From assembly GCF_001921215.1 (NCBI RefSeq), contig NZ_MSIF01000012.1, positions 1 to 64,000 of the forward strand: a stretch of DNA of 64,000 nucleotides, read 5' to 3'. The stretch's first letter is position 1, and each line of letters begins with the position of its first letter. The notes beneath the pieces were generated by a model. That model did not search any database. It worked only from the letters and a program-made list of their open reading frames with translations, and had not been told where the DNA came from. Positions 1 through 64,000 of this stretch are shown here, one piece after another. The translations under genes were made by a program, and so were the position numbers. The stretch comes from Actinophytocola xinjiangensis. Its GTDB lineage: Bacteria > Actinomycetota > Actinomycetes > Mycobacteriales > Pseudonocardiaceae.

Positions 1-1
1 G

Positions 2-73
2 CCCGCCAGCCCGCCAGCCCGCCAGCCCGCCAGCCCGCCAGCCCGCCAGCCCGCCAGCCCGCCAGCCCGCCAG
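2..73. repeat. Nine perfect tandem copies of an 8-bp unit
   Basis: The unit CCCGCCAG is repeated nine times without a mismatch, and a tenth copy begins and decays at 74-80. Because 8 is not a multiple of three, the array would encode a shifting reading frame, so it is probably non-coding or it ends a gene outside the window. Such arrays change copy number easily by slippage. The 76-180 stretch that follows shows no convincing gene. Confidence 0.95.
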
Positions 74-180
74 CCCGTCGTCTGGCTGCGCGCATCGGTC
101 CCGATGGGCACCATCCATCCGCCGTTGACAGGTCCCGAGCCTGCTCCGCTGCTGTGGCGGGCGCTACCTGTCCGATCCGT

Positions 181-975
181 TCATACCTGTCCTCCCTCCC
201 CGTTGTCGCCGCAGTGTGTCGTTGCTGAATCCGTTGCCGGCCCGCCGCTTCGAGGGCTCGTGCGCGTTACCGGTGGGGACCCGGCGTCAGCTCCTTTCGG
301 CTCCTGATGATGTTCAGGAAGCCCTGTCAGGAACACGTTCAACCCGAACTCGTACCGTTCGATGAGCGAGGTCGATTCGAGCAGTGAGTCGAGACCGAGC
401 AAGTTGGGAAACGATGCCTTCCTCGATCTCATGTAGTGGCGAATCTGAGCTCCTTTCCTCTCGATCTCGTCACGAATCTCGATGGTGTGGGTGGCGCCGG
501 CTTCCATGGCGAACGCCGCCACCCACTGGCTGAGCAACTCGTACGACAGCGCTGCTTCGATCCGGGACAGACCGCCGCCGAGGAGGACGGCGATCACGCC
601 CTCCGCGAGCAACAGCGCGTTCGGTCCGGTCGGCCCGGTGGTCTCCATCGCCACTCTGGCGATGCCCGGGTAGGCCGTGAGTACCTCAAGCTGCTTGCGT
701 GCGATCTCCCTGATCTGTTCCTGCCATCGATCCGGCTCGGGCTCGGGGAGCGGAACGCGGCCGAGTAATCGGTCGAGCATCAGTTCCCGTAGCTCGTCCT
801 TGTTGCTCACATGTGCGTACAGGGACGCGGCGCCGGTACCGAGCGCCTGTGCCACACGCCGCATGCTGACCGCGTCGAGCCCTTCCTCGCTCAGCAGTGA
901 GAGCGCCGTGTCGACGATCAGGTCCTGGCTGAGTACACGGCGTACGGGCCGCTCCTCACCTCGGGGCCAGGTCAT
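181..975 (-). CDS. TetR-family transcriptional regulator
   Basis: A 264-residue one-component repressor candidate. Residues about 10-55 form the TetR N-terminal helix-turn-helix ([20 protein letters not shown]), and the rest is an all-helical ligand/dimer domain of the TetR_C type. The C-terminal 25 residues are Pro/Ser/Gly-rich and look disordered. Start: the AAGGAGG at 990-984 has ideal spacing to the ATG at 975 and is too close to the ATG at 981. It is divergent from hrcA, and the shared spacer carries four phased operator-like repeats that it probably binds. The ligand cannot be read from sequence. Confidence 0.85.
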
Positions 976-1003
976 GGTCATCACCTCCTTCTCAACCTTT
1001 CTG

Positions 1004-1070
1004 CGAACACCGTACTTGACACGAACGGTGTTCGCAAGTAGAACGGTATTCGACAGACGAACGGCGTTCG
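1004..1070. promoter_or_regulatory. Four-copy operator array between tetR and hrcA
   Basis: Pseudo-palindromes CGAACGGTGTTCG (1022-1034), AGAACGGTATTCG (1040-1052) and CGAACGGCGTTCG (1058-1070) are centred at 1028, 1046 and 1064, an exact 18-bp period. A weaker copy CGAACACCGTACT (1004-1016) sits in the same register at 1010. A TTGACA at 1016-1021 followed 17 bp later by TAGAAC (1039-1044) could be a promoter reading toward hrcA, placed inside the array. The simplest reading is cooperative TetR binding that controls tetR itself and possibly hrcA. Confidence 0.7.
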
Positions 1071-1192
1071 TCGACACGCAGCTTGACAACTCAACAGTGA
1101 GGTCCGGTCCTGGTGGACATCCGTTCGGCACCGGTTCGACCGAGGGCCGTTCGCAACTCCGTAAACTTGTGGTGAGGACGGGAGGTGACAGA

Positions 1193-2218
1193 TTGGCGAG
1201 CACGGACGAGCGGCGCTTCGCCGTGCTGCGTGCGATAGTTGCGGACTACGTTTCCAACCAGGAGCCGGTGGCGTCGAAGGCGATCGTCGATCGGCACAAC
1301 CTGGGGGTCTCGAGCGCGACCGTGCGTAACGACATGGCCTCTCTCGAGGAGGACGGTTACATCGCGCAGCCGCACACGAGTGCGGGGCGCATTCCCACGG
1401 ACAAGGGTTACCGGCTGTTCGTCGACCGGTTGTCCGAGGTCAAGCCGCTCTCCGGCGCGGAACGACGAGCGATCCGTTCGTTCCTCGACGGTGCGATCGA
1501 CCTCGACGACGTCCTGCGGCGGAGTGTGCGCATGCTCGCGCAGCTCACGCGGCAGGTGGCGATCATCCAGTACCCCACGTTGACCCACTCGCTGGTCCGT
1601 CACATCGAACTCGTCCAGCTCACTCCCGCCCGCGTGATGCTGGTGCTGATCACGGACAACGGTCGGGTCGACCAGCGGATGATCGACCTCGGCGACGTCG
1701 TCACCGACGACTCCGTCGGGAGACTGCGCGCGATGCTGAACTCGGCCCTGGTGGACCACCGGGTCACCGAGGCGGCGGCCAAGGTCGCCGATCTGATCGA
1801 GGAGGCGCCGTCGGAACTGCGTGACGCGATGACCCGCGTCGCGACTGTGCTGGTGGAGTCGCTGGTCGAGCATCCGGAGGAGCGACTGGTGCTCGGCGGA
1901 ACGGCCAACCTGACCCGCAACGCGGCCGACTTCCCCGGCTCGTTGCGGCAGGTCCTCGAGGCGCTCGAGGAGCAGGTCGTCGTCCTCAAGCTGTTCGCGG
2001 CGGCCGGTTCGCCCGGCATGGTCACGGTGCGGATCGGGGAGGAGAACGAGGCGATGGAGATGCGGAGCACCTCCGTCGTGTCCATCGGCTACGGCCCGCA
2101 CGAGACGCTGCTGGGTGGGATGGGTGTGGTCGGCCCAACGCGGATGGACTATCCGGGCACTATCGCGGCGGTGCGGGCCGTTGCCAACTATGTGGGAGAC
2201 ATCCTGGCCGGGCGTTGA
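1193..2218 (+). CDS. hrcA: Heat-inducible transcriptional repressor HrcA
   Basis: HrcA represses groE/dnaK-type chaperone operons by binding CIRCE elements. The 341-residue product has the expected length. Residues about 1-85 form the winged helix with the hallmark [20 protein letters not shown], followed by the GAF-like effector and dimerisation regions. Start: TTG at 1193 sits 7 bases after GGAGG (1181-1185), giving an N-terminus like mycobacterial HrcA; a GTG at 1172 is an alternative. It is followed after 78 bp by dnaJ, the usual actinobacterial pairing. No CIRCE was found in this window, so its targets lie elsewhere. Confidence 0.95.
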
Positions 2219-2296
2219 CGCCCGACCGGAAACGAACGCAGGGATTCATGCGAACCCCAGGTGCGGGGCGCACCTGGGCTGAAGGACGGGACAACG

Positions 2297-3442
2297 GTGG
2301 CGAGGGACTACTACGGCACTCTCGGGGTGCGGCAGGACGCGACATCCGAGGAGATCAAGCGTGCCTATCGCAAGCTTGCGCGCGAGCTGCATCCGGACGT
2401 CAACCCGGACGAGGCGGCGCAGGAGAAGTTCCGCGAGGTGACAGCGGCCTACGAGGTCCTCTCCGATCCACAGAAGCGCAAGATCGTCGACATGGGCGGC
2501 GATCCGCTGGGCAACGGTGGTGGTGGGGGCCGTGATCCGTTCGCCGGGTTCGGCCTCGGCGACATCATGGACGCGTTCTTCGGCGGAGGAGGGGCCGGCG
2601 GGGGACGCGGGCCGCGAAGCCGTGTCCAGCCCGGCTCGGACGCGCTGATCAGGATCGAGCTGACGCTGGAGGAGTGCAACACCGGGGTCAGCCGGGAGCT
2701 GACGGTCGACACCGCGGTGCTGTGCGACGTCTGCCGTGGCTCGGGCTGCGCCGAGGGCACCTCGCCGCAGGTCTGTGACACCTGTGCCGGCCGGGGCGAG
2801 ATCCAGTCGGTTCAGCGGTCCTTCCTCGGCCAGGTCGTCACCGCGCGTGCCTGTCCGGTGTGTCGGGGGATCGGCGAGGTCATTCCCGATCCGTGCCGGC
2901 AGTGTGGCGGTGACGGTCGGGTCCGGGCCCGGCGCACGATCACCGCGAAGGTGCCGCCCGGGGTGGCCGACGGCATGCGGGTCCGGCTGTCCGGTCAGGG
3001 TGAGGTCGGCCCTGGTGGCGGGCCGGCCGGTGACCTGTACGTCGAGGTCGTGGAGCGGCCGCATCCCACCTTCGAGCGCAACGGTGCCGACCTGCACTGC
3101 ACCATCCGCATACCCATGACCACCGCCGCCCTCGGTTCGGTGCTGCCGATGGACACCCTCGACGGCACGGTCGACCTGGAGCTGGAGGCCGGCACCCAGC
3201 CGAACACGGAGCTGGTGCTGACCGGTCAGGGCCTGCCCAGGTTGCGGTCGTCGGGACGGGTCGACGGCCGGGGTGACCTGCACGTACATGTCGAGGTCGA
3301 CATTCCGGGCAAGCTCGACGCCAAACAGACCGAACTGCTCAGGGAACTCGCCAACCTGCGCGGCGAGGAGGAGCACGTGGTCGCGTCCACCAACGGTCGG
3401 GCCGGGGGGATCTTCTCGCGGCTGCGCGCACGGCACCGTTGA
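2297..3442 (+). CDS. dnaJ: Molecular chaperone DnaJ
   Basis: Hsp40 co-chaperone that delivers clients to DnaK and stimulates its ATPase. The 381-residue protein has a J domain at about 3-65 with the HPD tripeptide, then a Gly/Phe-rich linker. A zinc region at about 140-205 carries four CxxCxGxG-type motifs ([32 protein letters not shown]), followed by two beta-sandwich C-terminal domains. The GTG at 2297 is chosen because it starts the canonical (M)ARDYYG. It lies between hrcA and rsmE, so this is the hrcA-linked DnaJ2 copy and not the one in a dnaK-grpE operon. Confidence 0.95.
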
Positions 3443-4176
3443 CCGCCCCGGTTTTCCTCGTTCCCGAGTTGCCCGCCGGGTCGTCCTACCTGCTCGACGG
3501 GTCGGAGGGGCGGCACGCGGCGGCCGTGCGCCGGCTCGGGCCAGGTGAACCGCTGGTGATCGCCGACGGGAAGGGCGGTGCGGCGGCGTGCGTGGTCGAG
3601 TCGGTCGAGGGAAAGACAGCGCTGTCACTGACAGTGTCCAGGCGTTGGCAGGATCCGGCACCCGCGCCGCGCGTGGTGCTGGTCCAGGCGCTGGTGAAGG
3701 GCGATCGCGGCGAACTCGCGGTGGAGCTGGCCACCGAGTGCGGAGTCGACGCGATCGTGCCGTGGCAGGCGTCGCGCAGCGTGGCGAAGTGGGACGACGG
3801 TCCTCGTGGTGAGAAGGCGTTGGCGCGGTGGCGAAGCACGGTGCGTGAGGCCGCCAAACAGTCACGCCGTACCTGGGTTCCGGAGGTCACCGCTGCGGTG
3901 AACACGACCGCGTTGGCCTCGCTGGTCTCCGAGGCGGCGGGTGCGGTGGTGCTCGACTCCAGGGCCACGACAGGACTCATCGACCTCCCGTTGCCCGACG
4001 ACGGCGACCTGATCATCGTCGTTGGGCCGGAGGGAGGTATTTCCGATGGCGAGTCCGACGCTCTGGCGGCGGCAGGAGCGCAGGTAGCGAGGCTGGGGCC
4101 GACAGTGCTGCGCACGTCGACCGCTGGAGCCGCCGCTATAGCTGTGCTAGGAGTACTCACTCGACGCTGGCGCTGA
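3439..4176 (+). CDS. rsmE: 16S rRNA (uracil1498-N3)-methyltransferase RsmE
   Basis: Methylates N3 of U1498 in 16S rRNA using S-adenosylmethionine. The 245-residue protein has an N-terminal PUA-like domain (about 1-70) and a SPOUT trefoil-knot domain with the cofactor-loop signature [12 protein letters not shown] near residue 195 and a conserved LRTSTA motif near the end. The TTG start overlaps the dnaJ stop (TTGA), so translation is coupled to dnaJ. This is the last gene of the hrcA-dnaJ-rsmE block and is followed by two strong hairpins. Confidence 0.93.
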
Positions 4177-4249
4177 GCGTGCACGACGGTCTACGCTTTG
4201 CAGTGCAAGGCATGGGGGTTTTGATTTCCTCTTGCTGAGCGTGCGACTA

Positions 4250-4325
4250 CCGCCGGACACCTCCCCCCTCGGTCCGGCGGCGCCGCGTTGCGGTGGAGCG
4301 ACCCCCAGGCTTCACCGCAACGCGG
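4250..4325 (+). terminator. Tandem hairpins after rsmE
   Basis: Two perfect stem-loops lie back to back. The first pairs CCGCCGGAC (4250-4258) with GTCCGGCGG (4272-4280). The second pairs CCGCGTTGCGGTG (4283-4295) with CACCGCAACGCGG (4313-4325), a 13-bp stem. There is no U-tract, as is common for actinobacterial terminators. The pair probably ends transcription of hrcA-dnaJ-rsmE before the next promoter. Confidence 0.7.
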
Positions 4326-4404
4326 CATCCTTCCCCTCAGGAAACACCGACCGTCACTCGGTTTCATTGCACGACTGACGGCTGTGGCCACTACCTTTGC
4401 CTTC

Positions 4405-5367
4405 GTGGCGGGTAAGTCGACTCCCTATGAGGAGCTTGAGGTCGGTGACCGTGTCGTGCGGATCAGTAACCCGGACCGGGTCTACTTCTCCGCGCGGGGT
4501 GAGACGAAACTCGATCTCGCGCGCTATTACCTGTCCGTCGGCGACGGCATCGTGCGTGCGCTTCGTGAACGACCGTGCATGATGCATCGTTTTCCCGACG
4601 GCGTCGACGGGGAGAAGGTGCACCAGAAGCGGTTGCCGCGAGGGGCACCGCCGTGGGTCGAGACGGTGCGCGTCGACTTTCCCCGGTACGGGCGGCACGC
4701 CTACGAGTTGTGCGTGACCGAGTTGGCGAGCGTCGTGTGGGCCACCCAAATGTCCTGTGTGGAGTTTCATCCCTGGAACTCGCGTCGCGCGGACACCGAG
4801 AAACCCGACGAGTGGCGCATCGACCTCGACCCGATGCCCGACTGTTCCTTCGACCGGGTTCGCCAGGTGGCGGTGGTCGTCAAGGACGTACTTGACGACA
4901 TCGGCGCCGTCGGGTGGCCGAAGACCTCGGGCGGGAAAGGTCTTCACGTCTACGTCCGGATCGAACCGAGGTGGGGGTTCGGGGATGTGCGCCGGGCGGC
5001 CCACGCGTTCGCCAAGGAGGTCGAGCGGCGGGCTGACGACCTGGTCGACCTGACCTGGTGGCGCAAGGACCGGGATCCCAGCACCGTCTTCGTCGACTAC
5101 AACCAGAACACGCGCGATCACACGATCCGGAGTGCCTACTCGGTGATCGGTGTACCGGAGGCCCGGGTGTCGACCCCGATCAGGTGGGACGAACTGGCCG
5201 ATGTCGATCCCCGTGAGTTCACCATCGCCACCGTGCCCGACCGGTACGCCACGCTCGGTGACCTGCACGAAGGCATCGACGAGGCCGTCTACTCACTCGA
5301 GCGGCTCCTCGAGTGGGCGGACCGGGACGATCTCCCGGCGGCCGACGAGGGGGAGCCGACCGATTAG
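4405..5367 (+). CDS. Stand-alone LigD-type polymerase domain (archaeo-eukaryotic primase family)
   Basis: A 320-residue protein corresponding to only the polymerase/primase module of LigD, with no ligase or phosphoesterase domain. The metal-binding DxD lies in EWRIDLDP near residue 140, followed by TSGGKGLHVYV (the conserved SGGxGxH) and a late VDYNQN segment, all typical of PolDom proteins. Mycobacteria encode similar free PolD enzymes that add or fill in nucleotides at gaps and ends. No Ku gene is nearby. Start: GTG at 4405 has no ribosome site, but TACCTT (4392-4397) lies 7 bases upstream with TTGCAC at 4367-4372, so a leaderless transcript is likely. Confidence 0.88.
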   Translation: MAGKSTPYEELEVGDRVVRISNPDRVYFSARGETKLDLARYYLSVGDGIVRALRERPCMMHRFPDGVDGEKVHQKRLPRGAPPWVETVRVDFPRYGRHAYELCVTELASVVWATQMSCVEFHPWNSRRADTEKPDEWRIDLDPMPDCSFDRVRQVAVVVKDVLDDIGAVGWPKTSGGKGLHVYVRIEPRWGFGDVRRAAHAFAKEVERRADDLVDLTWWRKDRDPSTVFVDYNQNTRDHTIRSAYSVIGVPEARVSTPIRWDELADVDPREFTIATVPDRYATLGDLHEGIDEAVYSLERLLEWADRDDLPAADEGEPTD

Positions 5368-5377
5368 CCTGCACGGC

Positions 5378-5731
5378 ATGTCGGACTGCCTGTTCTGCAA
5401 GATCGTCGCGGGAGACATCCCCGCCACCACGGTGCACGAGACCGGGACGACCCTGGCCTTCCGGGACATCAACCCGCAGGCCAAGGTGCATGTCCTGGTC
5501 GTACCGAAGGCGCACCACGAGGACGCCGCCGCTCTCGGGGTGGCCGACCCCCAGCTGCTCGCCGACGTCGTCGCCACCGCGGCGAAGGTGGCCAGGCTGG
5601 AAGGCATGGACGAGGCCGGGTACCGCCTCGTCTTCAACACCGGTGAACACGCCGGTCGTACCGTGTTCCACGCCCACCTGCACGTCCTCGGCGGTGAACA
5701 GCTGGGCCTGTTCGGCCGCCCGGCGGGCTGA
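5378..5731 (+). CDS. HIT-family histidine triad nucleotide-binding protein
   Basis: A 117-residue HINT/HIT hydrolase, a family that splits nucleoside phosphoramidates and AMP-lysine-like bonds. It begins with the zinc-ligand-like SDCLFCK and ends with the histidine triad HAHLHV followed by GG, where the middle histidine is the nucleophile. Length and layout match bacterial HinT. It starts 10 bases after the polymerase gene, so the two probably share a transcript. The physiological substrate is not evident. Confidence 0.93.
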   Translation: MSDCLFCKIVAGDIPATTVHETGTTLAFRDINPQAKVHVLVVPKAHHEDAAALGVADPQLLADVVATAAKVARLEGMDEAGYRLVFNTGEHAGRTVFHAHLHVLGGEQLGLFGRPAG

Positions 5732-5836
5732 CGAGCAACAACGTCGATGCGGGATGCGGGTCCCTGCGACTAGCATTGCTGACAACACACACCGACGAGT
5801 TGGCGCAGCGCGCGCAGAAGGCAGGACCGAGAGCAC

Positions 5837-6928
<1,092 letters not shown>

Positions 6929-7007
6929 GACTCGTGAGTGAGCCTGCGAACACAACACCGTCACCCGGCGACCGTGTACGACACCACCGAGCCGGCGAGG
7001 ACCTGTC

Positions 7008-7574
7008 GTGAGCATCGAGATCGCCAACGAGTCGGGGGTGGCGGTCGACGAGCCGTCCATCGTCGCGGCAGCGCGGTTCGCGCTCGACCGGATGCGGGTC
7101 AGCCGGCTCGCGGAACTGTCGGTGATGCTCGTCGGCCTCGACGTGATGGCCGACCTGCACGAGCGCTACCTCGACCTGCCGGGGCCGACCGACGTCATGG
7201 CCTTCCCCATGGACGAACTCGACTCCGCCCGTCGGCCGGACGCGCCCGACCCGGGGCCGACCCTGCTCGGCGACCTGGTCCTGTGCCCCGCCTTCGCCCG
7301 CGACCAGGCGCACAAGGCCGGCCACAGCCTGATGGACGAGCTGCACCTGCTCACCGTCCACGGCGTCCTGCACCTGCTCGGCTACGACCACGCCGAGCCG
7401 GCCGAGGAACGCGAGATGTTCACGCTGCAGAAGCGGATCCTGGCCGACTTCAAGACCGAACGGGCCGCCGCCCAGCGGCGCGCGGCTCAGCGGCGTGAGG
7501 ACGACAAACTGCTCGGCGCTGTCGGGCTGACAGCACCGGAGCCACCCAAACAGCCGGACGAACCGGCCCAGTAA
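7008..7574 (+). CDS. ybeY: Endoribonuclease YbeY (rRNA maturation)
   Basis: Zinc metalloprotein required for 16S rRNA 3'-end maturation and ribosome quality control. The metal site [11 protein letters not shown] (HxxxHxxGxDH) is near residues 117-127, and DVMAFPMDE is the family's second conserved segment. At 188 residues it is longer than the usual 150-180 because of an Arg/Lys/Glu-rich C-terminal tail after the core. It follows phoH by 79 bp and is followed by the corC-like gene after 14 bp. Confidence 0.94.
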
Positions 7575-7588
7575 CCGCGGGGGAATCG

Positions 7589-8902
7589 GTGTCAGACACG
7601 GCCGGCCTACTGGTGATCGCAGTACTGCTCGTGGTGGCCGCTGGCATGTTCGCGTGTGCGGACGCCGCGCTGTCCGCGGTCTCCAGAGCCAGGGTCGAGG
7701 GTCTGGTGCGCAGCGGGCGGGCCGGCGCCAAGCAGCTGATCGCGGTGGTGTCCGACCGGCCCCGGCACATCAACCTGCTGCTCCTGCTGCGCCTGAGCTG
7801 CGAACTCGCGGCGACCGTCCTGGTCACCGTGGCCTGCATGCAGCTGATCGAACGTGGCTGGCTGTCCGGCCTGGTGGCGGCGGTCGGGATGCTCGTGGTG
7901 TCCTACGTGCTGGTCGGTGTCGGGCCCAGGACACTCGGCCGGCAGCACCCCTACGCGGTGGGGCTGATCGCGGCCGGTCCGGTGCGTGCCCTGGGATCGG
8001 TGCTGGGGCCGCTGTCCCGGTTCCTGATCGTCGTCGGTAACGCGATCACGCCCGGCCGCGGCTTCCGCGAGGGACCGTTCTCCTCCGAGGTCGAACTGCG
8101 TGAACTGGTCGACATGGCCCAGGAGAGCGGGGTCGTCGACGAGGGCGAGCGGGAGATGATCCACTCCGTCTTCGAACTACGCGGCACGATCGCCCGTGAG
8201 GTCATGGTGCCGCGCACCGAGATGGTGTGGATCGAGCAGGCCAAGTCGGTCCGGCAGGCGCTCGCGCTCTCGCTGCGCACCGGATACACCCGGCTGCCGG
8301 TGATCGGCGAGTCGGTCGACGAAATCGTCGGTGTGGTCAACCTGAAAGACCTGGTCAAGGCGGCGATGGAAGCGCCGGACTCCCGGCGTACGGTCGGCGA
8401 CCTCATGGGCGAGGCCACGTTCGTCCCGGACACCAAACGGCTCGACGACCTGCTGCGCGAGATGCAGCTGTCCCGCAACCACATGGCGATCGCGGTCGAC
8501 GAGTACGGCGGAACGGCCGGGCTGCTGACGATCGAGGACATCCTCGAGGAGATCGTCGGCGAGATCACCGACGAGTCCGACACCGAGGACCGGCCGCCGA
8601 TCGACCATCTCGAAGACGGATCGGTCCGGGTCAGCTCGCGGTTGCCGGTCGAGGACCTCGGCGAACTGTTCGGCATCGAACTCGGTGACCACGACGTGGA
8701 AACCGTCGGCGGTCTGCTCGCCCAGCGCCTCGGCCGGGTGCCGCTGCCCGGCACGGAGGCCGAGATCTCCGGTTTACGCATGCGGGCCGAAGGCGGCAAG
8801 GACAGCCGCGGCCGGATGCGGATCACCTCGGTCGTCGTGCGGTGTCTGCCCACCGACGAACCGGCGCGGAACGACGACGAGAGGAGCGCGGAGCGTGCCT
8901 GA
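7589..8902 (+). CDS. CNNM/HlyC-CorC family membrane protein with CBS pair
   Basis: A 437-residue integral membrane protein. Residues about 1-185 are the DUF21/CNNM transmembrane domain with at least three hydrophobic helices, about 205-330 are two CBS domains, and about 345-425 are the CorC_HlyC domain. The family is implicated in magnesium/cobalt efflux or its regulation; older names call it hemolysin. It sits between ybeY and era exactly as Rv2366c does in mycobacteria. Its end overlaps the next start by 8 bases. Confidence 0.9.
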   Translation: MSDTAGLLVIAVLLVVAAGMFACADAALSAVSRARVEGLVRSGRAGAKQLIAVVSDRPRHINLLLLLRLSCELAATVLVTVACMQLIERGWLSGLVAAVGMLVVSYVLVGVGPRTLGRQHPYAVGLIAAGPVRALGSVLGPLSRFLIVVGNAITPGRGFREGPFSSEVELRELVDMAQESGVVDEGEREMIHSVFELRGTIAREVMVPRTEMVWIEQAKSVRQALALSLRTGYTRLPVIGESVDEIVGVVNLKDLVKAAMEAPDSRRTVGDLMGEATFVPDTKRLDDLLREMQLSRNHMAIAVDEYGGTAGLLTIEDILEEIVGEITDESDTEDRPPIDHLEDGSVRVSSRLPVEDLGELFGIELGDHDVETVGGLLAQRLGRVPLPGTEAEISGLRMRAEGGKDSRGRMRITSVVVRCLPTDEPARNDDERSAERA

Positions 8903-9218
8903 GCTCGACCCCGAGGACGCCAAGCTGATCACCCTGGCCCGGTCGGCGCGGGCGCGGACCGGCGCCTCGGAAGGCGCGGCCGTGCGCGACCTGGACGGCC
9001 GAACCTACGTTGCCGCAACGGTTTCGCTTCCGTCACTGTCGTTGACCGCGCTCCAGGCCGCCGTCGCCGCGGCGGTCTCGTCGGGGGTCGACGGGCTCGA
9101 GGCGGCGGTCGTGGTCACCGCCGAGCCGGCACTCGACCCGGCCTCGGTCGCCGCGGTCGCCGACCTCAGCGCCGACGCCCCGGTGCTGCACGCGGACCCG
9201 TCGGGCGCGGTGCGCTGA
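8895..9218 (+). CDS. Small conserved protein, Rv2365c-like (cytidine-deaminase-like fold)
   Basis: A 107-residue soluble protein without the zinc-binding HAE and PCxxC motifs of true cytidine deaminases, although related actinobacterial proteins are often labelled that way. Its Ala/Val/Asp-rich sequence (GASEGAAVRDLDGRTYVAAT) resembles the first half of a deaminase fold. The GTG start at 8895 has GAGGAG at 8880-8885 and overlaps the upstream stop, so the gene is translationally coupled. Its place between corC and era is conserved in actinobacteria, which suggests a role beside ribosome maturation; the function is unknown. Confidence 0.8.
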   Translation: MPELDPEDAKLITLARSARARTGASEGAAVRDLDGRTYVAATVSLPSLSLTALQAAVAAAVSSGVDGLEAAVVVTAEPALDPASVAAVADLSADAPVLHADPSGAVR

Positions 9219-9238
9219 ACACGGGCGACAATGTCCCG

Positions 9239-10147
9239 ATGACCACACCGGACGTTCCCCACCGCTCTGGCTTCGCCTGCTTCGTCGGGCGCCCCAACAC
9301 TGGGAAGTCCACCCTCACCAACGCGTTGGTCGGCTCCAAGGTCGCCATCACCTCCAGCAAGCCACAGACCACGCGGCACGCCATCCGTGGCATCGTCGCC
9401 CGCGAGGACGCCCAGCTGATCCTCGTCGACACACCCGGCCTGCACCGGCCGCGCACCCTGCTCGGCCAACGGCTCAACGACGTCGTGCGGTCGACGTGGT
9501 CCGAAGTGGACGTCATCGGTTTCTGTGTGCCGGCCAACGAGAAGATCGGGCCGGGGGACCGGTTCATCGCCACCGAACTGGTCAAGCTCTCCCGGCACAC
9601 GCCCGTCGTCGGAGTGGTCACCAAGACCGATCTCGCCACCCGCCAGCAGGTCGCCGACCAGCTCGTCGCCCTGCAGGACGTCATGGAGTTCGCCGACCTG
9701 ATCCCGGTGTCCGCGGTGGACAACTTCCAGGTCGACGCGTTGGCCGACGTCCTGGTCGCCCGCCTGCCGGAAGGCCCGCAGCTCTACCCGGACGGCGAAC
9801 TCACCGACGAACCGGAGGCCACGCTCATCGCCGAGCTGATCCGCGAGGCCGCCCTCGAAGGCGTGCGGGACGAACTGCCGCACTCCATCGCGGTGACCGT
9901 CGAGGAGATCGTGCCCCGCGCCGACCGGGACGACCTGCTCGACATCTACGCCAACCTCTACGTCGAGCGGGACAGCCAGAAAGGCATCGTGCTCGGGCAC
10001 AAGGGTGAACGGCTGCGTGAGGTCGGCGCCACCGCCCGACGCCAGATCGCCGCGCTGCTGGGCAGCAAGATCTACCTGCACCTGCACGTCAAGGTCGCCA
10101 AGGACTGGCAGCGCGACCCGAAACAGTTGCGCCGACTGGGGTTCTGA
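9239..10147 (+). CDS. era: GTPase Era
   Basis: Essential Ras-like GTPase that binds the 3' end of 16S rRNA and assists 30S assembly. The 302-residue protein has G1 GRPNTGKST (about 16-24), a switch with TTRHAIRG, G3 DTPGLH, G4 TKTD, and a C-terminal KH domain with the GHKGERLREVG loop. Length is typical. It starts with ATG 20 bp after the small upstream gene and its stop is immediately followed by a GTG start, so it is part of the long co-directional run. Confidence 0.96.
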   Translation: MTTPDVPHRSGFACFVGRPNTGKSTLTNALVGSKVAITSSKPQTTRHAIRGIVAREDAQLILVDTPGLHRPRTLLGQRLNDVVRSTWSEVDVIGFCVPANEKIGPGDRFIATELVKLSRHTPVVGVVTKTDLATRQQVADQLVALQDVMEFADLIPVSAVDNFQVDALADVLVARLPEGPQLYPDGELTDEPEATLIAELIREAALEGVRDELPHSIAVTVEEIVPRADRDDLLDIYANLYVERDSQKGIVLGHKGERLREVGATARRQIAALLGSKIYLHLHVKVAKDWQRDPKQLRRLGF

Positions 10148-10957
10148 GTGTTCGCCGCCGGCGAGCGGCGGTGGCGCGACCGGCTGGGCACCCTGCGGCA
10201 GGTCGTCCGCCAGGAACTCGTCGCCCGACAGCTCGCGGCTCACCTGCCGTCCTCGGCGCACATCCTCGACGTCGGCTGCGGGCAGGGCACGCAGGCGCTG
10301 CGGCTGGCGCGCGGCGGCCACCGGGTGACCGGGCTGGACGCGTCGCCGACCCTGCTGGGCGACTTCGCGCGGGATCTCGCGGACGAGCCCGCTGACGTGC
10401 GGGAACGCGTCCGGCTCGTGCACGGCGACGCGACCGGGGCGTCCGGCTCCTTCGACGCCGTCCTCTGCCACGGCGTGCTCATGTACCTCGCCGACCCCGG
10501 CCCGGTACTGGCGGCTGTCGCGGGCGCGGTCGCACCCGGGGGAATGGTGTCCCTGTTGGTGCGCAACGGTGACGCGCTCGCGCTACGGCCCGGCCTGGCC
10601 GGCGACTGGGCCACCGCCGCCAGAGCCTTCGACACCACGGCCTACGACAACCGCCTCGGGGTCACGGCCCGCGCCGACCGGCTCGCCGACCTGACCGCAC
10701 GGCTGGACACCGTCGGCCTGTCCGTCGTGGCCTGGTACGGCGTGCGCGTCTTCACCGACACAGCCCCCGACGACGCCGCCCTCCCGCCCGACCTGCCCGA
10801 GCTGCTGGACTGCGAGGAACGAGCCGGCACGACCGACCCGTACCGGCGGGTCGCCGCCCTGCTGCACGTCATCGCCGAATCCCGGCACCACCGGGTCGCC
10901 GACGCGTCCGTGTCGCCGGCGACACCGTCGGACCAGGATGAGACGATGCCCGGGTGA
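10148..10957 (+). CDS. Class I SAM-dependent methyltransferase (CmoM/SmtA-like)
   Basis: A 269-residue Rossmann-fold methyltransferase. Motif I is ILDVGCGQGTQALRLA at about 38-53, the acidic ribose contact is in VTGLDAS, motif II is in GDATGASGSFDAVLCHG, and motif III is in APGGMVSLLVRNG. The start (RWRDRLGTLRQVVRQELVAR) and general layout recall E. coli CmoM, which methylates cmo5U in tRNA; that assignment is tentative. The GTG start abuts the era stop and the end overlaps recO by 4 bases, so it is coupled to translation-related and repair genes. Confidence 0.8.
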   Translation: MFAAGERRWRDRLGTLRQVVRQELVARQLAAHLPSSAHILDVGCGQGTQALRLARGGHRVTGLDASPTLLGDFARDLADEPADVRERVRLVHGDATGASGSFDAVLCHGVLMYLADPGPVLAAVAGAVAPGGMVSLLVRNGDALALRPGLAGDWATAARAFDTTAYDNRLGVTARADRLADLTARLDTVGLSVVAWYGVRVFTDTAPDDAALPPDLPELLDCEERAGTTDPYRRVAALLHVIAESRHHRVADASVSPATPSDQDETMPG

Positions 10958-11703
10958 GCCTCTACCGCGACACCGGTGTGGTGCTGCGCGTACAGAAGCT
11001 CGGTGAGGCCGACCGGATCATCACCCTCGTCACCCGCAAGCACGGCAAGGTGCGCGCGGTCGCCAAGGGGGTGCGCCGCATGACCTCCCGCTTCGGCGCG
11101 CGGGTGGAGCCGTTCGCGCACGTCGACGTGCAGTTCTACACCGGCCGCACGCTCGACATCATCACCCAGGTCCAGACCCTCGACGCGTTCGGCGCCGGCA
11201 TCATCACCGACTACCAGCGCTACACCGCCGGCTGCGCGATCCTGGAGACCACCGACCGCCTCTCCGCCGAGGAGGGGGAACCGGTCCTGCGGCTGTACCT
11301 GCTGGTCACCGGGGCCCTGCGGTCCCTGGCCGACGGGCAGCGCGACGCCTCCCTGGTGCTCGACGCCTTCCTGCTGCGGGCCATGGCCATCGCCGGTTGG
11401 GCGCCCGCCGTCCGCGAGTGCGCCCGCTGCAACGAGCCGGGCCCCCACCAGTCGTTCTCCATCCAGGCCGGCGGCTCGGTCTGCCCACGCTGCCGCCCGC
11501 CGGGCTCGGCGGTCCCCGCCAGGGACACCCTCGCCCTGATGGACGCGCTGGCCCACGGCACCTGGGACGTCGCCGAGGCGTCCACCCCGGTGGCCCGCCG
11601 GGAGGGCAGCGGACTGATCGCCGCCCTGCTCCAGTGGCATCTGGAGCGCCAGCTCCGCTCGCTGCCGCTGGTGGAGCGCAGAGGCGTGCCGAGCGGTCAG
11701 TAG
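10954..11703 (+). CDS. recO: DNA repair protein RecO
   Basis: Recombination mediator that, with RecR, loads RecA on SSB-coated single-stranded DNA. The 249-residue protein has the N-terminal OB fold ([19 protein letters not shown] start, VKGxxR-like [11 protein letters not shown]) and a C-terminal helical domain with a four-cysteine zinc site (CARC and CPRC, about 155-180). GTG start overlapping the methyltransferase stop. It is followed by uppS, the normal actinobacterial order. Confidence 0.94.
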
Positions 11704-11735
11704 GGTCGGCAGCCGAACGACTCATGGAGGACAAG

Positions 11736-12575
11736 TTGCTTCGGCGACGTACCAGCACGCCAACCCGACCGGCTGACAAGCCCGTCGAGCCGCCCGCTCC
11801 GCACCCGTCCGGTGCGCGACCGCCGGCGATACCCGCGCAGTTCGTACCCCAGCACGTGGCCATCGTGATGGACGGCAACGGACGCTGGGCCAACCAGCGG
11901 GGGCTGACCCGCGTCGAGGGCCACAAACGCGGCGAGGCGGTCGTCGTCGAGGTCGCCCGCGGGTGCATCGAGCTGGGCGTGAAGTGGCTGTCGCTGTACG
12001 CGTTCTCCACCGAGAACTGGCGTCGCAGCCCGGAGGAGGTCCGCTTCCTGATGGGCTTCTCCCGCGACGTCATCCGCCGGCGGACCGACGAACTCGACGC
12101 CATGGGAGTGCGGGTGCGGTGGGCCGGCCGGCGCCCCCGGTTGTGGCGCAGCGTGATCAGCGAGCTGGAGTCCGCCGAGCAGCGCACCGCCGGCAACGAC
12201 GTGCTCAACCTCGCCATGTGCATCAACTACGGCGGCCGGGCCGAGATCGGCGACGCGGCGCGCGAGATCGCCCGCCTCGTCGCCTCGGGCAAGCTCAACC
12301 CCGAAAAAGTCGACCACCGAACCATCGCCAAGTACCTGTATCAACCCGACATGCCGGACGTGGATCTGTTTATCCGCCCATCGGGTGAACAACGGACCTC
12401 AAACTTCATGCTGTGGCAGTCCGCCTACGCTGAGCTGGTGTTCCAGGACATTCTGTGGCCGGATTTCGACCGGCGAGACCTGTGGCGCGCCTGCGAGCAG
12501 TTCGCGCGCCGAGACCGCCGGTTCGGCGGTGCCGTCGACGCGGCGCCGACCCCGGCCGGCGAGGGGGAAGCATGA
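11736..12575 (+). CDS. uppS: Isoprenyl transferase (decaprenyl/undecaprenyl diphosphate synthase)
   Basis: cis-Prenyltransferase that adds isopentenyl units to make the polyprenyl diphosphate carrier for cell-wall synthesis. Signature [13 protein letters not shown] holds the catalytic Asp; FSTENW, the late [11 protein letters not shown] and the WQSAYAE segment complete the active site. The N-terminal 35 residues are Pro-rich and variable, as in mycobacterial Rv2361c. Start: TTG at 11736 lies 5 bases after GGAGG (11726-11730), whereas the in-frame ATG at 11724 has no ribosome site. The choice changes only four residues. Confidence 0.93.
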
Positions 12576-12997
12576 GCGAACAGGAGGCGTTGACCACCGC
12601 CGACCTGCTCACCAAGGCCCGTAAGGCGCTGGAGACCTTCCACGACGTGCACGTGGACGACGACGGCGCGCTGAGCTTCCGGCACGTCGACGTTCCGTGC
12701 GCGGTGCAGGCCATGCAGCTCGCCGAGGGCCTGACGGTCCTCAGCCTGACCTGCGTCGTCGCGTGGGACCTGCCCGACGACCCGAACCTCGCGTCGTCCG
12801 CGGCCGAGCGGGCCGGTCAGGGCCTGTTCGGCACGCTCGGTGTCGTGCACACCGACAAGGGCATGGATGTCACGCTGCGTTACGCCTTCCCGGCCGACGG
12901 GATCGCGGAGCCGGCGCTGGGGACCCTGCTGATGCTGGTCGTCTCCACCGCCTCGCAGCTGCGTGCCGAACTGCTGGACGAGGCGCCGAAGCGGTGA
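12572..12997 (+). CDS. Conserved hypothetical protein, YbjN/secretion-chaperone-like
   Basis: A 141-residue soluble protein with no membrane segment or metal motif. It has alternating helix and strand segments and a hydrophobic C-terminal helix ([20 protein letters not shown]). The size and pattern resemble the YbjN / type III chaperone fold, but this is a weak structural guess. Start ATG overlaps the uppS stop (ATGA) and its own stop overlaps the next GTG, so it is translationally coupled between cell-wall lipid synthesis and a permease pair. Confidence 0.6.
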
Positions 12998-13989
12998 CCG
13001 TCGACGCACCGGCCGAGATCAGGCCGAGGCGGCGCATCACTTCGCTCGAGGTCCTCTGCGTGCTGTTCGTCGTCGCGCTGATCGGCCAGAGCTGGCTGGT
13101 CTCCGCGCTCGACACACCGGCGCTGCGGACCGGGGCGACGGTGTTCGTCGCGATCTGTGTACAGGCGTTGCCGTTCCTGGTCCTCGGGGTCCTGGTCAGC
13201 GGGGCGATCGCGGCGTTCGTGTCGGCCGACACGCTGCGCAAGGTGCTGCCGCGCCGGGCCGCGCTCGCCGTCCCGGTCGCCGGCGTGGCCGGGGTCGCGC
13301 TGCCCAACTGCGAGTGCGCGGCGGTGCCGGTGGCCCGGCGGCTCATCCAGCAGGACGTCGCGCCGTCGGTGGCGTTGACGTTCCTGCTCGCGGCACCGGC
13401 GGTGAACCCGATCGTGCTGGTGTCCACCGCGGTCGCGTTCCCCGGCGAGCCGATGATGGTGGTCGCCCGGTTCGCCGGGTCGATGGCCACCGCGCTGGTC
13501 GTCGGCTGGCTCTGGGCGCGGTTCGGGCGAGGTGAGTGGTTCGCGTCGTGGGCGACCCGGCGGGTGCCGGCGCCCAGAGGCGCCCGGTCACGCTGGACCA
13601 TGTTCGTCGAAACCGCCCGCCAGGACCTCGTCGAAGCCGGTGGTTTCCTCGTGGTCGGCGGGCTCACGGCGGCCGCGCTCAACGTCGCGCTCCCGCGCTC
13701 CTGGTTCGACACCCTCGGCGACCAGCTCATCCTGGGCATCGTCGTGATGGCCGTACTCGCCGTGCTGCTCGCGCTGTGCAGCGAGGCGGACGCGTTCGTC
13801 GCCGCGTCCCTCTCAGCGCTCCCGCTGCTGCCGCGACTGGTGTTCCTGGTGGTCGGTCCGGCGATCGACATCAAGCTGTTCGTGCTGCAGGCCGGCACGC
13901 TCGGCCGCCGTTTCGCGCTGCGGTTCGCGCCGTTGACCTTTATCGTCGCCATCGTGTGCGCCGTGCTGGCCGGGGTGGTGTTCTTGTGA
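12994..13989 (+). CDS. Permease of the YraQ/DUF318 family
   Basis: A 331-residue integral membrane protein with about eight hydrophobic helices. It contains the family signature PNCECAAVPVARRL near residue 105 and a related second half (CSEADAFVAASL), the internal duplication typical of ArsP_1/DUF318 permeases. Related proteins include organoarsenical exporters, but here it is paired with a TIGR03943 partner, like B. subtilis YcgR-YcgQ, whose cargo is not established. GTG start overlaps the previous stop; the next gene starts inside its last codons. Confidence 0.85.
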   Translation: MTVDAPAEIRPRRRITSLEVLCVLFVVALIGQSWLVSALDTPALRTGATVFVAICVQALPFLVLGVLVSGAIAAFVSADTLRKVLPRRAALAVPVAGVAGVALPNCECAAVPVARRLIQQDVAPSVALTFLLAAPAVNPIVLVSTAVAFPGEPMMVVARFAGSMATALVVGWLWARFGRGEWFASWATRRVPAPRGARSRWTMFVETARQDLVEAGGFLVVGGLTAAALNVALPRSWFDTLGDQLILGIVVMAVLAVLLALCSEADAFVAASLSALPLLPRLVFLVVGPAIDIKLFVLQAGTLGRRFALRFAPLTFIVAIVCAVLAGVVFL

Positions 13990-15377
13990 GGCGCGAGACG
14001 CAGAACATTCTGCTCGTCCTGCTGGGCGGCGCCCTGCTGAAGATCTCGTTCACCGGCACCTACCTGCGCTACGTCAAACCGGCCCACCAATGGCTGCTGA
14101 TCTTCGCCGGTGTGGTGATGCTCGTGCTCGCCGCCTTCGCCATCGCCCGCGACCTGCGCGCCCACGCCGCGACCGCCGACACGGATCTCGACGAGATGGT
14201 CGACGCGGAGGCCGCCGAGCCGGTCGTGGCGCGTACGGAAGCGGTGCCCGCGCGAATCGCCCGCACCGATCTGACGCACCTGACCATCACGGACCCAGTC
14301 GACACCGGGACGGTGCCGGTCGACGCCGCACGTGCCGGCGGGTCGCGTTCCGATGTCTCGCTGGCCGGCGACGCGGGTGACGGTGTGGTCGCCGCCGAGC
14401 ACTCCGGGACGACGGTCGGTGGTGCGGTGCCCGGCGACGGCGGGCACGCGGATGTGGACGTCGTCGGTCCCGGTGGTGGACCGGCCGCCGGCGCTCCCGC
14501 AGACCTCGGGCACGCCCGGGCAGGCTCGGCCGGTGGTCACGGCAGGCCGCCTGTCCGCGGTGACCATGGCGGGCACAACGGGAATGGCGGGCCCGACGGC
14601 GAGTACAGCGGCTCCGACGGGCGCGGCGGGCGCGGCGAGTACAGCGGCTCCGACGGCCGCGGCGAGTACAGCGACACCGGCGGGCGCGACGGGCGCGGCG
14701 AGTACGACGGCCGCGGCGAGTACGACGGGCTCGGAGGCCTCGACGGGCGTGACGGCAACGACGGGCACGGCAGGCACGGCGGTCATGACGGGCACGGGCA
14801 CGACGGGCACGACGGGCACGGGCACGACGGGCACGACGGGCACGACGGGCACGACGGGCATTCGCATTCGACGAGGAGTGCCTGGTTGTTGGCGCTTCCG
14901 GTGTTCGCCGTCTTCCTGGTGGCGCCGCCGGCGCTGGGGGCCGACTCGGTGCAGCGGGCGGCGGACACCGCGCCCCGGGTGGCGGCGGCCAGCGAGTTCG
15001 ACGGCTCCAGCCTGTACCCGCCGCTGCCCACCGGTGACGTGATCGCCCTGCAGCTGACCGAGTTCGTCGAGCGGGCGGCCTGGGACTCGGCGGACTCGCT
15101 GGACGACCGCCGGATCCGGCTGACCGGGTTCGTCGTGCACGAAGGGGATGGTGGCTACCTCGCCCGGATGGCCATCGGGTGTTGTGCCGCCGACGCGTAC
15201 CCGGTCAAGGTGCGGCTCGACGGGGCCGACCTGGCCGGCCACCCCGACGACAGCTGGATCGAGGTCGTCGTCGAGGTGGTGCCGGACACGGCCACCAAGG
15301 CCACCGAGTACGTCCCCTCCGCCTCGGTGCACGCGCTGCGGCCGGTGCCCGAACCCAAGGACCCGTACGAGCACTAG
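13986..15377 (+). CDS. TIGR03943-family permease partner with giant His/Asp/Gly insert
   Basis: A 463-residue membrane protein. N-terminal residues 1-55 hold two hydrophobic helices, and about 300-320 a third (WLLALPVFAVFLVA). The C-terminal 140 residues form the extracytoplasmic YcgQ-like domain with FVVHEGDGGYLARMAIGCCAADAYPV. Between them, about residues 60-295, lies a low-complexity region that becomes (G/D)-rich and then a dense GHDGHDG run ending HSHS. Family members usually have a short His-rich loop; this one is far longer and is a likely metal buffer. GTG start overlaps the permease stop, so the two form a coupled unit. Confidence 0.85.
   Translation: MRRETQNILLVLLGGALLKISFTGTYLRYVKPAHQWLLIFAGVVMLVLAAFAIARDLRAHAATADTDLDEMVDAEAAEPVVARTEAVPARIARTDLTHLTITDPVDTGTVPVDAARAGGSRSDVSLAGDAGDGVVAAEHSGTTVGGAVPGDGGHADVDVVGPGGGPAAGAPADLGHARAGSAGGHGRPPVRGDHGGHNGNGGPDGEYSGSDGRGGRGEYSGSDGRGEYSDTGGRDGRGEYDGRGEYDGLGGLDGRDGNDGHGRHGGHDGHGHDGHDGHGHDGHDGHDGHDGHSHSTRSAWLLALPVFAVFLVAPPALGADSVQRAADTAPRVAAASEFDGSSLYPPLPTGDVIALQLTEFVERAAWDSADSLDDRRIRLTGFVVHEGDGGYLARMAIGCCAADAYPVKVRLDGADLAGHPDDSWIEVVVEVVPDTATKATEYVPSASVHALRPVPEPKDPYEH
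14787..14862 (+). repeat. In-frame GGGCACGAC tandem repeat coding the His-rich loop
   Basis: Nearly perfect 9-bp units of GGGCACGAC, with some 6-bp GGGCAC variants, encode Gly-His-Asp repeats inside the preceding gene. Upstream, 14600-14735 has looser GAGTACAGCGG / GGCGAGTACGAC repeats coding Gly-Glu-Tyr-Asp/Ser. The units keep the frame, so copy-number change would lengthen or shorten the loop without breaking the gene. Confidence 0.9.
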
Positions 15378-15386
15378 CCGCCCGCC

Positions 15387-16415
15387 TCAGGCCGAGTCGC
15401 GGACCTCCAGGGTCACCGGCAGCACGGTCGTGTCCGGACGGACCTGTTCGCCGGCGAGCAGCGCCATCAGCGTGCGGACCATGTGCCGGATCTGTTCGCG
15501 GGGATCCTGGTGCACCGAGGTCAGCGGCGGGTTCATCGCGGGCGCCAGGGTCGGCTGGTCGTCGAAACCGATGATGCCGATGTCGTCCGGGATGCGGCGG
15601 CCGGCGGCGCGGATGGCCCGCATCGCGCCCGCCGCCATCGGGTCGCTGGCCGCGAACACACCGTCGAGGTCGGGGGCCCGTTCCAACAGGGCGGTCATGG
15701 CCCGCTCGCCGCTGGGCATGGTGAAGTCGCCGGCCTCCGACAGGCCGGTGGGGTCCAGGCCGAACTCCACCAGGGCGTCCTGCCAGCCGGCGAGCCGGTC
15801 GGAGGCGGCCGGGTGGTCGAGCATGCCGGTAACCGTCGCGATCCGTCGGCGGCCGGTGGACAGCAGGTGGCGCACCGCCAGGCGGGCGCCGGCGCGGTTG
15901 TCGAAGTCAACCGCGTGCACGCCGCGGCGCGCCGAGCCGGGGCGGCCGCCGTAGACCACCGGCAGCCGTAGCAGGCGCAGCGCCGTCGGCAGCGGGTCGC
16001 CCTGGTGGGGGGCGAAGACCAGGGCGCCGTCGACGTGGCCGCCCTCCAGGAAGCGGATCGTTCTCGGCACGTCCTCGCGGCTGTCGACGAACATCAACAG
16101 CATCTGCACGCCGGTCGCCGACAGTTCGCGGTACGCGCCGTGCATGACCGTGGCGAAGTACGGGTCGTCGAGCACCTTCGACTCGGGCTCGGAGAGCACG
16201 ACGGCCACTGCCCCGGTGCGGCGGGTGACCAGTGAGCGGGCCGCCTGGTTGGGGGAGTAGCCGAGCTCTCTCGCCGCTCCGAGGACCTTCTCCCTGGACC
16301 GGGTGCTGACATAGGCATCGTCGTTGAGGGCGCGGGACGCGGTGGAACGGGACACGCCGGCGTAGGCGGCGACATCCTCCAGCGTGGGGCGTTCGTCCTG
16401 GGAGCGGGGTGGCAC
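15387..16415 (-). CDS. cebR: LacI-family repressor, CebR-like
   Basis: Repressor of cellobiose/cellulose utilisation. The 342-residue protein starts with the LacI helix-turn-helix (TLEDVAAYAGVSRSTASRAL, hinge at about 50-60) and continues with the periplasmic-binding-like effector domain (VDGALVFAP, GIIGFDDQP). It is divergent from cebEFG-bglC, and both operators in the spacer match the Streptomyces CebR site TGGGAGCGCTCCCA. Start: GTG at 16415 lies 6 bases from TAGACT (16427-16422 on this strand), so it is probably leaderless. Operator 1 covers its -35 zone, implying autoregulation. Confidence 0.92.
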   Translation of the reverse strand: MPPRSQDERPTLEDVAAYAGVSRSTASRALNDDAYVSTRSREKVLGAARELGYSPNQAARSLVTRRTGAVAVVLSEPESKVLDDPYFATVMHGAYRELSATGVQMLLMFVDSREDVPRTIRFLEGGHVDGALVFAPHQGDPLPTALRLLRLPVVYGGRPGSARRGVHAVDFDNRAGARLAVRHLLSTGRRRIATVTGMLDHPAASDRLAGWQDALVEFGLDPTGLSEAGDFTMPSGERAMTALLERAPDLDGVFAASDPMAAGAMRAIRAAGRRIPDDIGIIGFDDQPTLAPAMNPPLTSVHQDPREQIRHMVRTLMALLAGEQVRPDTTVLPVTLEVRDSA

Positions 16416-16438
16416 GCAGGGAGTCTATCGGCAGATTC

Positions 16439-16452
16439 TGGGAGCGCTCCCT
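16439..16452. promoter_or_regulatory. CebR operator 1
   Basis: TGGGAGCGCTCCCT, a 14-bp palindrome with one end mismatch to the known CebR box. It lies about 17 bp upstream of the cebR TAGACT -10 box, so occupancy would block cebR transcription and flank the cebE promoter. Confidence 0.9.
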
Positions 16453-16526
16453 AACGATCCGGATAAAGGCCGCCGTGTTTTCCTTGACAGCCCGGAGTGC
16501 CCGGGACCACACTCGGTATCTCGTTC

Positions 16527-16540
16527 TGGGAGCGCTCCCA
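16527..16540. promoter_or_regulatory. CebR operator 2
   Basis: TGGGAGCGCTCCCA, a perfect palindrome identical to the published CebR consensus. It lies 31 bp before the cebE start. A TTGACA at 16484-16489 with CACACT at 16508-16513 (18-bp spacing) is a plausible cebE promoter, which puts this operator just after the transcription start. Confidence 0.93.
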
Positions 16541-16570
16541 GAATTCAGTCAGACACAAGGGACGACAGAC

Positions 16571-17869
16571 GTGCGACGTATGCAAACAAGGGTGTTAGCC
16601 GGCGCGATCTCGCTCACCGCGATGGTCGGTCTGACTGCCTGTGGCGATGACGGCTCCTCGTCCGGGGGCAGTGGCGACGGCGACCAGATCGAACTCACCA
16701 TCGGCACGTTCACCGAGTTCGGATACGAGGACCTGCTCAAGGAGTACGAGCGCCTGAACCCGGGCGTCAAGATCACCCATCACAAGACCGGGCAGGGCGG
16801 GCCCTACCACCAGCAGCTGCTCACCAAGCTCGCGGCGAACTCCGGCCTGGAGGACGTCGTCGCGATCGAGGAGGGGCACATCCCCGACGTCCTCGACAAG
16901 CCACACCTGTTCAACAACCTCGGCGACATCGGCCCGGAGGACGTGACGCCCGACCGCTGGCTGCCCTGGAAGGTCGAGGCCGCCACCGCCAAGGACGGCA
17001 CCTGGATCGGTTACGGCACCGACATCGGCCCGCTGGCCATGTGCTACCGCAAGGACCTGTTCGACGCCGCTGGTCTGCCGTCGGACCCCGAGGCCGTCAA
17101 GCCGCTGTTCGAGACCTGGGAGTCCTACTTCGAGGCCGGTGACACCTACGCCGAGAAGACTGGCAAGGCCTGGTACGACTCCAACTCGCAGATCTTCAAC
17201 GCGATGCAGAACCAGCTCGAGACCGGATATCTCGACAAGGACAACAAGCTCGCGATGGAGTCCAACGCCGACATCCGGAAGAACTGGGACATGGTGACCG
17301 CCGCCGGCAGCCGTGGCCAGACCGCCAAGCTCGTCGCGTTCAGTCCTGAGTGGAACAACGGCTTCAAGCAGGGTGCCTTCGCCACCAAGACCTGCCCGTC
17401 CTGGATGCTCGGCGTGGTCGAGGAGCAGGCCGGCCCGGACAACGCCGGCAAGTGGGCGGTCACCGACGCGTTCCCCGGCGGTGGCGGCAACTGGGGCGGC
17501 TCGTTCCTGGCCGTGCCCAAGCAGAGCGAGCACCCCGAGGAGGCCGCCAAGCTCGCCGCGTGGCTGACCGCGCCGGAGCAGCAGATCAAGGCCTTCCAGA
17601 AGACCGGTAACTTCCCGAGCCAGGTCGACGCGCTGTCCTCGCCGGAGCTGCTGGGCTTCACCAACGAGTACTTCGGCGGCGTGAAGGTCGGCGAGCTGTA
17701 CGCCGCGCAGGCCAACAAGGTCGAGAAGGCGCAGTACAAGGGCCCTGGCGACGGCAAGATCCAGGAGAACGCCACCAGTCCCGCGCTGCAGGCGGTCGAG
17801 CAGGGCACCAAGTCCGCCGATGAAGGCTGGCAGCAGGCGGTGGACGCCGCCAAGAGGATCGCCGGCTGA
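16571..17869 (+). CDS. cebE: Cellobiose ABC transporter substrate-binding lipoprotein
   Basis: Extracellular solute-binding protein of family 1 that captures cellobiose/cello-oligosaccharides for the CebFG permease. The 432-residue product has a lipoprotein signal with lipobox LTAC before Gly (cysteine near residue 23) and a Gly/Ser-rich linker. The mature domain includes GQGGPYHQQLLTKL, GYGTDIGPLAMCYRKDLF and a tryptophan-rich C-terminal lobe. The GTG start at 16571 is 8 bases after AAGGGA. Operator 2 and divergent cebR support cellobiose control. An ATPase gene is absent, as in Streptomyces, where MsiK is shared from elsewhere. Confidence 0.93.
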   Translation: MRRMQTRVLAGAISLTAMVGLTACGDDGSSSGGSGDGDQIELTIGTFTEFGYEDLLKEYERLNPGVKITHHKTGQGGPYHQQLLTKLAANSGLEDVVAIEEGHIPDVLDKPHLFNNLGDIGPEDVTPDRWLPWKVEAATAKDGTWIGYGTDIGPLAMCYRKDLFDAAGLPSDPEAVKPLFETWESYFEAGDTYAEKTGKAWYDSNSQIFNAMQNQLETGYLDKDNKLAMESNADIRKNWDMVTAAGSRGQTAKLVAFSPEWNNGFKQGAFATKTCPSWMLGVVEEQAGPDNAGKWAVTDAFPGGGGNWGGSFLAVPKQSEHPEEAAKLAAWLTAPEQQIKAFQKTGNFPSQVDALSSPELLGFTNEYFGGVKVGELYAAQANKVEKAQYKGPGDGKIQENATSPALQAVEQGTKSADEGWQQAVDAAKRIAG

Positions 17870-18882
17870 TGACCAGTTCGGTCGACACGGACGCGGGGCG
17901 GACGCCGAGCAGAGCGGCGCCCGCCCCGCCCCGGCCACCCAAGCCGAGGCTGACCTGGCGCCAGCGGCTGAGCGTGGCCGACGTGAAGTGGTCCCCCTAC
18001 CTGTACATCGCGCCGTTCTTCGTGGTGTTCGGGGTGGTCGGGCTCTTCCCGGTGCTGTACACGGCCTACCTCTCGCTGTTCGACCGGGAACTGCTCGACA
18101 TCGAGGGCACCTGGGTCGGGTTCGACAACTACGCCACTCTGCTCAGTGACACCCAGTTCTGGACGACGCTGGTCAACACCGTCAGCATCTTCCTGCTCTC
18201 CACGATTCCGCAGATCATCGTCGCGGTCGGCCTGGCCGCGCTGCTCAACACCAGGCTGCGCACACCCACCGGCTGGCGGGTGGGCGTTCTGCTGCCCTAC
18301 GTGGCCAGCCTGGTCGCGCTGGGCATCATCTTCGCCAACCTGTTCGGGCCCAACTACGGCCTGGTGAACGGGATCCTCGAACTGCTCGGGTTCGACCGGA
18401 TCGACTGGCAGGCCAACCGCTTCGCCTCGCACGTGGCGATCGCGGTCATGGTGAACTGGCGGTGGACCGGCTACAACGCGCTGATCGTGCTGGCCGCCAT
18501 GAAGGCGATCCCGCGCGACGTCCACGAGGCGGCCATGATCGACGGCGCCGGCGCGTCGCGGCGGTTCTTCAACATCACCCTGCCGCTGCTGCGACCGACG
18601 CTGATCTTCGTGGTCATCACCTCGACCATCGGCGGGCTGCAGATCTTCACCGAACCCAAGCTGTTCGACGCGATGCCGGGCTCGAACAACGGCGGATCGT
18701 CCAACCAGTTCCAGACGATCACGCTGTACATGTACCAAACCGCGTTCGAGACCCAGGACCTCGGCTACGCCTCCGCGATCGCGTGGGTGCTGTTCGTCCT
18801 GATCATCGTGATCGCGTTGATCAACTTCCTGCTCACCCGACGACTGGCGTCGACCGGGGCTCCCGAGGACGGTGCCCGATGA
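17869..18882 (+). CDS. cebF: Cellobiose ABC transporter permease CebF
   Basis: MalF-type inner-membrane permease of 337 residues with six main hydrophobic helices after a Pro/Arg-rich N-terminal tail of about 30 residues. The EAA loop that contacts the ATPase is EAAMIDGAGASRRFFNITLP near residue 225. ATG overlaps the cebE stop (TGATGA), showing coupling. It forms a heterodimer with CebG. Confidence 0.93.
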   Translation: MTSSVDTDAGRTPSRAAPAPPRPPKPRLTWRQRLSVADVKWSPYLYIAPFFVVFGVVGLFPVLYTAYLSLFDRELLDIEGTWVGFDNYATLLSDTQFWTTLVNTVSIFLLSTIPQIIVAVGLAALLNTRLRTPTGWRVGVLLPYVASLVALGIIFANLFGPNYGLVNGILELLGFDRIDWQANRFASHVAIAVMVNWRWTGYNALIVLAAMKAIPRDVHEAAMIDGAGASRRFFNITLPLLRPTLIFVVITSTIGGLQIFTEPKLFDAMPGSNNGGSSNQFQTITLYMYQTAFETQDLGYASAIAWVLFVLIIVIALINFLLTRRLASTGAPEDGAR

Positions 18883-19745
18883 TCGCACTGCCAGCGAAGG
18901 TGCGTCGGCACACCGTCGACGCGACGGGCGCACGCCGCGCCCGGTTCTGGGTGTACGGGCTGCTGATCGCGTTCCTGATCGGCTCGATCTTCCCGTTCTA
19001 CTGGTCGTTCCTGGTCGCCAGCCGGGACAGCTCGATGCTCACCGAGCAGGTCCCACCGCTGCTGCCGGGCGGGAACTTCCTGTCCAACGCGGCACGGGTG
19101 TTCGACTCGGTGCCGTTCTGGAAGTCGTTGGGCAACAGCCTGATCGTGTCCGGCACGGTGACCCTGACCACGGTCCTGTTCTCGACCCTGGCCGGGTTCG
19201 CCTTCGCCAAACTGCGTTTCCGGGGGCGCAACGCGCTGTTCGTGATCGTGGTCGCGACCCTCGCCGTACCCACCCAGCTCGGCATCATCCCGCTGTACAT
19301 GGCGATGGCCGAGTTCGGTTGGGCCGGTGAGCTGCAGGCGGTGATCGTGCCGAACCTGGTCACCGCGATCGGCGTGTTCTGGATGCGCCAGTACACGATG
19401 CAGGTCGTTCCCTACGAGCTCATCGAGGCCGCGAGGGTGGACGGCTGCTCGATGATCCGGGTGTACTGGCACGTGTGCCTGCCGGCGGTGCGCCCGGCGG
19501 CCGCGTTCCTCGGCATGTTCACGTTCATGACCTCGTGGAACGACTTCCTGTGGCCGCTCGTCGTGCTGAACGCGGAGAACCCGACGGTTCAGTTGGCGCT
19601 GGAGCGGTTGCAGAGCGGGTTCTACGTGGACTACTCGCTGGTGCTGGCGGGGACCACGCTCGCGACCATTCCGATCCTGATCGTTTTCGTCGTGCTCGGC
19701 CGCCAGATCGTGGCCGGGATCATGCAAGGCGCCGTGAAGGGGTGA
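18879..19745 (+). CDS. cebG: Cellobiose ABC transporter permease CebG
   Basis: MalG-type permease, 288 residues, six hydrophobic helices. The EAA loop is EAARVDGCSMIRVYWHVCLP near residue 190, followed by the conserved TSWNDFLWPLVVL. ATG overlaps the cebF stop (ATGA). Together with CebE and CebF it makes a complete importer apart from the shared ATPase. Confidence 0.94.
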   Translation: MIALPAKVRRHTVDATGARRARFWVYGLLIAFLIGSIFPFYWSFLVASRDSSMLTEQVPPLLPGGNFLSNAARVFDSVPFWKSLGNSLIVSGTVTLTTVLFSTLAGFAFAKLRFRGRNALFVIVVATLAVPTQLGIIPLYMAMAEFGWAGELQAVIVPNLVTAIGVFWMRQYTMQVVPYELIEAARVDGCSMIRVYWHVCLPAVRPAAAFLGMFTFMTSWNDFLWPLVVLNAENPTVQLALERLQSGFYVDYSLVLAGTTLATIPILIVFVVLGRQIVAGIMQGAVKG

Positions 19746-19747
19746 CC

Positions 19748-21148
19748 ATGTCAGTATTGCCGGAATCCGCACAGTCGGTGTCGCTGAGCTTTCCCACCGG
19801 TTTCGTGTGGGGAGCCGCGACCGCGTCGTTCCAGGTTGAGGGAGCGACCACTGTGGACGGACGGACGGACTCGATCTGGGACGAGTTCTGCCGCCGGCCG
19901 GGCGCCGTGGTCAACGGCGACACCGGTGATCCGGCCGCCGACCACTACCGGCGTTACGAGTCCGACATCGAGCTGATGTCCTCACTCGGCCTCGGTGCGT
20001 ACCGGTTCTCGGTGGCCTGGCCGAGGGTGCGCCCGGACGCCGGCCCGGTGAACGAACCGGGCCTGGACTTCTACGACCGGCTGGTCGACGGGCTGCTCGA
20101 GGCCGGCATCGCGCCCTACGCCACGCTGTACCACTGGGACCTGCCGCAAACCCTCCAGGTCGAGGGCGGTTGGACGTCGCGGGAGACGCCTTACCGCTTC
20201 GCGGAGTACGCCGAGACCGTCGCCGAGCGCCTCGGTGACCGGGTGGCCGGCTGGATGACCCTGAACGAGCCGTGGTGCGCGGCGTTCCTCGGGTACGCGT
20301 CGGGCCGGCACGCGCCGGGCGTGACGTCGCCGACCGCCGCGGTCGCCGCCGTGCACCACCTGCTGCTCGGACACGGACTGGCGATGGAACGGATCCGGGC
20401 GGCGTCGGCCGCTCCGGCCGGGATCACGCTGAACCTGTTCCCGGTGCACCCGGAAACCGACTCCAAGGCCGACGCGGAGACCGCCCGCCGGGTCGACGGC
20501 CTGCAGAACCGCGTGTTCCTGGACCCGATCCTGCGAGGGGAGTACCCGGCCGACGTCCTGGCCGACCTGACCCCCTACGGCCTGCCCGACCTGATCAAGG
20601 ACGGCGACCTGGCGGTCATCGGCGCCCCGGTGGACCTGCTGGGGGTGAACTACTACCGCGCCCTGCTCGTCGGCTCGCCGACCGACCCGGACGCCGCCGG
20701 CGAACCGACCGAGTGGATCGGCGCCGAGGGCGCGCGGTTCCTCGACAGCGGGCACCCGCGCACCGAGATGGGCTGGGAGGTCCAGCCGGAGGGGCTGGCG
20801 GAGCTGCTGGTGGACCTGCACCGCGAGTTCCCGAACCTGCCGCTGTACGTGACCGAGAACGGGGCCGCGTACCCCGACGAGCTGTCCGAGTCCGGCAAGG
20901 TCGTCGACCACGACCGGATCGCGTTCCTGGACGGGCACCTCCGCGCGTCCCTGTCCGCGATCGAACAGGGGGTGGACCTGCGCGGTTACTTCTACTGGTC
21001 GCTGCTGGACAACCTGGAGTGGGCCGAGGGCTACGCCAAGCGCTTCGGCCTGGTCCACGTCGACTTCCAGACCCAGCAGCGCACGCCGAAGGAGAGCGCC
21101 CGCTGGTACGCCGACGTGATCGCGCGCAACGGGCTGCCCGCGGAGTAA
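19748..21148 (+). CDS. bglC: GH1 beta-glucosidase
   Basis: Cytoplasmic family 1 glycoside hydrolase that splits imported cellobiose to glucose. The 466-residue protein shows the acid/base motif TLNEPW (Glu near residue 172) and the nucleophile motif YVTENGAAY (Glu near residue 373). It also has the family start FPTGFVWGAATASFQVEG and the sugar-binding NLEWAEGY near the end. No signal peptide. ATG at 19748 has AAGGGG 5 bases upstream; an in-frame GTG at 19742 overlaps the cebG stop. It is the last gene of the CebR-controlled operon, and splitting cellobiose would also lower the inducer. Confidence 0.95.
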   Translation: MSVLPESAQSVSLSFPTGFVWGAATASFQVEGATTVDGRTDSIWDEFCRRPGAVVNGDTGDPAADHYRRYESDIELMSSLGLGAYRFSVAWPRVRPDAGPVNEPGLDFYDRLVDGLLEAGIAPYATLYHWDLPQTLQVEGGWTSRETPYRFAEYAETVAERLGDRVAGWMTLNEPWCAAFLGYASGRHAPGVTSPTAAVAAVHHLLLGHGLAMERIRAASAAPAGITLNLFPVHPETDSKADAETARRVDGLQNRVFLDPILRGEYPADVLADLTPYGLPDLIKDGDLAVIGAPVDLLGVNYYRALLVGSPTDPDAAGEPTEWIGAEGARFLDSGHPRTEMGWEVQPEGLAELLVDLHREFPNLPLYVTENGAAYPDELSESGKVVDHDRIAFLDGHLRASLSAIEQGVDLRGYFYWSLLDNLEWAEGYAKRFGLVHVDFQTQQRTPKESARWYADVIARNGLPAE

Positions 21149-21162
21149 TCCGCCGGGGGTGG

Positions 21163-21206
21163 GAGGGCGCCCGGGTCGTGACCGCACCCACGGCCCGGGC
21201 GCCCTC
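21163..21206 (+). terminator. Terminator after the ceb operon
   Basis: A perfect 13-bp stem pairs GAGGGCGCCCGGG (21163-21175) with CCCGGGCGCCCTC (21194-21206) around an 18-base loop and is followed by AGTTTCGT. It lies 15 bp after the bglC stop and is a convincing end point for cebEFG-bglC. Confidence 0.85.
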
Positions 21207-21392
21207 AGTTTCGTGTGTGCCGGCGACGGTTTCGGGCGGGCAGCGGGATCACCACGTCATCGGGGCCGGCGTCCGTGACGCGCGGAAAGTACGACCCGAT
21301 GGCCGGCTGGGAGACCGGACCGCTCGGTCATCTGCGTCATCGCCGTAGCCCGGCAGGCGCGCGCCCGACACCACAGCCTTCGGCGGTGAGGA

Positions 21393-21542
21393 TCAGGCGC
21401 GCTTCTCGCGGTCGGCGTGTTCCGACGTCCCGGCACGCAGATCGGCGGGGTGCCAGCCGATCTCGTCCCACTGGCGGCGGTAGTAGCGGCTCGACCCGTA
21501 CACCCGGGCGAGCTGGTCGCGCAGGGCCGCGAGCTCCGGTTG
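21393..21542 (-). pseudogene. Possible remnant resembling a PaaK-type CoA ligase N-terminus
   Basis: On the minus strand the frame ending at the TGA at 21395-21393 reads ...LRDQLARVYGSSRYYRRQWD then EIGWHPADLRAG, and stops soon after. The pattern of a helix, then an SxYYRRxWDExGxxPxDLR-like segment, is typical of the first 50 residues of phenylacetate-CoA ligase-like enzymes. No start codon or continuing domain is present, so it would be a broken fragment. The similarity is from memory and short. Confidence 0.3.
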
Positions 21543-21674
21543 GCTTGCAGTGTGTGGGCCGCCGCGGAGAAGCAGGCTGTGACGGTAGGTGGGAGGCAGA
21601 GGCGCCCGGAGTTGGGCGGACGTGGGCAGGCTCTGGCGGTCAGCGAAGAACCCGGGTTCGGCGGCGGTACGAGG

Positions 21675-21826
21675 GCCGCTGGTTGTGGCGGTTGGTGAGG
21701 GTTTGGTGGCGGTGGGTGGGCGGTGGGGAGCCGGCTGTGCGGTCGGTCAGGAAGTCCGGGTCCGCCGGCGTTGGGAGGCGGTGTCGGGTTGCGGGGGAGG
21801 GCCGGCTGTGACCGTTGGTGGGGAGG
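21675..21826 (+). repeat. GT-rich imperfect repeats, family copy set 1
   Basis: Three related units with approximate core GCCGGYTGTGRCGGTTGGTG occur at 21675-21700, 21728-21754 and 21800-21826. A fourth relative is found at 24923-24944 in another non-coding region. Spacing is irregular and the copies differ by a few bases. They are not part of a recognisable gene. Confidence 0.5.
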
Positions 21827-21863
21827 CGGGGTCTGGTCGTGGGGCGGTGTCACCGCCCCGTTG

Positions 21864-22274
21864 TCAGGTGAGGCAGTGGCCGCAGGTGCCGAAGACCTCG
21901 ACGGTGTGGCTCACCTGGGAGAAGCCGTTCTCGGCGGCGACCTTCTCCGCCCACTTCTCGACGGCGGGGCCCTCGACCTCGACGGTGCGGCCGCAGGCGC
22001 GGCAGACGAGGTGGTGATGGTGGTGGCGCGAACAGCGGCGGTAGACCGCCTCACCGCTGTCGATGCGCAGGACGTCGATCTCGCCGGCGTCGGCCAGGGA
22101 CTGCAGGGTGCGGTAGACCGTGGTCAGGCCGATGCCCTCGCCCCGGGTGCGGAGCTCCTCGTGGAGCTCCTGGGCCGAGCGGAAGTCGTCGAGCTGGTCC
22201 AGGAGGCTCGCTACGGCGGCCCGCTGCTTGGTCGAACGCCGGCCCGGCACGGTCGGCGCGGAACGCTCGCTCAT
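21864..22274 (-). CDS. zur: Zinc uptake regulator Zur (FurB), Fur family
   Basis: Zinc-responsive repressor of uptake genes. The 136-residue protein has the Fur winged helix (LTTVYRTLQSLADAGEID, about 50-68), the His-rich metal segment CSRHHHHHLVCRACGR and a second CxxC, CGHC, at the very end; the two CxxC pairs make the structural zinc site. The ATG at 22274 lies 7 bases from GGAGGAGG. It overlaps the stop of the upstream ArsR-type gene by one base (TGATG). That order matches the mycobacterial Rv2358-furB operon, in which SmtB controls zur. Confidence 0.94.
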   Translation of the reverse strand: MSERSAPTVPGRRSTKQRAAVASLLDQLDDFRSAQELHEELRTRGEGIGLTTVYRTLQSLADAGEIDVLRIDSGEAVYRRCSRHHHHHLVCRACGRTVEVEGPAVEKWAEKVAAENGFSQVSHTVEVFGTCGHCLT

Positions 22275-22840
22275 CAACTTCCCTCCTCCACGTGTGCGAC
22301 AGCATCCACCACGATGTGCGCCAGGTGCTCGTCCACCAGGCTGTAGACCACCTCGCGGCCATGTCGCTCACCGCGTACCACGCCGGCTGACTTCAACACC
22401 CGCAGATGCTGGCTGATCAGCGGCTGGGCCACCCCGAGGGCCTCGACCAGCTCGTGGACGCACCGGTCGTGCCGGTGCAGTTCCAACACGATCGCGATCC
22501 GTACCGGGGCGGCCAGGGCGCGCAACAGGTCACCGGCCGCCGACATGACCGCGTTCGGGCGAGTATCACCCGCGTCGACCGGGGAACGCTCGGACGAGTG
22601 CTCGATCGGGTGATCCTCGTCGGTGCGGTCGGTGCGGTCGGTGCGGGTGAGCGGGTCGGGAGAGGACGGGGTCGTTCCCGGGTTCTCGCCAGCGAGGTGA
22701 CTGTGAGCCATGGCGCCGCCACGTTTGGTGGTGGCGGGACGACCGTCGCGGGGGAGCGTTACGCGGCGGCCGCCGGAGGTGTGACCGGCTGGCTGCTCGT
22801 CCGGCTGCGGGGTCGTCCGCGCGACGGCGTCCGAGGTCAC
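22274..22840 (-). CDS. smtB: ArsR/SmtB-family zinc-sensing repressor
   Basis: The winged helix at about 100-175 (LRALAAPVRIAIVLEL, QPLISQHLRVLKSAGVVRGE) and the C-terminal helix VDEHLAHIVVDAVAHVEE with D/H/H/E zinc ligands match mycobacterial SmtB (Rv2358). I start at GTG 22840 because GGGAGG lies 9 bases upstream and the protein then begins VTS like the mycobacterial one. The ATG at 22711 has no ribosome site. This gives 188 residues with a disordered, His-containing N-terminal tail of about 95, longer than usual. Zinc should release it and allow smtB-zur transcription. Confidence 0.88.
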   Translation of the reverse strand: MTSDAVARTTPQPDEQPAGHTSGGRRVTLPRDGRPATTKRGGAMAHSHLAGENPGTTPSSPDPLTRTDRTDRTDEDHPIEHSSERSPVDAGDTRPNAVMSAAGDLLRALAAPVRIAIVLELHRHDRCVHELVEALGVAQPLISQHLRVLKSAGVVRGERHGREVVYSLVDEHLAHIVVDAVAHVEEGS

Positions 22841-22874
22841 GACGCACATCCTCCCGATAGTGGTTACCGTGTTC

Positions 22875-22898
22875 AACATCCTACGGCGTGTGGATGTT
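22875..22898. promoter_or_regulatory. Inverted repeat upstream of smtB
   Basis: Perfect 7-bp arms AACATCC (22875-22881) and GGATGTT (22892-22898) are separated by 10 bp, within 60 bp of the smtB start. ArsR-family repressors bind such dyads over their own promoter, so it is a candidate SmtB operator. A CACTAT -10-like box (22862-22857 on the minus strand) lies just downstream. Confidence 0.5.
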
Positions 22899-22902
22899 CC
22901 GC

Positions 22903-23175
22903 CTAGAGAACCGAGATCGCGATCGCCACCAGCACCCCGAGCACCAGCACGCGACCCGTCCGCTGGGACGGCGACAGCACGCCCCACGTCGCGCTGAGCA
23001 GGACCGCGACACCCGCCGCGAGCGCCCCCAGCAGTAGCGCCCCGGTCATCCCGCGCACCAGCACACCGATGACGAACACCGCGGCCACGACCAGGAACGC
23101 CACGATCGGGGCCACTCTCGCGAGCGGTCCGTCGCCAGGAAGCAGCCTGGCCTTCATTGATCGCTTGCCGCGCAC
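22903..23175 (-). CDS. Small hypothetical membrane protein
   Basis: A 90-residue protein with a basic N-terminus (MRGKRSMKARLLPGDG) and three closely spaced hydrophobic helices covering residues 20-88. GTG at 23175 is preceded by AAGGAGG at good spacing, which supports a real gene. It has no recognisable motif. It is divergent from glyS and co-directional with smtB-zur, but the palindrome between it and smtB argues for separate control. Short actinobacterial membrane proteins of this kind are common beside glyS. Confidence 0.65.
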   Translation of the reverse strand: MRGKRSMKARLLPGDGPLARVAPIVAFLVVAAVFVIGVLVRGMTGALLLGALAAGVAVLLSATWGVLSPSQRTGRVLVLGVLVAIAISVL

Positions 23176-23362
23176 CCGTCCTCCTTCCGGACGTATCAGC
23201 TACACCTAGTAACGGAAACGTGGTGGTAATCGACTCTAATCTGTCACTCGTTCGTGGAACCTGCGGTGGGGATACGCTTTGGCGGCTGTGCCCCGCTGAG
23301 GGCCCGTCGAATGCCCCTATTGAACGCCCTGGCCCCGAGCGCACAGCAGTTGGAGTGCCACC

Positions 23363-24748
23363 ATGCCCGCCGATCGCGTCGAGACCGTCGTCAACCTCTG
23401 CAAGCGCCGGGGCTTCGTCTACCCCTGCGGCGAGATCTACGGCGGCACCCGCTCGGCCTGGGACTACGGGCCGCTCGGGGTGGAGCTCAAGGACAACATC
23501 AAGCGCGAGTGGTGGCGCACGATGGTGCACCGTCGCGAGGACGTCGTCGGGCTCGACTCGTCGGTGATCCTGCCCAAGCAGGTGTGGGTGGCCTCCGGGC
23601 ACGTCACGGCCTTTCACGACCCGCTGGTGGAATGCACCTCCTGCCACCGCCGGTTCCGGGCCGACCAACTCGCCGAGGAGTACGTCGCCCGCGAGGGCAA
23701 ACCGGCCGCCGAGGACAACCTGGTCGACGTGCCGTGCCCGAACTGCGGGGTGCGCGGCCAGTACACCCCGCCGCGCGAGTTCAACATGATGCTCAAGACC
23801 CACCTCGGACCGGTCGAGTCCGAGGAGGGCATGCACTACCTGCGCCCGGAGACCGCGCAGGGGATCTTCGTGAACTTCCTCAACGTGCTGACCACCGCGC
23901 GGCGCAAGCCGCCGTTCGGCATCGGGCAGATCGGCAAGTCGTTCCGCAACGAGATCACCCCCGGCAACTTCGTCTTCCGCACCCGCGAGTTCGAGCAGAT
24001 GGAGATGGAGTTCTTCGTCGAACCGGGCACCGACGAGGAATGGCACCAGTACTGGATCGACGAGCGGCTGCGCTGGTACACCGACCTGGGCATCCGCCGG
24101 GAGAACCTGCGCCTCTACGAACACCCCGCCGAGAAGCTCGCGCACTACGCGAAGCGCACCGTCGACATCGAGTACCGGTTCGAGTTCGGCGGCCTGGAGT
24201 GGGGCGAGCTGGAGGGCGTCGCCAACCGCACGGACTTCGACCTCACCACGCACACCAACCACTCCGGGGTCGACCTGTCCTACTTCGACCAGGCCACCAG
24301 CTCCCGCTACCGGCCGTTCGTGATCGAACCCGCCGCCGGTGTCGGCCGCCCCCTGATGGCCTTCCTGCTCGACGCCTACCGCGAGGACGAGGCGCCCAAC
24401 GCCAAGGGCGGGGTGGACAAGCGGGCCGTGCTGAGCCTGGACCGCCGGCTCGCGCCGGTGAAGGTCGCGGTGCTCCCGCTGTCGCGCAACCCCGACCTGA
24501 CCCCGAAGGCCCGCGACGTCGCGGCCGCCCTGCGCCGCCACTGGAACGTCGACTTCGACGACGCCGGCGCCATCGGCCGGCGCTACCGGCGCCAGGACGA
24601 GATCGGCACCCCGTTCTGCGTGACCGTCGACTTCGACTCCCTCAACGACCAGGCGGTCACCGTGCGGGAGCGCGACTCGATGGCCCAGCAACGCGTCTCG
24701 ATGGACAAGCTCGAGAACTACCTCGGCGGTCAGCTGATCGGCTGCTGA
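23363..24748 (+). CDS. glyS: Glycyl-tRNA synthetase (alpha2 type)
   Basis: Class II synthetase that charges tRNA-Gly. The 461-residue single-chain enzyme has motif 1 around [16 protein letters not shown] and motif 2 [17 protein letters not shown] near residue 200. Motif 3 lies near residue 320 ([20 protein letters not shown]), and an anticodon-binding domain with [11 protein letters not shown] follows. A CxxC pair occurs in the insertion near residues 90-130 ([16 protein letters not shown]). ATG at 23363 is preceded by GGAG. No T-box was seen upstream of this gene. Confidence 0.96.
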
Positions 24749-25257
24749 GAGGCTCTTCCCGGCGGACGCCTCGCTCCAGCGGTGAAGGTCGAGTCCGGAG
24801 CCGAGGGCCCCGGCGGATCGAGTGGTGGCCGGTGGGATGGCCGTGGCGGGGACGGGCTTGCCGTGCTGGTCGTCGACGTGGGGTGAGGTACTGCCGGCGA
24901 GCAACCCGGCTGAACCGGAGGAGAGCCGGTTGTGGCGGTGGTGAGCCGCTGGTCGGCAGCCGCTCGGGCGGTCTGTTGTCGCCGTTGTTCGGGGTCGTGG
25001 TGTTCCGGCGGGGCAGCGCTGGGTGCGTCGGGTGGTGCCGGACGAGGTAAGCGGCCGGGCTGTTGGTGGGACCGGCGTGGATGTGTCCGCGATCCAGTTC
25101 CGGTGGGCCGTGCCGTCGGCGGCGATGGTGCCGCGCGGGTGTCGCGTCGGAACTGGTGTGTGGGCGGGAGACGGCTGGGTGGTGGGCCGGTGGTGTCGGA
25201 GGCCGGGGCCGAAAATTCGGTGCGGTGTTGTGGCCGGCGGTTCTACCCTCCTCGGCA
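24749..25257. other. Gene-poor region between glyS and the T-box
   Basis: About 500 bp with no supportable gene; open frames on either strand are artefacts of base composition. It contains a relative of the GT-rich repeat (24923-24944). Near its end are TGCGGT (25221-25226) and TACCCT (25244-25249), 17 bp apart, a possible promoter for the T-box leader that starts around 25258. Confidence 0.6.
24923..24944 (+). repeat. GT-rich imperfect repeat, copy 4
   Basis: GAGCCGGTTGTGGCGGTGGT, continuing GA, matches the units at 21675-21826 with few differences. A weaker relative, GCCGGGCTGTTGGTGGGACC, occurs near 25053. Confidence 0.45.
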
Positions 25258-25520
25258 ACGCGTTGACGGAGACGAGTAGCGCGGGGAGAACGCGAGTCGG
25301 AGAGAGCCGCCGGTGCTGGGATGGTGGCCTCGCGCCCCACGTGAAGACACTCCTGAGTGCGGGGAGGAACGGCAGACGCCTCATGCCCCGCCGGGTGACC
25401 CCCGTTGTCGGGTCCTGTTGAGGCCGCTGGCTTCCCGCCGGTGGTGAAAGTGCGGTGGCACCGCGAGTTCCCTTCTCGCCCGCACTCCCAAGGGATCGCG
25501 CACGAATCCACCAGGGAGTG
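25258..25520 (+). promoter_or_regulatory. T-box riboswitch, Asp specifier, translational type
   Basis: Stem I: GGAG (25268-25271) pairs with CTCC (25350-25353). The S-turn strands are AGTA (25275-25278) and GAA (25343-25345), directly followed by the specifier GAC (25346-25348, Asp) and the conserved A. AGAGAG begins the distal part, and TGA/TGAG form a kink-turn-like pair. Antiterminator-type element: GTGCGG (25450-25455), bulge TGGCACC (25456-25462), GCGAG paired with CTCGC (25475-25479), then CCGCAC (25480-25485). The bulge UGGC fits a tRNA ending GCCA. CACTCCC (25483-25489) is fully complementary to GGGAGTG (25514-25520), the ribosome site of the next gene. Confidence 0.92.
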
Positions 25521-25522
25521 TG

Positions 25523-26794
25523 ATGATCTCTCGAGTTCTGGCCGCTGACGTGGGTCGACACGTCGGTGAGCGAATTCGGATCGCCGGCTGGGTCCACCGC
25601 CGGCGTGAACTGAAATCCGTGACGTTCGTTCTCGTTCGGGATCGGACGGGGATTGTTCAGGTTGTCGGGGTGGGGAACCTGCCCGACGGGGTGACTGAGG
25701 AGACGCCCGTCGAGGTGGTGGGGTCTGTTGTGGACAGTTCGAGGGCACCTGGCGGGTGTGAGGTCGTCGACGCGGAGTTCACCCTGCTGTCCGAGCGGGC
25801 CGTGCCCGGTCCGTTCGACCTGTACCGGCCCACCGTCACGGCCACGCTGCCCACGGTGTTGGACAACGCCTCCGTCGCCCTGCGGCACCCGCTGTTGCGG
25901 GCGCGGTTCGAGGTCGCCTCGGCCAGCGTCGCCGGGTTTCGGTCGGTGCTCGACGGGCTGGGGTTCGTGGAGACCCACACGCCGAAGATCGTGTCCTCGG
26001 CCACCGAGTCGGGGGCCACCGTGTTCGGGATCGACTACTTCGGGCGGCGGGCCTACCTCGCCCAGTCGCCGCAGTTCTACAAGCAGGCGCTGGTCGGGGT
26101 GTTCGAGCGGGTGTACGAGGTCGGGCCGGTGTTCCGCGCCGAACCCCACGACACCGCCCGCCACCTCGCCCAGTACACCAGCCTGGACGCCGAACTCGGC
26201 TTCGTCACCGACCACCGGGACGTGATGGAGGTACTGCGGGAGGTCGTGGCCGGGATGGCCGGTGCGGCCGCGCGGCTCGTGCCCGACGCCGTTCCGATGG
26301 TGCCGGAACGGATACCGGAGATTCACTTCCAGGACGCGCAGGAATGGCTCGCGCGCGAGACCGACGACGACCCGCGCGGCGAACCGGACCTCGCGCCGGC
26401 GCACGAGCGGGCGCTGGCGGACTGGGCCTGGCGCACCCACGGCTCCGAGTTCCTGTTCGTCACCGGGTACCCGATGGCCAAACGGCCCTTCTACACCCAC
26501 CCGGACCCGGAGCGGCCCGGCTACTCCAACAGTTTCGACCTGCTGTTCCGCGGCGTGGAGCTGGTGACCGGCGGGCAGCGGCTGCACCGCCACGGCGACT
26601 ACCTCGCCGCGCTGCGCGACAGCGGCGCCGACCCCGGGACCTACCGGGACTACCTCGACGTGTTCTCCCATGGAATGCCTCCTCATGGCGGGTTCGCGTT
26701 GGGACTCGAACGGTGGACCGCGCGGCTGCTCGGGCTGGGCAACGTCCGCTGGGCGGCGTTGTTCCCCCGGGACCTGCACCGGCTCACGCCCTGA
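25523..26794 (+). CDS. aspS: Aspartyl-tRNA synthetase, archaeal/non-discriminating type
   Basis: Class IIb synthetase of 423 residues. An N-terminal OB anticodon-binding fold (RIRIAGWVHRRRELKSVTFV) is followed by the catalytic core with motif 1, the flipping-loop-like segment SATESGATVF, then YLAQSPQFYKQ, motif 2 FRAEPHDTARHLAQYTSLD and motif 3 GFALGLERWTARLLGLGN. It lacks the large GAD insertion of ordinary bacterial AspRS, so it is of the archaeal type and may charge both tRNA-Asp and tRNA-Asn. ATG at 25523 follows AGGGAG, which the T-box can mask. A second, bacterial AspRS probably exists elsewhere. Confidence 0.9.
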   Translation: MISRVLAADVGRHVGERIRIAGWVHRRRELKSVTFVLVRDRTGIVQVVGVGNLPDGVTEETPVEVVGSVVDSSRAPGGCEVVDAEFTLLSERAVPGPFDLYRPTVTATLPTVLDNASVALRHPLLRARFEVASASVAGFRSVLDGLGFVETHTPKIVSSATESGATVFGIDYFGRRAYLAQSPQFYKQALVGVFERVYEVGPVFRAEPHDTARHLAQYTSLDAELGFVTDHRDVMEVLREVVAGMAGAAARLVPDAVPMVPERIPEIHFQDAQEWLARETDDDPRGEPDLAPAHERALADWAWRTHGSEFLFVTGYPMAKRPFYTHPDPERPGYSNSFDLLFRGVELVTGGQRLHRHGDYLAALRDSGADPGTYRDYLDVFSHGMPPHGGFALGLERWTARLLGLGNVRWAALFPRDLHRLTP

Positions 26795-26795
26795 G

Positions 26796-27746
26796 TCAGG
26801 CCGCGGCCGGGACCGCCGGACCGGGCTCGGTCAGGGACCGCCGGTAGGCGTCGCGGAGCAGTTCCACGACCCTGGCCGGCTCGTCCCGCAACTGGGTCGG
26901 CGGGGTGTGGATCACCAGGATGCCGGCGGCGGCGAGTCTGTTCGCCGCCGCCAGCGCCGCGTTGACCTGCACCGGTGACGGGTCGAACGAGTAGGACGTG
27001 ATCTCCCAGGCGAGGTTGGCCTCCTCCCACCACGCGTCCGGGGTCGCCAGGTAGCCGCCGGCCGGGCCGGAGACCGGGCTGCGCCACCGGGGCGCCGGCA
27101 GTCCGGCCTTGACGAGCAGCCGGCGCGCCCAGCCGGTGATCAACGCGCTGGCGCCGTCGTCGATCTCGGCGAGGATGCGGTGCGGCAGGGCGGTTCCCCT
27201 GGTTCCGGTGCGGACCAGTTCGACGCGCAGGGCGGCGGGGGAGACCCGGCCATGGCGGATCGCCTCGGACAGCAGGGCGCGGACGTGTTCGGCCGACGTG
27301 GCCCGCCGGCAGGTGTCGACGGTGGCCCTGGCCAGCGGCGCCACCGGGAAACCCGATCTGAGCTGGGGGACCGGCAGCGTGTGGCTGCGTTCGAAGAAGA
27401 CACCGTCGACCAGGCGGGAATGTCGGCGCGGCGGCATCAGCACATGGACCGGGCCGTCGAGACCGGCTGCCCTGAGGCCATGACAGGTGAGGGCGTCGAC
27501 ACCGGTCAGGATCGCGTCCTCGCCGGCGGCGGTGAGCGCGGCCTGGACGCGTTGGGCGCGGGTGGGCGGATCACCGGCGAGCAGCACCAGGCCGGATCGC
27601 AGGTGGCGCCACGGGCCGTCGTCGCTACATCGTTCGGCGATCTCCCTGCCGGACAGGCCGAGGGCGATCAGGTCGGTGGCCGCGGCCACGCGGTGGCGGA
27701 ACAGGGCGGGCAGGGCGTCGAGGTCGAGCAGTGCGCGGTTCGTCAT
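26796..27746 (-). CDS. AbiEi-antitoxin-like / DUF559-type protein
   Basis: A 316-residue cytoplasmic protein. The N-terminal 60 residues resemble the winged-helix start of AbiEi-type antitoxins (LGLSGREIAERCSDDGPWRH, then RSGLVLLAG). The middle carries the LTGVDALTCHGLRA and PVHVLMPPRR segments typical of this actinobacterial paralogous family. The C-terminus (WWEEANLAWEITSYSFDP) resembles DUF559/Vsr-like nuclease folds. Start is ATG 27746. No AbiEii toxin is adjacent; it ends one base from aspS, convergent. A working toxin-antitoxin role is unproven. Confidence 0.6.
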   Translation of the reverse strand: MTNRALLDLDALPALFRHRVAAATDLIALGLSGREIAERCSDDGPWRHLRSGLVLLAGDPPTRAQRVQAALTAAGEDAILTGVDALTCHGLRAAGLDGPVHVLMPPRRHSRLVDGVFFERSHTLPVPQLRSGFPVAPLARATVDTCRRATSAEHVRALLSEAIRHGRVSPAALRVELVRTGTRGTALPHRILAEIDDGASALITGWARRLLVKAGLPAPRWRSPVSGPAGGYLATPDAWWEEANLAWEITSYSFDPSPVQVNAALAAANRLAAAGILVIHTPPTQLRDEPARVVELLRDAYRRSLTEPGPAVPAAA

Positions 27747-27938
27747 GCGGCCAAGCAAACCCCGCCCGGGGGGACCGTGGTGGCGGTCAAGATCAAACTG
27801 TGGACAACCGGTCCGGCTGTGGACAGCCGGGCTTCCACCGGGGGAGAAGAACGAGGATTGTCGGTGGTGGGCGGTAGTGTTCGAGGTTTGCGCCCCGGCC
27901 GGCAACCGTCACCCGCTGAATCTGGAAGGATCGGTCCG

Positions 27939-28604
27939 GTGACCCCCATGGACCCCCGGCCGAGACCGGCGTTCCGGTTCGTGCGCCGCCTGCTGGTCGG
28001 CATCGTGCTCATCGGCGCGCTGGTCGTCGGGGGCACCAGTTTCCGGGTGTGGCAGGTCGCCAGGGTCGACGACCAGACCTCGGCCGACGTCGTCATCGTG
28101 CTCGGCGCCGCGCAGTACGACGGCCGCCCCTCCAAGGTCCTGGAGGCCCGCCTGCGCAAGGCCCGCAACCTCTACGAACAGGGCGTCGCCAAACACATCG
28201 TGACCACCGGCGGGCGCCAGCCCGGCGACGAGTACACCGAGGCCGAGGCCGGCGTGATCTGGCTGACCGGCCAGGGCGTCCCGGAGGACGCGGTGATCGG
28301 CGTCGGCACCGGCCGGGACACCCTCGGCAGCATGCGCGCCGCGGCCGAGGAGGCCGCCGACCAGGGCTGGCGCACCGCGGTGATCGTCAGCGACCCGTGG
28401 CACTCGCTGCGTGCCCGCACCATGGCCGACGACCTGGGCCTGGAGGCGCGGACCTCACCCACCCACAGCGGACCCATCGTCCAGACCAGGGCCACCCAGA
28501 TCCGCTACATCCTGCGCGAGACCGCCGCCCTGCTGTACTACCGAGCCACCCGCGCCCCCGCCGACTGGATCGGCATCACCGAAGATGTCGCCGTCGACAA
28601 GTAG
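27939..28604 (+). CDS. YdcF/SanA-like DUF218 membrane-anchored protein
   Basis: A 221-residue protein with one N-terminal transmembrane helix (LLVGIVLIGALVVGG, about 17-31) and a DUF218 domain: VVIVLGAAQYDGRPSKVLEARL, the TTGG turn, GTGRDTLGSM and VSDPWHSLRA. Relatives include E. coli SanA/YdcF, linked to envelope permeability. The GTG at 27939 has GGAAGGA 9 bases upstream; ATG 27948 is an alternative. It is followed by dgt after 9 bp, so the two likely share a transcript. Confidence 0.88.
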   Translation: MTPMDPRPRPAFRFVRRLLVGIVLIGALVVGGTSFRVWQVARVDDQTSADVVIVLGAAQYDGRPSKVLEARLRKARNLYEQGVAKHIVTTGGRQPGDEYTEAEAGVIWLTGQGVPEDAVIGVGTGRDTLGSMRAAAEEAADQGWRTAVIVSDPWHSLRARTMADDLGLEARTSPTHSGPIVQTRATQIRYILRETAALLYYRATRAPADWIGITEDVAVDK

Positions 28605-28613
28605 CCTCCGGCC

Positions 28614-29906
28614 ATGCCTCCCGGACACGCGCCGACCCCCGGCTACACCGAGCACGACGCGGCGCGCCTGTCCGGCGAACAGGACAAGAGCGCGATCCTG
28701 CCCGACTCCCCGCCGGCCCGCCGCGGCCCGTTCGCCCGCGACCGCGCCCGGGTGCTGCACTCGGCCGCGCTGCGCCGACTGGCCGGCAAGACGCAGGTCG
28801 TCGGCCCGGGGGAGGGCACCGAGGTCGGCGGGGTGCCCAGGACCAGGCTGACCCACTCGCTGGAGGTCGCCCAGATCGGCCGGGACATCGCCGAGGAACT
28901 CGGCGCCGACCCCGACGTCGTCGACACCGCCGGGCTCGCGCACGACATCGGCCACCCGCCCTTCGGGCACAACGGCGAACGCGCGCTGGACATCGTCGCC
29001 CAGCGCTGCGGCGGGTTCGAGGGCAACGCGCAGACCCTGCGGATCCTCACCCGCCTGGAGCCCAAGGTGCTCGGCGAGCGGGAGCACGGCCTGAACCTGA
29101 CCCGCGCCTGCCTCGACGCGACCGCCAAGTACCCGTGGCCGCGTACCGCCGGCACCACCAAGTTCGGGGTCTACGCCGACGACCTCGCCGTGTTCGAGTG
29201 GGTCCGCGACGGCGCCCCGCCCCGGCGGCGCTGCCTGGAGGCGCAGGTCATGGACTGGGCCGACGACGTGGCCTACTCGGTACACGACGTGGAGGACGGG
29301 GTGCGCTCCGGGCGGATCTCCTTCCCCGCGCTCACCCAGCCCGAGGAGCGCACCGTGGTCGCCCACCTCGCCGCCAAGCACTTCAGCGCCGAGCCGCTGT
29401 CCGGGCTGGAGGACGTCGCCGCCGACCTGCTGCGGCTGCCGGCCGTGGCCGCGCTCACCGGCGCCGACTACGACGACTCGCTCGGCGCCCAGGTCGCCCT
29501 CAAACGCCTCACCAGCGAACTCGTCGGCCGGTTCGTCGCCGCCGCGGTCACCGCCACCCGCCGCGACCACGGCGACGGCCCGCTGACCCGGTACGCCGCC
29601 GACCTGGTCGTGCCGGCCAGGGTCGCCGCCGAGGTCGCGCTGCTCAAGGCCGTCGCGCTGCGCTACGTGATGAGCGACCCCAGCCGCCTCGCGCTCCAGG
29701 CCATCCAGCGCGAGTGGCTGGAGTCCCTGGTGGACGCGCTGGCGGCGCGGGGGGCCGCCGCGCTGGAGCCGGCGTTCGTGCCGGCCTGGGAGGCCGCCGG
29801 GGACGACGCCGCCCGCCTGCGGGTGGTGATCGACCAGGTCGCGGAGCTGACCGACGCCCAGGCCGTGCGCTGGCACCGCGTGCACGTCCTCGACCGGTCC
29901 CTGTGA
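28614..29906 (+). CDS. dgt: Deoxyguanosinetriphosphate triphosphohydrolase-like protein
   Basis: HD-domain dNTPase that releases tripolyphosphate from dNTPs, 430 residues. Metal ligands are visible in RLTHSLEVAQ, then AHDIGHPPFGHNGE (the HD pair) and MDWADDVAYSVHD. The N-terminal RTPFARDRARVLHSAALRRL-like segment is typical. In actinobacteria it lies just before dnaG; here a serpin, an AhpD-like gene and a sigma factor are inserted between them. Confidence 0.94.
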   Translation: MPPGHAPTPGYTEHDAARLSGEQDKSAILPDSPPARRGPFARDRARVLHSAALRRLAGKTQVVGPGEGTEVGGVPRTRLTHSLEVAQIGRDIAEELGADPDVVDTAGLAHDIGHPPFGHNGERALDIVAQRCGGFEGNAQTLRILTRLEPKVLGEREHGLNLTRACLDATAKYPWPRTAGTTKFGVYADDLAVFEWVRDGAPPRRRCLEAQVMDWADDVAYSVHDVEDGVRSGRISFPALTQPEERTVVAHLAAKHFSAEPLSGLEDVAADLLRLPAVAALTGADYDDSLGAQVALKRLTSELVGRFVAAAVTATRRDHGDGPLTRYAADLVVPARVAAEVALLKAVALRYVMSDPSRLALQAIQREWLESLVDALAARGAAALEPAFVPAWEAAGDDAARLRVVIDQVAELTDAQAVRWHRVHVLDRSL

Positions 29907-29945
29907 CGTGACACACTCGTGGCACGGCCGACCAGAGGAGAGCCC

Positions 29946-31052
29946 GTGACGGACCGCGCCCAGCTCGCGTTCGCCCTCGCACTGCACCGTGCCACCGCCC
30001 CCGACCCGGCGCGGACCGTGTGCTGGTCGCCGTTCTCGGTGGCCAGCGCGCTCGGGCTGGTCGCCCAGGGAGCGCACGGGCCCACTCGCGACGAGTTGGC
30101 GACCCTGCTGGCGGGGGACGCGACCGCCGACCTGGGCGCGCTGGGCAAGCAGCTGGCCAGGGCCGGTGAGCTGGACGCCGTCCGGGGCGACGAGGACGAG
30201 CCGGTGGTCGCGGTCGCCAACACGCTGTGGACCGACGAGTCGGTCGAGGTGCTGGACTCCTTCGCCGAGGAGCTGGCCAGGTGGTCCAGCGGCCGGGTCC
30301 GCGAGGCGCCGCTGCGCACCGAGCCGGCCTCGGCCCGTGACCTGATCAACCTGGACGTCGCCCGGACCACCCGGGACCTGATCCCCGAGTTGCTCCCGGC
30401 CGACGCGATCACCGCCGAGACGGTGTCCGCCCTGGTCAACGCCCTCTACCTGAAGTGTGCCTGGCGTAACCGGTTCACCGAGGGGGCGACCGAGCCGCGC
30501 CCGTTCCACGCCGTGTCGGGTACCCGCCCGGTGCCGACGATGACCCTGTCCGAGCGGATCGGGCACGCCGTCGTCGACGGCTGGCAGGTGGCGACGTTGC
30601 GGGCGGTCGGCGGGGTCGAGGCGGTGGTGCTGCTGCCCGACGGCGATCTCGCCGAGGCCGAGGCGGCGCTGGACGCCGACACGCTGGCCGAACTGCTCGA
30701 CGCGCCGTCCCCGACCCAGGTCGACCTTGCCCTGCCGAAGCTGGCGGTGACCACCAGGACCGAGCTGACCGGCGCCCTGGAGCGGCTCGGGGTGCGCACC
30801 GTGTTCACCAGGGCCGCCGACCTGAGCGGGATCAGCTCCTCGCCGCTGGCGGTGGAGTCGGTGTTGCACGAGTCGGTGCTGCGGATCGACGAGCAGGGTC
30901 TGGAGGGCGCGGCCGCGACGGCGGTGATGATGCGCCTGGTGTCCATGCCGACCAGGGTCGAGCGGATGACGGTGGACCGGCCGTTCCTGCTGCTCGTGCG
31001 GCACGCGGCGACCGGTGTCCTGTACTTCATGGCGCGGGTCACCGAGCCCTGA
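29946..31052 (+). CDS. Serpin-family protease inhibitor
   Basis: A 368-residue serpin, a fold uncommon in bacteria that traps serine or cysteine proteases by inserting its cleaved loop. The opening SPFSVASALGLVAQGAHG, the breach/shutter region VSALVNALYLKCAWRNRF, and the end DRPFLLLVRHAATGVLYFMARV are hallmarks. The hinge reads DEQGLEGAAATAVMM, close to the inhibitory EEGTEAAAAT pattern but with Leu at P14 and Gly at P12. P1 is probably in the RLVSM segment. No signal peptide is evident, so it would act inside the cell. GTG at 29946 has GGAG 5 bases upstream. Confidence 0.93.
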   Translation: MTDRAQLAFALALHRATAPDPARTVCWSPFSVASALGLVAQGAHGPTRDELATLLAGDATADLGALGKQLARAGELDAVRGDEDEPVVAVANTLWTDESVEVLDSFAEELARWSSGRVREAPLRTEPASARDLINLDVARTTRDLIPELLPADAITAETVSALVNALYLKCAWRNRFTEGATEPRPFHAVSGTRPVPTMTLSERIGHAVVDGWQVATLRAVGGVEAVVLLPDGDLAEAEAALDADTLAELLDAPSPTQVDLALPKLAVTTRTELTGALERLGVRTVFTRAADLSGISSSPLAVESVLHESVLRIDEQGLEGAAATAVMMRLVSMPTRVERMTVDRPFLLLVRHAATGVLYFMARVTEP

Positions 31053-31062
31053 TCGTTTCGGC

Positions 31063-31089
31063 TGTCACGTTCCGGTGGTAGCGCCCGTC
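31063..31089 (+). promoter_or_regulatory. ECF41-type promoter upstream of the AhpD-like gene
   Basis: TGTCACG at 31063-31069 and CGTC at 31086-31089 are separated by 16 bp. This agrees with the published ECF41 promoter (TGTCACA -35, CGTC -10), with one mismatch. It lies 29 bp before the start of the AhpD-like gene whose partner sigma factor follows on the opposite strand. Confidence 0.75.
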
Positions 31090-31118
31090 CTCAGGTCAAC
31101 ACCCACGAGGAGGACGAG

Positions 31119-31715
31119 ATGCCGAGGATCCCGGGGATTCCGACCAAGGAAGCGGGCCTGCTGCTGCGGGCGTTCTACGTGTTCGCGCGCCGCCGGTTCG
31201 GCGCGGTGCCCGAGCCGTTCAGCGTGCTGGCCCACCACCAGAAGCTCATGATCGCCGCCGGTCGCCACGAGATGGCCGCCGAGAAGGCCAGCAAGGTCCT
31301 GCCGGCCAACATCCGCGAGATCGCGGTGTACCGGGTCGCGACCCGGCTCGGGTGCAGCTGGTGCGTGGACTTCGGCACCATGCTGCAGAAGCACGAGGGC
31401 CTGGACATCGAGCGGCTCAAGCACATCGACGACTACCAGAACTCCGAGGCCTACAGCACCCAGGAGCGGCTGGCGATCGCGTTCGCCGACGCGATGACCG
31501 ACACGCCGATCAGCGTGACCGACGAGCAGGTCGAGCGGCTGCGGCGGGAGTTCGGTGACAAGGGCGTGCTCGAGCTCACCTACCAGGTGGGCCTGGAGAA
31601 CATGCGGGCCAGGAGCTACCTCGCGCTGGACATCCGCGACCAGGGCTTCACCTCGGGTGACGCCTGCCTGATCCCGGTGCCGGCCGACGCGGCCCTCACA
31701 CGTCCAGGTGCCTGA
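31119..31715 (+). CDS. Carboxymuconolactone decarboxylase / AhpD-like protein
   Basis: A 198-residue AhpD-fold protein. The redox-type motif is GCSWCVDFG (CxxC) near residue 85, inside the CMD domain; the flanking helices (REIAVYRVATRLG, QERLAIAFADAMT) are typical. It is one of the COE class (carboxymuconolactone decarboxylase, oxidoreductase, epimerase) found beside ECF41 sigma factors and is the likely target of the sigma factor encoded convergently, with which it overlaps by 20 bp. ATG is preceded by GAGGAGGACGAG. The substrate is unknown; peroxide or thiol reduction is plausible. Confidence 0.9.
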   Translation: MPRIPGIPTKEAGLLLRAFYVFARRRFGAVPEPFSVLAHHQKLMIAAGRHEMAAEKASKVLPANIREIAVYRVATRLGCSWCVDFGTMLQKHEGLDIERLKHIDDYQNSEAYSTQERLAIAFADAMTDTPISVTDEQVERLRREFGDKGVLELTYQVGLENMRARSYLALDIRDQGFTSGDACLIPVPADAALTRPGA

Positions 31716-32631
31716 GCTTGTCAGGGTTGACGATGTCGTAGACGTTGGTGACCTTGCCGTCGCGCACGGCGAAGGTGGTGACCCGCCGGCTGAGCTCGTG
31801 GTAGTCGCCCTCGGCCGGCAGTTCGGGGATCGCCATCCCGAGGTCGCCGTTGACCAGGACCAGTTCGCCGGCCAGCAGTCGGTGCTCGCCGTACATCCTG
31901 ACCAGGCCGTACAGGAAGCGGCTGATCTTGTCGGCGCCGTGCATGGGCCGGCGGCTGGTGCGGGCCTTGCCGTCGCTGTCGCCGACGAGTACGGCGTCGG
32001 GGTGCAGCAGGCGGACCACGGCCGGCAGGTCGCCGCCGGTGATCGCGGTCAGTAGCTGCTCGATGATGACGCGTTGTTCGTCGAGGGCGGCGCGTGGCGG
32101 CGGGTCGGCGTCGGCGGCGGCCCGCCGGCCCCGGGAGGCGTGCTGGCGGGCGGTGGCCTGGGCGCAGCCGAGGATCTCGCCGATCTCGGCGAACGGCACG
32201 TCGAACGCGTCGTGCAGGACGAAGGCGACGCGCTGCTCGGGGGTGAGCCGGTCGAGCACGACCATCGCCGCGAGCCGCACGTCGTCGGTGCGGACGACGG
32301 TCTCGAGCGGGTCGTCGCTTCGGGGGGCACCCAGTGGGGTGACGATCGGCTCGGGCAGCCACTCACCGACGTAGCGTTCCCGCTGGACGGCGGAGGATCG
32401 CAGACGGTCGAGGCAGAGGCGTCCCACGACGGTGGTCAGCCAGGCCCGGAGGTTGCGGATCTGCGAGCGCTGCTCATCGTCCAATCCGGACAGTCGTAGC
32501 CATGCCTCCTGCACCGCGTCCTCGGCGTCGGTGAGCCTGCCGGTCAACCGGTACCCCACCCCGACGAGGTGGGAGCGGTGTGCGGCGAACTCCTCGGCGA
32601 GCACGGCGAGGACGTCGTCCCTGACGGTCAC
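31696..32631 (-). CDS. ECF41 (SigJ-like) RNA polymerase sigma factor
   Basis: A 311-residue sigma-70 with region 2 (about 10-75), the linker signature WLPEP (about residue 93), region 4 (about 125-180) and a SnoaL-like C-terminal extension of about 120 residues ending with NPDKL. WLPEP and NPDKL are ECF41 marks; the usual DGGG motif appears as DSDGKA. The extension replaces an anti-sigma factor and tunes activity. The start GTG 32631 lies 6 bases from TACCAT, so it is probably leaderless. It partners the AhpD-like gene next to it. Confidence 0.92.
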   Translation of the reverse strand: MTVRDDVLAVLAEEFAAHRSHLVGVGYRLTGRLTDAEDAVQEAWLRLSGLDDEQRSQIRNLRAWLTTVVGRLCLDRLRSSAVQRERYVGEWLPEPIVTPLGAPRSDDPLETVVRTDDVRLAAMVVLDRLTPEQRVAFVLHDAFDVPFAEIGEILGCAQATARQHASRGRRAAADADPPPRAALDEQRVIIEQLLTAITGGDLPAVVRLLHPDAVLVGDSDGKARTSRRPMHGADKISRFLYGLVRMYGEHRLLAGELVLVNGDLGMAIPELPAEGDYHELSRRVTTFAVRDGKVTNVYDIVNPDKLRHLDV

Positions 32632-32716
32632 CACGCCATGGTATGACCAATCGGGGGAGTGCCGGTGGGTGCGACCTGTCCGACCCCGCCCGGGTGGCCC
32701 GCCTAGACTCGGGCGC

Positions 32717-34624
32717 ATGGCGGGGCGGATCCGGGAGAGCGACATCGCGCAGGTGCGCGATCGGAACCGAATCGACGACGTGGTCGGTGAGTACGTGTCC
32801 CTGCGGCGCGCCGGCGGCGGCGCGCTCAAAGGCCTGTGCCCGTTCCACGACGAGAAGACGCCCTCGTTCAACGTGCGGGCCACGCACGGCACGTTCCACT
32901 GCTTCGGCTGTGGCGAGGGCGGCGACGTCATCGCGTTCCTGATGAAGATCGACCACCTGAGTTTCGTGGAGTCGGTCGAGCGGCTCGCCGAGCGCAGCGG
33001 CATCACGCTGACCTACGAGGGCGGCACGCCCACCCGCCAGCGGGATCGGGGCGCGCGGACCCGGCTGGTCGACGCGCACCGGGCGGCGGCGGAGTTCTAC
33101 GCCGAGCAGCTGCGTTCGCCGGAGGCGGTCAAGGCGCGCGAGTTCCTCGCCGAGCGGGGGTTCGACCAGGCCGCGGCGGCGACCTTCGGCTGCGGGTACG
33201 CCCCGGCCGGCTGGGACAAGCTGACCAAACACCTGCTAGGCCGGGGTTTCGACCTGGACGACCTGTACAAGGCGCAGTTGGCCAAGGAGGGCCGGCAGGG
33301 GCCGATCGACCGGTTCCACCGGCGGTTGCTGTGGCCGATCAGGGATCTGGGCGGCGATGTCGTGGGGTTCGGCGCGCGCCGGCTGTTCGACGACGACCAG
33401 ATCCAGGCGAAGTACCTCAACACCAGCGAGAGCCAGATCTACAAGAAGTCCCAGGTGCTGTTCGGGCTGGACCTGGCCAAGCGGGAGATCGCGCGCCGCC
33501 ACCAGGTGGTGGTGGTGGAGGGCTACACCGACGTGATGGCGATGCACGCCTCGGGTGTGCTGACGGCGGTGGCCTCCTGCGGCACGGCCTTCGGCGCCGA
33601 CCACATCACGGTGCTGCGCCGCCTGCTGATCGACGACGACGCCTTCCGGGGCGAGGTCATCTTCACCTTCGACGGTGACGAGGCGGGGCGCAAGGCCGCG
33701 CTCAAGGCGTTCGACGACGACCAGAAGTTCGCGGCGCAGACGTTCATCGCGGTGGCGCCGGACGGGCTGGACCCGTGTGAGCTGCGTCAGGCCAAGGGCG
33801 AGGTGGCGGTGCGTGACCTGGTGGCCCGCCGCCAGCCGCTGTTCGCCTTCGCCATCCGTGCGCAGCTGGCGGAGCACAACCTGGACCACGCCGAGGGCCG
33901 GGTGGACGCGTTGCGTCGCACGGTGCCGATGGTGGCCAGGATCAAGGACTCCTCGCTGCGTGACGAGTACGCCCGTCAGCTGGCTTTCTGGGTCGGCTGG
34001 GAGGACACGGCGACGGTGGTGCGCCGGGTGCGGGAGAGCGCGGGCGGCGCACCGGCCCCGGCCAGGAGGGGGCGGCCGCAGCCGACCGATCCGGGTCAGG
34101 GCGCGCTGGCGGTGGACGTGGACGGGCCGGCGCGTCCGCCGCGCAACGACCCCGGGTTGTGGGTGCAGCGGGAGGCGCTGAAGGCGGCGTTGCAGGCACC
34201 GGAGTTGGCCGGGCCGTACTACGACAGTTCGGTGCCGCGGGAGGCGTTCACCCATCCCGCGTACCGGGAGCTGTACGAGGCGTTGCTGGCGGTGGGTGGG
34301 ACGTCGTCGGGGTTGTCCGGGCCGGCGTTGGTGGACGCGGCGAGCCAGGCGTGTTCGCACCAGGTGGTGCGGTCGCTGGTCACCGAGTTGGCGGTGGAAC
34401 CGTTGCAGCGCCGGGCGGAGCCGGACGCGCGGTTCGTCGGCACGTTGATCGCGAAGTTGCAGGAGTCGGTGGTGGCCAACCAGATCGCCGAGCTGAAGTC
34501 GCGGTTGCAGCGGCTCTCGCCGGTCGACGACGCGGAGGACTACCGGACGTTGTTCGGTGACCTGGTGGCGTTGGAGCAGTACCGCAAGGCGCTCGGTGAG
34601 CAGGCGGCGGGGGTGATGTCATGA
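32717..34624 (+). CDS. dnaG: DNA primase
   Basis: Synthesises RNA primers at the replication fork. The 635-residue protein has the N-terminal zinc finger CPFHDEKTPSFNV ... HCFGCGEGGD (about 38-65) and a TOPRIM core with VVVVEGYTDVMAMH (about 270) and FTFDGDEAGRKAA. The C-terminal helicase-binding region (about 480-635) follows a Pro/Arg linker. The ATG at 32717 is 7 bases after TAGACT (32704-32709), consistent with a leaderless transcript. It overlaps the next gene by 4 bases. Confidence 0.95.
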   Translation: MAGRIRESDIAQVRDRNRIDDVVGEYVSLRRAGGGALKGLCPFHDEKTPSFNVRATHGTFHCFGCGEGGDVIAFLMKIDHLSFVESVERLAERSGITLTYEGGTPTRQRDRGARTRLVDAHRAAAEFYAEQLRSPEAVKAREFLAERGFDQAAAATFGCGYAPAGWDKLTKHLLGRGFDLDDLYKAQLAKEGRQGPIDRFHRRLLWPIRDLGGDVVGFGARRLFDDDQIQAKYLNTSESQIYKKSQVLFGLDLAKREIARRHQVVVVEGYTDVMAMHASGVLTAVASCGTAFGADHITVLRRLLIDDDAFRGEVIFTFDGDEAGRKAALKAFDDDQKFAAQTFIAVAPDGLDPCELRQAKGEVAVRDLVARRQPLFAFAIRAQLAEHNLDHAEGRVDALRRTVPMVARIKDSSLRDEYARQLAFWVGWEDTATVVRRVRESAGGAPAPARRGRPQPTDPGQGALAVDVDGPARPPRNDPGLWVQREALKAALQAPELAGPYYDSSVPREAFTHPAYRELYEALLAVGGTSSGLSGPALVDAASQACSHQVVRSLVTELAVEPLQRRAEPDARFVGTLIAKLQESVVANQIAELKSRLQRLSPVDDAEDYRTLFGDLVALEQYRKALGEQAAGVMS

Positions 34625-35145
34625 CCGGGATGTTCCGCAGGTTCTTCGGTGGTGGGGTGCCCGCCGAGCTGGACGGGGTGTTGGCGTCCGAGGAGCACGT
34701 GGTGGCCACGGCGGGGTTGCGTCCCTCGGGGTTCCTGTACGCGTCCTCGTTGGGGTTGTGGGTGCCGGCGCAGGAGGGGCAGCGGCGGGTCGGCTGGCAT
34801 CTGATCAGCAAGGTGACCTGGGGCAACGGGGTGCTTGAGGTGGTTGAGGCGCGGGAGTCGGGTACGGCCGGTGATGCGGTGTTGCTGGCCGACGAGCGCC
34901 CGGTCCGCTACCAGCTGGAGCGGCCGAACAAGCTGCCGGACGTGGTCCACAACCGGGTGAACGGGTCGATCCGCTCGCGGCATCGCCGGGATCTGCCGGG
35001 GGGCGGGGTGTGGTTCGTGCAGCGCAAGGTGCCGGGCCGGGACGGGATCGTGTTGCAGGTGCGGCCGGATCCGGGTTCGGACGAGGAGGCGGTGCGCCGG
35101 GTGGCGGCCGAGGTGGCCGCGAAGATCCGTGAGGCACTACAGTAA
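34621..35145 (+). CDS. Conserved hypothetical protein downstream of dnaG
   Basis: A 174-residue protein starting inside the dnaG stop (ATGA), so translation is coupled. It has no transmembrane helix; strands dominate (VVATAGLRPSGFLYASSLGLW, then VGWHLISKVTWGNGVLEVVE), which suggests a PH-like or beta-barrel fold, and the C-terminus is an amphipathic helix rich in Ala/Glu/Arg. Small proteins of this kind follow dnaG in many actinobacteria. I do not recognise a function. Confidence 0.75.
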   Translation: MTGMFRRFFGGGVPAELDGVLASEEHVVATAGLRPSGFLYASSLGLWVPAQEGQRRVGWHLISKVTWGNGVLEVVEARESGTAGDAVLLADERPVRYQLERPNKLPDVVHNRVNGSIRSRHRRDLPGGGVWFVQRKVPGRDGIVLQVRPDPGSDEEAVRRVAAEVAAKIREALQ

Positions 35146-35178
35146 ACAGTACGTTTGTACGGTTTGCTGGAGGTCGAC

Positions 35179-35943
35179 ATGTGGGACCCCGGGAAGTACC
35201 TGGCCTTCGCCGACCACCGCTCGCGGCCGTTCTTCGACCTGGTCGCCAGGGTCGGGGCGAGCGAACCGCGCCGGGTGGTCGACCTGGGCTGCGGGCCAGG
35301 CAACCTGACCGAGTCACTGGTCGCGCGCTGGCCGGACGCGGTGGTCGACGCGGTGGACTCCTCACCGGAGATGGTGGCGGCGGCGCGGGAACGCGGGCTG
35401 GCCGCCGAGGTCGCCGACGTGCGCGGCTGGACGCCGCCGCCGGACACCGACGTCGTGGTGTCCAACGCGGTCCTGCAGTGGGTGCCAGGGCACGAGACGC
35501 TGCTGACGCGCTGGGTCGGGCAACTGCCGGCCGGGGCCTGGCTGGCCTTCCAGGTTCCCGGCAACTTCGCCGCGCCCTCACACGCCGAGATCCGCGCGCT
35601 GGTGGCCACCGAGACGTGGCGTGACCGGCTCGAACCCGTGGTGCTGCGCGAGGAGGACGCGGTGCTCGACCCGCAGGGCTACGCCGCGCTGCTCGCCGAC
35701 CTCGGCTGCGAGGTCGACGCCTGGGAGACCATCTACCTGCAGCGGCTCACCGGCGCCGACCCGGTCCTGGAGTGGATCGCCGGCACCGCGCTGCGTCCGG
35801 TCCGCGCCGCCCTCGACGACCAGGCCTGGCGGGAGTTCCGCGACCAGCTGGCTCCCCGGCTGCGTGCCCACTACCCGACCCGCGCCGACGGCACGACCTG
35901 GTTCCCGTTCCGCCGGGTCTTCGCCGTCGCCCGGGTGCCCTGA
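35179..35943 (+). CDS. tam: Trans-aconitate 2-methyltransferase
   Basis: SAM-dependent enzyme that methylates trans-aconitate, an inhibitor of aconitase. The 254-residue protein opens [20 protein letters not shown] as in E. coli Tam. Motif I is [15 protein letters not shown], the acidic contact is [10 protein letters not shown], and the substrate-side signature [13 protein letters not shown] is near residue 95. ATG at 35179 has GGAGG 6 bases upstream. It ends against a bidirectional hairpin shared with the MMPL gene. Confidence 0.92.
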
Positions 35944-35966
35944 CCGCGGAAAGGGCACGGAAAGGG

Positions 35967-36001
35967 CGCGGCGCCGCCACCCCCCGAGTGACGGCGCCGC
36001 G
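35967..36001. terminator. Bidirectional terminator between tam and the MMPL gene
   Basis: CGCGGCGCCG (35967-35976) pairs perfectly with CGGCGCCGCG (35992-36001) over a 15-base loop. It sits in the 68-bp gap between two convergent genes and can serve both. Confidence 0.7.
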
Positions 36002-36011
36002 GGCGAGGTGG

Positions 36012-38165
36012 TCAGGAACTGACGTCGACGGTTTCCCGCTGCTGGGCCGGCGGCGCGGCCGGCCGGTCGGCGCGACCGGGCCACCAGGCCTTGTGGCCCA
36101 GCAGTGCCGTCACGCTCGGCACCAGGAACATCGACATCACGAACGCGGCGATCATGATCCCGATCGACACGGCGAAACCCATTTCCACCAGGAACGAGAT
36201 GCCGCCGAGCATCATCGACGCGAACGTGCCGGCCAGGATCACCCCGGCGGCGCCGACCGACGGGCCGCCGTGCTCGACGGCGAGGTCGGCCGCGGTGCGC
36301 GGGTCGTTGCCGAGCTTGGCCTCCTCGCGTAGCCGGGCGATCATCAGGATGTTGTAGTCCGTGCCGATCGCCACCACGAACAGGTACACCAGCATCGGCA
36401 GCATGAACGACACACCCGGCCGGTCGCCGATGCCCTGGAAGGCGATCACCGTCGCGCCCATGGTGCTGAAGAAGCCGAGCACCACCGCCACCATCAGGTA
36501 GATCGGCGCGACGATGCTGCGCAGCAGCAACCCGAGCACGATCGCGATCAGCAGGCCGGCGACCGGGAAGATCACCCACAGGTCCCGGTTGTTGGCGTCC
36601 CGGATGTCGGCGAACGCGGAGCTCAGGCCGCCGACGTAGGCGGTCGCGCCGTCCGGCGCCTCGTCCTTGGCGATCGTGCGCAGCTCACCTCCGACCAGAT
36701 CGAGCGAGGAGTTGGCGTACGGGCTGTCGGCCAGCAGCAGGTCGATCTTGGCGACCGTGCCGTCCTCGCTGAGGGTGGCGACCCCGGCCGGACCCGGCAT
36801 GACGCCGCCGACCCCGGGAACCTCCTGCAACCGCTGGGCGTAGGTGGCCAGCGCGGCCTCGTCGAGCGCGCCATCACCGCGCAGGTACACCGAGGTCGGG
36901 CTCAGCGCGCCGGCCGGGAAGCCGCTCTCCATGTACTCCAGGCCGCGTGCGGACTCGGTGTCGCTGGGCAGTTGGGCGTTCTGGTCGTAGTCGGTGTTGA
37001 AGCCGAACATGCCCAGCGCCAGTGCGGCCATCACGCCACCGGAGACCAGCGCCACCACGCCGGGACGCCGGCCGGTGAGCTTGCCCAGCCGCTGGAAGGT
37101 GGTGCCCTTGGGCGTGCGCTGCCAGGACTTCGACGGCCAGAACACCTTGGTCCCCAGCAGCGACACGACCGCCGGGATCAGCGTGACCGCGGCCAGCGCC
37201 ATCAGCGCGACCGCGATCGACAGGCCGGGGCCGAAGCTGGTGAAGGCGCCGAACACGGCCAGCAGCAGCGCCATGAACGCGATGATGATGGCCGCCGCCG
37301 CGGACGCGATCACCTCGCCGACCCGCGCGACCGCGGCGACCAGCGCCGTCTTCTGGTCGTCGCCGGCCCGCAGGCGTTCGCGGAAGCGGAACAGCAGGAA
37401 CACGATGTAGTCGGTGCCGACGCCGTAGAGCACGATCGTCATGACGATCTGGACCGACTGGTCGACCTGGAAGCCGAACGCCTCCGCCGCCCAGGCGATC
37501 AGCCCGGGCGCGATCGCGCTCACCAGGCCGACGGTGACGATCGGCAGCAGCGCGGCGATCGGACTGCGGTAGATCAGCAGCAGCAGGCCGATGATCAGCA
37601 CGATGGTGGCCGCGCCGACGATCACCAGCGCGGTGTCGAACGCGTCGGCGTTGTCGGCGAACATCGCCACGTCACCGGTGACCGCGTACTCCAGGCCGGT
37701 GTCGCCCAGGGTCGAGCCGGTGGTGTCCCGGATGCTCTCGACCGCCTCGACCAGCTTCGGGTCGTCGCCGAAGCCGTCCAGCCCGGCGGTGACCAACTGG
37801 ACCTTGCCGTTGGGTGAGACGGCGGGGGCGCCGGTGAGGACCTGGGTGACCCGCTCGATGTTCTCGGCCTGTAAGTCCTCGGCGAGCCCGCCGATCGTGG
37901 TCTTGTCCTGTTCGGACAGCGCCGCCCCGTCGACGCGCCGGATCACGATCGTCGCGCTGGCGTCGGTCTGCTCGCCGAACGCCTCGGTCGCCAGGTCCGC
38001 CGCCTGGACGGACTCGTAGTCCGACGGCAGGAAGTTGGCCTGGTCGCGGTTGGTGACGTCACCGAGGGTGGGCGCGAAGGAGACCACCGCGATGGTGATC
38101 AGCACCCAGGCGGCGATCACCTTCCATGGGTTGTGGACGACGAATCGACCCAGTCGTTCGAACAT
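36012..38165 (-). CDS. MMPL/RND-family membrane transporter
   Basis: A 717-residue lipid/drug exporter with two repeats, each having one helix, a large extracytoplasmic domain, and five further helices. The proton-relay signatures GTDYIVFLLFRFRE and GTDYNILMIARLREE, in the fourth helix of each half, are present. Actinobacterial MMPL proteins export lipids or hydrophobic compounds. ATG at 38165 has GGGGAGG 5 bases upstream. Divergent TetR and an intervening dyad suggest it is inducible; the substrate is unknown. Confidence 0.93.
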   Translation of the reverse strand: MFERLGRFVVHNPWKVIAAWVLITIAVVSFAPTLGDVTNRDQANFLPSDYESVQAADLATEAFGEQTDASATIVIRRVDGAALSEQDKTTIGGLAEDLQAENIERVTQVLTGAPAVSPNGKVQLVTAGLDGFGDDPKLVEAVESIRDTTGSTLGDTGLEYAVTGDVAMFADNADAFDTALVIVGAATIVLIIGLLLLIYRSPIAALLPIVTVGLVSAIAPGLIAWAAEAFGFQVDQSVQIVMTIVLYGVGTDYIVFLLFRFRERLRAGDDQKTALVAAVARVGEVIASAAAAIIIAFMALLLAVFGAFTSFGPGLSIAVALMALAAVTLIPAVVSLLGTKVFWPSKSWQRTPKGTTFQRLGKLTGRRPGVVALVSGGVMAALALGMFGFNTDYDQNAQLPSDTESARGLEYMESGFPAGALSPTSVYLRGDGALDEAALATYAQRLQEVPGVGGVMPGPAGVATLSEDGTVAKIDLLLADSPYANSSLDLVGGELRTIAKDEAPDGATAYVGGLSSAFADIRDANNRDLWVIFPVAGLLIAIVLGLLLRSIVAPIYLMVAVVLGFFSTMGATVIAFQGIGDRPGVSFMLPMLVYLFVVAIGTDYNILMIARLREEAKLGNDPRTAADLAVEHGGPSVGAAGVILAGTFASMMLGGISFLVEMGFAVSIGIMIAAFVMSMFLVPSVTALLGHKAWWPGRADRPAAPPAQQRETVDVSS

Positions 38166-38197
38166 CTGACCTCCCCTGAGATGTCGTGGAACGAAGG

Positions 38198-38219
38198 TTA
38201 CCTGCCGCACGGTAGGTAA
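38198..38219. promoter_or_regulatory. TetR-type operator between MMPL gene and tetR
   Basis: TTACCTGCC (38198-38206) and GGTAGGTAA (38211-38219) form a dyad with one mismatch around GCAC. The 22-bp size and position in a divergent spacer fit a TetR-family operator. TAAGAT (38217-38222) overlaps it and may be the -10 of the tetR gene. Confidence 0.7.
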
Positions 38220-38292
38220 GATCCACCGGCGGTCCGGCCAGGACGGAACGCTAACGTGAGCGGCCTGAGAAACCGCTGAGGAGGTGGGGCGG

Positions 38293-38844
38293 ATGGACGG
38301 GGACACCCGCGAGACGATCCGCGAGGTCGCCATCGACCTGTTCTCCACCCGCGGCTTCGACCAGACCAGCCTGCGCGAGATCGCCGAGCGGGTCGGGCTG
38401 ACCAAGGCGTCGCTGTACTACCACTACCCGTCCAAGCAGGCGCTGCTCACCGCGATCGTCTCCCCGCTGCTCGACGGCTGGCGCGCGGTCACCGACGAGG
38501 CCGAGGGCATGGCCCACACCCCGGACAACGTGCGGCACGTGCTGACCACCCTGCTGGACGTGATGGTCGTCAACCGGCCGCTGGCCAGTGTGCTGCTGCG
38601 CGACCCGGCCGGCGTGGTGGCCGCCGCCGGGCCGCTGTGGCAGGACATGATCGACGTGGCGACCAGGCTCACGAACTGGGTCGCCGGCCCGGAGCCGACG
38701 GTCGCGCAGCGGCTGCGCGCGATCGCCGCGATGGAGGTGCTGCGCGCCGCCTACAGCTCGATCACCTACCTCCGGGAGGAGGTCGCCGACGCCGAGATGC
38801 GCGAGGTGCTGCTCGACTCGGCGCTGGGCGCGCTGCGACGCTGA
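38293..38844 (+). CDS. TetR-family regulator of the MMPL transporter
   Basis: A 183-residue repressor. The N-terminal helix-turn-helix is TSLREIAERVGLTKASLYYH (about 25-45), with a helical sensor domain behind it. ATG at 38293 has GAGGAGG 8 bases upstream. Divergent arrangement with the MMPL gene and the 22-bp dyad between them indicate local control of export; the ligand is probably a transported or membrane-active compound. Confidence 0.9.
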   Translation: MDGDTRETIREVAIDLFSTRGFDQTSLREIAERVGLTKASLYYHYPSKQALLTAIVSPLLDGWRAVTDEAEGMAHTPDNVRHVLTTLLDVMVVNRPLASVLLRDPAGVVAAAGPLWQDMIDVATRLTNWVAGPEPTVAQRLRAIAAMEVLRAAYSSITYLREEVADAEMREVLLDSALGALRR

Positions 38845-38934
38845 TACGACGGTGATACGACGCTGAACCGTTCGGTCACGCGCTGCGTAGGTTGGGACTG
38901 TCCCCGTTCTCGCAGAGCACCGAAGGATGTCGTG

Positions 38935-39834
38935 ATGCTTCGACGCGTTGGACTCACCCTGCTCCTGGCCGCGCTGGCGGTCCCCGGCCTGTCACCGTCG
39001 GCCTCGGCGAGCCCCGGCTTCCCCCCGAGTTTCGCGCTGCCCCACGGTTTCCAGCCCGAGGGCATCGCCGTCGGGCCGGGGCCGGTCGCCTACTTCGGGT
39101 CGCTGGCCGACGGTGCGATCTACCGGGCCGACCTGCGCACCGGCCGGGGCCGGGTGATCAGCGAGGGCCCGGGAACGCCGTCGGTCGGCATGAAGACCGA
39201 CGCGCGCGGGCGGCTGTTCGTCGCCGGTGGCGCGGCCGGCGACGCCCGGGTGGTGGACACCCGGACCGGTGACGTGCTGGCGAGCTACCAGCTGGCCGAG
39301 GGCGCGGCGTTCATCAACGACGTCGTGCTGACCCGGGACGCTGCCTGGTTCACCGACTCGCTCAACCCGGTGCTCCACCGCCTGCCGCTGACCGGTCACC
39401 GCCTGCCGGCGCGCGCGGACACCGTTCCGTTGACCGGTGACCTGGTGTACCAGGAAGGCTTCAACGCCAACGGGATCGCGGCCACGCCGGACGGCCGGGG
39501 GCTGCTCGTCGTGCAGACCAACACCGGCTCCCTGTTCCGGGTCGAGCCGTCGGGTGTCACCCATCGGGTGGCGGTGCCGATCACGCTGACCTTCGGTGAC
39601 GGCCTGTTGCAGCGCGGCTCGACCGTGTACGTCGTCCAGAACCGGCTGAACACGCTGACCGAGCTGCGGTTGCGCGGCGACACGGCGACGGTCGCCCGGC
39701 AGGTCACCGACCCGCGTTTCGACGTCCCGACGACCGTCGGCCACTTCGCCGGCCGGCTGTACCTGCCCAACGCGCGGTTCACCACCACGCCCGGCCCGGA
39801 CGTCACCTACACGGTCAACTCGGTCCCGGCCTGA
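38935..39834 (+). CDS. Secreted SMP-30-like beta-propeller protein
   Basis: A 299-residue exported protein with a Sec signal (LRRVGLTLLLAALAVPGL, then an Ala-Ser-Ala cleavage region near residue 26). The mature part has about six repeats of the DxxTGRV / ITPDGRGLLVVQ kind (PDGRGLLVVQTNTG, RTGDVLASYQ), typical of SMP-30/gluconolactonase or NHL-like propellers. ATG 38935 follows AAGGA by 7 bases. The catalytic residues of gluconolactonase cannot be assigned. It overlaps the convergent ADA-like gene by 28 bp. Confidence 0.75.
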   Translation: MLRRVGLTLLLAALAVPGLSPSASASPGFPPSFALPHGFQPEGIAVGPGPVAYFGSLADGAIYRADLRTGRGRVISEGPGTPSVGMKTDARGRLFVAGGAAGDARVVDTRTGDVLASYQLAEGAAFINDVVLTRDAAWFTDSLNPVLHRLPLTGHRLPARADTVPLTGDLVYQEGFNANGIAATPDGRGLLVVQTNTGSLFRVEPSGVTHRVAVPITLTFGDGLLQRGSTVYVVQNRLNTLTELRLRGDTATVARQVTDPRFDVPTTVGHFAGRLYLPNARFTTTPGPDVTYTVNSVPA

Positions 39835-40838
39835 GCCAGCCACTCGTCCACCGAGGCCAGCAGGGCGGCGCGGACCTCCGGCGGCGCCGCCGACCCCCGG
39901 ATGCCGTGCGCGGCGAGGACGGCGAGCTGCTGGTCGGTGAGGCCGAGCAGGTCGCGGCAGATCAGGTACTGGCTGGCCAGGCCGGTGCCGAACAGCAGTG
40001 GGTCGTCGGTGCCGATGGCCACCGGCACCTGGGCGCCCAGCAGCGTGGCCAGCGGGATCGTCGCCAGCTCGTGCACGCCGAAGGGCGGGTAGGAGGTCGG
40101 GCAGACCTCCAGGGTCACCCGCCGCTCGGCGAGCAGCTCCAGGGTCGGCGGGTCGGTCGCGGCGGCGGTGCCGTGGCCGATCCGGCCGGCGCCGAGGTGC
40201 TCGACGCAGGCGCGGACGTGGTCGGCGCCGGTGTAGAAGCCCGAGTGCGGGGTCGCCACCAGCCCGGCGTCGCGGGCGATCCGGAACGCCGGGGTGAACT
40301 CGGCGACGGTCGCGTGCCGCTCGTCGTTGGACAGGCCGAAGCCGACGACCCCGTCGTCGGCGTACTCGGCGGCCAGCCGGGCGAGGGTCACCGCGTGGTC
40401 GGGGGAGCGCGTCCAGCTGGACGCGACGATCACGCCGGTGGGGATGGTCGCGGCGCGCGCGCCGGCCAGCACGGCCTCCAGCGCCGCGCGGTACCCGCCG
40501 AACACCGGGGCGTAGGAGGTCGGGTCGACCTGGATCTCCAGCCAGCCGCAGCCGTCGGCGGCGTCGTCGTCGGCGGCCTCGGTGACCACCCGGGCGACGT
40601 CCTCGGCGGTGCGGATGGCCTGGCGGGCGGCGTCGTAGCGGTCCTGGAAGTCCGCCCAGGTGCCGGCCGTGGCCGGCAGCGGCGGGGGGACGGTGAGGCC
40701 GTGGCCGGCGGCCAGTTCGGTGAGCGTGGCCGGGCGCATCGCGCCGGTGAGGTGCAGGTGCAGGTGGGCCTTGGGGAGCCCCCGCGGGTCGCGCGCGGGG
40801 GCCCGGCCCGGCTCACGGCTGGTGGTAGGCGGGTTCAC
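39807..40838 (-). CDS. Adenosine-deaminase-family amidohydrolase with altered active site
   Basis: A 343-residue TIM-barrel amidohydrolase. The first metal pair is in KAHLHLHLTG, and late ligands are in GTDDP; RIGHG is intact. At the canonical HAGE, whose Glu is the proton donor, the sequence reads PHSGFYTG, so Glu is replaced by Phe. That suggests a changed substrate or mechanism, and the name adenosine deaminase may be wrong. GTG at 40838 overlaps the upstream YtxH-like gene by 26 bp. Confidence 0.8.
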   Translation of the reverse strand: MNPPTTSREPGRAPARDPRGLPKAHLHLHLTGAMRPATLTELAAGHGLTVPPPLPATAGTWADFQDRYDAARQAIRTAEDVARVVTEAADDDAADGCGWLEIQVDPTSYAPVFGGYRAALEAVLAGARAATIPTGVIVASSWTRSPDHAVTLARLAAEYADDGVVGFGLSNDERHATVAEFTPAFRIARDAGLVATPHSGFYTGADHVRACVEHLGAGRIGHGTAAATDPPTLELLAERRVTLEVCPTSYPPFGVHELATIPLATLLGAQVPVAIGTDDPLLFGTGLASQYLICRDLLGLTDQQLAVLAAHGIRGSAAPPEVRAALLASVDEWLAQAGTELTV

Positions 40839-41061
40839 TCGCGTTCCGGTGTCCGTTGCCGCTCGGCGCGGACGCCGGCCTGGACCGTCCACCGAAGCCG
40901 ACCTTCTCGCCGACCTTCGCCCGCGCGACGCCGGCGGCGCCCTGGACCGCGGGGTGGTCGGCGATCTTGCGGTAGGTGCGCATGATCTGGTCGTAGCGCC
41001 CACGCCCCGCCTTGGCCCCCAACACGTACCCCACCGCGGCGCCCAGCAGGAACGCCTTCAT
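40813..41061 (-). CDS. Small YtxH-like membrane-anchored protein
   Basis: An 82-residue protein with an N-terminal Gly-zipper hydrophobic segment (MKAFLLGAAVGYVLGAKAGR) and a basic soluble tail (RYDQIMRTYRKIADHPAVQG), a common actinobacterial architecture resembling YtxH. GGGAGG lies upstream of the ATG at 41061. Its function is unknown. It is upstream of and overlaps the ADA-like gene. Confidence 0.8.
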   Translation of the reverse strand: MKAFLLGAAVGYVLGAKAGRGRYDQIMRTYRKIADHPAVQGAAGVARAKVGEKVGFGGRSRPASAPSGNGHRNASEPAYHQP

Positions 41062-41195
41062 GTCATCGCCTCCCAGGATCGGGTTGCTCTCGTGGTGCCC
41101 ATCCTCCCCCAGTTCGGCCCCAGGTGCCGGCCGGCGAACAGGCGAGTTCGGGCATGCGCTAAGGTTGGGTCTCGCCGGAGCCGCTCCGGTGACGA

Positions 41196-41268
<73 letters not shown>

Positions 41269-41308
41269 CAAGTTCTTGGTCCGGCCACTGGGTGAGCCGT
41301 TGACCGGT

Positions 41309-42139
41309 ATGCCAATCGACAAGGTCGCCTCCCGTGCGGTGGACGCCGCGGTGGCCACGGCCACCGCGCTCGGCCTGGACGTCGGGCATACGACCGTTCT
41401 GCACGCCTCGAACCGGATCACCGTGCGCCTGGCGCCCTGCGACGTCCTCGCCCGGGTCGCGCCTGTCGCGGACCGGGCCGGCGCGGCGTTCGAGGTCGAG
41501 GTCGCTGGTCTGCTGGCGGGAACGGGCGGCCCGGTGGGCGTGCCAGAATCTCGGGTGCGGCCGCGCGTGTACGTGCGCGCGGGTTTCGCGGTCACGCTGT
41601 GGCGCTACCACGAGCCGGTGCCGGGCGAGCTGGCGCCGGCCGCCTACGCCGACGCGCTGGTGCGGCTGCACGCCGGCCTGCGGCGCGTCGACCTCCCTCT
41701 GCCGCACGTCACGGACCGGGTCGGGCAGGCGCGGCAGCTGGTCGAGGACCGGCGGCGGTCCCCGGACCTCGGCGACGCGGACCGCGCCCTGCTCCGCGAC
41801 ACCCTGACGAACCTGGGTGGGGCACTCGTCCACGGCGCCGCCGAGCAGCCGCTGCACGGCGAACCCCATCCCGGCAACGTGCTGGCCACCGGGAACGGGC
41901 CGCTGTTCGTCGACCTCGAGTCCTGCTGCCGTGGTCCGGTCGAGTTCGACCTGGCGCACGCGCCGGAGCCGGTCGGCGCGCACTACCCGGCGGCCGATCC
42001 GGATCTGCTCGGCCGGTGCCGGATCCTCACGCTGGCGATCGCCACGGCGTGGCGTTGGGACCTTGCCGACCGGTTCCCGGACGGCCGCCGGCTGGGGCTG
42101 CTGTGGCTCGACCAGCTCCGGGCGGCGACCGGTTACTGA
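41309..42139 (+). CDS. Aminoglycoside-phosphotransferase-like kinase
   Basis: A 276-residue protein of the APH/choline-kinase fold. The catalytic loop is LHGEPHPGNVL near residue 190, where the usual HGD is HGE, followed by the metal-binding VDLES. These support a small-molecule kinase, but substrate and activity are unknown and the Asp-to-Glu change needs testing. ATG 41309 is the simplest start; a TTG at 41276 just after tRNA-Asn is also open. It overlaps the convergent DUF2306 gene by 7 bp. Confidence 0.75.
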   Translation: MPIDKVASRAVDAAVATATALGLDVGHTTVLHASNRITVRLAPCDVLARVAPVADRAGAAFEVEVAGLLAGTGGPVGVPESRVRPRVYVRAGFAVTLWRYHEPVPGELAPAAYADALVRLHAGLRRVDLPLPHVTDRVGQARQLVEDRRRSPDLGDADRALLRDTLTNLGGALVHGAAEQPLHGEPHPGNVLATGNGPLFVDLESCCRGPVEFDLAHAPEPVGAHYPAADPDLLGRCRILTLAIATAWRWDLADRFPDGRRLGLLWLDQLRAATGY

Positions 42140-42891
42140 GGACGGCCGCCGGCCGCCGGCGCGGGTTCCGGGTCGCCCACCGGGGAGTCCCGTGGTGCGC
42201 GGCGGGTGGGGTCACCGGTCCTGGCCCGTGGTGTGCGGCGTTCCAGCAACCAGTCGGCGAGCAGCAGCAGGAGCAGTGGGCTGAGCCAGACACCGATGCT
42301 GGCGGCGCTGTAGGTCATCAGGTCCTCGCTGCCGAGGAACGTGGTGTCGGTTTCCGGGGTGAGCACGATCGTGGCCACGATGTTGATCACCCGGCTGAGG
42401 GCGATCGACAGGGCGAGCGCGACGCTGCGCGACATCCACCGGCGGTGCTCGTTGAACCGCCGTGCCCGGGCCATCCGCAGTCCGACGAGCGTGGTGACCA
42501 GCCACAACGCCGATCCGACGAGGTTGGCCACCCGCACCGACGGCCCGGCGGTGGTGTGCCAGCCGATGTAGAGGCCGAGCAGTCCGGCGGGCAGTGCGCC
42601 CGCGTACACGTAGAGCCGGCCGGTGATCCGGTGCCCGCGCCGGTGCCGTGCGCGGAACGCCGGCCAGATCTGGAAACACGCCGTGGACATGGCGACGGTG
42701 CCGAACAGTACGTGCGCGATCAGCAGCGGGTAGTACAGCCCGTCGCCCGGCGGCGGTTCCAGGCGGGAGTTCGCCGGGTCGAAGGTCAGGTAGGGCGGCA
42801 CCGAGAACGCCAGGAAGGCCGCGACCACCAGTAACAGCGGCACGATCCAGGGTCGGCGCCACCAGCGCACGGTGAGGCGGGGTGAGGTCAT
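42133..42891 (-). CDS. DUF2306 multi-pass membrane protein
   Basis: A 252-residue protein with about seven hydrophobic helices (for example IVPLLLVVAAFLAFSVPP at the N-terminus). It has the DUF2306 signature of paired His/Arg in HRRGHRITGRLYVYAGALPA and NEHRRWMSRSVALALS, reminiscent of cytochrome-b561-like heme ligands. The C-terminal 35 residues are Pro/Arg-rich and cytoplasmic. It is divergent from a TetR gene, with dyads in between that imply control by it. Confidence 0.8.
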   Translation of the reverse strand: MTSPRLTVRWWRRPWIVPLLLVVAAFLAFSVPPYLTFDPANSRLEPPPGDGLYYPLLIAHVLFGTVAMSTACFQIWPAFRARHRRGHRITGRLYVYAGALPAGLLGLYIGWHTTAGPSVRVANLVGSALWLVTTLVGLRMARARRFNEHRRWMSRSVALALSIALSRVINIVATIVLTPETDTTFLGSEDLMTYSAASIGVWLSPLLLLLLADWLLERRTPRARTGDPTRRAPRDSPVGDPEPAPAAGGRPQ

Positions 42892-42926
42892 GACGATCCG
42901 TTCTTGTCGTGGTCACGGACAGAAAC

Positions 42927-42959
42927 TATGTACAACATACATTAGAACGTATGACATAC
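42927..42959. promoter_or_regulatory. Paired AT-rich dyads between DUF2306 gene and tetR
   Basis: ATGTA-CAACA-TACAT (42928-42942) and GTATG-A-CATAC (42949-42959) are perfect palindromes 6 bp apart in an AT-rich patch of an otherwise G+C-rich window. Their position, 36-69 bp from both starts, suggests a double TetR-family operator covering the divergent promoters. Confidence 0.65.
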
Positions 42960-43003
42960 ACAGTTTTAGGATGGTCGCGGCACGGACACGGACGGGATGG
43001 CGA

Positions 43004-43789
43004 ATGGCGACACGAGACAGCAAGGACCCGGACCTGGAGCGCAGCCTCACGCTGCTGTGGTCGGGACGCCCCCAGGGCCGGCGCGGCCCGCGACCACGGC
43101 TCACCGTGGACGGCATCGCCCGGGCCGCGGTCGAGGTCGCCGACGCCGAGGGGATCGAGGCACTGTCCATGCAGCGGATCGCCACCGAACTCGGCTACTC
43201 GACGATGTCGCTGTACAACCACGTCCCCAGCAAGGACCTCCTGCTGGAGGTGGCCGCCGACATCGGCGCCGGACCACCCCCCGACATCGGGGACCCCGAC
43301 GACTTCCGGCCGGCGGTGCGCCGCTGGGTCGCCGCGCTGTGGGCCGGCTTCCGGCTCCGCCCCTGGATGCTGCGCGTCCCCTTCGACCACGCGCCCGTCG
43401 GCCCCCACCAGCTCGCCTGGCTCGACCGGCTGCTGCGTCCCCTGCTGGCCGCCGGCCTGAGCGGTCGCCAGGCGCGGGTCGCCGCCCTGCACCTGACCGC
43501 CGTCGTGCGCGGCACCGCGCAGATCAGCCTGAGCCTGGCCGCCGTCAACCGGACCGACGACGGTGTCCCGCGCTCCGACGCCGACCTGGCCAGGATCCTC
43601 ACCGGGTTCCTCGACGAGCGGGACTACCCGGCGCTGACGGCCGTCTACACCGCCGAACTGGCCGGGGACACCGCCGCCGACACCGCCGACGAGGACCCGC
43701 TCCCGTTCGAGCTGGGTTTCGGCGTCGACCGCTTCCTCGACGGCGTCGAGTCCTGGGTCGCGGCGAACCGGCCGGGCGCCGATTCCTAG
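43004..43789 (+). CDS. TetR-family regulator with TetR_C domain
   Basis: A 261-residue repressor. The HTH is LSMQRIATELGYSTMSLYNH (about 60-80), preceded by an unusually long basic N-terminal arm (RPQGRRGPRPRLTVDG), and the TetR_C ligand domain follows. ATG 43004 is chosen; ATG 42971 is an in-frame alternative. It shares a spacer with the DUF2306 gene and overlaps the MFS gene, convergent, by 4 bp. It may control both. Confidence 0.88.
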   Translation: MATRDSKDPDLERSLTLLWSGRPQGRRGPRPRLTVDGIARAAVEVADAEGIEALSMQRIATELGYSTMSLYNHVPSKDLLLEVAADIGAGPPPDIGDPDDFRPAVRRWVAALWAGFRLRPWMLRVPFDHAPVGPHQLAWLDRLLRPLLAAGLSGRQARVAALHLTAVVRGTAQISLSLAAVNRTDDGVPRSDADLARILTGFLDERDYPALTAVYTAELAGDTAADTADEDPLPFELGFGVDRFLDGVESWVAANRPGADS

Positions 43790-45018
43790 CCGGTGGGTGC
43801 CTCGCCGCGTCGCCGCTCGCGGGAGACCACGGCGAGCGTCGTCACCAGGACCAGGGCGGTCGCCAGCAGGACGAACGTGCCGACGATGGTGGCCCGCAGC
43901 CCGAGGACCGCGAGCAGTCCGCTGACGACGATCACGCCGAGGGACGTCGCCGTGCGCAGCATCGCGAACATCTCCGCGCGGCGGTGCGGCGGGGCGAGGT
44001 CGTCGAGGGCCAGCGAGTAGAAGGTGCCCAACGCCGGCAGGAAGAACCCGATGACGACCGCGCCCCCCAGCGTCAGCACGAGGTGCCCGCCGAGGACGAG
44101 CAGCCAGGAGCCCGCCGTGGTCGCGGCGAGGAACGCGGCGACCGTCCCGGTCGGTGGTCTGCGGTTGCGCACGCTCACCCAGATGCCGCCGGCGACCGAA
44201 CCCCCGCACAGCGCGATCGCGAACAGGAAGGCCCAGCCCGGCGCCAGGCCGAAGGCGACCGCGAACGAGACGGCTCCGACCTCGACGGTCGCCACCGCCC
44301 CACCGCTGGCCGTGGCACAGAACAGCCACAGGAGCACCGTCGGCGACAGCCGCTGTCGCGACCGGGGCGCCCCGTCCCGCAGCGGCCCTCGGGCCTCGGG
44401 AACAGCGGGCATCAGCAGCAGCGGCCCGAGACCGAGGGCGGTGATCGCCGCCATGGCCCAGACCGGGGAGAACGCGCCGAGCACCGAGGCGAGCACGGGC
44501 GAGAGGGCGAAGGTGACCTCGTTCAGTGTGGCGGCCACCCCCAGCGCGCGGGGCAGCCGGCCGGGTTCCACCAGGTGGTTGAGCAGCAGCCGCTGGTAGC
44601 CGTACGCGGCGCCGTTGACCGCGCCGGCCAGGACGACCGCGACGACCAGCGACCCGAACGGCGCCCCCAGCGCCGCGAGCACGGTGACACCGGCGAGGGC
44701 GGCCGTGCGGACGGCGATCAGCGCACGCAGGTAGTGCACGGCGTTGAACCGGCGGCCCAGCCGCGACACCGGGACAGCGGCGATGACCTGCGCGACCGTC
44801 ATGGCCAGCACCATCCCCGCGCCGGACTCGGCCGTGCCGGTCAGCGGGAAGGCCAGCAGGGCGAAGGCGATCGGCGCCGCCGCCTGCGGCACACCGAACG
44901 TGCTCTGCCCGATCTGCCACCGCAGCAGGTTCGCCCGGGAGCGTGACGAGGTCTGTCGAACCAGTGTCTCTTCCCGCTCATCGGTCCCCGCCACCAGCAC
45001 AGTGTCACAACGACTCAT
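43786..45018 (-). CDS. MFS transporter
   Basis: A 410-residue major-facilitator protein with about 12 hydrophobic helices. The basic intracellular loop SRLGRRFNAVHYLRA after helix 2-3 and RRRGEAPTG at the C-terminus fit the family. No drug-specific motif is obvious. It lies 13 bp after the ABC-2 permease gene in the same direction, so it may belong to that export operon; a weak ribosome site leaves the exact start open. Confidence 0.85.
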   Translation of the reverse strand: MSRCDTVLVAGTDEREETLVRQTSSRSRANLLRWQIGQSTFGVPQAAAPIAFALLAFPLTGTAESGAGMVLAMTVAQVIAAVPVSRLGRRFNAVHYLRALIAVRTAALAGVTVLAALGAPFGSLVVAVVLAGAVNGAAYGYQRLLLNHLVEPGRLPRALGVAATLNEVTFALSPVLASVLGAFSPVWAMAAITALGLGPLLLMPAVPEARGPLRDGAPRSRQRLSPTVLLWLFCATASGGAVATVEVGAVSFAVAFGLAPGWAFLFAIALCGGSVAGGIWVSVRNRRPPTGTVAAFLAATTAGSWLLVLGGHLVLTLGGAVVIGFFLPALGTFYSLALDDLAPPHRRAEMFAMLRTATSLGVIVVSGLLAVLGLRATIVGTFVLLATALVLVTTLAVVSRERRRGEAPTG

Positions 45019-45031
45019 CCGAACCGGTGAA

Positions 45032-45769
45032 TCAGGTGACGTCTCGCCGGACGGTCGCGCCCGCCAGGGCCACGGCGACCAGGGCGTAGCCCAGGAACAC
45101 CAGGGCGCCGGCCCACGCGGGCAGCACCGACCCCGCCACCGGCAGGTCGACGCGGGTCCAGCCGCTGGCCGCCTTCGCCGCGCCGGTCGGGGTCCACCGA
45201 CCCACCTCCGGAACCAGCATGATCAACGTCCACTCCGCGTAGAACGTCCAGAGCAGCGCCACCGCGATCGCGGCCGACTGGTTGCGCACCAGCGCCCCCA
45301 CGGCCACCCCGAACACGCACCACAGCGCCGTGCCGAGCACCGACCCCAGCAGCGCCAGCGGGACCGCCGGGTCGAACAGCGGCGCGTCCCGCGTGGCCAG
45401 CAGGACCATCACCAGCGGCACCGTCACGACCGCCGCGAGCAGCCCGGCGCCCAGACCCACCGCCGCACCGGCGACGACCTTGGCGCCGATGACCGGGACA
45501 CGCGTGGGCGTCACGAGGTAGGCCCAGGTCACCGTGCGGTGGCGGTACTCGCCGGCCGACAGCAGGATGCCGGCGATCATCACCGCGGGGTAGCCCTGCT
45601 GGGCCATGCCGTAGGCGGCCACGACGTCGTCCGGGTCGAACACCAGGACCTGGACCGTCGCCCACGCCGCGCACAGGACCGCGCCCAGCACGACCAGCAG
45701 CCGCACCGAACGGGTCGCGACGGCCTTGCGCAGCTCCGCGGCCACCAGGCCGCCCAGCCGGCCGCTCAC
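45032..45769 (-). CDS. ABC-2 type transporter permease
   Basis: A 245-residue membrane subunit with six hydrophobic helices and the ABC-2 pattern: an N-terminal amphipathic segment (LVAAELRKAVATRSVRLLV), then helices separated by GEYRHRTVTWAYLVTPTR, a conserved coupling-type loop. GTG overlaps the stop of the ATPase gene (ATGA-like), giving a coupled ATPase-permease pair. Confidence 0.9.
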   Translation of the reverse strand: MSGRLGGLVAAELRKAVATRSVRLLVVLGAVLCAAWATVQVLVFDPDDVVAAYGMAQQGYPAVMIAGILLSAGEYRHRTVTWAYLVTPTRVPVIGAKVVAGAAVGLGAGLLAAVVTVPLVMVLLATRDAPLFDPAVPLALLGSVLGTALWCVFGVAVGALVRNQSAAIAVALLWTFYAEWTLIMLVPEVGRWTPTGAAKAASGWTRVDLPVAGSVLPAWAGALVFLGYALVAVALAGATVRRDVT

Positions 45770-46449
45770 CGGGCCGCCCGAATCGCGTCGAGGTACACCC
45801 GTTCCAGGTCCGGGGTCACCGGCAGCCGGGTCAGCAGGTGCCCGTCGTTGATCACCACGACCTCGTCGGCCATCAGCGACAGCTCGGTCAGTACGTGGCT
45901 GGAGACCAGCACCGTGCGGCCGTCGGCGGCCAGCGCCCGCAGGTGGCCGCGCAGCCAGTGGATGCCCTCGGGGTCCAGGCCGTTCGCCGGCTCGTCCAGG
46001 ACGAGCACCGCCGGATCACCCAGCAGCGCCGAGGCCAGGGCCAGCCGCTGGCGCATGCCCAGCGAGAAGCCGCCCACCCGCCGGTCGGCCGCGTCGAGCA
46101 GGGACACCTCGTCGAGGACCTCGCCGGCCCGGCGCGTCGGGATCCGGGCGGCCAGGCACAGCGCCTCCAGGTGCACCCTGGCGGAGTGCCCGGGGTGGAA
46201 CGCCGTGGACTCCAGGACGGCGCCGACCGTGCGCACCGGGTCCGGCAGGTCGACGTAGCGGGAGCCGTCGATGAGCGCGGTGCCGCTGTCCTGGCGGACC
46301 AGGCCGAGCAGCGTGCGCAGGGTCGTCGTCTTGCCGGCGCCGTTGGGGCCGAGGAAGCCGGTGACCCGGCCGGCGGGCACGTCGAAGGTGAGGTCGCTGA
46401 CCGCGCGGACGCGGCCGAACGACGTGGTCAGTGCGGTCACCGAGATCAT
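45766..46449 (-). CDS. ABC transporter ATP-binding protein (exporter)
   Basis: A 227-residue ATPase with Walker A GPNGAGKTT (about 35-43), signature SLGMRQRLALA (about 130), Walker B VLVLDEPANGLDP and the H-loop VSSH. This layout is typical of ABC-2 drug or bacteriocin-like exporters. ATG 46449 is chosen because it begins MISVTAL. The divergent two-component system with a palindrome between them suggests stimulus-dependent control. Confidence 0.92.
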   Translation of the reverse strand: MISVTALTTSFGRVRAVSDLTFDVPAGRVTGFLGPNGAGKTTTLRTLLGLVRQDSGTALIDGSRYVDLPDPVRTVGAVLESTAFHPGHSARVHLEALCLAARIPTRRAGEVLDEVSLLDAADRRVGGFSLGMRQRLALASALLGDPAVLVLDEPANGLDPEGIHWLRGHLRALAADGRTVLVSSHVLTELSLMADEVVVINDGHLLTRLPVTPDLERVYLDAIRAAR

Positions 46450-46508
46450 GGGGTCAACGATGGCCGGGCGCGGGCGTCCGGTCTTGGTCCCCGGAGTGGA
46501 ACCGATGC

Positions 46509-46522
46509 CCACCCGTGGGTGG
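46509..46522. promoter_or_regulatory. 14-bp palindrome between ABC and two-component genes
   Basis: CCACCC-GT-GGGTGG is a perfect dyad 37 bp before the histidine kinase start and 60 bp from the ABC start. It is a candidate binding site for the response regulator encoded at 47659. Confidence 0.5.
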
Positions 46523-46558
46523 AGGTGCGGCCCGAACCAGCGAGGTACGGTCCCCACC

Positions 46559-47662
46559 ATGGGACGACCGTGGTGGGTCCTGCCGCTCCAGGTCGTGGTC
46601 GGCGCCTACCTGCTCTACGGCCTGGTGGCCGGGGTCCTCACCGGGGCGGCCGACGGTGGGCCCGGCCGGGCGCTGCTGGTCGCGGCGATCCACCTGGCGG
46701 GGCTCGGCTGCTGGGCGCTGGTCCTGCGGCGACGTACCGCGCCGTTCGCCGTGCTCGCCGCCTCGGCGGTGCTCGGTCTGGCCGCGCACTGGCTCGCCCC
46801 GTTCTCCGGCACCACCCTGCTGTACGCGGTGGTCTGGCTGGCGCCGTTCCGGACGCGGCTGTGGCAGGCGCTGCTGCTGACCGTGCTGACCACCGGCGGG
46901 TTCGTGCTGGTGTCGCTGGACGTCGGCCTCGACCCGAGCGCGAACTACGGGATCGCCGCCGGGCTGGGCTGGGCGGTGTACATCGCCGCGGTGGTCAACC
47001 AGCTGGCGACCACCAAACGGCAGACCGCGGCCGTCGCCGCCGCGCGCGCCGACGCCGCGGTGCTCGCCGAGCGGCAGCGGATGGCCAGGGAGATCCACGA
47101 CATCGTGGCCCACTCGCTGGCCGCCCAGGTCGTCCACCTGGAGGGGACCCGGATGCTGCTGGAGCGCGACGGTGACCGGGAGCAGGCGCTGGAACGGGTG
47201 CGGCAGGCCGGTGACTTCGCCCGCGCCGGGCTGGCGGAGACCACGCTGGCGGTCGCCGCGCTGCGCGGACAACACCGGCCGCTGGCCGGCGAGCTGGCCG
47301 GGCTCGCCGGTGATTTCCGTGCCACCACGGGGAATCCGTGCGAGCTGACGGTCGAGGGCGACCCGGACGTGCTGGCGCCACCGGCCCGGCTGGCCGTGGT
47401 GCGCACGGTGCGGGAGGCGTTGACCAACGTGCACAAGCACGCGCCGGCGGCCTCGGTCACCATCCGGCTGCGCTGCGGCGACGACGGCTGCGAACTCGAC
47501 GTGCGGGACACCGGCGGCACGAACGGCGGGGTGCTCGCCGCGACCGGCAGCGGCTACGGGCTGGTCGGCATGCGCGAGCGCGCCGAGCTCGTCGGCGGCA
47601 GCCTCGACGCCGGCCCGCACGGGCCGGGTTTCCGGGTCCAGCTGCGGATGCCGGGCCCATGA
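46559..47662 (+). CDS. NarL-type sensor histidine kinase (HisKA_3)
   Basis: A 367-residue membrane sensor with four to five N-terminal hydrophobic helices (residues 5-155), a short coiled coil, the HisKA_3 box REIHDIVAHSLAAQVVHLEG with the phospho-acceptor His near residue 180, and the HATPase domain with GYGLVGMRERA (G box). ATG 46559 lies 7 bases after TACGGT (46546-46551), so it is probably leaderless. It overlaps the response regulator by 4 bp. Confidence 0.92.
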   Translation: MGRPWWVLPLQVVVGAYLLYGLVAGVLTGAADGGPGRALLVAAIHLAGLGCWALVLRRRTAPFAVLAASAVLGLAAHWLAPFSGTTLLYAVVWLAPFRTRLWQALLLTVLTTGGFVLVSLDVGLDPSANYGIAAGLGWAVYIAAVVNQLATTKRQTAAVAAARADAAVLAERQRMAREIHDIVAHSLAAQVVHLEGTRMLLERDGDREQALERVRQAGDFARAGLAETTLAVAALRGQHRPLAGELAGLAGDFRATTGNPCELTVEGDPDVLAPPARLAVVRTVREALTNVHKHAPAASVTIRLRCGDDGCELDVRDTGGTNGGVLAATGSGYGLVGMRERAELVGGSLDAGPHGPGFRVQLRMPGP

Positions 47663-48354
47663 CGACCCGGGTCGTGGTGGTGGACGACCAGACCGTGGTC
47701 CGCGAGGGTCTGGAACTGATCCTGGGCCTGCTGCCCGGCGTCGAGGTCCTGGCGTGCGGTGTGGACGGTGTGGACGCGGTGCGGCTGGTCGCCGAGCACC
47801 GCCCGGACGTGGTGCTGATGGACCTGCGGATGCCCAGGATGGACGGGGTGGCCGCGACCCGGCGGATCCGCGCGGAGTTCCCGGACACCGAGGTCGTCGT
47901 GCTCACCACCTACGCCGACGACGAGTCGGTGTTCGCCGCGCTGCGCGCCGGGGCTCGCGGCTACCTCACCAAGGACTCGCGGAGCACCGAGATCGCCGAG
48001 GCGATCGCCGCCGTGCGCCGGGGCGAGGCCCACTTCGACCCGGCGGTGCAGCGGCGGCTGGCCGACGTGGTGTCGCCGCGACGCGAGCCCCGGGCGCCGG
48101 TCGCGCTGACCCCCCGCGAGACCGACGTCCTGCGGTTGATCGCCGACGGCCGGTCCAACGCCGAGATCGCGCGCGGCCTGCACATCACCGAGGCGACCGT
48201 GAAGACCCACATCAACAACCTGTTCGCCAAGGCGGGCCTGCGGGACCGGGCGCAGGCGGTCACCTTCGCCTTCCGGCACGGCCTGGTCCGTGCGCCGGAC
48301 CGCTCGCCGGAGTTCGCGGCCCTCCCGCCGGAACGGAACCAGCGCCGGACGTAG
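47659..48354 (+). CDS. NarL/LuxR-family response regulator
   Basis: A 231-residue regulator: receiver domain with acidic pocket VVVDD, phosphorylation site LMDLRMP (Asp near 55), LTTY and the conserved Lys in YLTKD; then a LuxR HTH (LTPRETDVLRLIADGRSNAE, TVKTHINNLFAKAGL). ATG overlaps the kinase stop. It probably controls the divergent ABC exporter. Confidence 0.94.
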   Translation: MTTRVVVVDDQTVVREGLELILGLLPGVEVLACGVDGVDAVRLVAEHRPDVVLMDLRMPRMDGVAATRRIRAEFPDTEVVVLTTYADDESVFAALRAGARGYLTKDSRSTEIAEAIAAVRRGEAHFDPAVQRRLADVVSPRREPRAPVALTPRETDVLRLIADGRSNAEIARGLHITEATVKTHINNLFAKAGLRDRAQAVTFAFRHGLVRAPDRSPEFAALPPERNQRRT

Positions 48355-48444
48355 TGCCCTGTCCCGGAATCGCCAGGACCACATCCCGGTGGCACGGGAA
48401 CGGAGCCTCACGACGGCGGCTGTCGCGGCGCTGACAATCGACTC

Positions 48445-50127
48445 GTGGACAACTCCAGCGCATCCTCGGTGCTCCAGGCTCTCCGTCGCCGGGCGGCGGC
48501 CGACCCGGATCGGGTGGTACTCCGGTTCGTCGAGGACGGGCGGGAGGACCGCACGCTCACCCGGCACGAGCTGGACCTGGCGGCCGCCGCCACCGGGTCC
48601 TGGCTGCGGGAACGGTTCGCCGTCGGCGACCGGGTCCTGCTGACCTACTCGTTCGGGCTGGACTTCGTCGTCGGGCTGGTCGCGTGCCTGCACGCCGGGC
48701 TGATCGCGGTGCCCGTGCCGCTGCCAGGACGCGACCACGAACGGCGCCGATTACGTTGCGTGGTCGCGGATTCCGGTGCCTGCGCCCTGCTGACCGACAC
48801 ACCCAACCTGGTCGGCCTCGGCGACTGGGTCGACGACCACGCGCTCGAACTCCCCGTGCTGGCGACCGACCGGCTGCCGGTGCGCGACCAGGACCTGAGG
48901 CCGCCGGCCGACGCCGGCCCCGACACGGTCGCCGTCATCCAGTACACCTCCGGCACGACCGGCGACCCCAAGGGCGTGCTGGTCTCCCACGGCAACCTGC
49001 TGCACAACGTCGACACCATCCGGCGCACCTTCGGGATCACCGAGAACTCCACGCTCGGCGGCTGGATCCCGCACTACCACGACATGGGGCTGATGGGGCA
49101 GATCCTGCCGGCGCTGATCGCCGGTGAGGCCTGTGTGCTGATGACCCCCACCTCGTTCCTGCGCCGCCCGCACCAGTGGCTGGAGCTGGTCCACCGGCAC
49201 CGCATCGAGGTGTCCGCCGCCCCGAACTTCGCCTACGACCTGTGCTCGCGGCGGATCACCGACGAACAGGTCGCCGGCCTCGACCTGTCGTGTTGGCGGC
49301 ACGCGGTCAACGGCGCCGAGCCGATCCGGCCGGAGACCCTCGCCGCGTTCACCGCCCGGTTCGCCCCGATCGGCTTCCGCGCGGCGGCCATGACCCCGTG
49401 CTACGGCCTCGCGGAGGCCACGCTGTTCGTCGCCACCACCGGCAGCCGGGGGCCGACCGTGCTCGACATCGACACCCAGCACCTGGAGCGCGGCGAGCTG
49501 CGCCCGGCCGGTGCCCTGGGCCCCCGGCGCGGCCTGCTCAGCTGCGGCCGGCCACGGGACCTGGCCGTGCGGATCGTGGATCCCGTGACGCACCAACCAC
49601 TTCCGGACGGCCAGGTGGGGGAGATCCAGATCCGGGGCGGCAGTGTGAGCGCCGGCTACTGGGGCGCGCGGCCGGGTCCCGACCACCTGCCCACCGGCGA
49701 CCTCGGCGCCTTCCACGACGGCGAGCTGTACGTCACCGGCCGCCGCGCCGAGACACTGTCCCACCGTGGCCGCACCCTGTACCCGCACGACCTCGAGCAC
49801 GAACTGCGCCTGGCGCACCCCGAGCTGACCGGTCTGGCCGGCGCGGCGTTCACCGTCGACGAGGACGCCCTGGTCGTGCTGCACGAGATCAAGGGCACGT
49901 TCACCGCCGCCGAGCTGGCGCTGATCGCCGCCGGCATGGTCCGGACCGCCGGGCGGACCCCGGGCGTCGCGCTCGCCGACGTCGTGTTGCTGCGGCCGGG
50001 CGGGATCCGGCGCACCACCAGCGGCAAGATCCAGCGGACGACGATGCGGGAGCTGTACCTGGGCGGAGGGCTGGCGCCGCTGTACGTCCACGGCGGGCCG
50101 GTCGAGCCCACCGACGTGGCGGCCTGA
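48445..50127 (+). CDS. Fatty acyl-AMP ligase-like adenylate-forming enzyme
   Basis: A 560-residue ANL-superfamily protein resembling FadD32-type fatty acyl-AMP ligases. The P-loop is IQYTSGTTGDPKGVLVSH near residue 172; GGWIPHYHDMGLMGQILPAL and the CYGLAEATLFV segment are characteristic of FAALs; the hinge (TGRRAETLSHRGRTLYPHDLE) and the C-terminal lysine region (TSGKIQRTTMR) follow. No carrier-protein domain and no polyketide synthase are nearby. GTG at 48445 is 6 bases from GACAAT (48433-48438), so it may be leaderless. Confidence 0.88.
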   Translation: MDNSSASSVLQALRRRAAADPDRVVLRFVEDGREDRTLTRHELDLAAAATGSWLRERFAVGDRVLLTYSFGLDFVVGLVACLHAGLIAVPVPLPGRDHERRRLRCVVADSGACALLTDTPNLVGLGDWVDDHALELPVLATDRLPVRDQDLRPPADAGPDTVAVIQYTSGTTGDPKGVLVSHGNLLHNVDTIRRTFGITENSTLGGWIPHYHDMGLMGQILPALIAGEACVLMTPTSFLRRPHQWLELVHRHRIEVSAAPNFAYDLCSRRITDEQVAGLDLSCWRHAVNGAEPIRPETLAAFTARFAPIGFRAAAMTPCYGLAEATLFVATTGSRGPTVLDIDTQHLERGELRPAGALGPRRGLLSCGRPRDLAVRIVDPVTHQPLPDGQVGEIQIRGGSVSAGYWGARPGPDHLPTGDLGAFHDGELYVTGRRAETLSHRGRTLYPHDLEHELRLAHPELTGLAGAAFTVDEDALVVLHEIKGTFTAAELALIAAGMVRTAGRTPGVALADVVLLRPGGIRRTTSGKIQRTTMRELYLGGGLAPLYVHGGPVEPTDVAA

Positions 50128-50134
50128 GGCGTCG

Positions 50135-50650
50135 CTACGTCTGCTGGTCGTCGCGGGCGGCGGCCTGCTGGGCCTCCCGGGACACCCGCAGCACGGCCGC
50201 CTCGTCCAGGCCGGCCCGCAGGAACCGCCGGCGCCAGTGTTCGAGCTTGCGCGGGTAGACCTCCGCGCCGGCGCCGGAGTCGATGACCGTGGTGAGGTCG
50301 CTGCGGGCCTTGGCCCACATGATGTCCAGGGCGATCCGCCGCGGCTGGTCGGGGTCGATCAGGTCGTGCGTGGGTACCGGGCCGCCGTCGAGGATCGACT
50401 CCGCGGTGGAGGCGTCCCACCCGTGCAGGTGGCGGGACAGGGCGCGGCAGACCAGTTCGACGACGGTGACCCCGACCGTCGGCTCGCCGCGTTCGAGCGA
50501 TTCGAGGCTGCGGATCCCGATCCCCGCCTCGTCGGCGAACGAGGCGCGGAACCGGTGCCCGACCGCGCGCCGGGCCTGCCCGACGGCCTTTCCGAGACGG
50601 ACGCGGGCCTGGGTCGGGTAGTCGGCGGTGCGCAGGTTCCGGTGGGCCAC
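50135..50650 (-). CDS. Helix-turn-helix regulator (XRE-like)
   Basis: A 171-residue protein. Residues about 10-60 look like an XRE/Cro-type HTH (GKAVGQARRAVGHRF then FADEAGIGIRSLESLERGE), and the rest is helical, ending in an Ala/Arg/Gln-rich tail. GTG 50650 is the preferred start; GTG 50722 is in frame. It is divergent from another small regulator-like gene, and CCGCAGA repeats occupy the spacer and its own leader. Confidence 0.65.
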   Translation of the reverse strand: MAHRNLRTADYPTQARVRLGKAVGQARRAVGHRFRASFADEAGIGIRSLESLERGEPTVGVTVVELVCRALSRHLHGWDASTAESILDGGPVPTHDLIDPDQPRRIALDIMWAKARSDLTTVIDSGAGAEVYPRKLEHWRRRFLRAGLDEAAVLRVSREAQQAAARDDQQT

Positions 50651-50662
50651 GGCAGCAGGATG

Positions 50663-50800
50663 CCGCAGAGTCCCGCATACCGCCAGTGCCTGTAAATGCC
50701 CGTTGCCCGGCGAATCGGCCACGACGGGCGTACTTAATTCCGCAGAGCAGTGCTTCTAGCTGCGGTGATAGCGTTTGACAGATCACGCAGATTTCCGCAG
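50663..50800. promoter_or_regulatory. Repeated CCGCAGA motifs in the divergent spacer
   Basis: CCGCAGAG at 50663-50670 (just upstream of the minus-strand GTG), ATTCCGCAGAG near 50741-50750, and TTTCCGCAGAC near 50792-50802, with a further TTCCGC just before the plus-strand ATG. TTGACA (50775-50780) and CAGACT (50798-50803), 17 bp apart, lie within the array. The repeats look like shared operator half-sites. Confidence 0.6.
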
Positions 50801-50809
50801 ACTTCCGCT

Positions 50810-51058
50810 ATGCCAAAGCTCAACCGGGACCGGATCCGGTTGTGGCTCGAAGAGCACAACTGGTCGGTCAAGCGCCTGGCGGAGGAGTGCAGCGCCCTGG
50901 GCGAGGACACGTTCCCGGAGGGAACGATGCGCAACGTCGTCAACGGCATCGACCCGATGCGCCCCGGCCGGATCCGGGTGATCTGCCGGGTCACGGCCAA
51001 GTACGGCGACGGCATCCCCTACGCGCAACTGATCGACCCTGACGGAAACGGGGTCTGA
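50810..51058 (+). CDS. Small HTH-like conserved protein
   Basis: An 82-residue protein with a helix-turn-helix-like layout: DRIRLWLEEHNWSVKRLAEE, then a short loop and TMRNVVNGIDPMRPGRIRVI. The pattern is that of a compact XRE fold, but I do not recognise a named family. The ATG at 50810 is 6 bases from CAGACT with TTGACA 17 bp upstream, a convincing leaderless start. It is divergent from another HTH protein with shared repeats between. Confidence 0.65.
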   Translation: MPKLNRDRIRLWLEEHNWSVKRLAEECSALGEDTFPEGTMRNVVNGIDPMRPGRIRVICRVTAKYGDGIPYAQLIDPDGNGV

Positions 51059-51155
51059 CGAGATTCGGGTGGCCGAGCCCTGTAACCTTTTGTCCCTCGG
51101 GCACGGTCGTGTCCGGGCGTTCGAGGTCGAGCCCTTCCGAAAGCGTTGATCCCCG

Positions 51156-51229
<74 letters not shown>

Positions 51230-51278
51230 CGAGTGGTGTGTTCGGCGCTGGTGCGCCTTCCCGATCTCCTTGTCCGTC

Positions 51279-51297
51279 GTGGGGGGCGACCCCCCAC
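51279..51297 (+). terminator. Hairpin after the tRNA
   Basis: GTGGGGGG (51279-51286), a CGA loop and CCCCCCAC (51290-51297) form a perfect 8-bp stem 50 bp after the tRNA. No T-tract follows. Confidence 0.5.
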
Positions 51298-51329
51298 ACC
51301 CCCACGGTGCGGCGCGTTCCTGACCCGGC

Positions 51330-51406
51330 GTGGTTGCGGTTCGCTGAGTCCTGGTGGGTCCATGGTGTGGCGGGTTTCTGGTCCGGTGTGGTTGCGGTTC
51401 GCTGAG
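51330..51406 (+). repeat. 19-bp direct repeat pair
   Basis: GTGGTTGCGGTTCGCTGAG occurs exactly at 51330-51348 and at 51388-51406, a 58-bp period, between the tRNA and the TPR gene. The flanks (CCGG before, TCC after) are partly shared. It may mark a duplicated or decayed element downstream of a tRNA. Confidence 0.8.
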
Positions 51407-51448
51407 GTCCGTGGACGCGACGGGATTGGTTCGGGAGGAGTGGTGGGT

Positions 51449-51895
51449 GTGGATTCGGTGTTGGTGGGGATCGCGGAGATCGCGCAGTCGGGGCAGCGGG
51501 GGGACAAGGCGGTCGCTCGGGAGAGGTTCGAGCGGTTGTGGGAGGAGATCGGTGGGGAAGAGGGGGATCCGTTGCACCGGTGCACGTTGGCGCATGCGAT
51601 GGCCGACGTCCAGGAGGACGTTCGGGTGGAGTTGATGTGGGATCAGCGGGCGTTGGCGGCGGCGGATCTGGTGACCGGGGAACGGATGGCGGAGGCGGGG
51701 GTGGCGCTGCCGGTGGCGGGGCTGTATCCCTCGCTGCACCTGAACCTGGGGGAGTGTTACCGCCGGCTGGGGGACCATGAGCAGGCCAGGGAGCACCTGC
51801 GGTTGGCGCGCGAAGGGCTCGACGCGTTGGCCGACGACGACTACGGGCGGCTGATCCGGGACGGGTTCGCGCGGCTGGAGGCGTTGGTGGAGTGA
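51449..51895 (+). CDS. Tetratricopeptide-repeat protein
   Basis: A 148-residue helical protein. The clearest TPR unit is SLHLNLGECYRRLGDHEQAR followed by EHLRLAREGLDALADD; an earlier, looser helix pair precedes it (FERLWEEIGGEEGDPLHRCT, LAHAMADVQEDV). The GTG at 51449 lies 8 bases after the GGAG ending at 51440. It may act as a protein-interaction module. It is close to an NTF2-like gene in the opposite direction. Confidence 0.72.
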   Translation: MDSVLVGIAEIAQSGQRGDKAVARERFERLWEEIGGEEGDPLHRCTLAHAMADVQEDVRVELMWDQRALAAADLVTGERMAEAGVALPVAGLYPSLHLNLGECYRRLGDHEQAREHLRLAREGLDALADDDYGRLIRDGFARLEALVE

Positions 51896-51899
51896 CCGG

Positions 51900-52310
51900 T
51901 CAGCTCAGGCCGAGGGCGGCTTCGGCGGCGGGGATGTCGACATAGTCGTGCAGGTGGGTGATCCGACCGGCTCGGGTGGTGAGGACCAGGAGGTTGGGCA
52001 GGGTGACGGGCCCGGTGGCCTCACTGGTGCCGACCGCCTCCTGCGCGACGACGATCGTGTTCGGGTCGGTGGTGTCGTGGATGGCCTGGGTGCGGTAGTG
52101 GGTGTAGCGCAGCGGGGACTCGCGCCAGCCGGTGGTGATCCAGGTGACGATCTCGTCCCGGCCCTTCAGGCGGGCGGGGAAACCGGGGCGGGTGAAGGGG
52201 AACTCGTGGACCGCGTCCTGGTCGTAGAGGGCGGCCAGGACGGTCGGTGAACGGGTGATCGAGGCGGCGCGCCAACGGTCGAGGATCTCGCGGGGGCCGG
52301 GGAAGGGCAT
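51900..52310 (-). CDS. NTF2-like / SnoaL-type protein
   Basis: A 136-residue protein of the cone-like NTF2 fold (RWRAASITRSPTVLAALYDQ then DAVHEFPFTRPGFPARLKGR, and HLHDYVDIPAAEAAL at the end), similar to SnoaL-like stress or polyketide-associated proteins. Active-site residues of a specific reaction are not evident. It is divergent from a TetR gene with a dyad between, so it is probably repressed by that regulator. Confidence 0.78.
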   Translation of the reverse strand: MPFPGPREILDRWRAASITRSPTVLAALYDQDAVHEFPFTRPGFPARLKGRDEIVTWITTGWRESPLRYTHYRTQAIHDTTDPNTIVVAQEAVGTSEATGPVTLPNLLVLTTRAGRITHLHDYVDIPAAEAALGLS

Positions 52311-52339
52311 GGAAGATCACCTTCGCTAAAATGAGGCAT

Positions 52340-52357
52340 GGTCCGGTTGTTCGGACC
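52340..52357. promoter_or_regulatory. TetR-type operator between the NTF2-like gene and tetR
   Basis: GGTCCG-GTTGTT-CGGACC is a perfect dyad with 6-bp arms. A third half-site GCGGACC follows at 52361. It lies 30 bp from the NTF2-like start and 40 bp from the TetR start. Confidence 0.65.
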
Positions 52358-52396
52358 GTAGCGGACCCCGTCCCCGGTTGACAAGGAGGAGTGCCC

Positions 52397-52930
52397 GTGC
52401 GGGCCGATGCGCGGCGGAACTACGAGCGGCTGGTGGAGCAGGCTCGGGTGGCGTTCGCCGAGTTCGGGGTGGACGCCTCGCTGGACGAGATCGCGCGGCG
52501 GGCGGGCGTGGCGAGCGGCACGCTGTACCGGCACTTCCCGACCCGGCTCGACCTGATCGAGGTCGTGCTGGGTGGGCAGGTCGCCGAGCTGGTGGCGCGG
52601 GGGCGGGCGCTGCTGGCGGCCGGCGGGGACGCCGGGGACGCCCTGGCGACGTGGCTGCGGGCGGCGCTCACCCACGCGCTGACCTACCGGGGGCTGGCGG
52701 CGGCGGTGATGAACTCGGCCGGCAACTCGGCCGCCGCGTGGCATGCCGAGATGTTCGAGGTGGGGACGGCGCTGGTGGACCGGGCGCGGGCGTCGGGGGC
52801 GGTGGGCGCCGACGTCGCCGGGGGCGACGTGCTGCGGTTGGTCGGGGCGGTCGCCTGGGCCGTGCGGGACGTCGAGGACGGGGACGTGCGGGCCGGGCGG
52901 ATGCTGGAGATCGTGCTGAAAGGGTTGTAG
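52397..52930 (+). CDS. TetR-family regulator
   Basis: A 177-residue repressor. The HTH is ASLDEIARRAGVASGTLYRH (about 28-48), and the remainder is helical with a possible solvent-linked core. The GTG at 52397 has AAGGAGG 7 bases upstream; GTG 52391 is too close. It is divergent from the NTF2-like gene, which it probably controls with the dyad at 52340. Confidence 0.9.
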   Translation: MRADARRNYERLVEQARVAFAEFGVDASLDEIARRAGVASGTLYRHFPTRLDLIEVVLGGQVAELVARGRALLAAGGDAGDALATWLRAALTHALTYRGLAAAVMNSAGNSAAAWHAEMFEVGTALVDRARASGAVGADVAGGDVLRLVGAVAWAVRDVEDGDVRAGRMLEIVLKGL

Positions 52931-52931
52931 G

Positions 52932-52958
52932 GGACGGTGCGCGGGTCGCGCACCGTCC
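52932..52958. terminator. Bidirectional hairpin between tetR and the membrane partner gene
   Basis: GGACGGTGCGC (52932-52942) and GCGCACCGTCC (52948-52958) form a perfect 11-bp stem with a 5-base loop in the 39-bp gap between convergent genes. Confidence 0.8.
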
Positions 52959-52969
52959 ACTGTGGACTT

Positions 52970-53830
52970 CTAGCGCCTGGTGAAGTCCGGCGGCGCGACC
53001 AGGTCCAGCTTGGCCAGGTTCTCCGCCGAGCGGGGCAGCCAGGTGTAGTCATTGGTCATCACCGGCTTCGCCGGGGCGTCCTCGCCCAGGACGATCGAGG
53101 TCTCGCGCACCGGCAGGTACGTGGCGGCGTCCACCCACAGGTCGATCTGGTACCCGCGCCTGGTGGCGAACAGGCGCAGGTGGTGGGTGTCCCGGTCCCC
53201 GACCCGCTCGGGGCCGATCATCTCCATCCGGCCCTCGTCGATCGCCGTCCGCAACGCGTCGGGATCGAGGATGTCAGGGACCTCCCCCTCCAGGACGATG
53301 CTGTCGTCGTGGTTGGTCGACCACGTCCGCAGCTCCCAGTCGACGACCGTGTACCGCACGTCGCCAGGGGCACCGACGCCGGCGATCGACTGGGTGCGGT
53401 GCATCGGACCCGTGCGCGGGGTCCTCGTGTCGGTGTCGGTGCCGTCGGGCTGGACGAGCGTGCTGTAGTTGTCGAGGCGGTAGCGCCTGGTCGACCGGTC
53501 GGTCCAGGTCTCCGAGTACCCGCTGTCGTAGTCGGTGCGCTCGTGGATGATCTGGTTCTGGGCCGAGCGCAGCGCCCGGAGGGTCTGCTCCTGCACCTGC
53601 GCGACGTTCGCGAACCTCGGCTCCGGTGTCCCGCCCGCGGTGGCCACCAGCACGGCGGCGGCCGCGGCGGCGGCGGTCAGTGGCGCGCCGATCGCGGTGC
53701 GCAGCTTCCAGGCACGGCGGGAACCCCGCGCGCGGACCTCGGCGGCCAGGCCGGGCTCCGCACGCACGTCGGCGGTCTCCCGGCGCAGCGCGTCGCCAAC
53801 GGCACGGCCGAACTCCTCATCGGCGGACAT
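52970..53830 (-). CDS. Membrane-anchored partner of a SigE-family sigma factor
   Basis: A 286-residue protein with a cytoplasmic N-terminus of about 48 residues, one transmembrane helix (about 50-66, Ala/Val-rich), and an extracytoplasmic domain of about 220 residues. It overlaps the sigma gene by 14 bp and is co-transcribed. The layout fits a regulatory partner of that sigma factor, although no zinc-anti-sigma HxxxCxxC motif is seen. The outer domain resembles CU044_5270-like actinobacterial proteins; the signal is unknown. Confidence 0.7.
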   Translation of the reverse strand: MSADEEFGRAVGDALRRETADVRAEPGLAAEVRARGSRRAWKLRTAIGAPLTAAAAAAAVLVATAGGTPEPRFANVAQVQEQTLRALRSAQNQIIHERTDYDSGYSETWTDRSTRRYRLDNYSTLVQPDGTDTDTRTPRTGPMHRTQSIAGVGAPGDVRYTVVDWELRTWSTNHDDSIVLEGEVPDILDPDALRTAIDEGRMEMIGPERVGDRDTHHLRLFATRRGYQIDLWVDAATYLPVRETSIVLGEDAPAKPVMTNDYTWLPRSAENLAKLDLVAPPDFTRR

Positions 53831-54344
53831 CTGTGGTCTCCTTCATCGCGACCGGTGAATCGTGGAAATCCGCGAGCAGCTCACGCAGGCGGGTGAGCGC
53901 GCGGGTGGTGTAGGACTTGACCGTCCCGGACGTACAGCCGAGCAGCGCCGCCGTCTGGTCCACCGACAGGTCCTCGACGAACCGCAGCACGACCACCTGC
54001 CGCTGCCGCAGCGGCAGCTCGGCGAGCGCCTCGGTCACCACCTTGCGGTCGGCGACGCGGTCGTAGCCGGCGTCGACCTCGCGCAGGCCGGCCACGTCCG
54101 GTGGCAGCGGTGTCTCCGGTGGACGCCGCCCGCGCGCCCTGATCCGGTCCTTGGCCAGGTTGACCAGGACCCGCCGGGTGTAGGCCTCCGGCGCCGCCCG
54201 CGCCCTGGACCACCGCCGCAGGGTGCGCAGCAGCGCCGTCTGCACCAGGTCCTCGGCGTGCCCCCGGTCCCCGGTCAGCAGGAACGCTGTGCGCAGCAAC
54301 GCGGTCGACCGGTCCTCGACGAACTCGTCAAAGCTGGCGAACAT
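53817..54344 (-). CDS. SigE-family ECF RNA polymerase sigma factor
   Basis: A 175-residue sigma-70 of the actinobacterial SigE family: region 2 opens FDEFVEDRSTALLRTAFLLT and includes AEDLVQTALLRTLRRW; region 4 is LPLRQRQVVVLRFVEDLSVDQTA followed by GCTSGTVKSYTTRAL. ATG 54344 has GAGGGG 7 bases upstream; ATG 54350 is too close. Coupled to the membrane protein, so it probably reports an envelope signal. A perfect palindrome lies 54 bp upstream. Confidence 0.9.
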   Translation of the reverse strand: MFASFDEFVEDRSTALLRTAFLLTGDRGHAEDLVQTALLRTLRRWSRARAAPEAYTRRVLVNLAKDRIRARGRRPPETPLPPDVAGLREVDAGYDRVADRKVVTEALAELPLRQRQVVVLRFVEDLSVDQTAALLGCTSGTVKSYTTRALTRLRELLADFHDSPVAMKETTDVRR

Positions 54345-54397
54345 CGGCATGCCCCTCAGAACTCCAGGGCCACCGGACCGGTTGCCACGATGGCGGG

Positions 54398-54415
54398 GGT
54401 AGGGCCAGCCCTACC
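54398..54415. promoter_or_regulatory. 18-bp perfect palindrome between the sigma and ABC genes
   Basis: GGTAGGGC-CA-GCCCTACC is a perfect dyad in the spacer of the divergent SigE-type sigma gene and the ABC exporter operon. Candidate binders are the response regulator encoded at 58896 or an unlinked regulator. Confidence 0.6.
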
Positions 54416-54473
54416 TCACAGATCACAGGTAACTCGGTGGGCAGGGCGGGACCGGGTCGTGAGAATCGTGCAC

Positions 54474-55195
<722 letters not shown>

Positions 55196-55199
<4 letters not shown>

Positions 55200-57688
55200 T
55201 CGGGCGACTGGCCTCGGCGAGCGTGCGGCACCGGCGCGGGTCGTTCGTCGGCACCCTGCTCACCGCGTTCCTGGCGGTCGCGCTGATCGCCGGGTCCGGC
55301 TTGCTGCTGTGGTCGGTGCTGACCGCCGGGCCGGGCGGGGACCGGTTCGCCGCCGTGGACGCGGTGGTCGCGGGGGACCGGTCGGTCGTGCTCACCACCA
55401 CGACCGACAAGGGCGACAAGGTCAAGACCAAGACCAAGGACGAGCGGCTCACCGGCGCCCAGCCGCTGCCGGCCGAGACCGTCGACACGGTCACCGGCAC
55501 GCCGGGCGTGCGGGACGCCGTCGCCGACCACGCCTTCCCGGTGTCGCTGGACGTCGACGGGACGCCGCTGCGCGCGCCGGACGCGGTGACCGTCGCCCAC
55601 GGCTGGTCCTCCGCCGCGCTGACCCCGTACCCGCTGCGGGACGGGGCGGCGCCGAAGGCCGGCGAGGTTGTGCTCCAGCGGGAGTTCGGCGCGCGGGTCG
55701 GGCAGACCGTGCGGCTGACCAGCCGCACCGGGGCCGTCGAGCTGCGGGTGGCCGGGATCGTCGAGGGCGACGTCCCCGGTCAGGGCGCGGTGTTCGTCGT
55801 CGACGGGCAGGTCGGCGAGCTGTCCGGGCTGACCGGGCCGACGGCGGTCGCGGTGCGGGCCGACGCCGGTGGGATCGACGCGCTGCGGGCGCGGCTGGGC
55901 GACGCCGCGAACGTCCACACCGGAGCCGACCGGGTGACCGGCGACCTGCCCGGCGCGATGCCCGACTACATCGGCGCCATCTCCATCTTCGGGTTCGTCC
56001 TGGGCATCACCGGGTTCGCCGCGGTGTTCGTGCTCACCGGGACGGTCTCGCTCGGGGTCCGGCAGCGGCTGCGGGAGCTGGCGCTGCTGCGTACCGCCGG
56101 CGCCACCCCCGCCCAGCTGCGCCGCCTGCTGCGGCTGGAGGTCGTGCTGGTCACGCTGGCCGCCTCGGTGCCGGCGGTGCCGGCCGGGATCCTGGTGGCG
56201 GAGCTGGTGGCGGCCCGGTTCCGGGACCTGGGCGCGGTGCCGCCGCAGTTCACCGTCTCGCTCAACCCGCTGGTGCTGGTCGCGGCCGTGGCCGTGGGGC
56301 TCGCGGTGACCGTGCTGGCCACCGGGATCGCGGCCAGGCGGGCGGTGCGGATCGCGCCGACCCAGGCGCTGCGCGAGACGGTGACCGCCAGCGGCGCGGG
56401 GTGGCTGCCCCGGGTCGTGGTGGCGGCGGTGCTGGTCGCCGGGGCGGTCGCGGTGCTGAGCCTGGTGCCGCTGGGCGGGCCGTTCGGCATGGGCATGGGG
56501 TTCGTGTCCTGCTCGCTGCTGCTGTGCGCGGTCGCCGCGCTCGGGCCGATCGTGGTCGGCGCGCTGACCACCCTGCTGTCCCCGCTGGCCGCGCTGGGCG
56601 GGGTCCTCGGCCGGGTGGCCGGGGCGATGACCAGGGCGGAGAGCCGGCGGGTCGTCGGGGTCGCCGTGCCGCTGACGCTGATGTTCGCGATCAACGCGAC
56701 GATGCTGCTCAACGGCGACATCCTCACCGAGGTGACCGCCGGCCAGCAGGCCGCCCGGGGCGCCCCGGCGACCGTGCGGGTCGCCGCCACCAACGCCCCC
56801 GGTCTGCCGTTGGACACCGCCGGGGAGGTCGCCGCCCTGCCGGGCGTGACCGGCTCGGCGGCCACCCTGGGCACCCGGGTGGTGGTCGACCTCGGCGGCA
56901 AGCCCGAGGACTACCCCGCCCAGGGCCTGCGGGTCACCGGTGAGCGGGCGCTGGACCTCGGGGTCACCTCCGGCGAGGTCGACCCGAGGGACGGCACGGT
57001 CGCTGTCAGCGAACCGCTGGCGGCCGACCTGGGGTGGCGGGTCGGCGACCGGCCGGTGTTCTGGCTGGCCGACGGCACCCGCACCGAGCTGACCGTGACC
57101 GGCGTGTACGCGCACTGGCGCGGCTTCGGCGACCTGGTGCTGCCCGCCGGGCTGGTGGCCGCGCACGATCCGGGCGGGCTGGTCTCGGCGCTGTACCTTC
57201 GGGGCGGGCCGGAGTTGGCTGCCTCGGTCACCGACCGGTGGCCGGCGCTGGCCGCCGCCACCGACCCGGGTGCCGCCCCGCCGGACGCGGCCAACCAGCA
57301 GGCGGCGTGGGAGCTGATGGTGGTGATCTCGCTCGGGTTCACCGCGATCGCCGTGGTCAACACGTTCGCCGTGGCCACCGGGGCGCGTCGCCGGGAGTTC
57401 GCGGACCTGCGGCTGGCCGGGGCTACCCCGCGTCAGCTGCACCGGATGCTGACCGGCGAGACGGTGATCACCGTCGCGGTCGCGCTGGTGCTGGGCTGCG
57501 TGATCAGCGGGGCGGTGGTCGGCACGTTCAGCGTCGCCCAGGACGGCACCTGGCGGCTGTTCGCCGAGCCGCTGCGCTACCTGACGATGGTCGGCGGCGT
57601 GGCGCTGCTGGGGCTGGTCGCCGGGGCGGTGCCGGCGCGGCTGGTGGTCCGCCGCCGCGCCCTGCCGCTGGTCGAGGAGGTGGGCTGA
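55196..57688 (+). CDS. FtsX-like ABC transporter permease
   Basis: An 830-residue membrane protein with two FtsX domains: first helix about 20-40, a large extracytoplasmic region (about 45-255), helices about 260-440, a second extracytoplasmic region (about 520-690), then three final helices. RLRELALLRTAGATPAQLRR and RREFADLRLAGATPRQLHRM are the matched cytoplasmic coupling motifs of the two halves. This class often exports or senses antimicrobial peptides. Downstream kinase and regulator genes fit that role. Confidence 0.92.
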
Positions 57689-57690
57689 GG

Positions 57691-58908
57691 GTGGTGCGCC
57701 GGGCGGGCCGGGCGGTGGCTCATCTGGTGACCAGTGTGGTCGCCGGGCCGTTCGTGTTCGCCTGGGCGCTGGCCACCACGCTGGTCAGCGGCCTGCTCTC
57801 GTTCACCTATCTCGCGCCGCCGGTGTTCCTCGGCGCGACCTGGGTGACCCGGCGGGTCGCCACGGTCGAGCGGCTGCGGGCGGGGCTGGTGCTGGGCCGG
57901 CGGGTGGAGGCGCCCTACGGCCCGGCACCGCGCACGCACCTGTGGCGCCGTGGCCGCGCGCTGGTGCGGGAACCGGCGACGTGGCGGGACCTGGCGTGGT
58001 GCGTGCTGGCGCTGCCCTCGGGGCTGGTGGGTCTGGCCGGGCTGATCGCCACGGCGGTGGACCTGGGGCTGGTGCTCGCGCCGGCGTGGCTGTGGTCGGT
58101 GCCCAACCCGTACCTGCCGGCGGCGGTGGACTGGATGTTCAACACGGTCGGCGGGCGGTTCGTGCTCACCGTGGCCGGGCTGGCGCTGGCCCCGGTCGCC
58201 TGGTGGATCGTCACGACGCTGGCCAGGGCGCAGGCCACCGTGGCCGCGGCGTTGCTGGAACCGGGTCCCCGGCAGCGGCTGGCCCGCCGTGCCGCCCAGC
58301 TGGCCGACACCCGCCGGCGGGTGGTCGACGCGCAGGCCGCCGAGCTGCGCAGGATCGAACGCGATCTGCACGACGGGGCCCAGGCCAGGATCGTGGCCGC
58401 CGGCATGACCCTGGCGCTGGCGCAGCGCCAGCTGGGTGGGCAGCCGGCCGGGGCCGAGGTGGCGACCGCGCGCCGGCAGTTGGACGAGGCGCTGGCCGAG
58501 CTGCGCCGCCTGGTGCGCGGGATCCACCCGCCGATCCTCACCGACCGGGGTCTGGTGGCCGCGCTGGCCGCTCTCGCCGGGGACGCGCCGTTGCCGGTGG
58601 CGATCGAGGCCGGTGAGCTGGGGCCGCTGTCGCCGGCGGTGGAGTCGGCGGCGTACTTCGTCGCGGCCGAGGCGCTGGCCAACGTCGTGAAGCACGCCGG
58701 GGCAAGCGATTGCGCCGTCACCATCGCCTGCGACGGCGACCTGCTGACCGTCGAGGTGCGCGACGACGGGCGGGGCGGCGCCGACCCGTCCGGGTCCGGT
58801 GTGGACGGTCTACGCCGCAGGGTCGAGGCCCTGGACGGCACGTTGTCGGTCACCAGTCCGGTCGGTGGTCCGACCGTCGTCCACGCGGAGTTGCCATGCG
58901 GATCGTGA
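57691..58908 (+). CDS. Sensor histidine kinase (HisKA_3)
   Basis: A 405-residue kinase with several N-terminal hydrophobic helices (about 10-55 and 105-180) and an actinobacterial DUF4153-like sensor part. The box ERDLHDGAQARIVAAGM holds the phospho-acceptor His near residue 228, followed by HATPase motifs (GSGVDGLRRRVEALDG). GTG start 57691 or 57694. It overlaps the response regulator by 13 bp. Being in the ABC operon suggests it senses the same compound the transporter handles. Confidence 0.9.
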   Translation: MVRRAGRAVAHLVTSVVAGPFVFAWALATTLVSGLLSFTYLAPPVFLGATWVTRRVATVERLRAGLVLGRRVEAPYGPAPRTHLWRRGRALVREPATWRDLAWCVLALPSGLVGLAGLIATAVDLGLVLAPAWLWSVPNPYLPAAVDWMFNTVGGRFVLTVAGLALAPVAWWIVTTLARAQATVAAALLEPGPRQRLARRAAQLADTRRRVVDAQAAELRRIERDLHDGAQARIVAAGMTLALAQRQLGGQPAGAEVATARRQLDEALAELRRLVRGIHPPILTDRGLVAALAALAGDAPLPVAIEAGELGPLSPAVESAAYFVAAEALANVVKHAGASDCAVTIACDGDLLTVEVRDDGRGGADPSGSGVDGLRRRVEALDGTLSVTSPVGGPTVVHAELPCGS

Positions 58909-59540
58909 TCGCCGAGGACCTGTTGCTGCTGCGCGAGGGGTTGGTGCGGCTGCTCACCGGGACCGGGCACGAGGTGGTGGCCGCCGTGGCGTCCGCGCCG
59001 GAGCTGGAGGCGGCGGTGGCCGCCCACCGGCCCGATCTGTCCATTGTGGACGTACGGTTGCCGCCGGGTTTCCGCGACGAGGGACTGCGCGCGGCGCTGG
59101 CCATCCGCCGCCGCGAACCCCGGACACCGATCCTGATCCTGTCCCAGTACGTCGAGCGGGTGTACGCGGCCGAGCTGATCGCCGACGGCAACGGCGCGGT
59201 CGGCTACCTGCTCAAGGACCGGGTGACCGCACTGGACGAGTTCCTCGACGCCATCGAACGGGTCGCCGCCGGCGGCACGGCCATGGACCAGGAGGTCGTT
59301 CGCCAACTGTTCGCCCGCAACAGCGGCGACCGTGGGGTCGCCGCGCTCAGCGCGCGGGAACGGGAGGTGCTCGGCCTGGTCGCCCAGGGCCTGTCCAACT
59401 CCGCGATCTGCGCGGCGCTGACCCTCGCACCGGCGTCGGTCGACAAGCACATCGGCAACATCCTCACCAAGCTGGACCTGCCGCCGGCACGGGACTCACA
59501 CCGGCGGGTCCGCGCGGTGCTCGCCTATCTCAACCAGTGA
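58896..59540 (+). CDS. NarL/LuxR-family response regulator
   Basis: A 214-residue regulator. Receiver: AEDLLLLREGL, phosphorylation site SIVDVRLPP (Asp about residue 50), YLLKD. LuxR HTH: SAREREVLGLVAQGLSNSAI and SVDKHIGNILTKLDL. It is the last gene of the ABC-kinase-regulator operon, likely acting on the palindrome at 54398 or the divergent sigma promoter. Confidence 0.93.
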   Translation: MRIVIAEDLLLLREGLVRLLTGTGHEVVAAVASAPELEAAVAAHRPDLSIVDVRLPPGFRDEGLRAALAIRRREPRTPILILSQYVERVYAAELIADGNGAVGYLLKDRVTALDEFLDAIERVAAGGTAMDQEVVRQLFARNSGDRGVAALSAREREVLGLVAQGLSNSAICAALTLAPASVDKHIGNILTKLDLPPARDSHRRVRAVLAYLNQ

Positions 59541-59580
59541 TTCGAGGAATCACCCGCCGCCGCACCGGGTTGTCACCGGT

Positions 59581-60393
59581 ATGAGCATCGAGATCGGCGT
59601 GATCCTGCCGACGTCCACACCAGACCCCGACCGCCCGGTTCTTGGCGACGTCCGCGCCAGCGCCCGGTTCGCCGAGCAGGCCGGGATCGACTCGGTGTGG
59701 TCGACCGACCACCTGGTGGCCAGTGGCCCGATGCTGGACAGCACGGTCGCCCTGGCGACGGCCGCCGCCGTCACCGACCGCCTCACCATCGGCTACAACG
59801 TGATGCTGCTGTCGCTGCGCCCCTCGGCGTGGGCGGCCAAGCAGGTGGCCAGCCTGCAGTACGTCTCCGGCGACCGGCTGGTCCTGGGCGTCGGCACCGG
59901 GAACCCGGCACACGGCGACACCGCGTGGCGCGCGGCCGGACTGTCCTACGCCGACCGGGGAGCGCACACCGACGCCGCGCTGCGGGTGCTGCCGGGTCTG
60001 GTCACCGGCCAGCGGGTGGAACTCGACGACGGCACGCGGGTCGCGATCGCCCCCGGCGCGACCATGCCACCGGTCGTGGTGGCCGGCGACGGGCGGGCCG
60101 CACTGCGCCGCGCGGCCCGTTTCGGCGACGGCTGGGCGACCATCGCCGCGCCGCCGAGGCGGGTGGCGCAACGGCTGGCCGAGATCGCCGAACTGGCCGC
60201 CGGGCACGGTCGTGCGCCGGTGCGGGCCACGGTCGTCGCGCCCGAGTTGGATGCCGATCCCGCGCGGGCGGCCGAACAGCTCGCCGAGTACGAACAGGCC
60301 GGCACGGAGCGGGTGATCCTCGCCCCGACCGGGCCGGACTGGCAGCGGGACTACGAGCACGCGGGCGCCCTGCGCGCGGCGTACACCGGGTAA
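59581..60393 (+). CDS. LLM-class F420-dependent oxidoreductase
   Basis: A 270-residue TIM-barrel protein of the bacterial-luciferase superfamily (EIGVILPTSTP, FAEQAGIDSVWSTDHL, LVLGVGTGNPAH), the usual pattern of coenzyme F420-dependent oxidoreductases in actinobacteria. The substrate is unknown. It follows the response regulator by 40 bp with no clear ribosome site at ATG 59581. Confidence 0.85.
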   Translation: MSIEIGVILPTSTPDPDRPVLGDVRASARFAEQAGIDSVWSTDHLVASGPMLDSTVALATAAAVTDRLTIGYNVMLLSLRPSAWAAKQVASLQYVSGDRLVLGVGTGNPAHGDTAWRAAGLSYADRGAHTDAALRVLPGLVTGQRVELDDGTRVAIAPGATMPPVVVAGDGRAALRRAARFGDGWATIAAPPRRVAQRLAEIAELAAGHGRAPVRATVVAPELDADPARAAEQLAEYEQAGTERVILAPTGPDWQRDYEHAGALRAAYTG

Positions 60394-60433
60394 TCGGTCG
60401 ACTGTCCGAAATGGACCGGCGTAGGCTGCGCCG

Positions 60434-60784
60434 GTGAACAACGCCGTGCGCTGGTCGAACGACATCCTGGCCTTCGTCCTGGAACTGGGTGCGCTGGGCG
60501 CCCTGTGCTACTGGGGTTTCGCGACCGGGTCGACCGTGCTGACCAAGCTCCTGCTCGGGCTCGGCGCACCGCTGCTGGCGGCCGTGGCCTGGGGACTGTT
60601 CGCCGCGCCGAAGGCGACCTTCGCGGTGCCGCTGGTGGCGGTGCTGGTGGTCAAGGCTGCCGTGTTCGGCGCGGCGGCGCTGGCGCTGTACGTGCGCGGG
60701 CACCGGACACTGGCCATCGGGTTCGCCGTCGTCGTGGTGGTGAACACGGTGATCGTGACGATCGCACGCGCCAACGAGAGCTGA
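60434..60784 (+). CDS. YrdB-family (DUF2568) small membrane protein
   Basis: A 116-residue protein with four hydrophobic helices (NDILAFVLELGALGALCYWG, then VAWGLFAAPKATFAVPL, and two more). GTG 60434 is 6 bases from TAGGCT (60422-60427), so it is probably leaderless. The WGxFxAPK-like motif is typical of the YrdB/DUF2568 family; its function is unknown. Confidence 0.85.
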   Translation: MNNAVRWSNDILAFVLELGALGALCYWGFATGSTVLTKLLLGLGAPLLAAVAWGLFAAPKATFAVPLVAVLVVKAAVFGAAALALYVRGHRTLAIGFAVVVVVNTVIVTIARANES

Positions 60785-60817
60785 GCCCGACCGGCGACGA
60801 CGCGGGCGCTGTCGGGC
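60785..60817. terminator. Weak hairpin between convergent genes
   Basis: GCCCGAC (60785-60791) and GTCGGGC (60811-60817) pair around a 19-base loop in the 47-bp gap between the YrdB-like and DUF3040 genes. The stem is short, so this is tentative. Confidence 0.35.
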
Positions 60818-60831
60818 GAGGATGTGGAGCG

Positions 60832-61089
60832 CTACCGGGCGACGATGTGCAGCGCGACGCCGACGGAGATCAGGATCGCGCCCAGCAGGATCAGCGCGCC
60901 GGTCGCGGTGAGCGCACCGGCGACGAACACCAGGCCACCGACGATGTCGACGGCCAGCCGGGTGGCGAGCCGCTGGTAGGGCCGGGGAGCCGGCTCGTGG
61001 TCGCGCAACATCCTGGCGAGCACCGGATCATCGGTTTCGAACCACTGCTCGATCGCTCTGAGATGGCGGTGTTCGTCATGGCTGAGCAT
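60832..61089 (-). CDS. DUF3040 small membrane protein
   Basis: An 85-residue protein with the DUF3040 start MLSHDEHRHLRAIEQWF and two hydrophobic helices (LVFVAGALTATGALILLGAI and adjacent). GGGAG lies 5 bases from the ATG at 61089, which begins 2 bases after the stop of the upstream membrane gene, so they are co-transcribed. Its function is unknown. Confidence 0.88.
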   Translation of the reverse strand: MLSHDEHRHLRAIEQWFETDDPVLARMLRDHEPAPRPYQRLATRLAVDIVGGLVFVAGALTATGALILLGAILISVGVALHIVAR

Positions 61090-61091
61090 GC

Positions 61092-62462
61092 TCACTCCCG
61101 CGCGTCGGTGCCCTGGCCGCCTCCGTCGAGGCCTGTGGTGGCGGTTACCCCGTCGTCGCGGCGGGAAACCCGGCGCAGCACACCGGCGATGGCCAGCAGC
61201 GCGATCGTCGCCACGCACACCGTGGCGACGGCCGCCAGCAGTGGGAGCTGGAACTGCGGCTGACCGGGCGTCGGCCTGGTCTGGACCAGCAGGTGCGTCA
61301 TCAGCGCCGTGACGCCCAGGGTGAACGGGGCCGCGAGCCCCGCCAGTACCGGCGGTGCCGCCGCCTGGTCGGCCAACCGCTCGGCGACCGCCGCGACCCC
61401 GGCGACCGTGCCGACCCCGGCGGCCAGGACCAGCACCGGTTCCAGCGCGACAACGACCGTCTCGTTCGGACTGTCCATCCCGGAGACCAGGTACGCGGCG
61501 ACCAGGCCGGCGATGACCACCAGCAACCCGCCGACCCCGAGCCGCAACCGCCACCGGGACAGCGCGGCCAGGAACCCGAGCGGCACCGCGGCGACCGCCA
61601 CGGTCAGCGCCAGCGTCGGCGCCTGCACCTGGGCCAGCGGCACCGGCATCACGATCGCGCCGAACACCCCGAGCAGAGCTCCGGCGACCAGACCGCCGAG
61701 CAGCGCCCGCCACCCGGCCACCGCACCCACCACCAGGCCACCGGCGAGCATCCCGATCCCGAGAAGGAGCAGGGCCTGGTCGGGATCCCCCAGGTTGAAC
61801 GCGGCGCGCGGCGACGGCCAGAGCAGCAGCAGTGCCAGCGGGGCGAGCGAGGCCACCGCGCCGGCCACGGTGACCCGCACCGGCGGCCGCTCGATCCGCC
61901 CCGACCCGGCGGCGAAACCGGCCAGCGCGGTCACCGCCGCGACACCCACCAGCACCAGGACCAGCGTCGGCCGGAACTCCCGGAGCGGGTCGGTCTGGTC
62001 AAGGTGGACGAACGTCAACGTGCCCACCAGCTGGCTCGCCACCGCCGCACCGGCCAGCGCCACCCCGACCGCGTGCCGCCCCGCCTGCCACACCACCATC
62101 GCCGCGCCCAGCGCCCCCACGACGGTCAGCGGCGGCCAGCACGCGCTCACGGCCAACACCAACCGGAACGTCAGGTCGTTGCTGACCAGGTCGGGTGTCA
62201 CCCCGGCCTCCCGGAGGTTCGCGGGCACCGCGCACGCCGCGCCGGCCAGCAGCAGCACCGGCCAGCCGCGCGCCGGCGCCAGCCGCCAGACGAGCAGCGC
62301 GAGCACCGCCGCCACCACCGGCGGCCACGCCGGCAGCCCGCCGAACTCGACACTGCTCACCAGCGTGCTCAGTCCGCCGGCGGAGGTGTTGAGGGCGAGC
62401 AGGAGAAGGCTGCCCACCGCGGCGACGATCACCAGGTACGGGCGTCTGACGGCGTCCGGCAT
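61092..62462 (-). CDS. Multi-pass membrane protein of unknown function
   Basis: A 456-residue, very hydrophobic protein with about twelve predicted helices and short loops; the C-terminus is a basic/Gly tail. No transporter signature is recognised. ATG 62462 follows GGGGGA by 6 bases; GTG 62486 is an alternative. It is adjacent to and upstream of the DUF3040 gene in the same direction. I do not assign a function. Confidence 0.72.
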   Translation of the reverse strand: MPDAVRRPYLVIVAAVGSLLLLALNTSAGGLSTLVSSVEFGGLPAWPPVVAAVLALLVWRLAPARGWPVLLLAGAACAVPANLREAGVTPDLVSNDLTFRLVLAVSACWPPLTVVGALGAAMVVWQAGRHAVGVALAGAAVASQLVGTLTFVHLDQTDPLREFRPTLVLVLVGVAAVTALAGFAAGSGRIERPPVRVTVAGAVASLAPLALLLLWPSPRAAFNLGDPDQALLLLGIGMLAGGLVVGAVAGWRALLGGLVAGALLGVFGAIVMPVPLAQVQAPTLALTVAVAAVPLGFLAALSRWRLRLGVGGLLVVIAGLVAAYLVSGMDSPNETVVVALEPVLVLAAGVGTVAGVAAVAERLADQAAAPPVLAGLAAPFTLGVTALMTHLLVQTRPTPGQPQFQLPLLAAVATVCVATIALLAIAGVLRRVSRRDDGVTATTGLDGGGQGTDARE

Positions 62463-62517
62463 CGTGGTTCCCCCAGGATTGTCCACCCGATCGGGCGAGC
62501 ATCATGGCACGGGCGGG

Positions 62518-63276
62518 TCAGCCCGGGAACCCCAACCGGTCACTGATCTCGTCGGCGCCGTCGATGAGCGTGGTGGCCCGCTCGTGCAGCACCGTCTCGG
62601 TCAGCCGGTGCGCCGGACCGGACGCGCTGAGCGCCGCGAACACGTTGCCCTCCGGGTCGCGGACCGGTGCGGCGACCGCGTTGAGCCCCACCTCGTACTC
62701 CTCGACCGTCACCGCGTAGCCGCGCCGCTGGACCGTCTCCAGGTGTTCGGCCAGCTGGTGGCCGGTGGTGATGGTGTTGCGGGTGAACCGGCGCATGTCG
62801 CGGGACATCAGCTCGGCGCGGCGCCGGGCGGTGCGGTGGGCGAGCAGGACCTTGCCGCTGGAGGTGGCGTGCAGCGGGGTGAGCAGCCCCACCCAGTCCG
62901 CGCAGCCGCCGCCGACCTGGTCCAGGTTCACCGCGTACCGGGCCTGCGCCACCGCGATGTTCACCGTCTCGCCGAGCTCGCCGGCCAGGCGTTCGCACAC
63001 CGGACGCCCCCGGCGGGTGATCTCCAACCCGCCGGACACCGCCCCGGCCAGCCGCACCACCCCGAACCCCAGCCGGTAGCGCCCCCGATCCTGCGACTGC
63101 TCGACCAGCCCACGCCGCTCCAGCGCGTTGAGCAGGCGAAACGCCGTCGACTTGTGCACCCCCAGCTCGGTGGCGACCTCGCTGACGCCGCCGTCGCCCT
63201 CCCGCGCCAGGATCTCCAGCACGCTGATCGCCCGGTCGACCGCCTGCACGCCGGTGCCGGTCCTCGTGACGCTCAT
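62518..63276 (-). CDS. IclR-family transcriptional regulator
   Basis: A 252-residue regulator: winged HTH at about 15-75 (GGVSEVATELGVHKSTAFRL), then the IclR effector domain with LTPLHATSSGKVLLA and the late AAPVRDPEGNVFAALSASGP. The ATG at 63276 is 6 bases from TATAGT (63288-63283), so it is probably leaderless. It is divergent from sdaA with only 33 bp between starts, which suggests that it controls L-serine catabolism. Confidence 0.92.
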   Translation of the reverse strand: MSVTRTGTGVQAVDRAISVLEILAREGDGGVSEVATELGVHKSTAFRLLNALERRGLVEQSQDRGRYRLGFGVVRLAGAVSGGLEITRRGRPVCERLAGELGETVNIAVAQARYAVNLDQVGGGCADWVGLLTPLHATSSGKVLLAHRTARRRAELMSRDMRRFTRNTITTGHQLAEHLETVQRRGYAVTVEEYEVGLNAVAAPVRDPEGNVFAALSASGPAHRLTETVLHERATTLIDGADEISDRLGFPG

Positions 63277-63282
63277 GGGCCG

Positions 63283-63303
63283 CACTATAGGCAGACCTAC
63301 GAT
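63283..63303. promoter_or_regulatory. Face-to-face leaderless promoters of iclR and sdaA
   Basis: TATAGT on the minus strand (63288-63283) serves iclR, and TACGAT on the plus strand (63298-63303) serves sdaA, each 6 bases from its start codon. The two -10 boxes are 9 bp apart, so the -35 region of each lies within the other's coding region and both cannot easily be bound at once. Confidence 0.65.
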
Positions 63304-63309
63304 GTGCCC

Positions 63310-64000
63310 GTGACCATCAGCGTGTTCGACCTGTTCAGCATCGGTATCGGACCGTCCAGTTCGCACACCGTCGGCCCGATGCGCGCGGCGCGCACGTTCG
63401 TCGACGGGCTCGCGGCCGACGGACTGCTGGACTCCACCCGCTCGGTGCGCGCCGAGCTGTTCGGTTCGCTGGGCGCCACCGGCCACGGGCACGGCAGCGA
63501 CCGGGCGGTCCTGCTCGGCCTGGAGGGCGCCGACCCGGAGACCGTCGACACCGACTCGGTGACCGAGCGGGTCGACCGGCTGCGCGCCGCGCGCCGGGTG
63601 AGCCTGGCCGGCAGCCGGGAGATCGCGTTCGACCCGGACACCGACCTCGTGCTGCACCGGCGCCGCAGCCTGCCGGCCCACCCCAACGGCATGCGGTTCC
63701 ACGCCCGCGGCGAGGGCTGGGAGCGCGAACGCACCTACTACTCGGTCGGCGGCGGGTTCGTCGTCGACGAGCAGGCCCAGGGCGCCGACCGGATCAAGGT
63801 CGACGACACCGAGGTCGCCCACCCGTTCCGCACCGGCGCCGAACTGCTCGCCCACTGCCGGCGTACCGGCCTGGCGATCAGCGACATCCTGCTGGCCAAC
63901 GAGACCTCCTGGCGCGGCCACGCCGAGATCACCGCCGGCCTTGACCGGATCTGGGAGGTCATGCGCGAGTGCGTGCAGCGGGGCTGCACCCGCGACGGCG
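63310..64000 (+). CDS. sdaA: L-serine dehydratase (iron-sulfur type), 5' part
   Basis: Converts L-serine to pyruvate and ammonia. The window holds the first 230 codons; the gene continues past 64000. It starts VTISVFDLFSIGIGPSSSHT followed by VGPMRAA, the signature of the beta domain; LFGSLGATGHGHGSDRAVLLGLEG and SVGGGFV also fit. The iron-sulfur cysteines belong to the missing alpha part. GTG 63310 is 6 bases from TACGAT. Divergent iclR probably regulates it. Confidence 0.93.
   Translation, partial: MTISVFDLFSIGIGPSSSHTVGPMRAARTFVDGLAADGLLDSTRSVRAELFGSLGATGHGHGSDRAVLLGLEGADPETVDTDSVTERVDRLRAARRVSLAGSREIAFDPDTDLVLHRRRSLPAHPNGMRFHARGEGWERERTYYSVGGGFVVDEQAQGADRIKVDDTEVAHPFRTGAELLAHCRRTGLAISDILLANETSWRGHAEITAGLDRIWEVMRECVQRGCTRDG

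Follow-up and report, generated by a model that had tools for sequence, protein, structure and literature searches.

How is the expression of a second, archaeal-type aspartyl-tRNA synthetase (AspRS) gene controlled in Actinophytocola xinjiangensis, and to which tRNA does that control respond? The gene, aspS2, occupies positions 25523 to 26794 of the forward strand of the window, which is the 64,000-nucleotide stretch of contig NZ_MSIF01000012.1 that was analyzed here. It starts with ATG, encodes a 423-amino-acid protein (AspRS2), and matches the protein model NF003483. The original prediction, made from the letters of the sequence, had placed a T-box with an aspartate specifier ahead of this gene and proposed that it acts on translation. 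Our follow-up leads to the same reading: we put at roughly 93% the probability that this second, archaeal-type (and probably non-discriminating) AspRS is under the control of a translational T-box riboswitch that responds specifically to tRNA-Asp.

T-box elements ahead of aspS2

A covariance search with the Rfam T-box model RF00230, one of the checks proposed with the original prediction, matched positions 25254 to 25486 over the full model (1 to 219) with 60.9 bits. Across the organism's own 9.5-Mb genome this corresponds to an E value of 3.2e-12 and is the better of two matches; the second, at 48.3 bits, lies ahead of an open reading frame read by eye as an isoleucyl-tRNA synthetase (IleRS). 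Both scores are under the Rfam gathering score of 93 bits, and a gathering-level Rfam scan therefore misses the T-box: such a scan of the window returned two tRNAs only, and the T-box surfaced in E-value mode. Among related loci, RF00230 matched at 7 of 10 in one set and at 13 of 14 in another, scoring 25.7 to 73.5 bits, and every one of the 21 matches at such loci besides the window (7 + 13 + 1) is below the Rfam cutoff. On the two strands of the window, our T-box motif and our specifier-strand motif each match at a single place, the one described here.

Every element named in the original prediction was recovered in its place, on the forward strand as are all parts of the leader described here. 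In the RF00230 alignment, a long Stem I with a K-turn-like base spans 25265 to 25357, with helices at 25268-25271/25350-25353, 25279-25286/25335-25342, 25291-25296/25329-25334, and 25306-25311/25323-25328; helices 1 to 5 covary in 21 leaders. Stem I also carries the tRNA-elbow (IDTM) loops AGAGA (25301-25305) and GCTGGGA (25315-25321); the IDTM and K-turn labels follow in part a review (PMC7583486). In the specifier loop, the S-turn strand GAA (25343-25345) faces ACGAGTA (25272-25278) and is invariant in the leader alignment; it is directly followed, as had been noticed originally, by GAC (25346-25348), A (25349), and the helix strand CTCC (25350-25353). The GAC triplet is the putative Asp specifier, predicted to pair with the anticodon GUC of tRNA-Asp.

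Stem II (25359-25391) joins GCGGGG (25359-25364) to CCCCGC (25386-25391) and has the S-turn strand AGGAAC, with covariation in helices 6 and 7. It is followed by the Stem IIA/B pseudoknot (25392-25414; helices 8 and 9), made of CGG/CCG (25392-25394/25402-25404) and GACCC/GGGTC (25397-25401/25410-25414), the latter being GGCCC/GGGCC in one aligned leader (L118). The Stem III region, between GAGG and AAA (25420-25449, from the RF00230 alignment), varies in length among relatives. In the antisequestrator (25450-25485), the bulge TGGCACC (25456-25462) lies between helix A1, GTGCGG (25450-25455) with CCGCAC (25480-25485), and helix A2, GCGAG (25463-25467) with CTCGC (25475-25479), exactly as first described.

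The RNA probably starts near position 25256, judging from a -10-like promoter element, TACCCT (TANNNT), at 25244 to 25249. All 70 long-Stem-I leaders have TANNNT within the 47 nt ahead of the leader, and in 69 of them it starts 19 to 24 nt before the reference point; a control window 100 nt further upstream has it in 2 of 70. A search for a sigma-70 consensus promoter of the leader found none.

Distribution and structural conservation of the leader

Relatives of AspRS2 were found in 33 of 394 genomes of the class at E values up to 1e-60 (12 of them just 35 to 40% identical) and, at 1e-120, in 67 of 390 genomes of the organism's own family and 97 of 341 genomes of another family; among the own-genus genomes listed, 2 of 6 have one. 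Our census covers the loci fetched, namely, up to 30 per genome search plus the best 80 of more than 589. The strict T-box motif is present at 81 of 86 close loci (85 close homologues and L028), and a variant at two more (L039 and L042) brings the count to 83. No T-box was found at L160, L144, or L027, the last being a match that begins at residue 88, with its 5' end outside the view. Among 79 more distant loci, the strict motif occurs in 11, all clostridial. The original prediction had called an Asp T-box on such a gene unusual, but it is no isolated case: many Actinomycetota genomes have this leader ahead of their AspRS2 genes. It also occurs at two of four fetched Chloroflexota loci (L039 and L097; not seen at L102 and L103), and the T-box-AspRS2 cassette is found on plasmid records as well. 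Apart from AspRS2 itself, recovered in 29 of 30 loci, no neighbor family is shared by at least 4 of the 30, and neighborhood clustering, among families of more than two loci, gave two apparently congeneric trios only.

A long Stem I with a readable specifier is present at 72 loci. In the other 11 (L015, L018, L022 to L026, and L041 to L044), a minimal hairpin presents GAC in its loop, and these loops, except that of L015, read NNU-GAC-RNN. This ultrashort class rests on by-eye reading, since our hairpin script ranked other hairpins first for L015, L026, L041, and L043 and gave a smaller loop around the same GAC for L025 and L196. The window leader, with its long Stem I, does not have the specifier in a terminal loop that marks an ultrashort Stem I T-box.

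Of the 72 long leaders, 70 were usable, 24 remained after a 0.82 similarity filter, and 21 were aligned, with L008, L040, and L045 omitted for their odd length. The structure scored on this alignment, a further check suggested at the outset, has 51 pairs and was drawn from the window leader itself with RF00230 as a guide. Pairing is retained in 93.4% of 1,038 cells, and both partners vary in 26 of the 51 pairs; none of 500 shuffles reached any of five measures, a test that, like the permutation test below, is inflated by kinship of the sequences. When partners were slid by 1 to 3 columns, only 41 to 52% of cells remained paired. The antisequestrator helices (10 and 11) are paired in 100 and 98.1% of cells with compensatory changes present, the IIA/B pseudoknot helix in 91.6%, and helix 3, the weakest, in 71.2%. 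The secondary structure of the T-box is thus conserved and backed by covariation. A score under the Rfam gathering cutoff could be taken as a sign of chance resemblance or of a decayed, functionless T-box remnant, but the presence of the T-box at 83 of 86 fetched loci, the covariation, the agreement between specifier and gene described below, and the intact coding frame make the probability of this practically negligible.

A predicted hairpin over the ribosome site

Translational control had been proposed on the grounds that CACTCCC (25483-25489) is fully complementary to GGGAGTG (25514-25520) at the ribosome site. This complementarity is real, and the sequestrator turned out to be longer: the hairpin spans 25481 to 25522, with arms CGCACTCCC (25481-25489) and GGGAGTGTG (25514-25522), and covers the ribosome site GGGAG (25514-25518). 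CGCACUCCC (25481-25489) forms nine pairs with GGGAGUGUG (25514-25522), one of them G-U. The fold is predicted at -22.5 kcal/mol (z of -4.5), and 0 of 200 shuffles were as stable. Because the sequestrator and the 3' strand of A1 share CGCAC, the hairpin is mutually exclusive with the antisequestrator. For the 3' part of the leader, the predicted OFF state has -35.0 kcal/mol versus -27.4 kcal/mol for the ON state with the antisequestrator enforced, so that OFF is favored by 7.6 kcal/mol with tRNA energy excluded.

Across homologues, each leader's own anti-Shine-Dalgarno (anti-SD) and SD strands have a mean duplex energy of -8.19 versus -7.44 ± 0.19 for permuted partners, which 0 of 2,000 permutations reached. 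This test used 9-nt tails and assigned start codons. Of 81 leaders, 7 had no assignable start, which left 74 usable ones, 56 of them unique. Only 36 of the 56 paired better with their own partner than with swapped partners on average, and some homologues (e.g., L019, L138, L163, and L165 to L168) show poor sequestrator pairing or none. A first swap test with 12-nt tails was set aside as uninformative, as the AAGGG part dominates; in it, 47 of 81 leaders beat the mean of swapped partners.

The same RNA might instead act on transcription through antitermination. An Anaerolineae relative, L097, has GAC, a long Stem I, and after its T-box a hairpin and then TTTTTT, so this T-box looks transcriptional and the family can be so elsewhere; L039 has a long hairpin with no T-run. 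For the window leader, we regard antitermination as very unlikely: TTTTT is absent between the T-box and the start in all 70 leaders, the single terminator-like site found lies inside the coding region (25706) rather than in the leader, and a stable hairpin covers the ribosome site. On predicted folds, the leader thus combines a ribosome-site hairpin exclusive with the antisequestrator and the absence of a terminator, in keeping with the translational T-box first proposed.

A second AspRS of archaeal type

That aspS2 encodes a second, archaeal-type AspRS also stood up. Its product scores 505.9 bits against NF003483, aspartate--tRNA(Asn) ligase (cutoff, 353), and 327.6 bits against the narrower TIGR00458, under the cutoff of 368.4; it can therefore be said to work like that enzyme and is not a certain member of the equivalog. 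Its Pfam matches are an OB fold and tRNA-synt_2 (class II core) only, with no GAD domain among them. The closest solved structure by sequence is Thermus thermophilus AspRS2 (PDB 1n9w). Residues H25 and P76, which we take to be the sites that set tRNA discrimination, align with H and P in 1n9w, while 1b8a and 3nel have W and K there. Judging from these residues, AspRS2 is probably non-discriminating and would charge both tRNA-Asp and tRNA-Asn.

The organism's genome has four tRNA-synt_2 matches, which are a bacterial AspRS (NF001750; 847.4 bits), AspRS2, an asparagine synthetase A-like protein, and an EpmA/LysRS-like protein. GatB is present once, and no AsnRS exceeds the cutoff. Among 26 hand-chosen carriers of AspRS2 (25 from the window's AspRS2 clade and G182 from a second clade), all have a full bacterial AspRS over the TIGR00459 cutoff and none has an AsnRS over the TIGR00457 cutoff. 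It has already been published that Actinomycetales can have an additional AspRS, in most cases with no AsnRS alongside, and that one Amycolatopsis does have AsnRS (PMC4206432).

Specifier and gene change together

The predicted Asp specifier is found in relatives: all 72 leaders with a long Stem I that were read by machine have GAC. The organism's own tRNA-Asp(GTC) was found, and the G that follows its acceptor stem (the discriminator position, by eye) is complementary to UGGC, fitting the UGGC of the T-box bulge (25456-25459).

A specifier-strand pattern search of 394 genomes of the class gave 11 matches, of which 9 are at AspRS2 loci and one is a UCC leader ahead of a seryl-tRNA synthetase (SerRS) gene; the last, L198, is a chance match that was rejected as a leader, having no RF00230 support. 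When reversed as a control, the pattern matched in one genome; in its real form, it missed more than half of the known AspRS2-carrying genomes of the class. The leader with TCC scores 62.8 bits with RF00230, and the open reading frame behind it scores 326.3 bits as serS (cutoff, 301.65); the score of this one scanned gene, little over the cutoff, suggests a SerRS of a divergent kind.

We then searched 394 genomes of the family of G225 with a Stem I model made from 20 GAC leaders and this TCC leader. The family is probably Streptomycetaceae, judging from records of Streptomyces and of a Streptomyces cattleyicolor plasmid that carry the same leader. The model found 84 places in 70 genomes (E up to 1e-4), all of which were fetched; as it favors GAC and TCC, other specifiers may be missed. 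By tblastn, an AspRS lies on the same strand behind all 58 GAC leaders and starts 138 to 369 nt after the specifier in 57 (L234 has a partial match only); 21 of these enzymes best match the window's AspRS2 clade and 37 a second clade. SerRS lies on the same strand behind 18 of 21 TCC leaders, while L269 retains a 42-residue remnant only and L243 and L266 have none. The specifier was unreadable at the remaining five places (L287, L288, L290, L291, and L292; 30.8 to 72.1 bits), and no synthetase was found there. The bulges read are UGGC (44), UGGU (12), and UGGA (1) in GAC leaders and UGGC (17) and UGGA (1) in TCC leaders. This joint switch on one leader, GAC with AspRS and UCC with SerRS, is the strongest evidence of specificity.

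The enzyme's match to an aspartate--tRNA(Asn) ligase model, together with GatB and no AsnRS over the cutoff, would also suit a T-box that senses tRNA-Asn and serves tRNA-dependent asparagine synthesis with GatCAB, like clostridial AspRS2, where 7 of 11 T-box loci read AAC (Asn) and 4 are unreadable. We consider this highly unlikely, given GAC in every machine-read long-Stem-I relative and, by eye, in the 11 ultrashort loops, with AAC absent among the leaders read in this AspRS2 clade. A switch for asparagine synthesis was accordingly rejected, the specifier being GAC and not AAC. We note that the residues of AspRS2 fit a non-discriminating enzyme, yet the specifier has the switch read tRNA-Asp and not tRNA-Asn.

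Evolution of the leader

In an AspRS tree of 62 rows (midpoint-rooted for drawing only), the actinobacterial leader-bearing AspRS2 sequences and two Chloroflexota rows form one clade (support, 100/100) on the side of the clostridial rows, away from six archaeal rows. L015, with an ultrashort Stem I, is the fully supported sister of L019, with a long one, and stands apart from the remaining ultrashort rows, so that, by a parsimony reading made by eye, Stem I appears to have been shortened on two or more occasions. The long-Stem-I row L045 falls within the ultrashort group, but its placement is weak (95/72). A different AspRS clade holds L028 and L194, and L028 is 39% identical to P0001. Compared over 269 nt, the leader of L028 shares 81% identity with the leader of L195, a main-clade gene on an S. 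cattleyicolor plasmid. Such near-alike leaders on two non-orthologous AspRS clades mean that either the leader moved or the gene behind it was replaced.

Proposed mechanism and role

Following the established T-box mechanism (reviewed in PMC7583486), uncharged tRNA-Asp very likely opens the ribosome site of aspS2. With tRNA-Asp charged, the leader is predicted to default to GUGC/GCAC, A2, and the 9-bp hairpin that hides the ribosome site. When uncharged tRNA-Asp builds up, its anticodon would pair with GAC, the long Stem I would bind its elbow, and UGGC would pair with its 3' GCCA end. This last pairing should stabilize the antisequestrator and withdraw the CGCAC half of the sequestrator, freeing the ribosome site, and newly made AspRS2 would then recharge tRNA-Asp and close the loop.

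A likely use of such a switch would be that AspRS2 serves as a stand-by synthetase, on only when the bacterial AspRS cannot keep up, e.g., when inhibited. A second synthetase would not cure a shortage of aspartate, so failure or poisoning of the bacterial AspRS would fit better. The SerRS branch fits a stand-by role as well, because the albomycin cluster is known to include an additional SerRS that resists inhibition (PMC12525621). More specifically, the cassette could be an immunity device that replaces a bacterial AspRS poisoned by an inhibitor, made by the organism itself or by a neighbor. This is a real possibility, although one that we place a little short of even odds. AspRS2 differs in lineage from the housekeeping AspRS, its occurrence is patchy (the 2 of 6 listed own-genus genomes), it has no widely shared neighbors, it is on plasmid records, and the same leader with UCC drives a different synthetase; microcin C, moreover, is an AspRS inhibitor (PMC12525621). 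However, adenylate-type inhibitors could hit both AspRS types, and AspRS2 neighborhoods have no biosynthetic genes in common.

Beyond the tRNA-Asp switch itself, a broader view would be that the leader is one instance of a modular switch by which actinomycetes control stand-by synthetases and which moves horizontally. In this view, a T-box with a long Stem I has been handed from one synthetase gene to another, unrelated one, its specifier following the gene (Asp, Ser, perhaps others); it went from transcriptional to translational between Chloroflexota and Actinomycetota and turns on inhibitor-tolerant spares when the housekeeping enzyme is poisoned. We offer this tentatively, with the odds somewhat against it. 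If it is true, such leaders would mark undiscovered synthetase-targeting antibiotics; likewise, if the stand-by idea holds, they would flag spare synthetases and hence possible synthetase inhibitors.

Comparison with known systems

Sherwood is said to have described actinobacterial translational ileS T-boxes in 2015. As a target of translational T-boxes in Actinobacteria, ileS is named in PMC1262725 and likewise in PMC2494555, and histidine genes are also named as actinobacterial T-box targets (PMC9413887). To these, the present leader family adds Asp and Ser switches. No published description of these leaders was found in a search of titles, abstracts, and passages of mostly open-access literature; Actinobacteria were scanned for the T-box database TBDB (PMC7778990), and individual leaders may already be listed there. 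We class the leader as a T-box whose specificity, target, and evolutionary setting are new. A long Stem I in a few translational T-boxes has already been stated (PMC7583486), so this trait alone is not new. What the family offers is a natural specifier swap (GAC-AspRS/UCC-SerRS) on one leader backbone and, for a single gene and a single tRNA, natural leaders that range from a long to an ultrashort Stem I, together with a transcriptional-looking relative. With these, it becomes testable why the Stem I that binds the elbow is lost in translational T-boxes.

Actinobacterial ileS T-boxes share with the window leader the phylum, sequestration of the ribosome site in place of a terminator, the same antisequestrator, and Stem II with the pseudoknot (PMC1262725 and PMC7583486). 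They differ in their Ile specifier, and the one in this organism's own genome, ahead of the IleRS-like frame, has an ultrashort Stem I (CCGG-CCAUCA-CCGG, by eye). The window leader instead combines GAC with a long Stem I and serves a synthetase that is a second one and not the housekeeping enzyme. Clostridial AspRS2 T-boxes are likewise on a related second AspRS (11 motif-bearing loci, 39 to 47% identical) but have the Asn specifier AAC wherever it is readable. A clostridial T-box for AspRS2/GatCAB was reportedly described by Saad in 2012 and 2013. The T-box of class I LysRS in Bacillus cereus resembles ours in serving an extra synthetase of a lineage unlike the housekeeping one but belongs to a Lys enzyme in Bacillus (PMC2916919). 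The SerRS of the albomycin cluster is a second, divergent Streptomyces synthetase, and the SerRS genes behind the TCC leaders may be of such a kind; the word T-box occurs 0 times in the text of that paper (PMC12525621). Finally, T. thermophilus AspRS2 (1n9w) is, like the window's enzyme, of archaeal type, with H and P aligned with H25 and P76, and is itself non-discriminating.

Genomic surroundings of the T-box-associated synthetase genes

From Pfam matches and our reading of the region around aspS2 (window 21867-31052), the archaeal-type AspRS gene has on one side a gene (23363-24748) whose product matches HGTP-anticodon and tRNA-synt_2b and which we take for GlyRS, with a FUR-family gene further upstream. 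On its other side lie an ORF without a Pfam match, an HD-domain phosphohydrolase that we read as a dGTPase, and a serpin gene (29919-31052). Lying between GlyRS-like and dGTPase-like genes, aspS2 appears to have been inserted among housekeeping genes. Two ARAGORN calls in the window, a tmRNA (22097-22485) and a tRNA-Gly(acc) (43651-43726), are probably spurious, and both are absent from the gathering-level Rfam scan of the window. At another aspS2 locus, L128, two matches to the CRISPR direct repeat RF01340 (3821-3931) lie <1 kb from the aspS2 leader.

On the Streptomyces cattleyicolor megaplasmid, homology of the AspRS2 gene (L195 5001-5975) ends past about residue 325, and the gene reads as if frameshifted; the T-box leader in front of it appears intact. 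The genome of A. xinjiangensis also encodes, on the + strand of G000:C10 (L003 1465-2451), a protein resembling asparagine synthetase A, which scores 466.7 bits against NF005052 (cut-off 368). Its gene adjoins an ORF read as methylaspartate mutase, and the pair may be a natural-product cluster.

Both specifier types occur at locus L293 (5750-9835, - strand, G1407:C1), where a UCC-type and a GAC-type T-box, ~2.7 kb from each other, precede SerRS and AspRS, respectively, and adjoin an L-asparaginase and four Nudix proteins. L293 is a small island of synthetases under putative T-box control. Near the SerRS gene in L295, L297, L298, and L300, further synthetase-like ORFs were labeled by eye, from their N-termini, as Arg, Glu, class I Lys, and Ala types. 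ORFs flanking T-box SerRS in L295 (10276-15566) and L301 (4370-9555) fall in shared families 19 and 27-30; by eye, we take them to be Nudix, carbamoyltransferase, aldo/keto reductase, and radical SAM proteins. These surroundings are perhaps a nucleoside-antibiotic cluster.
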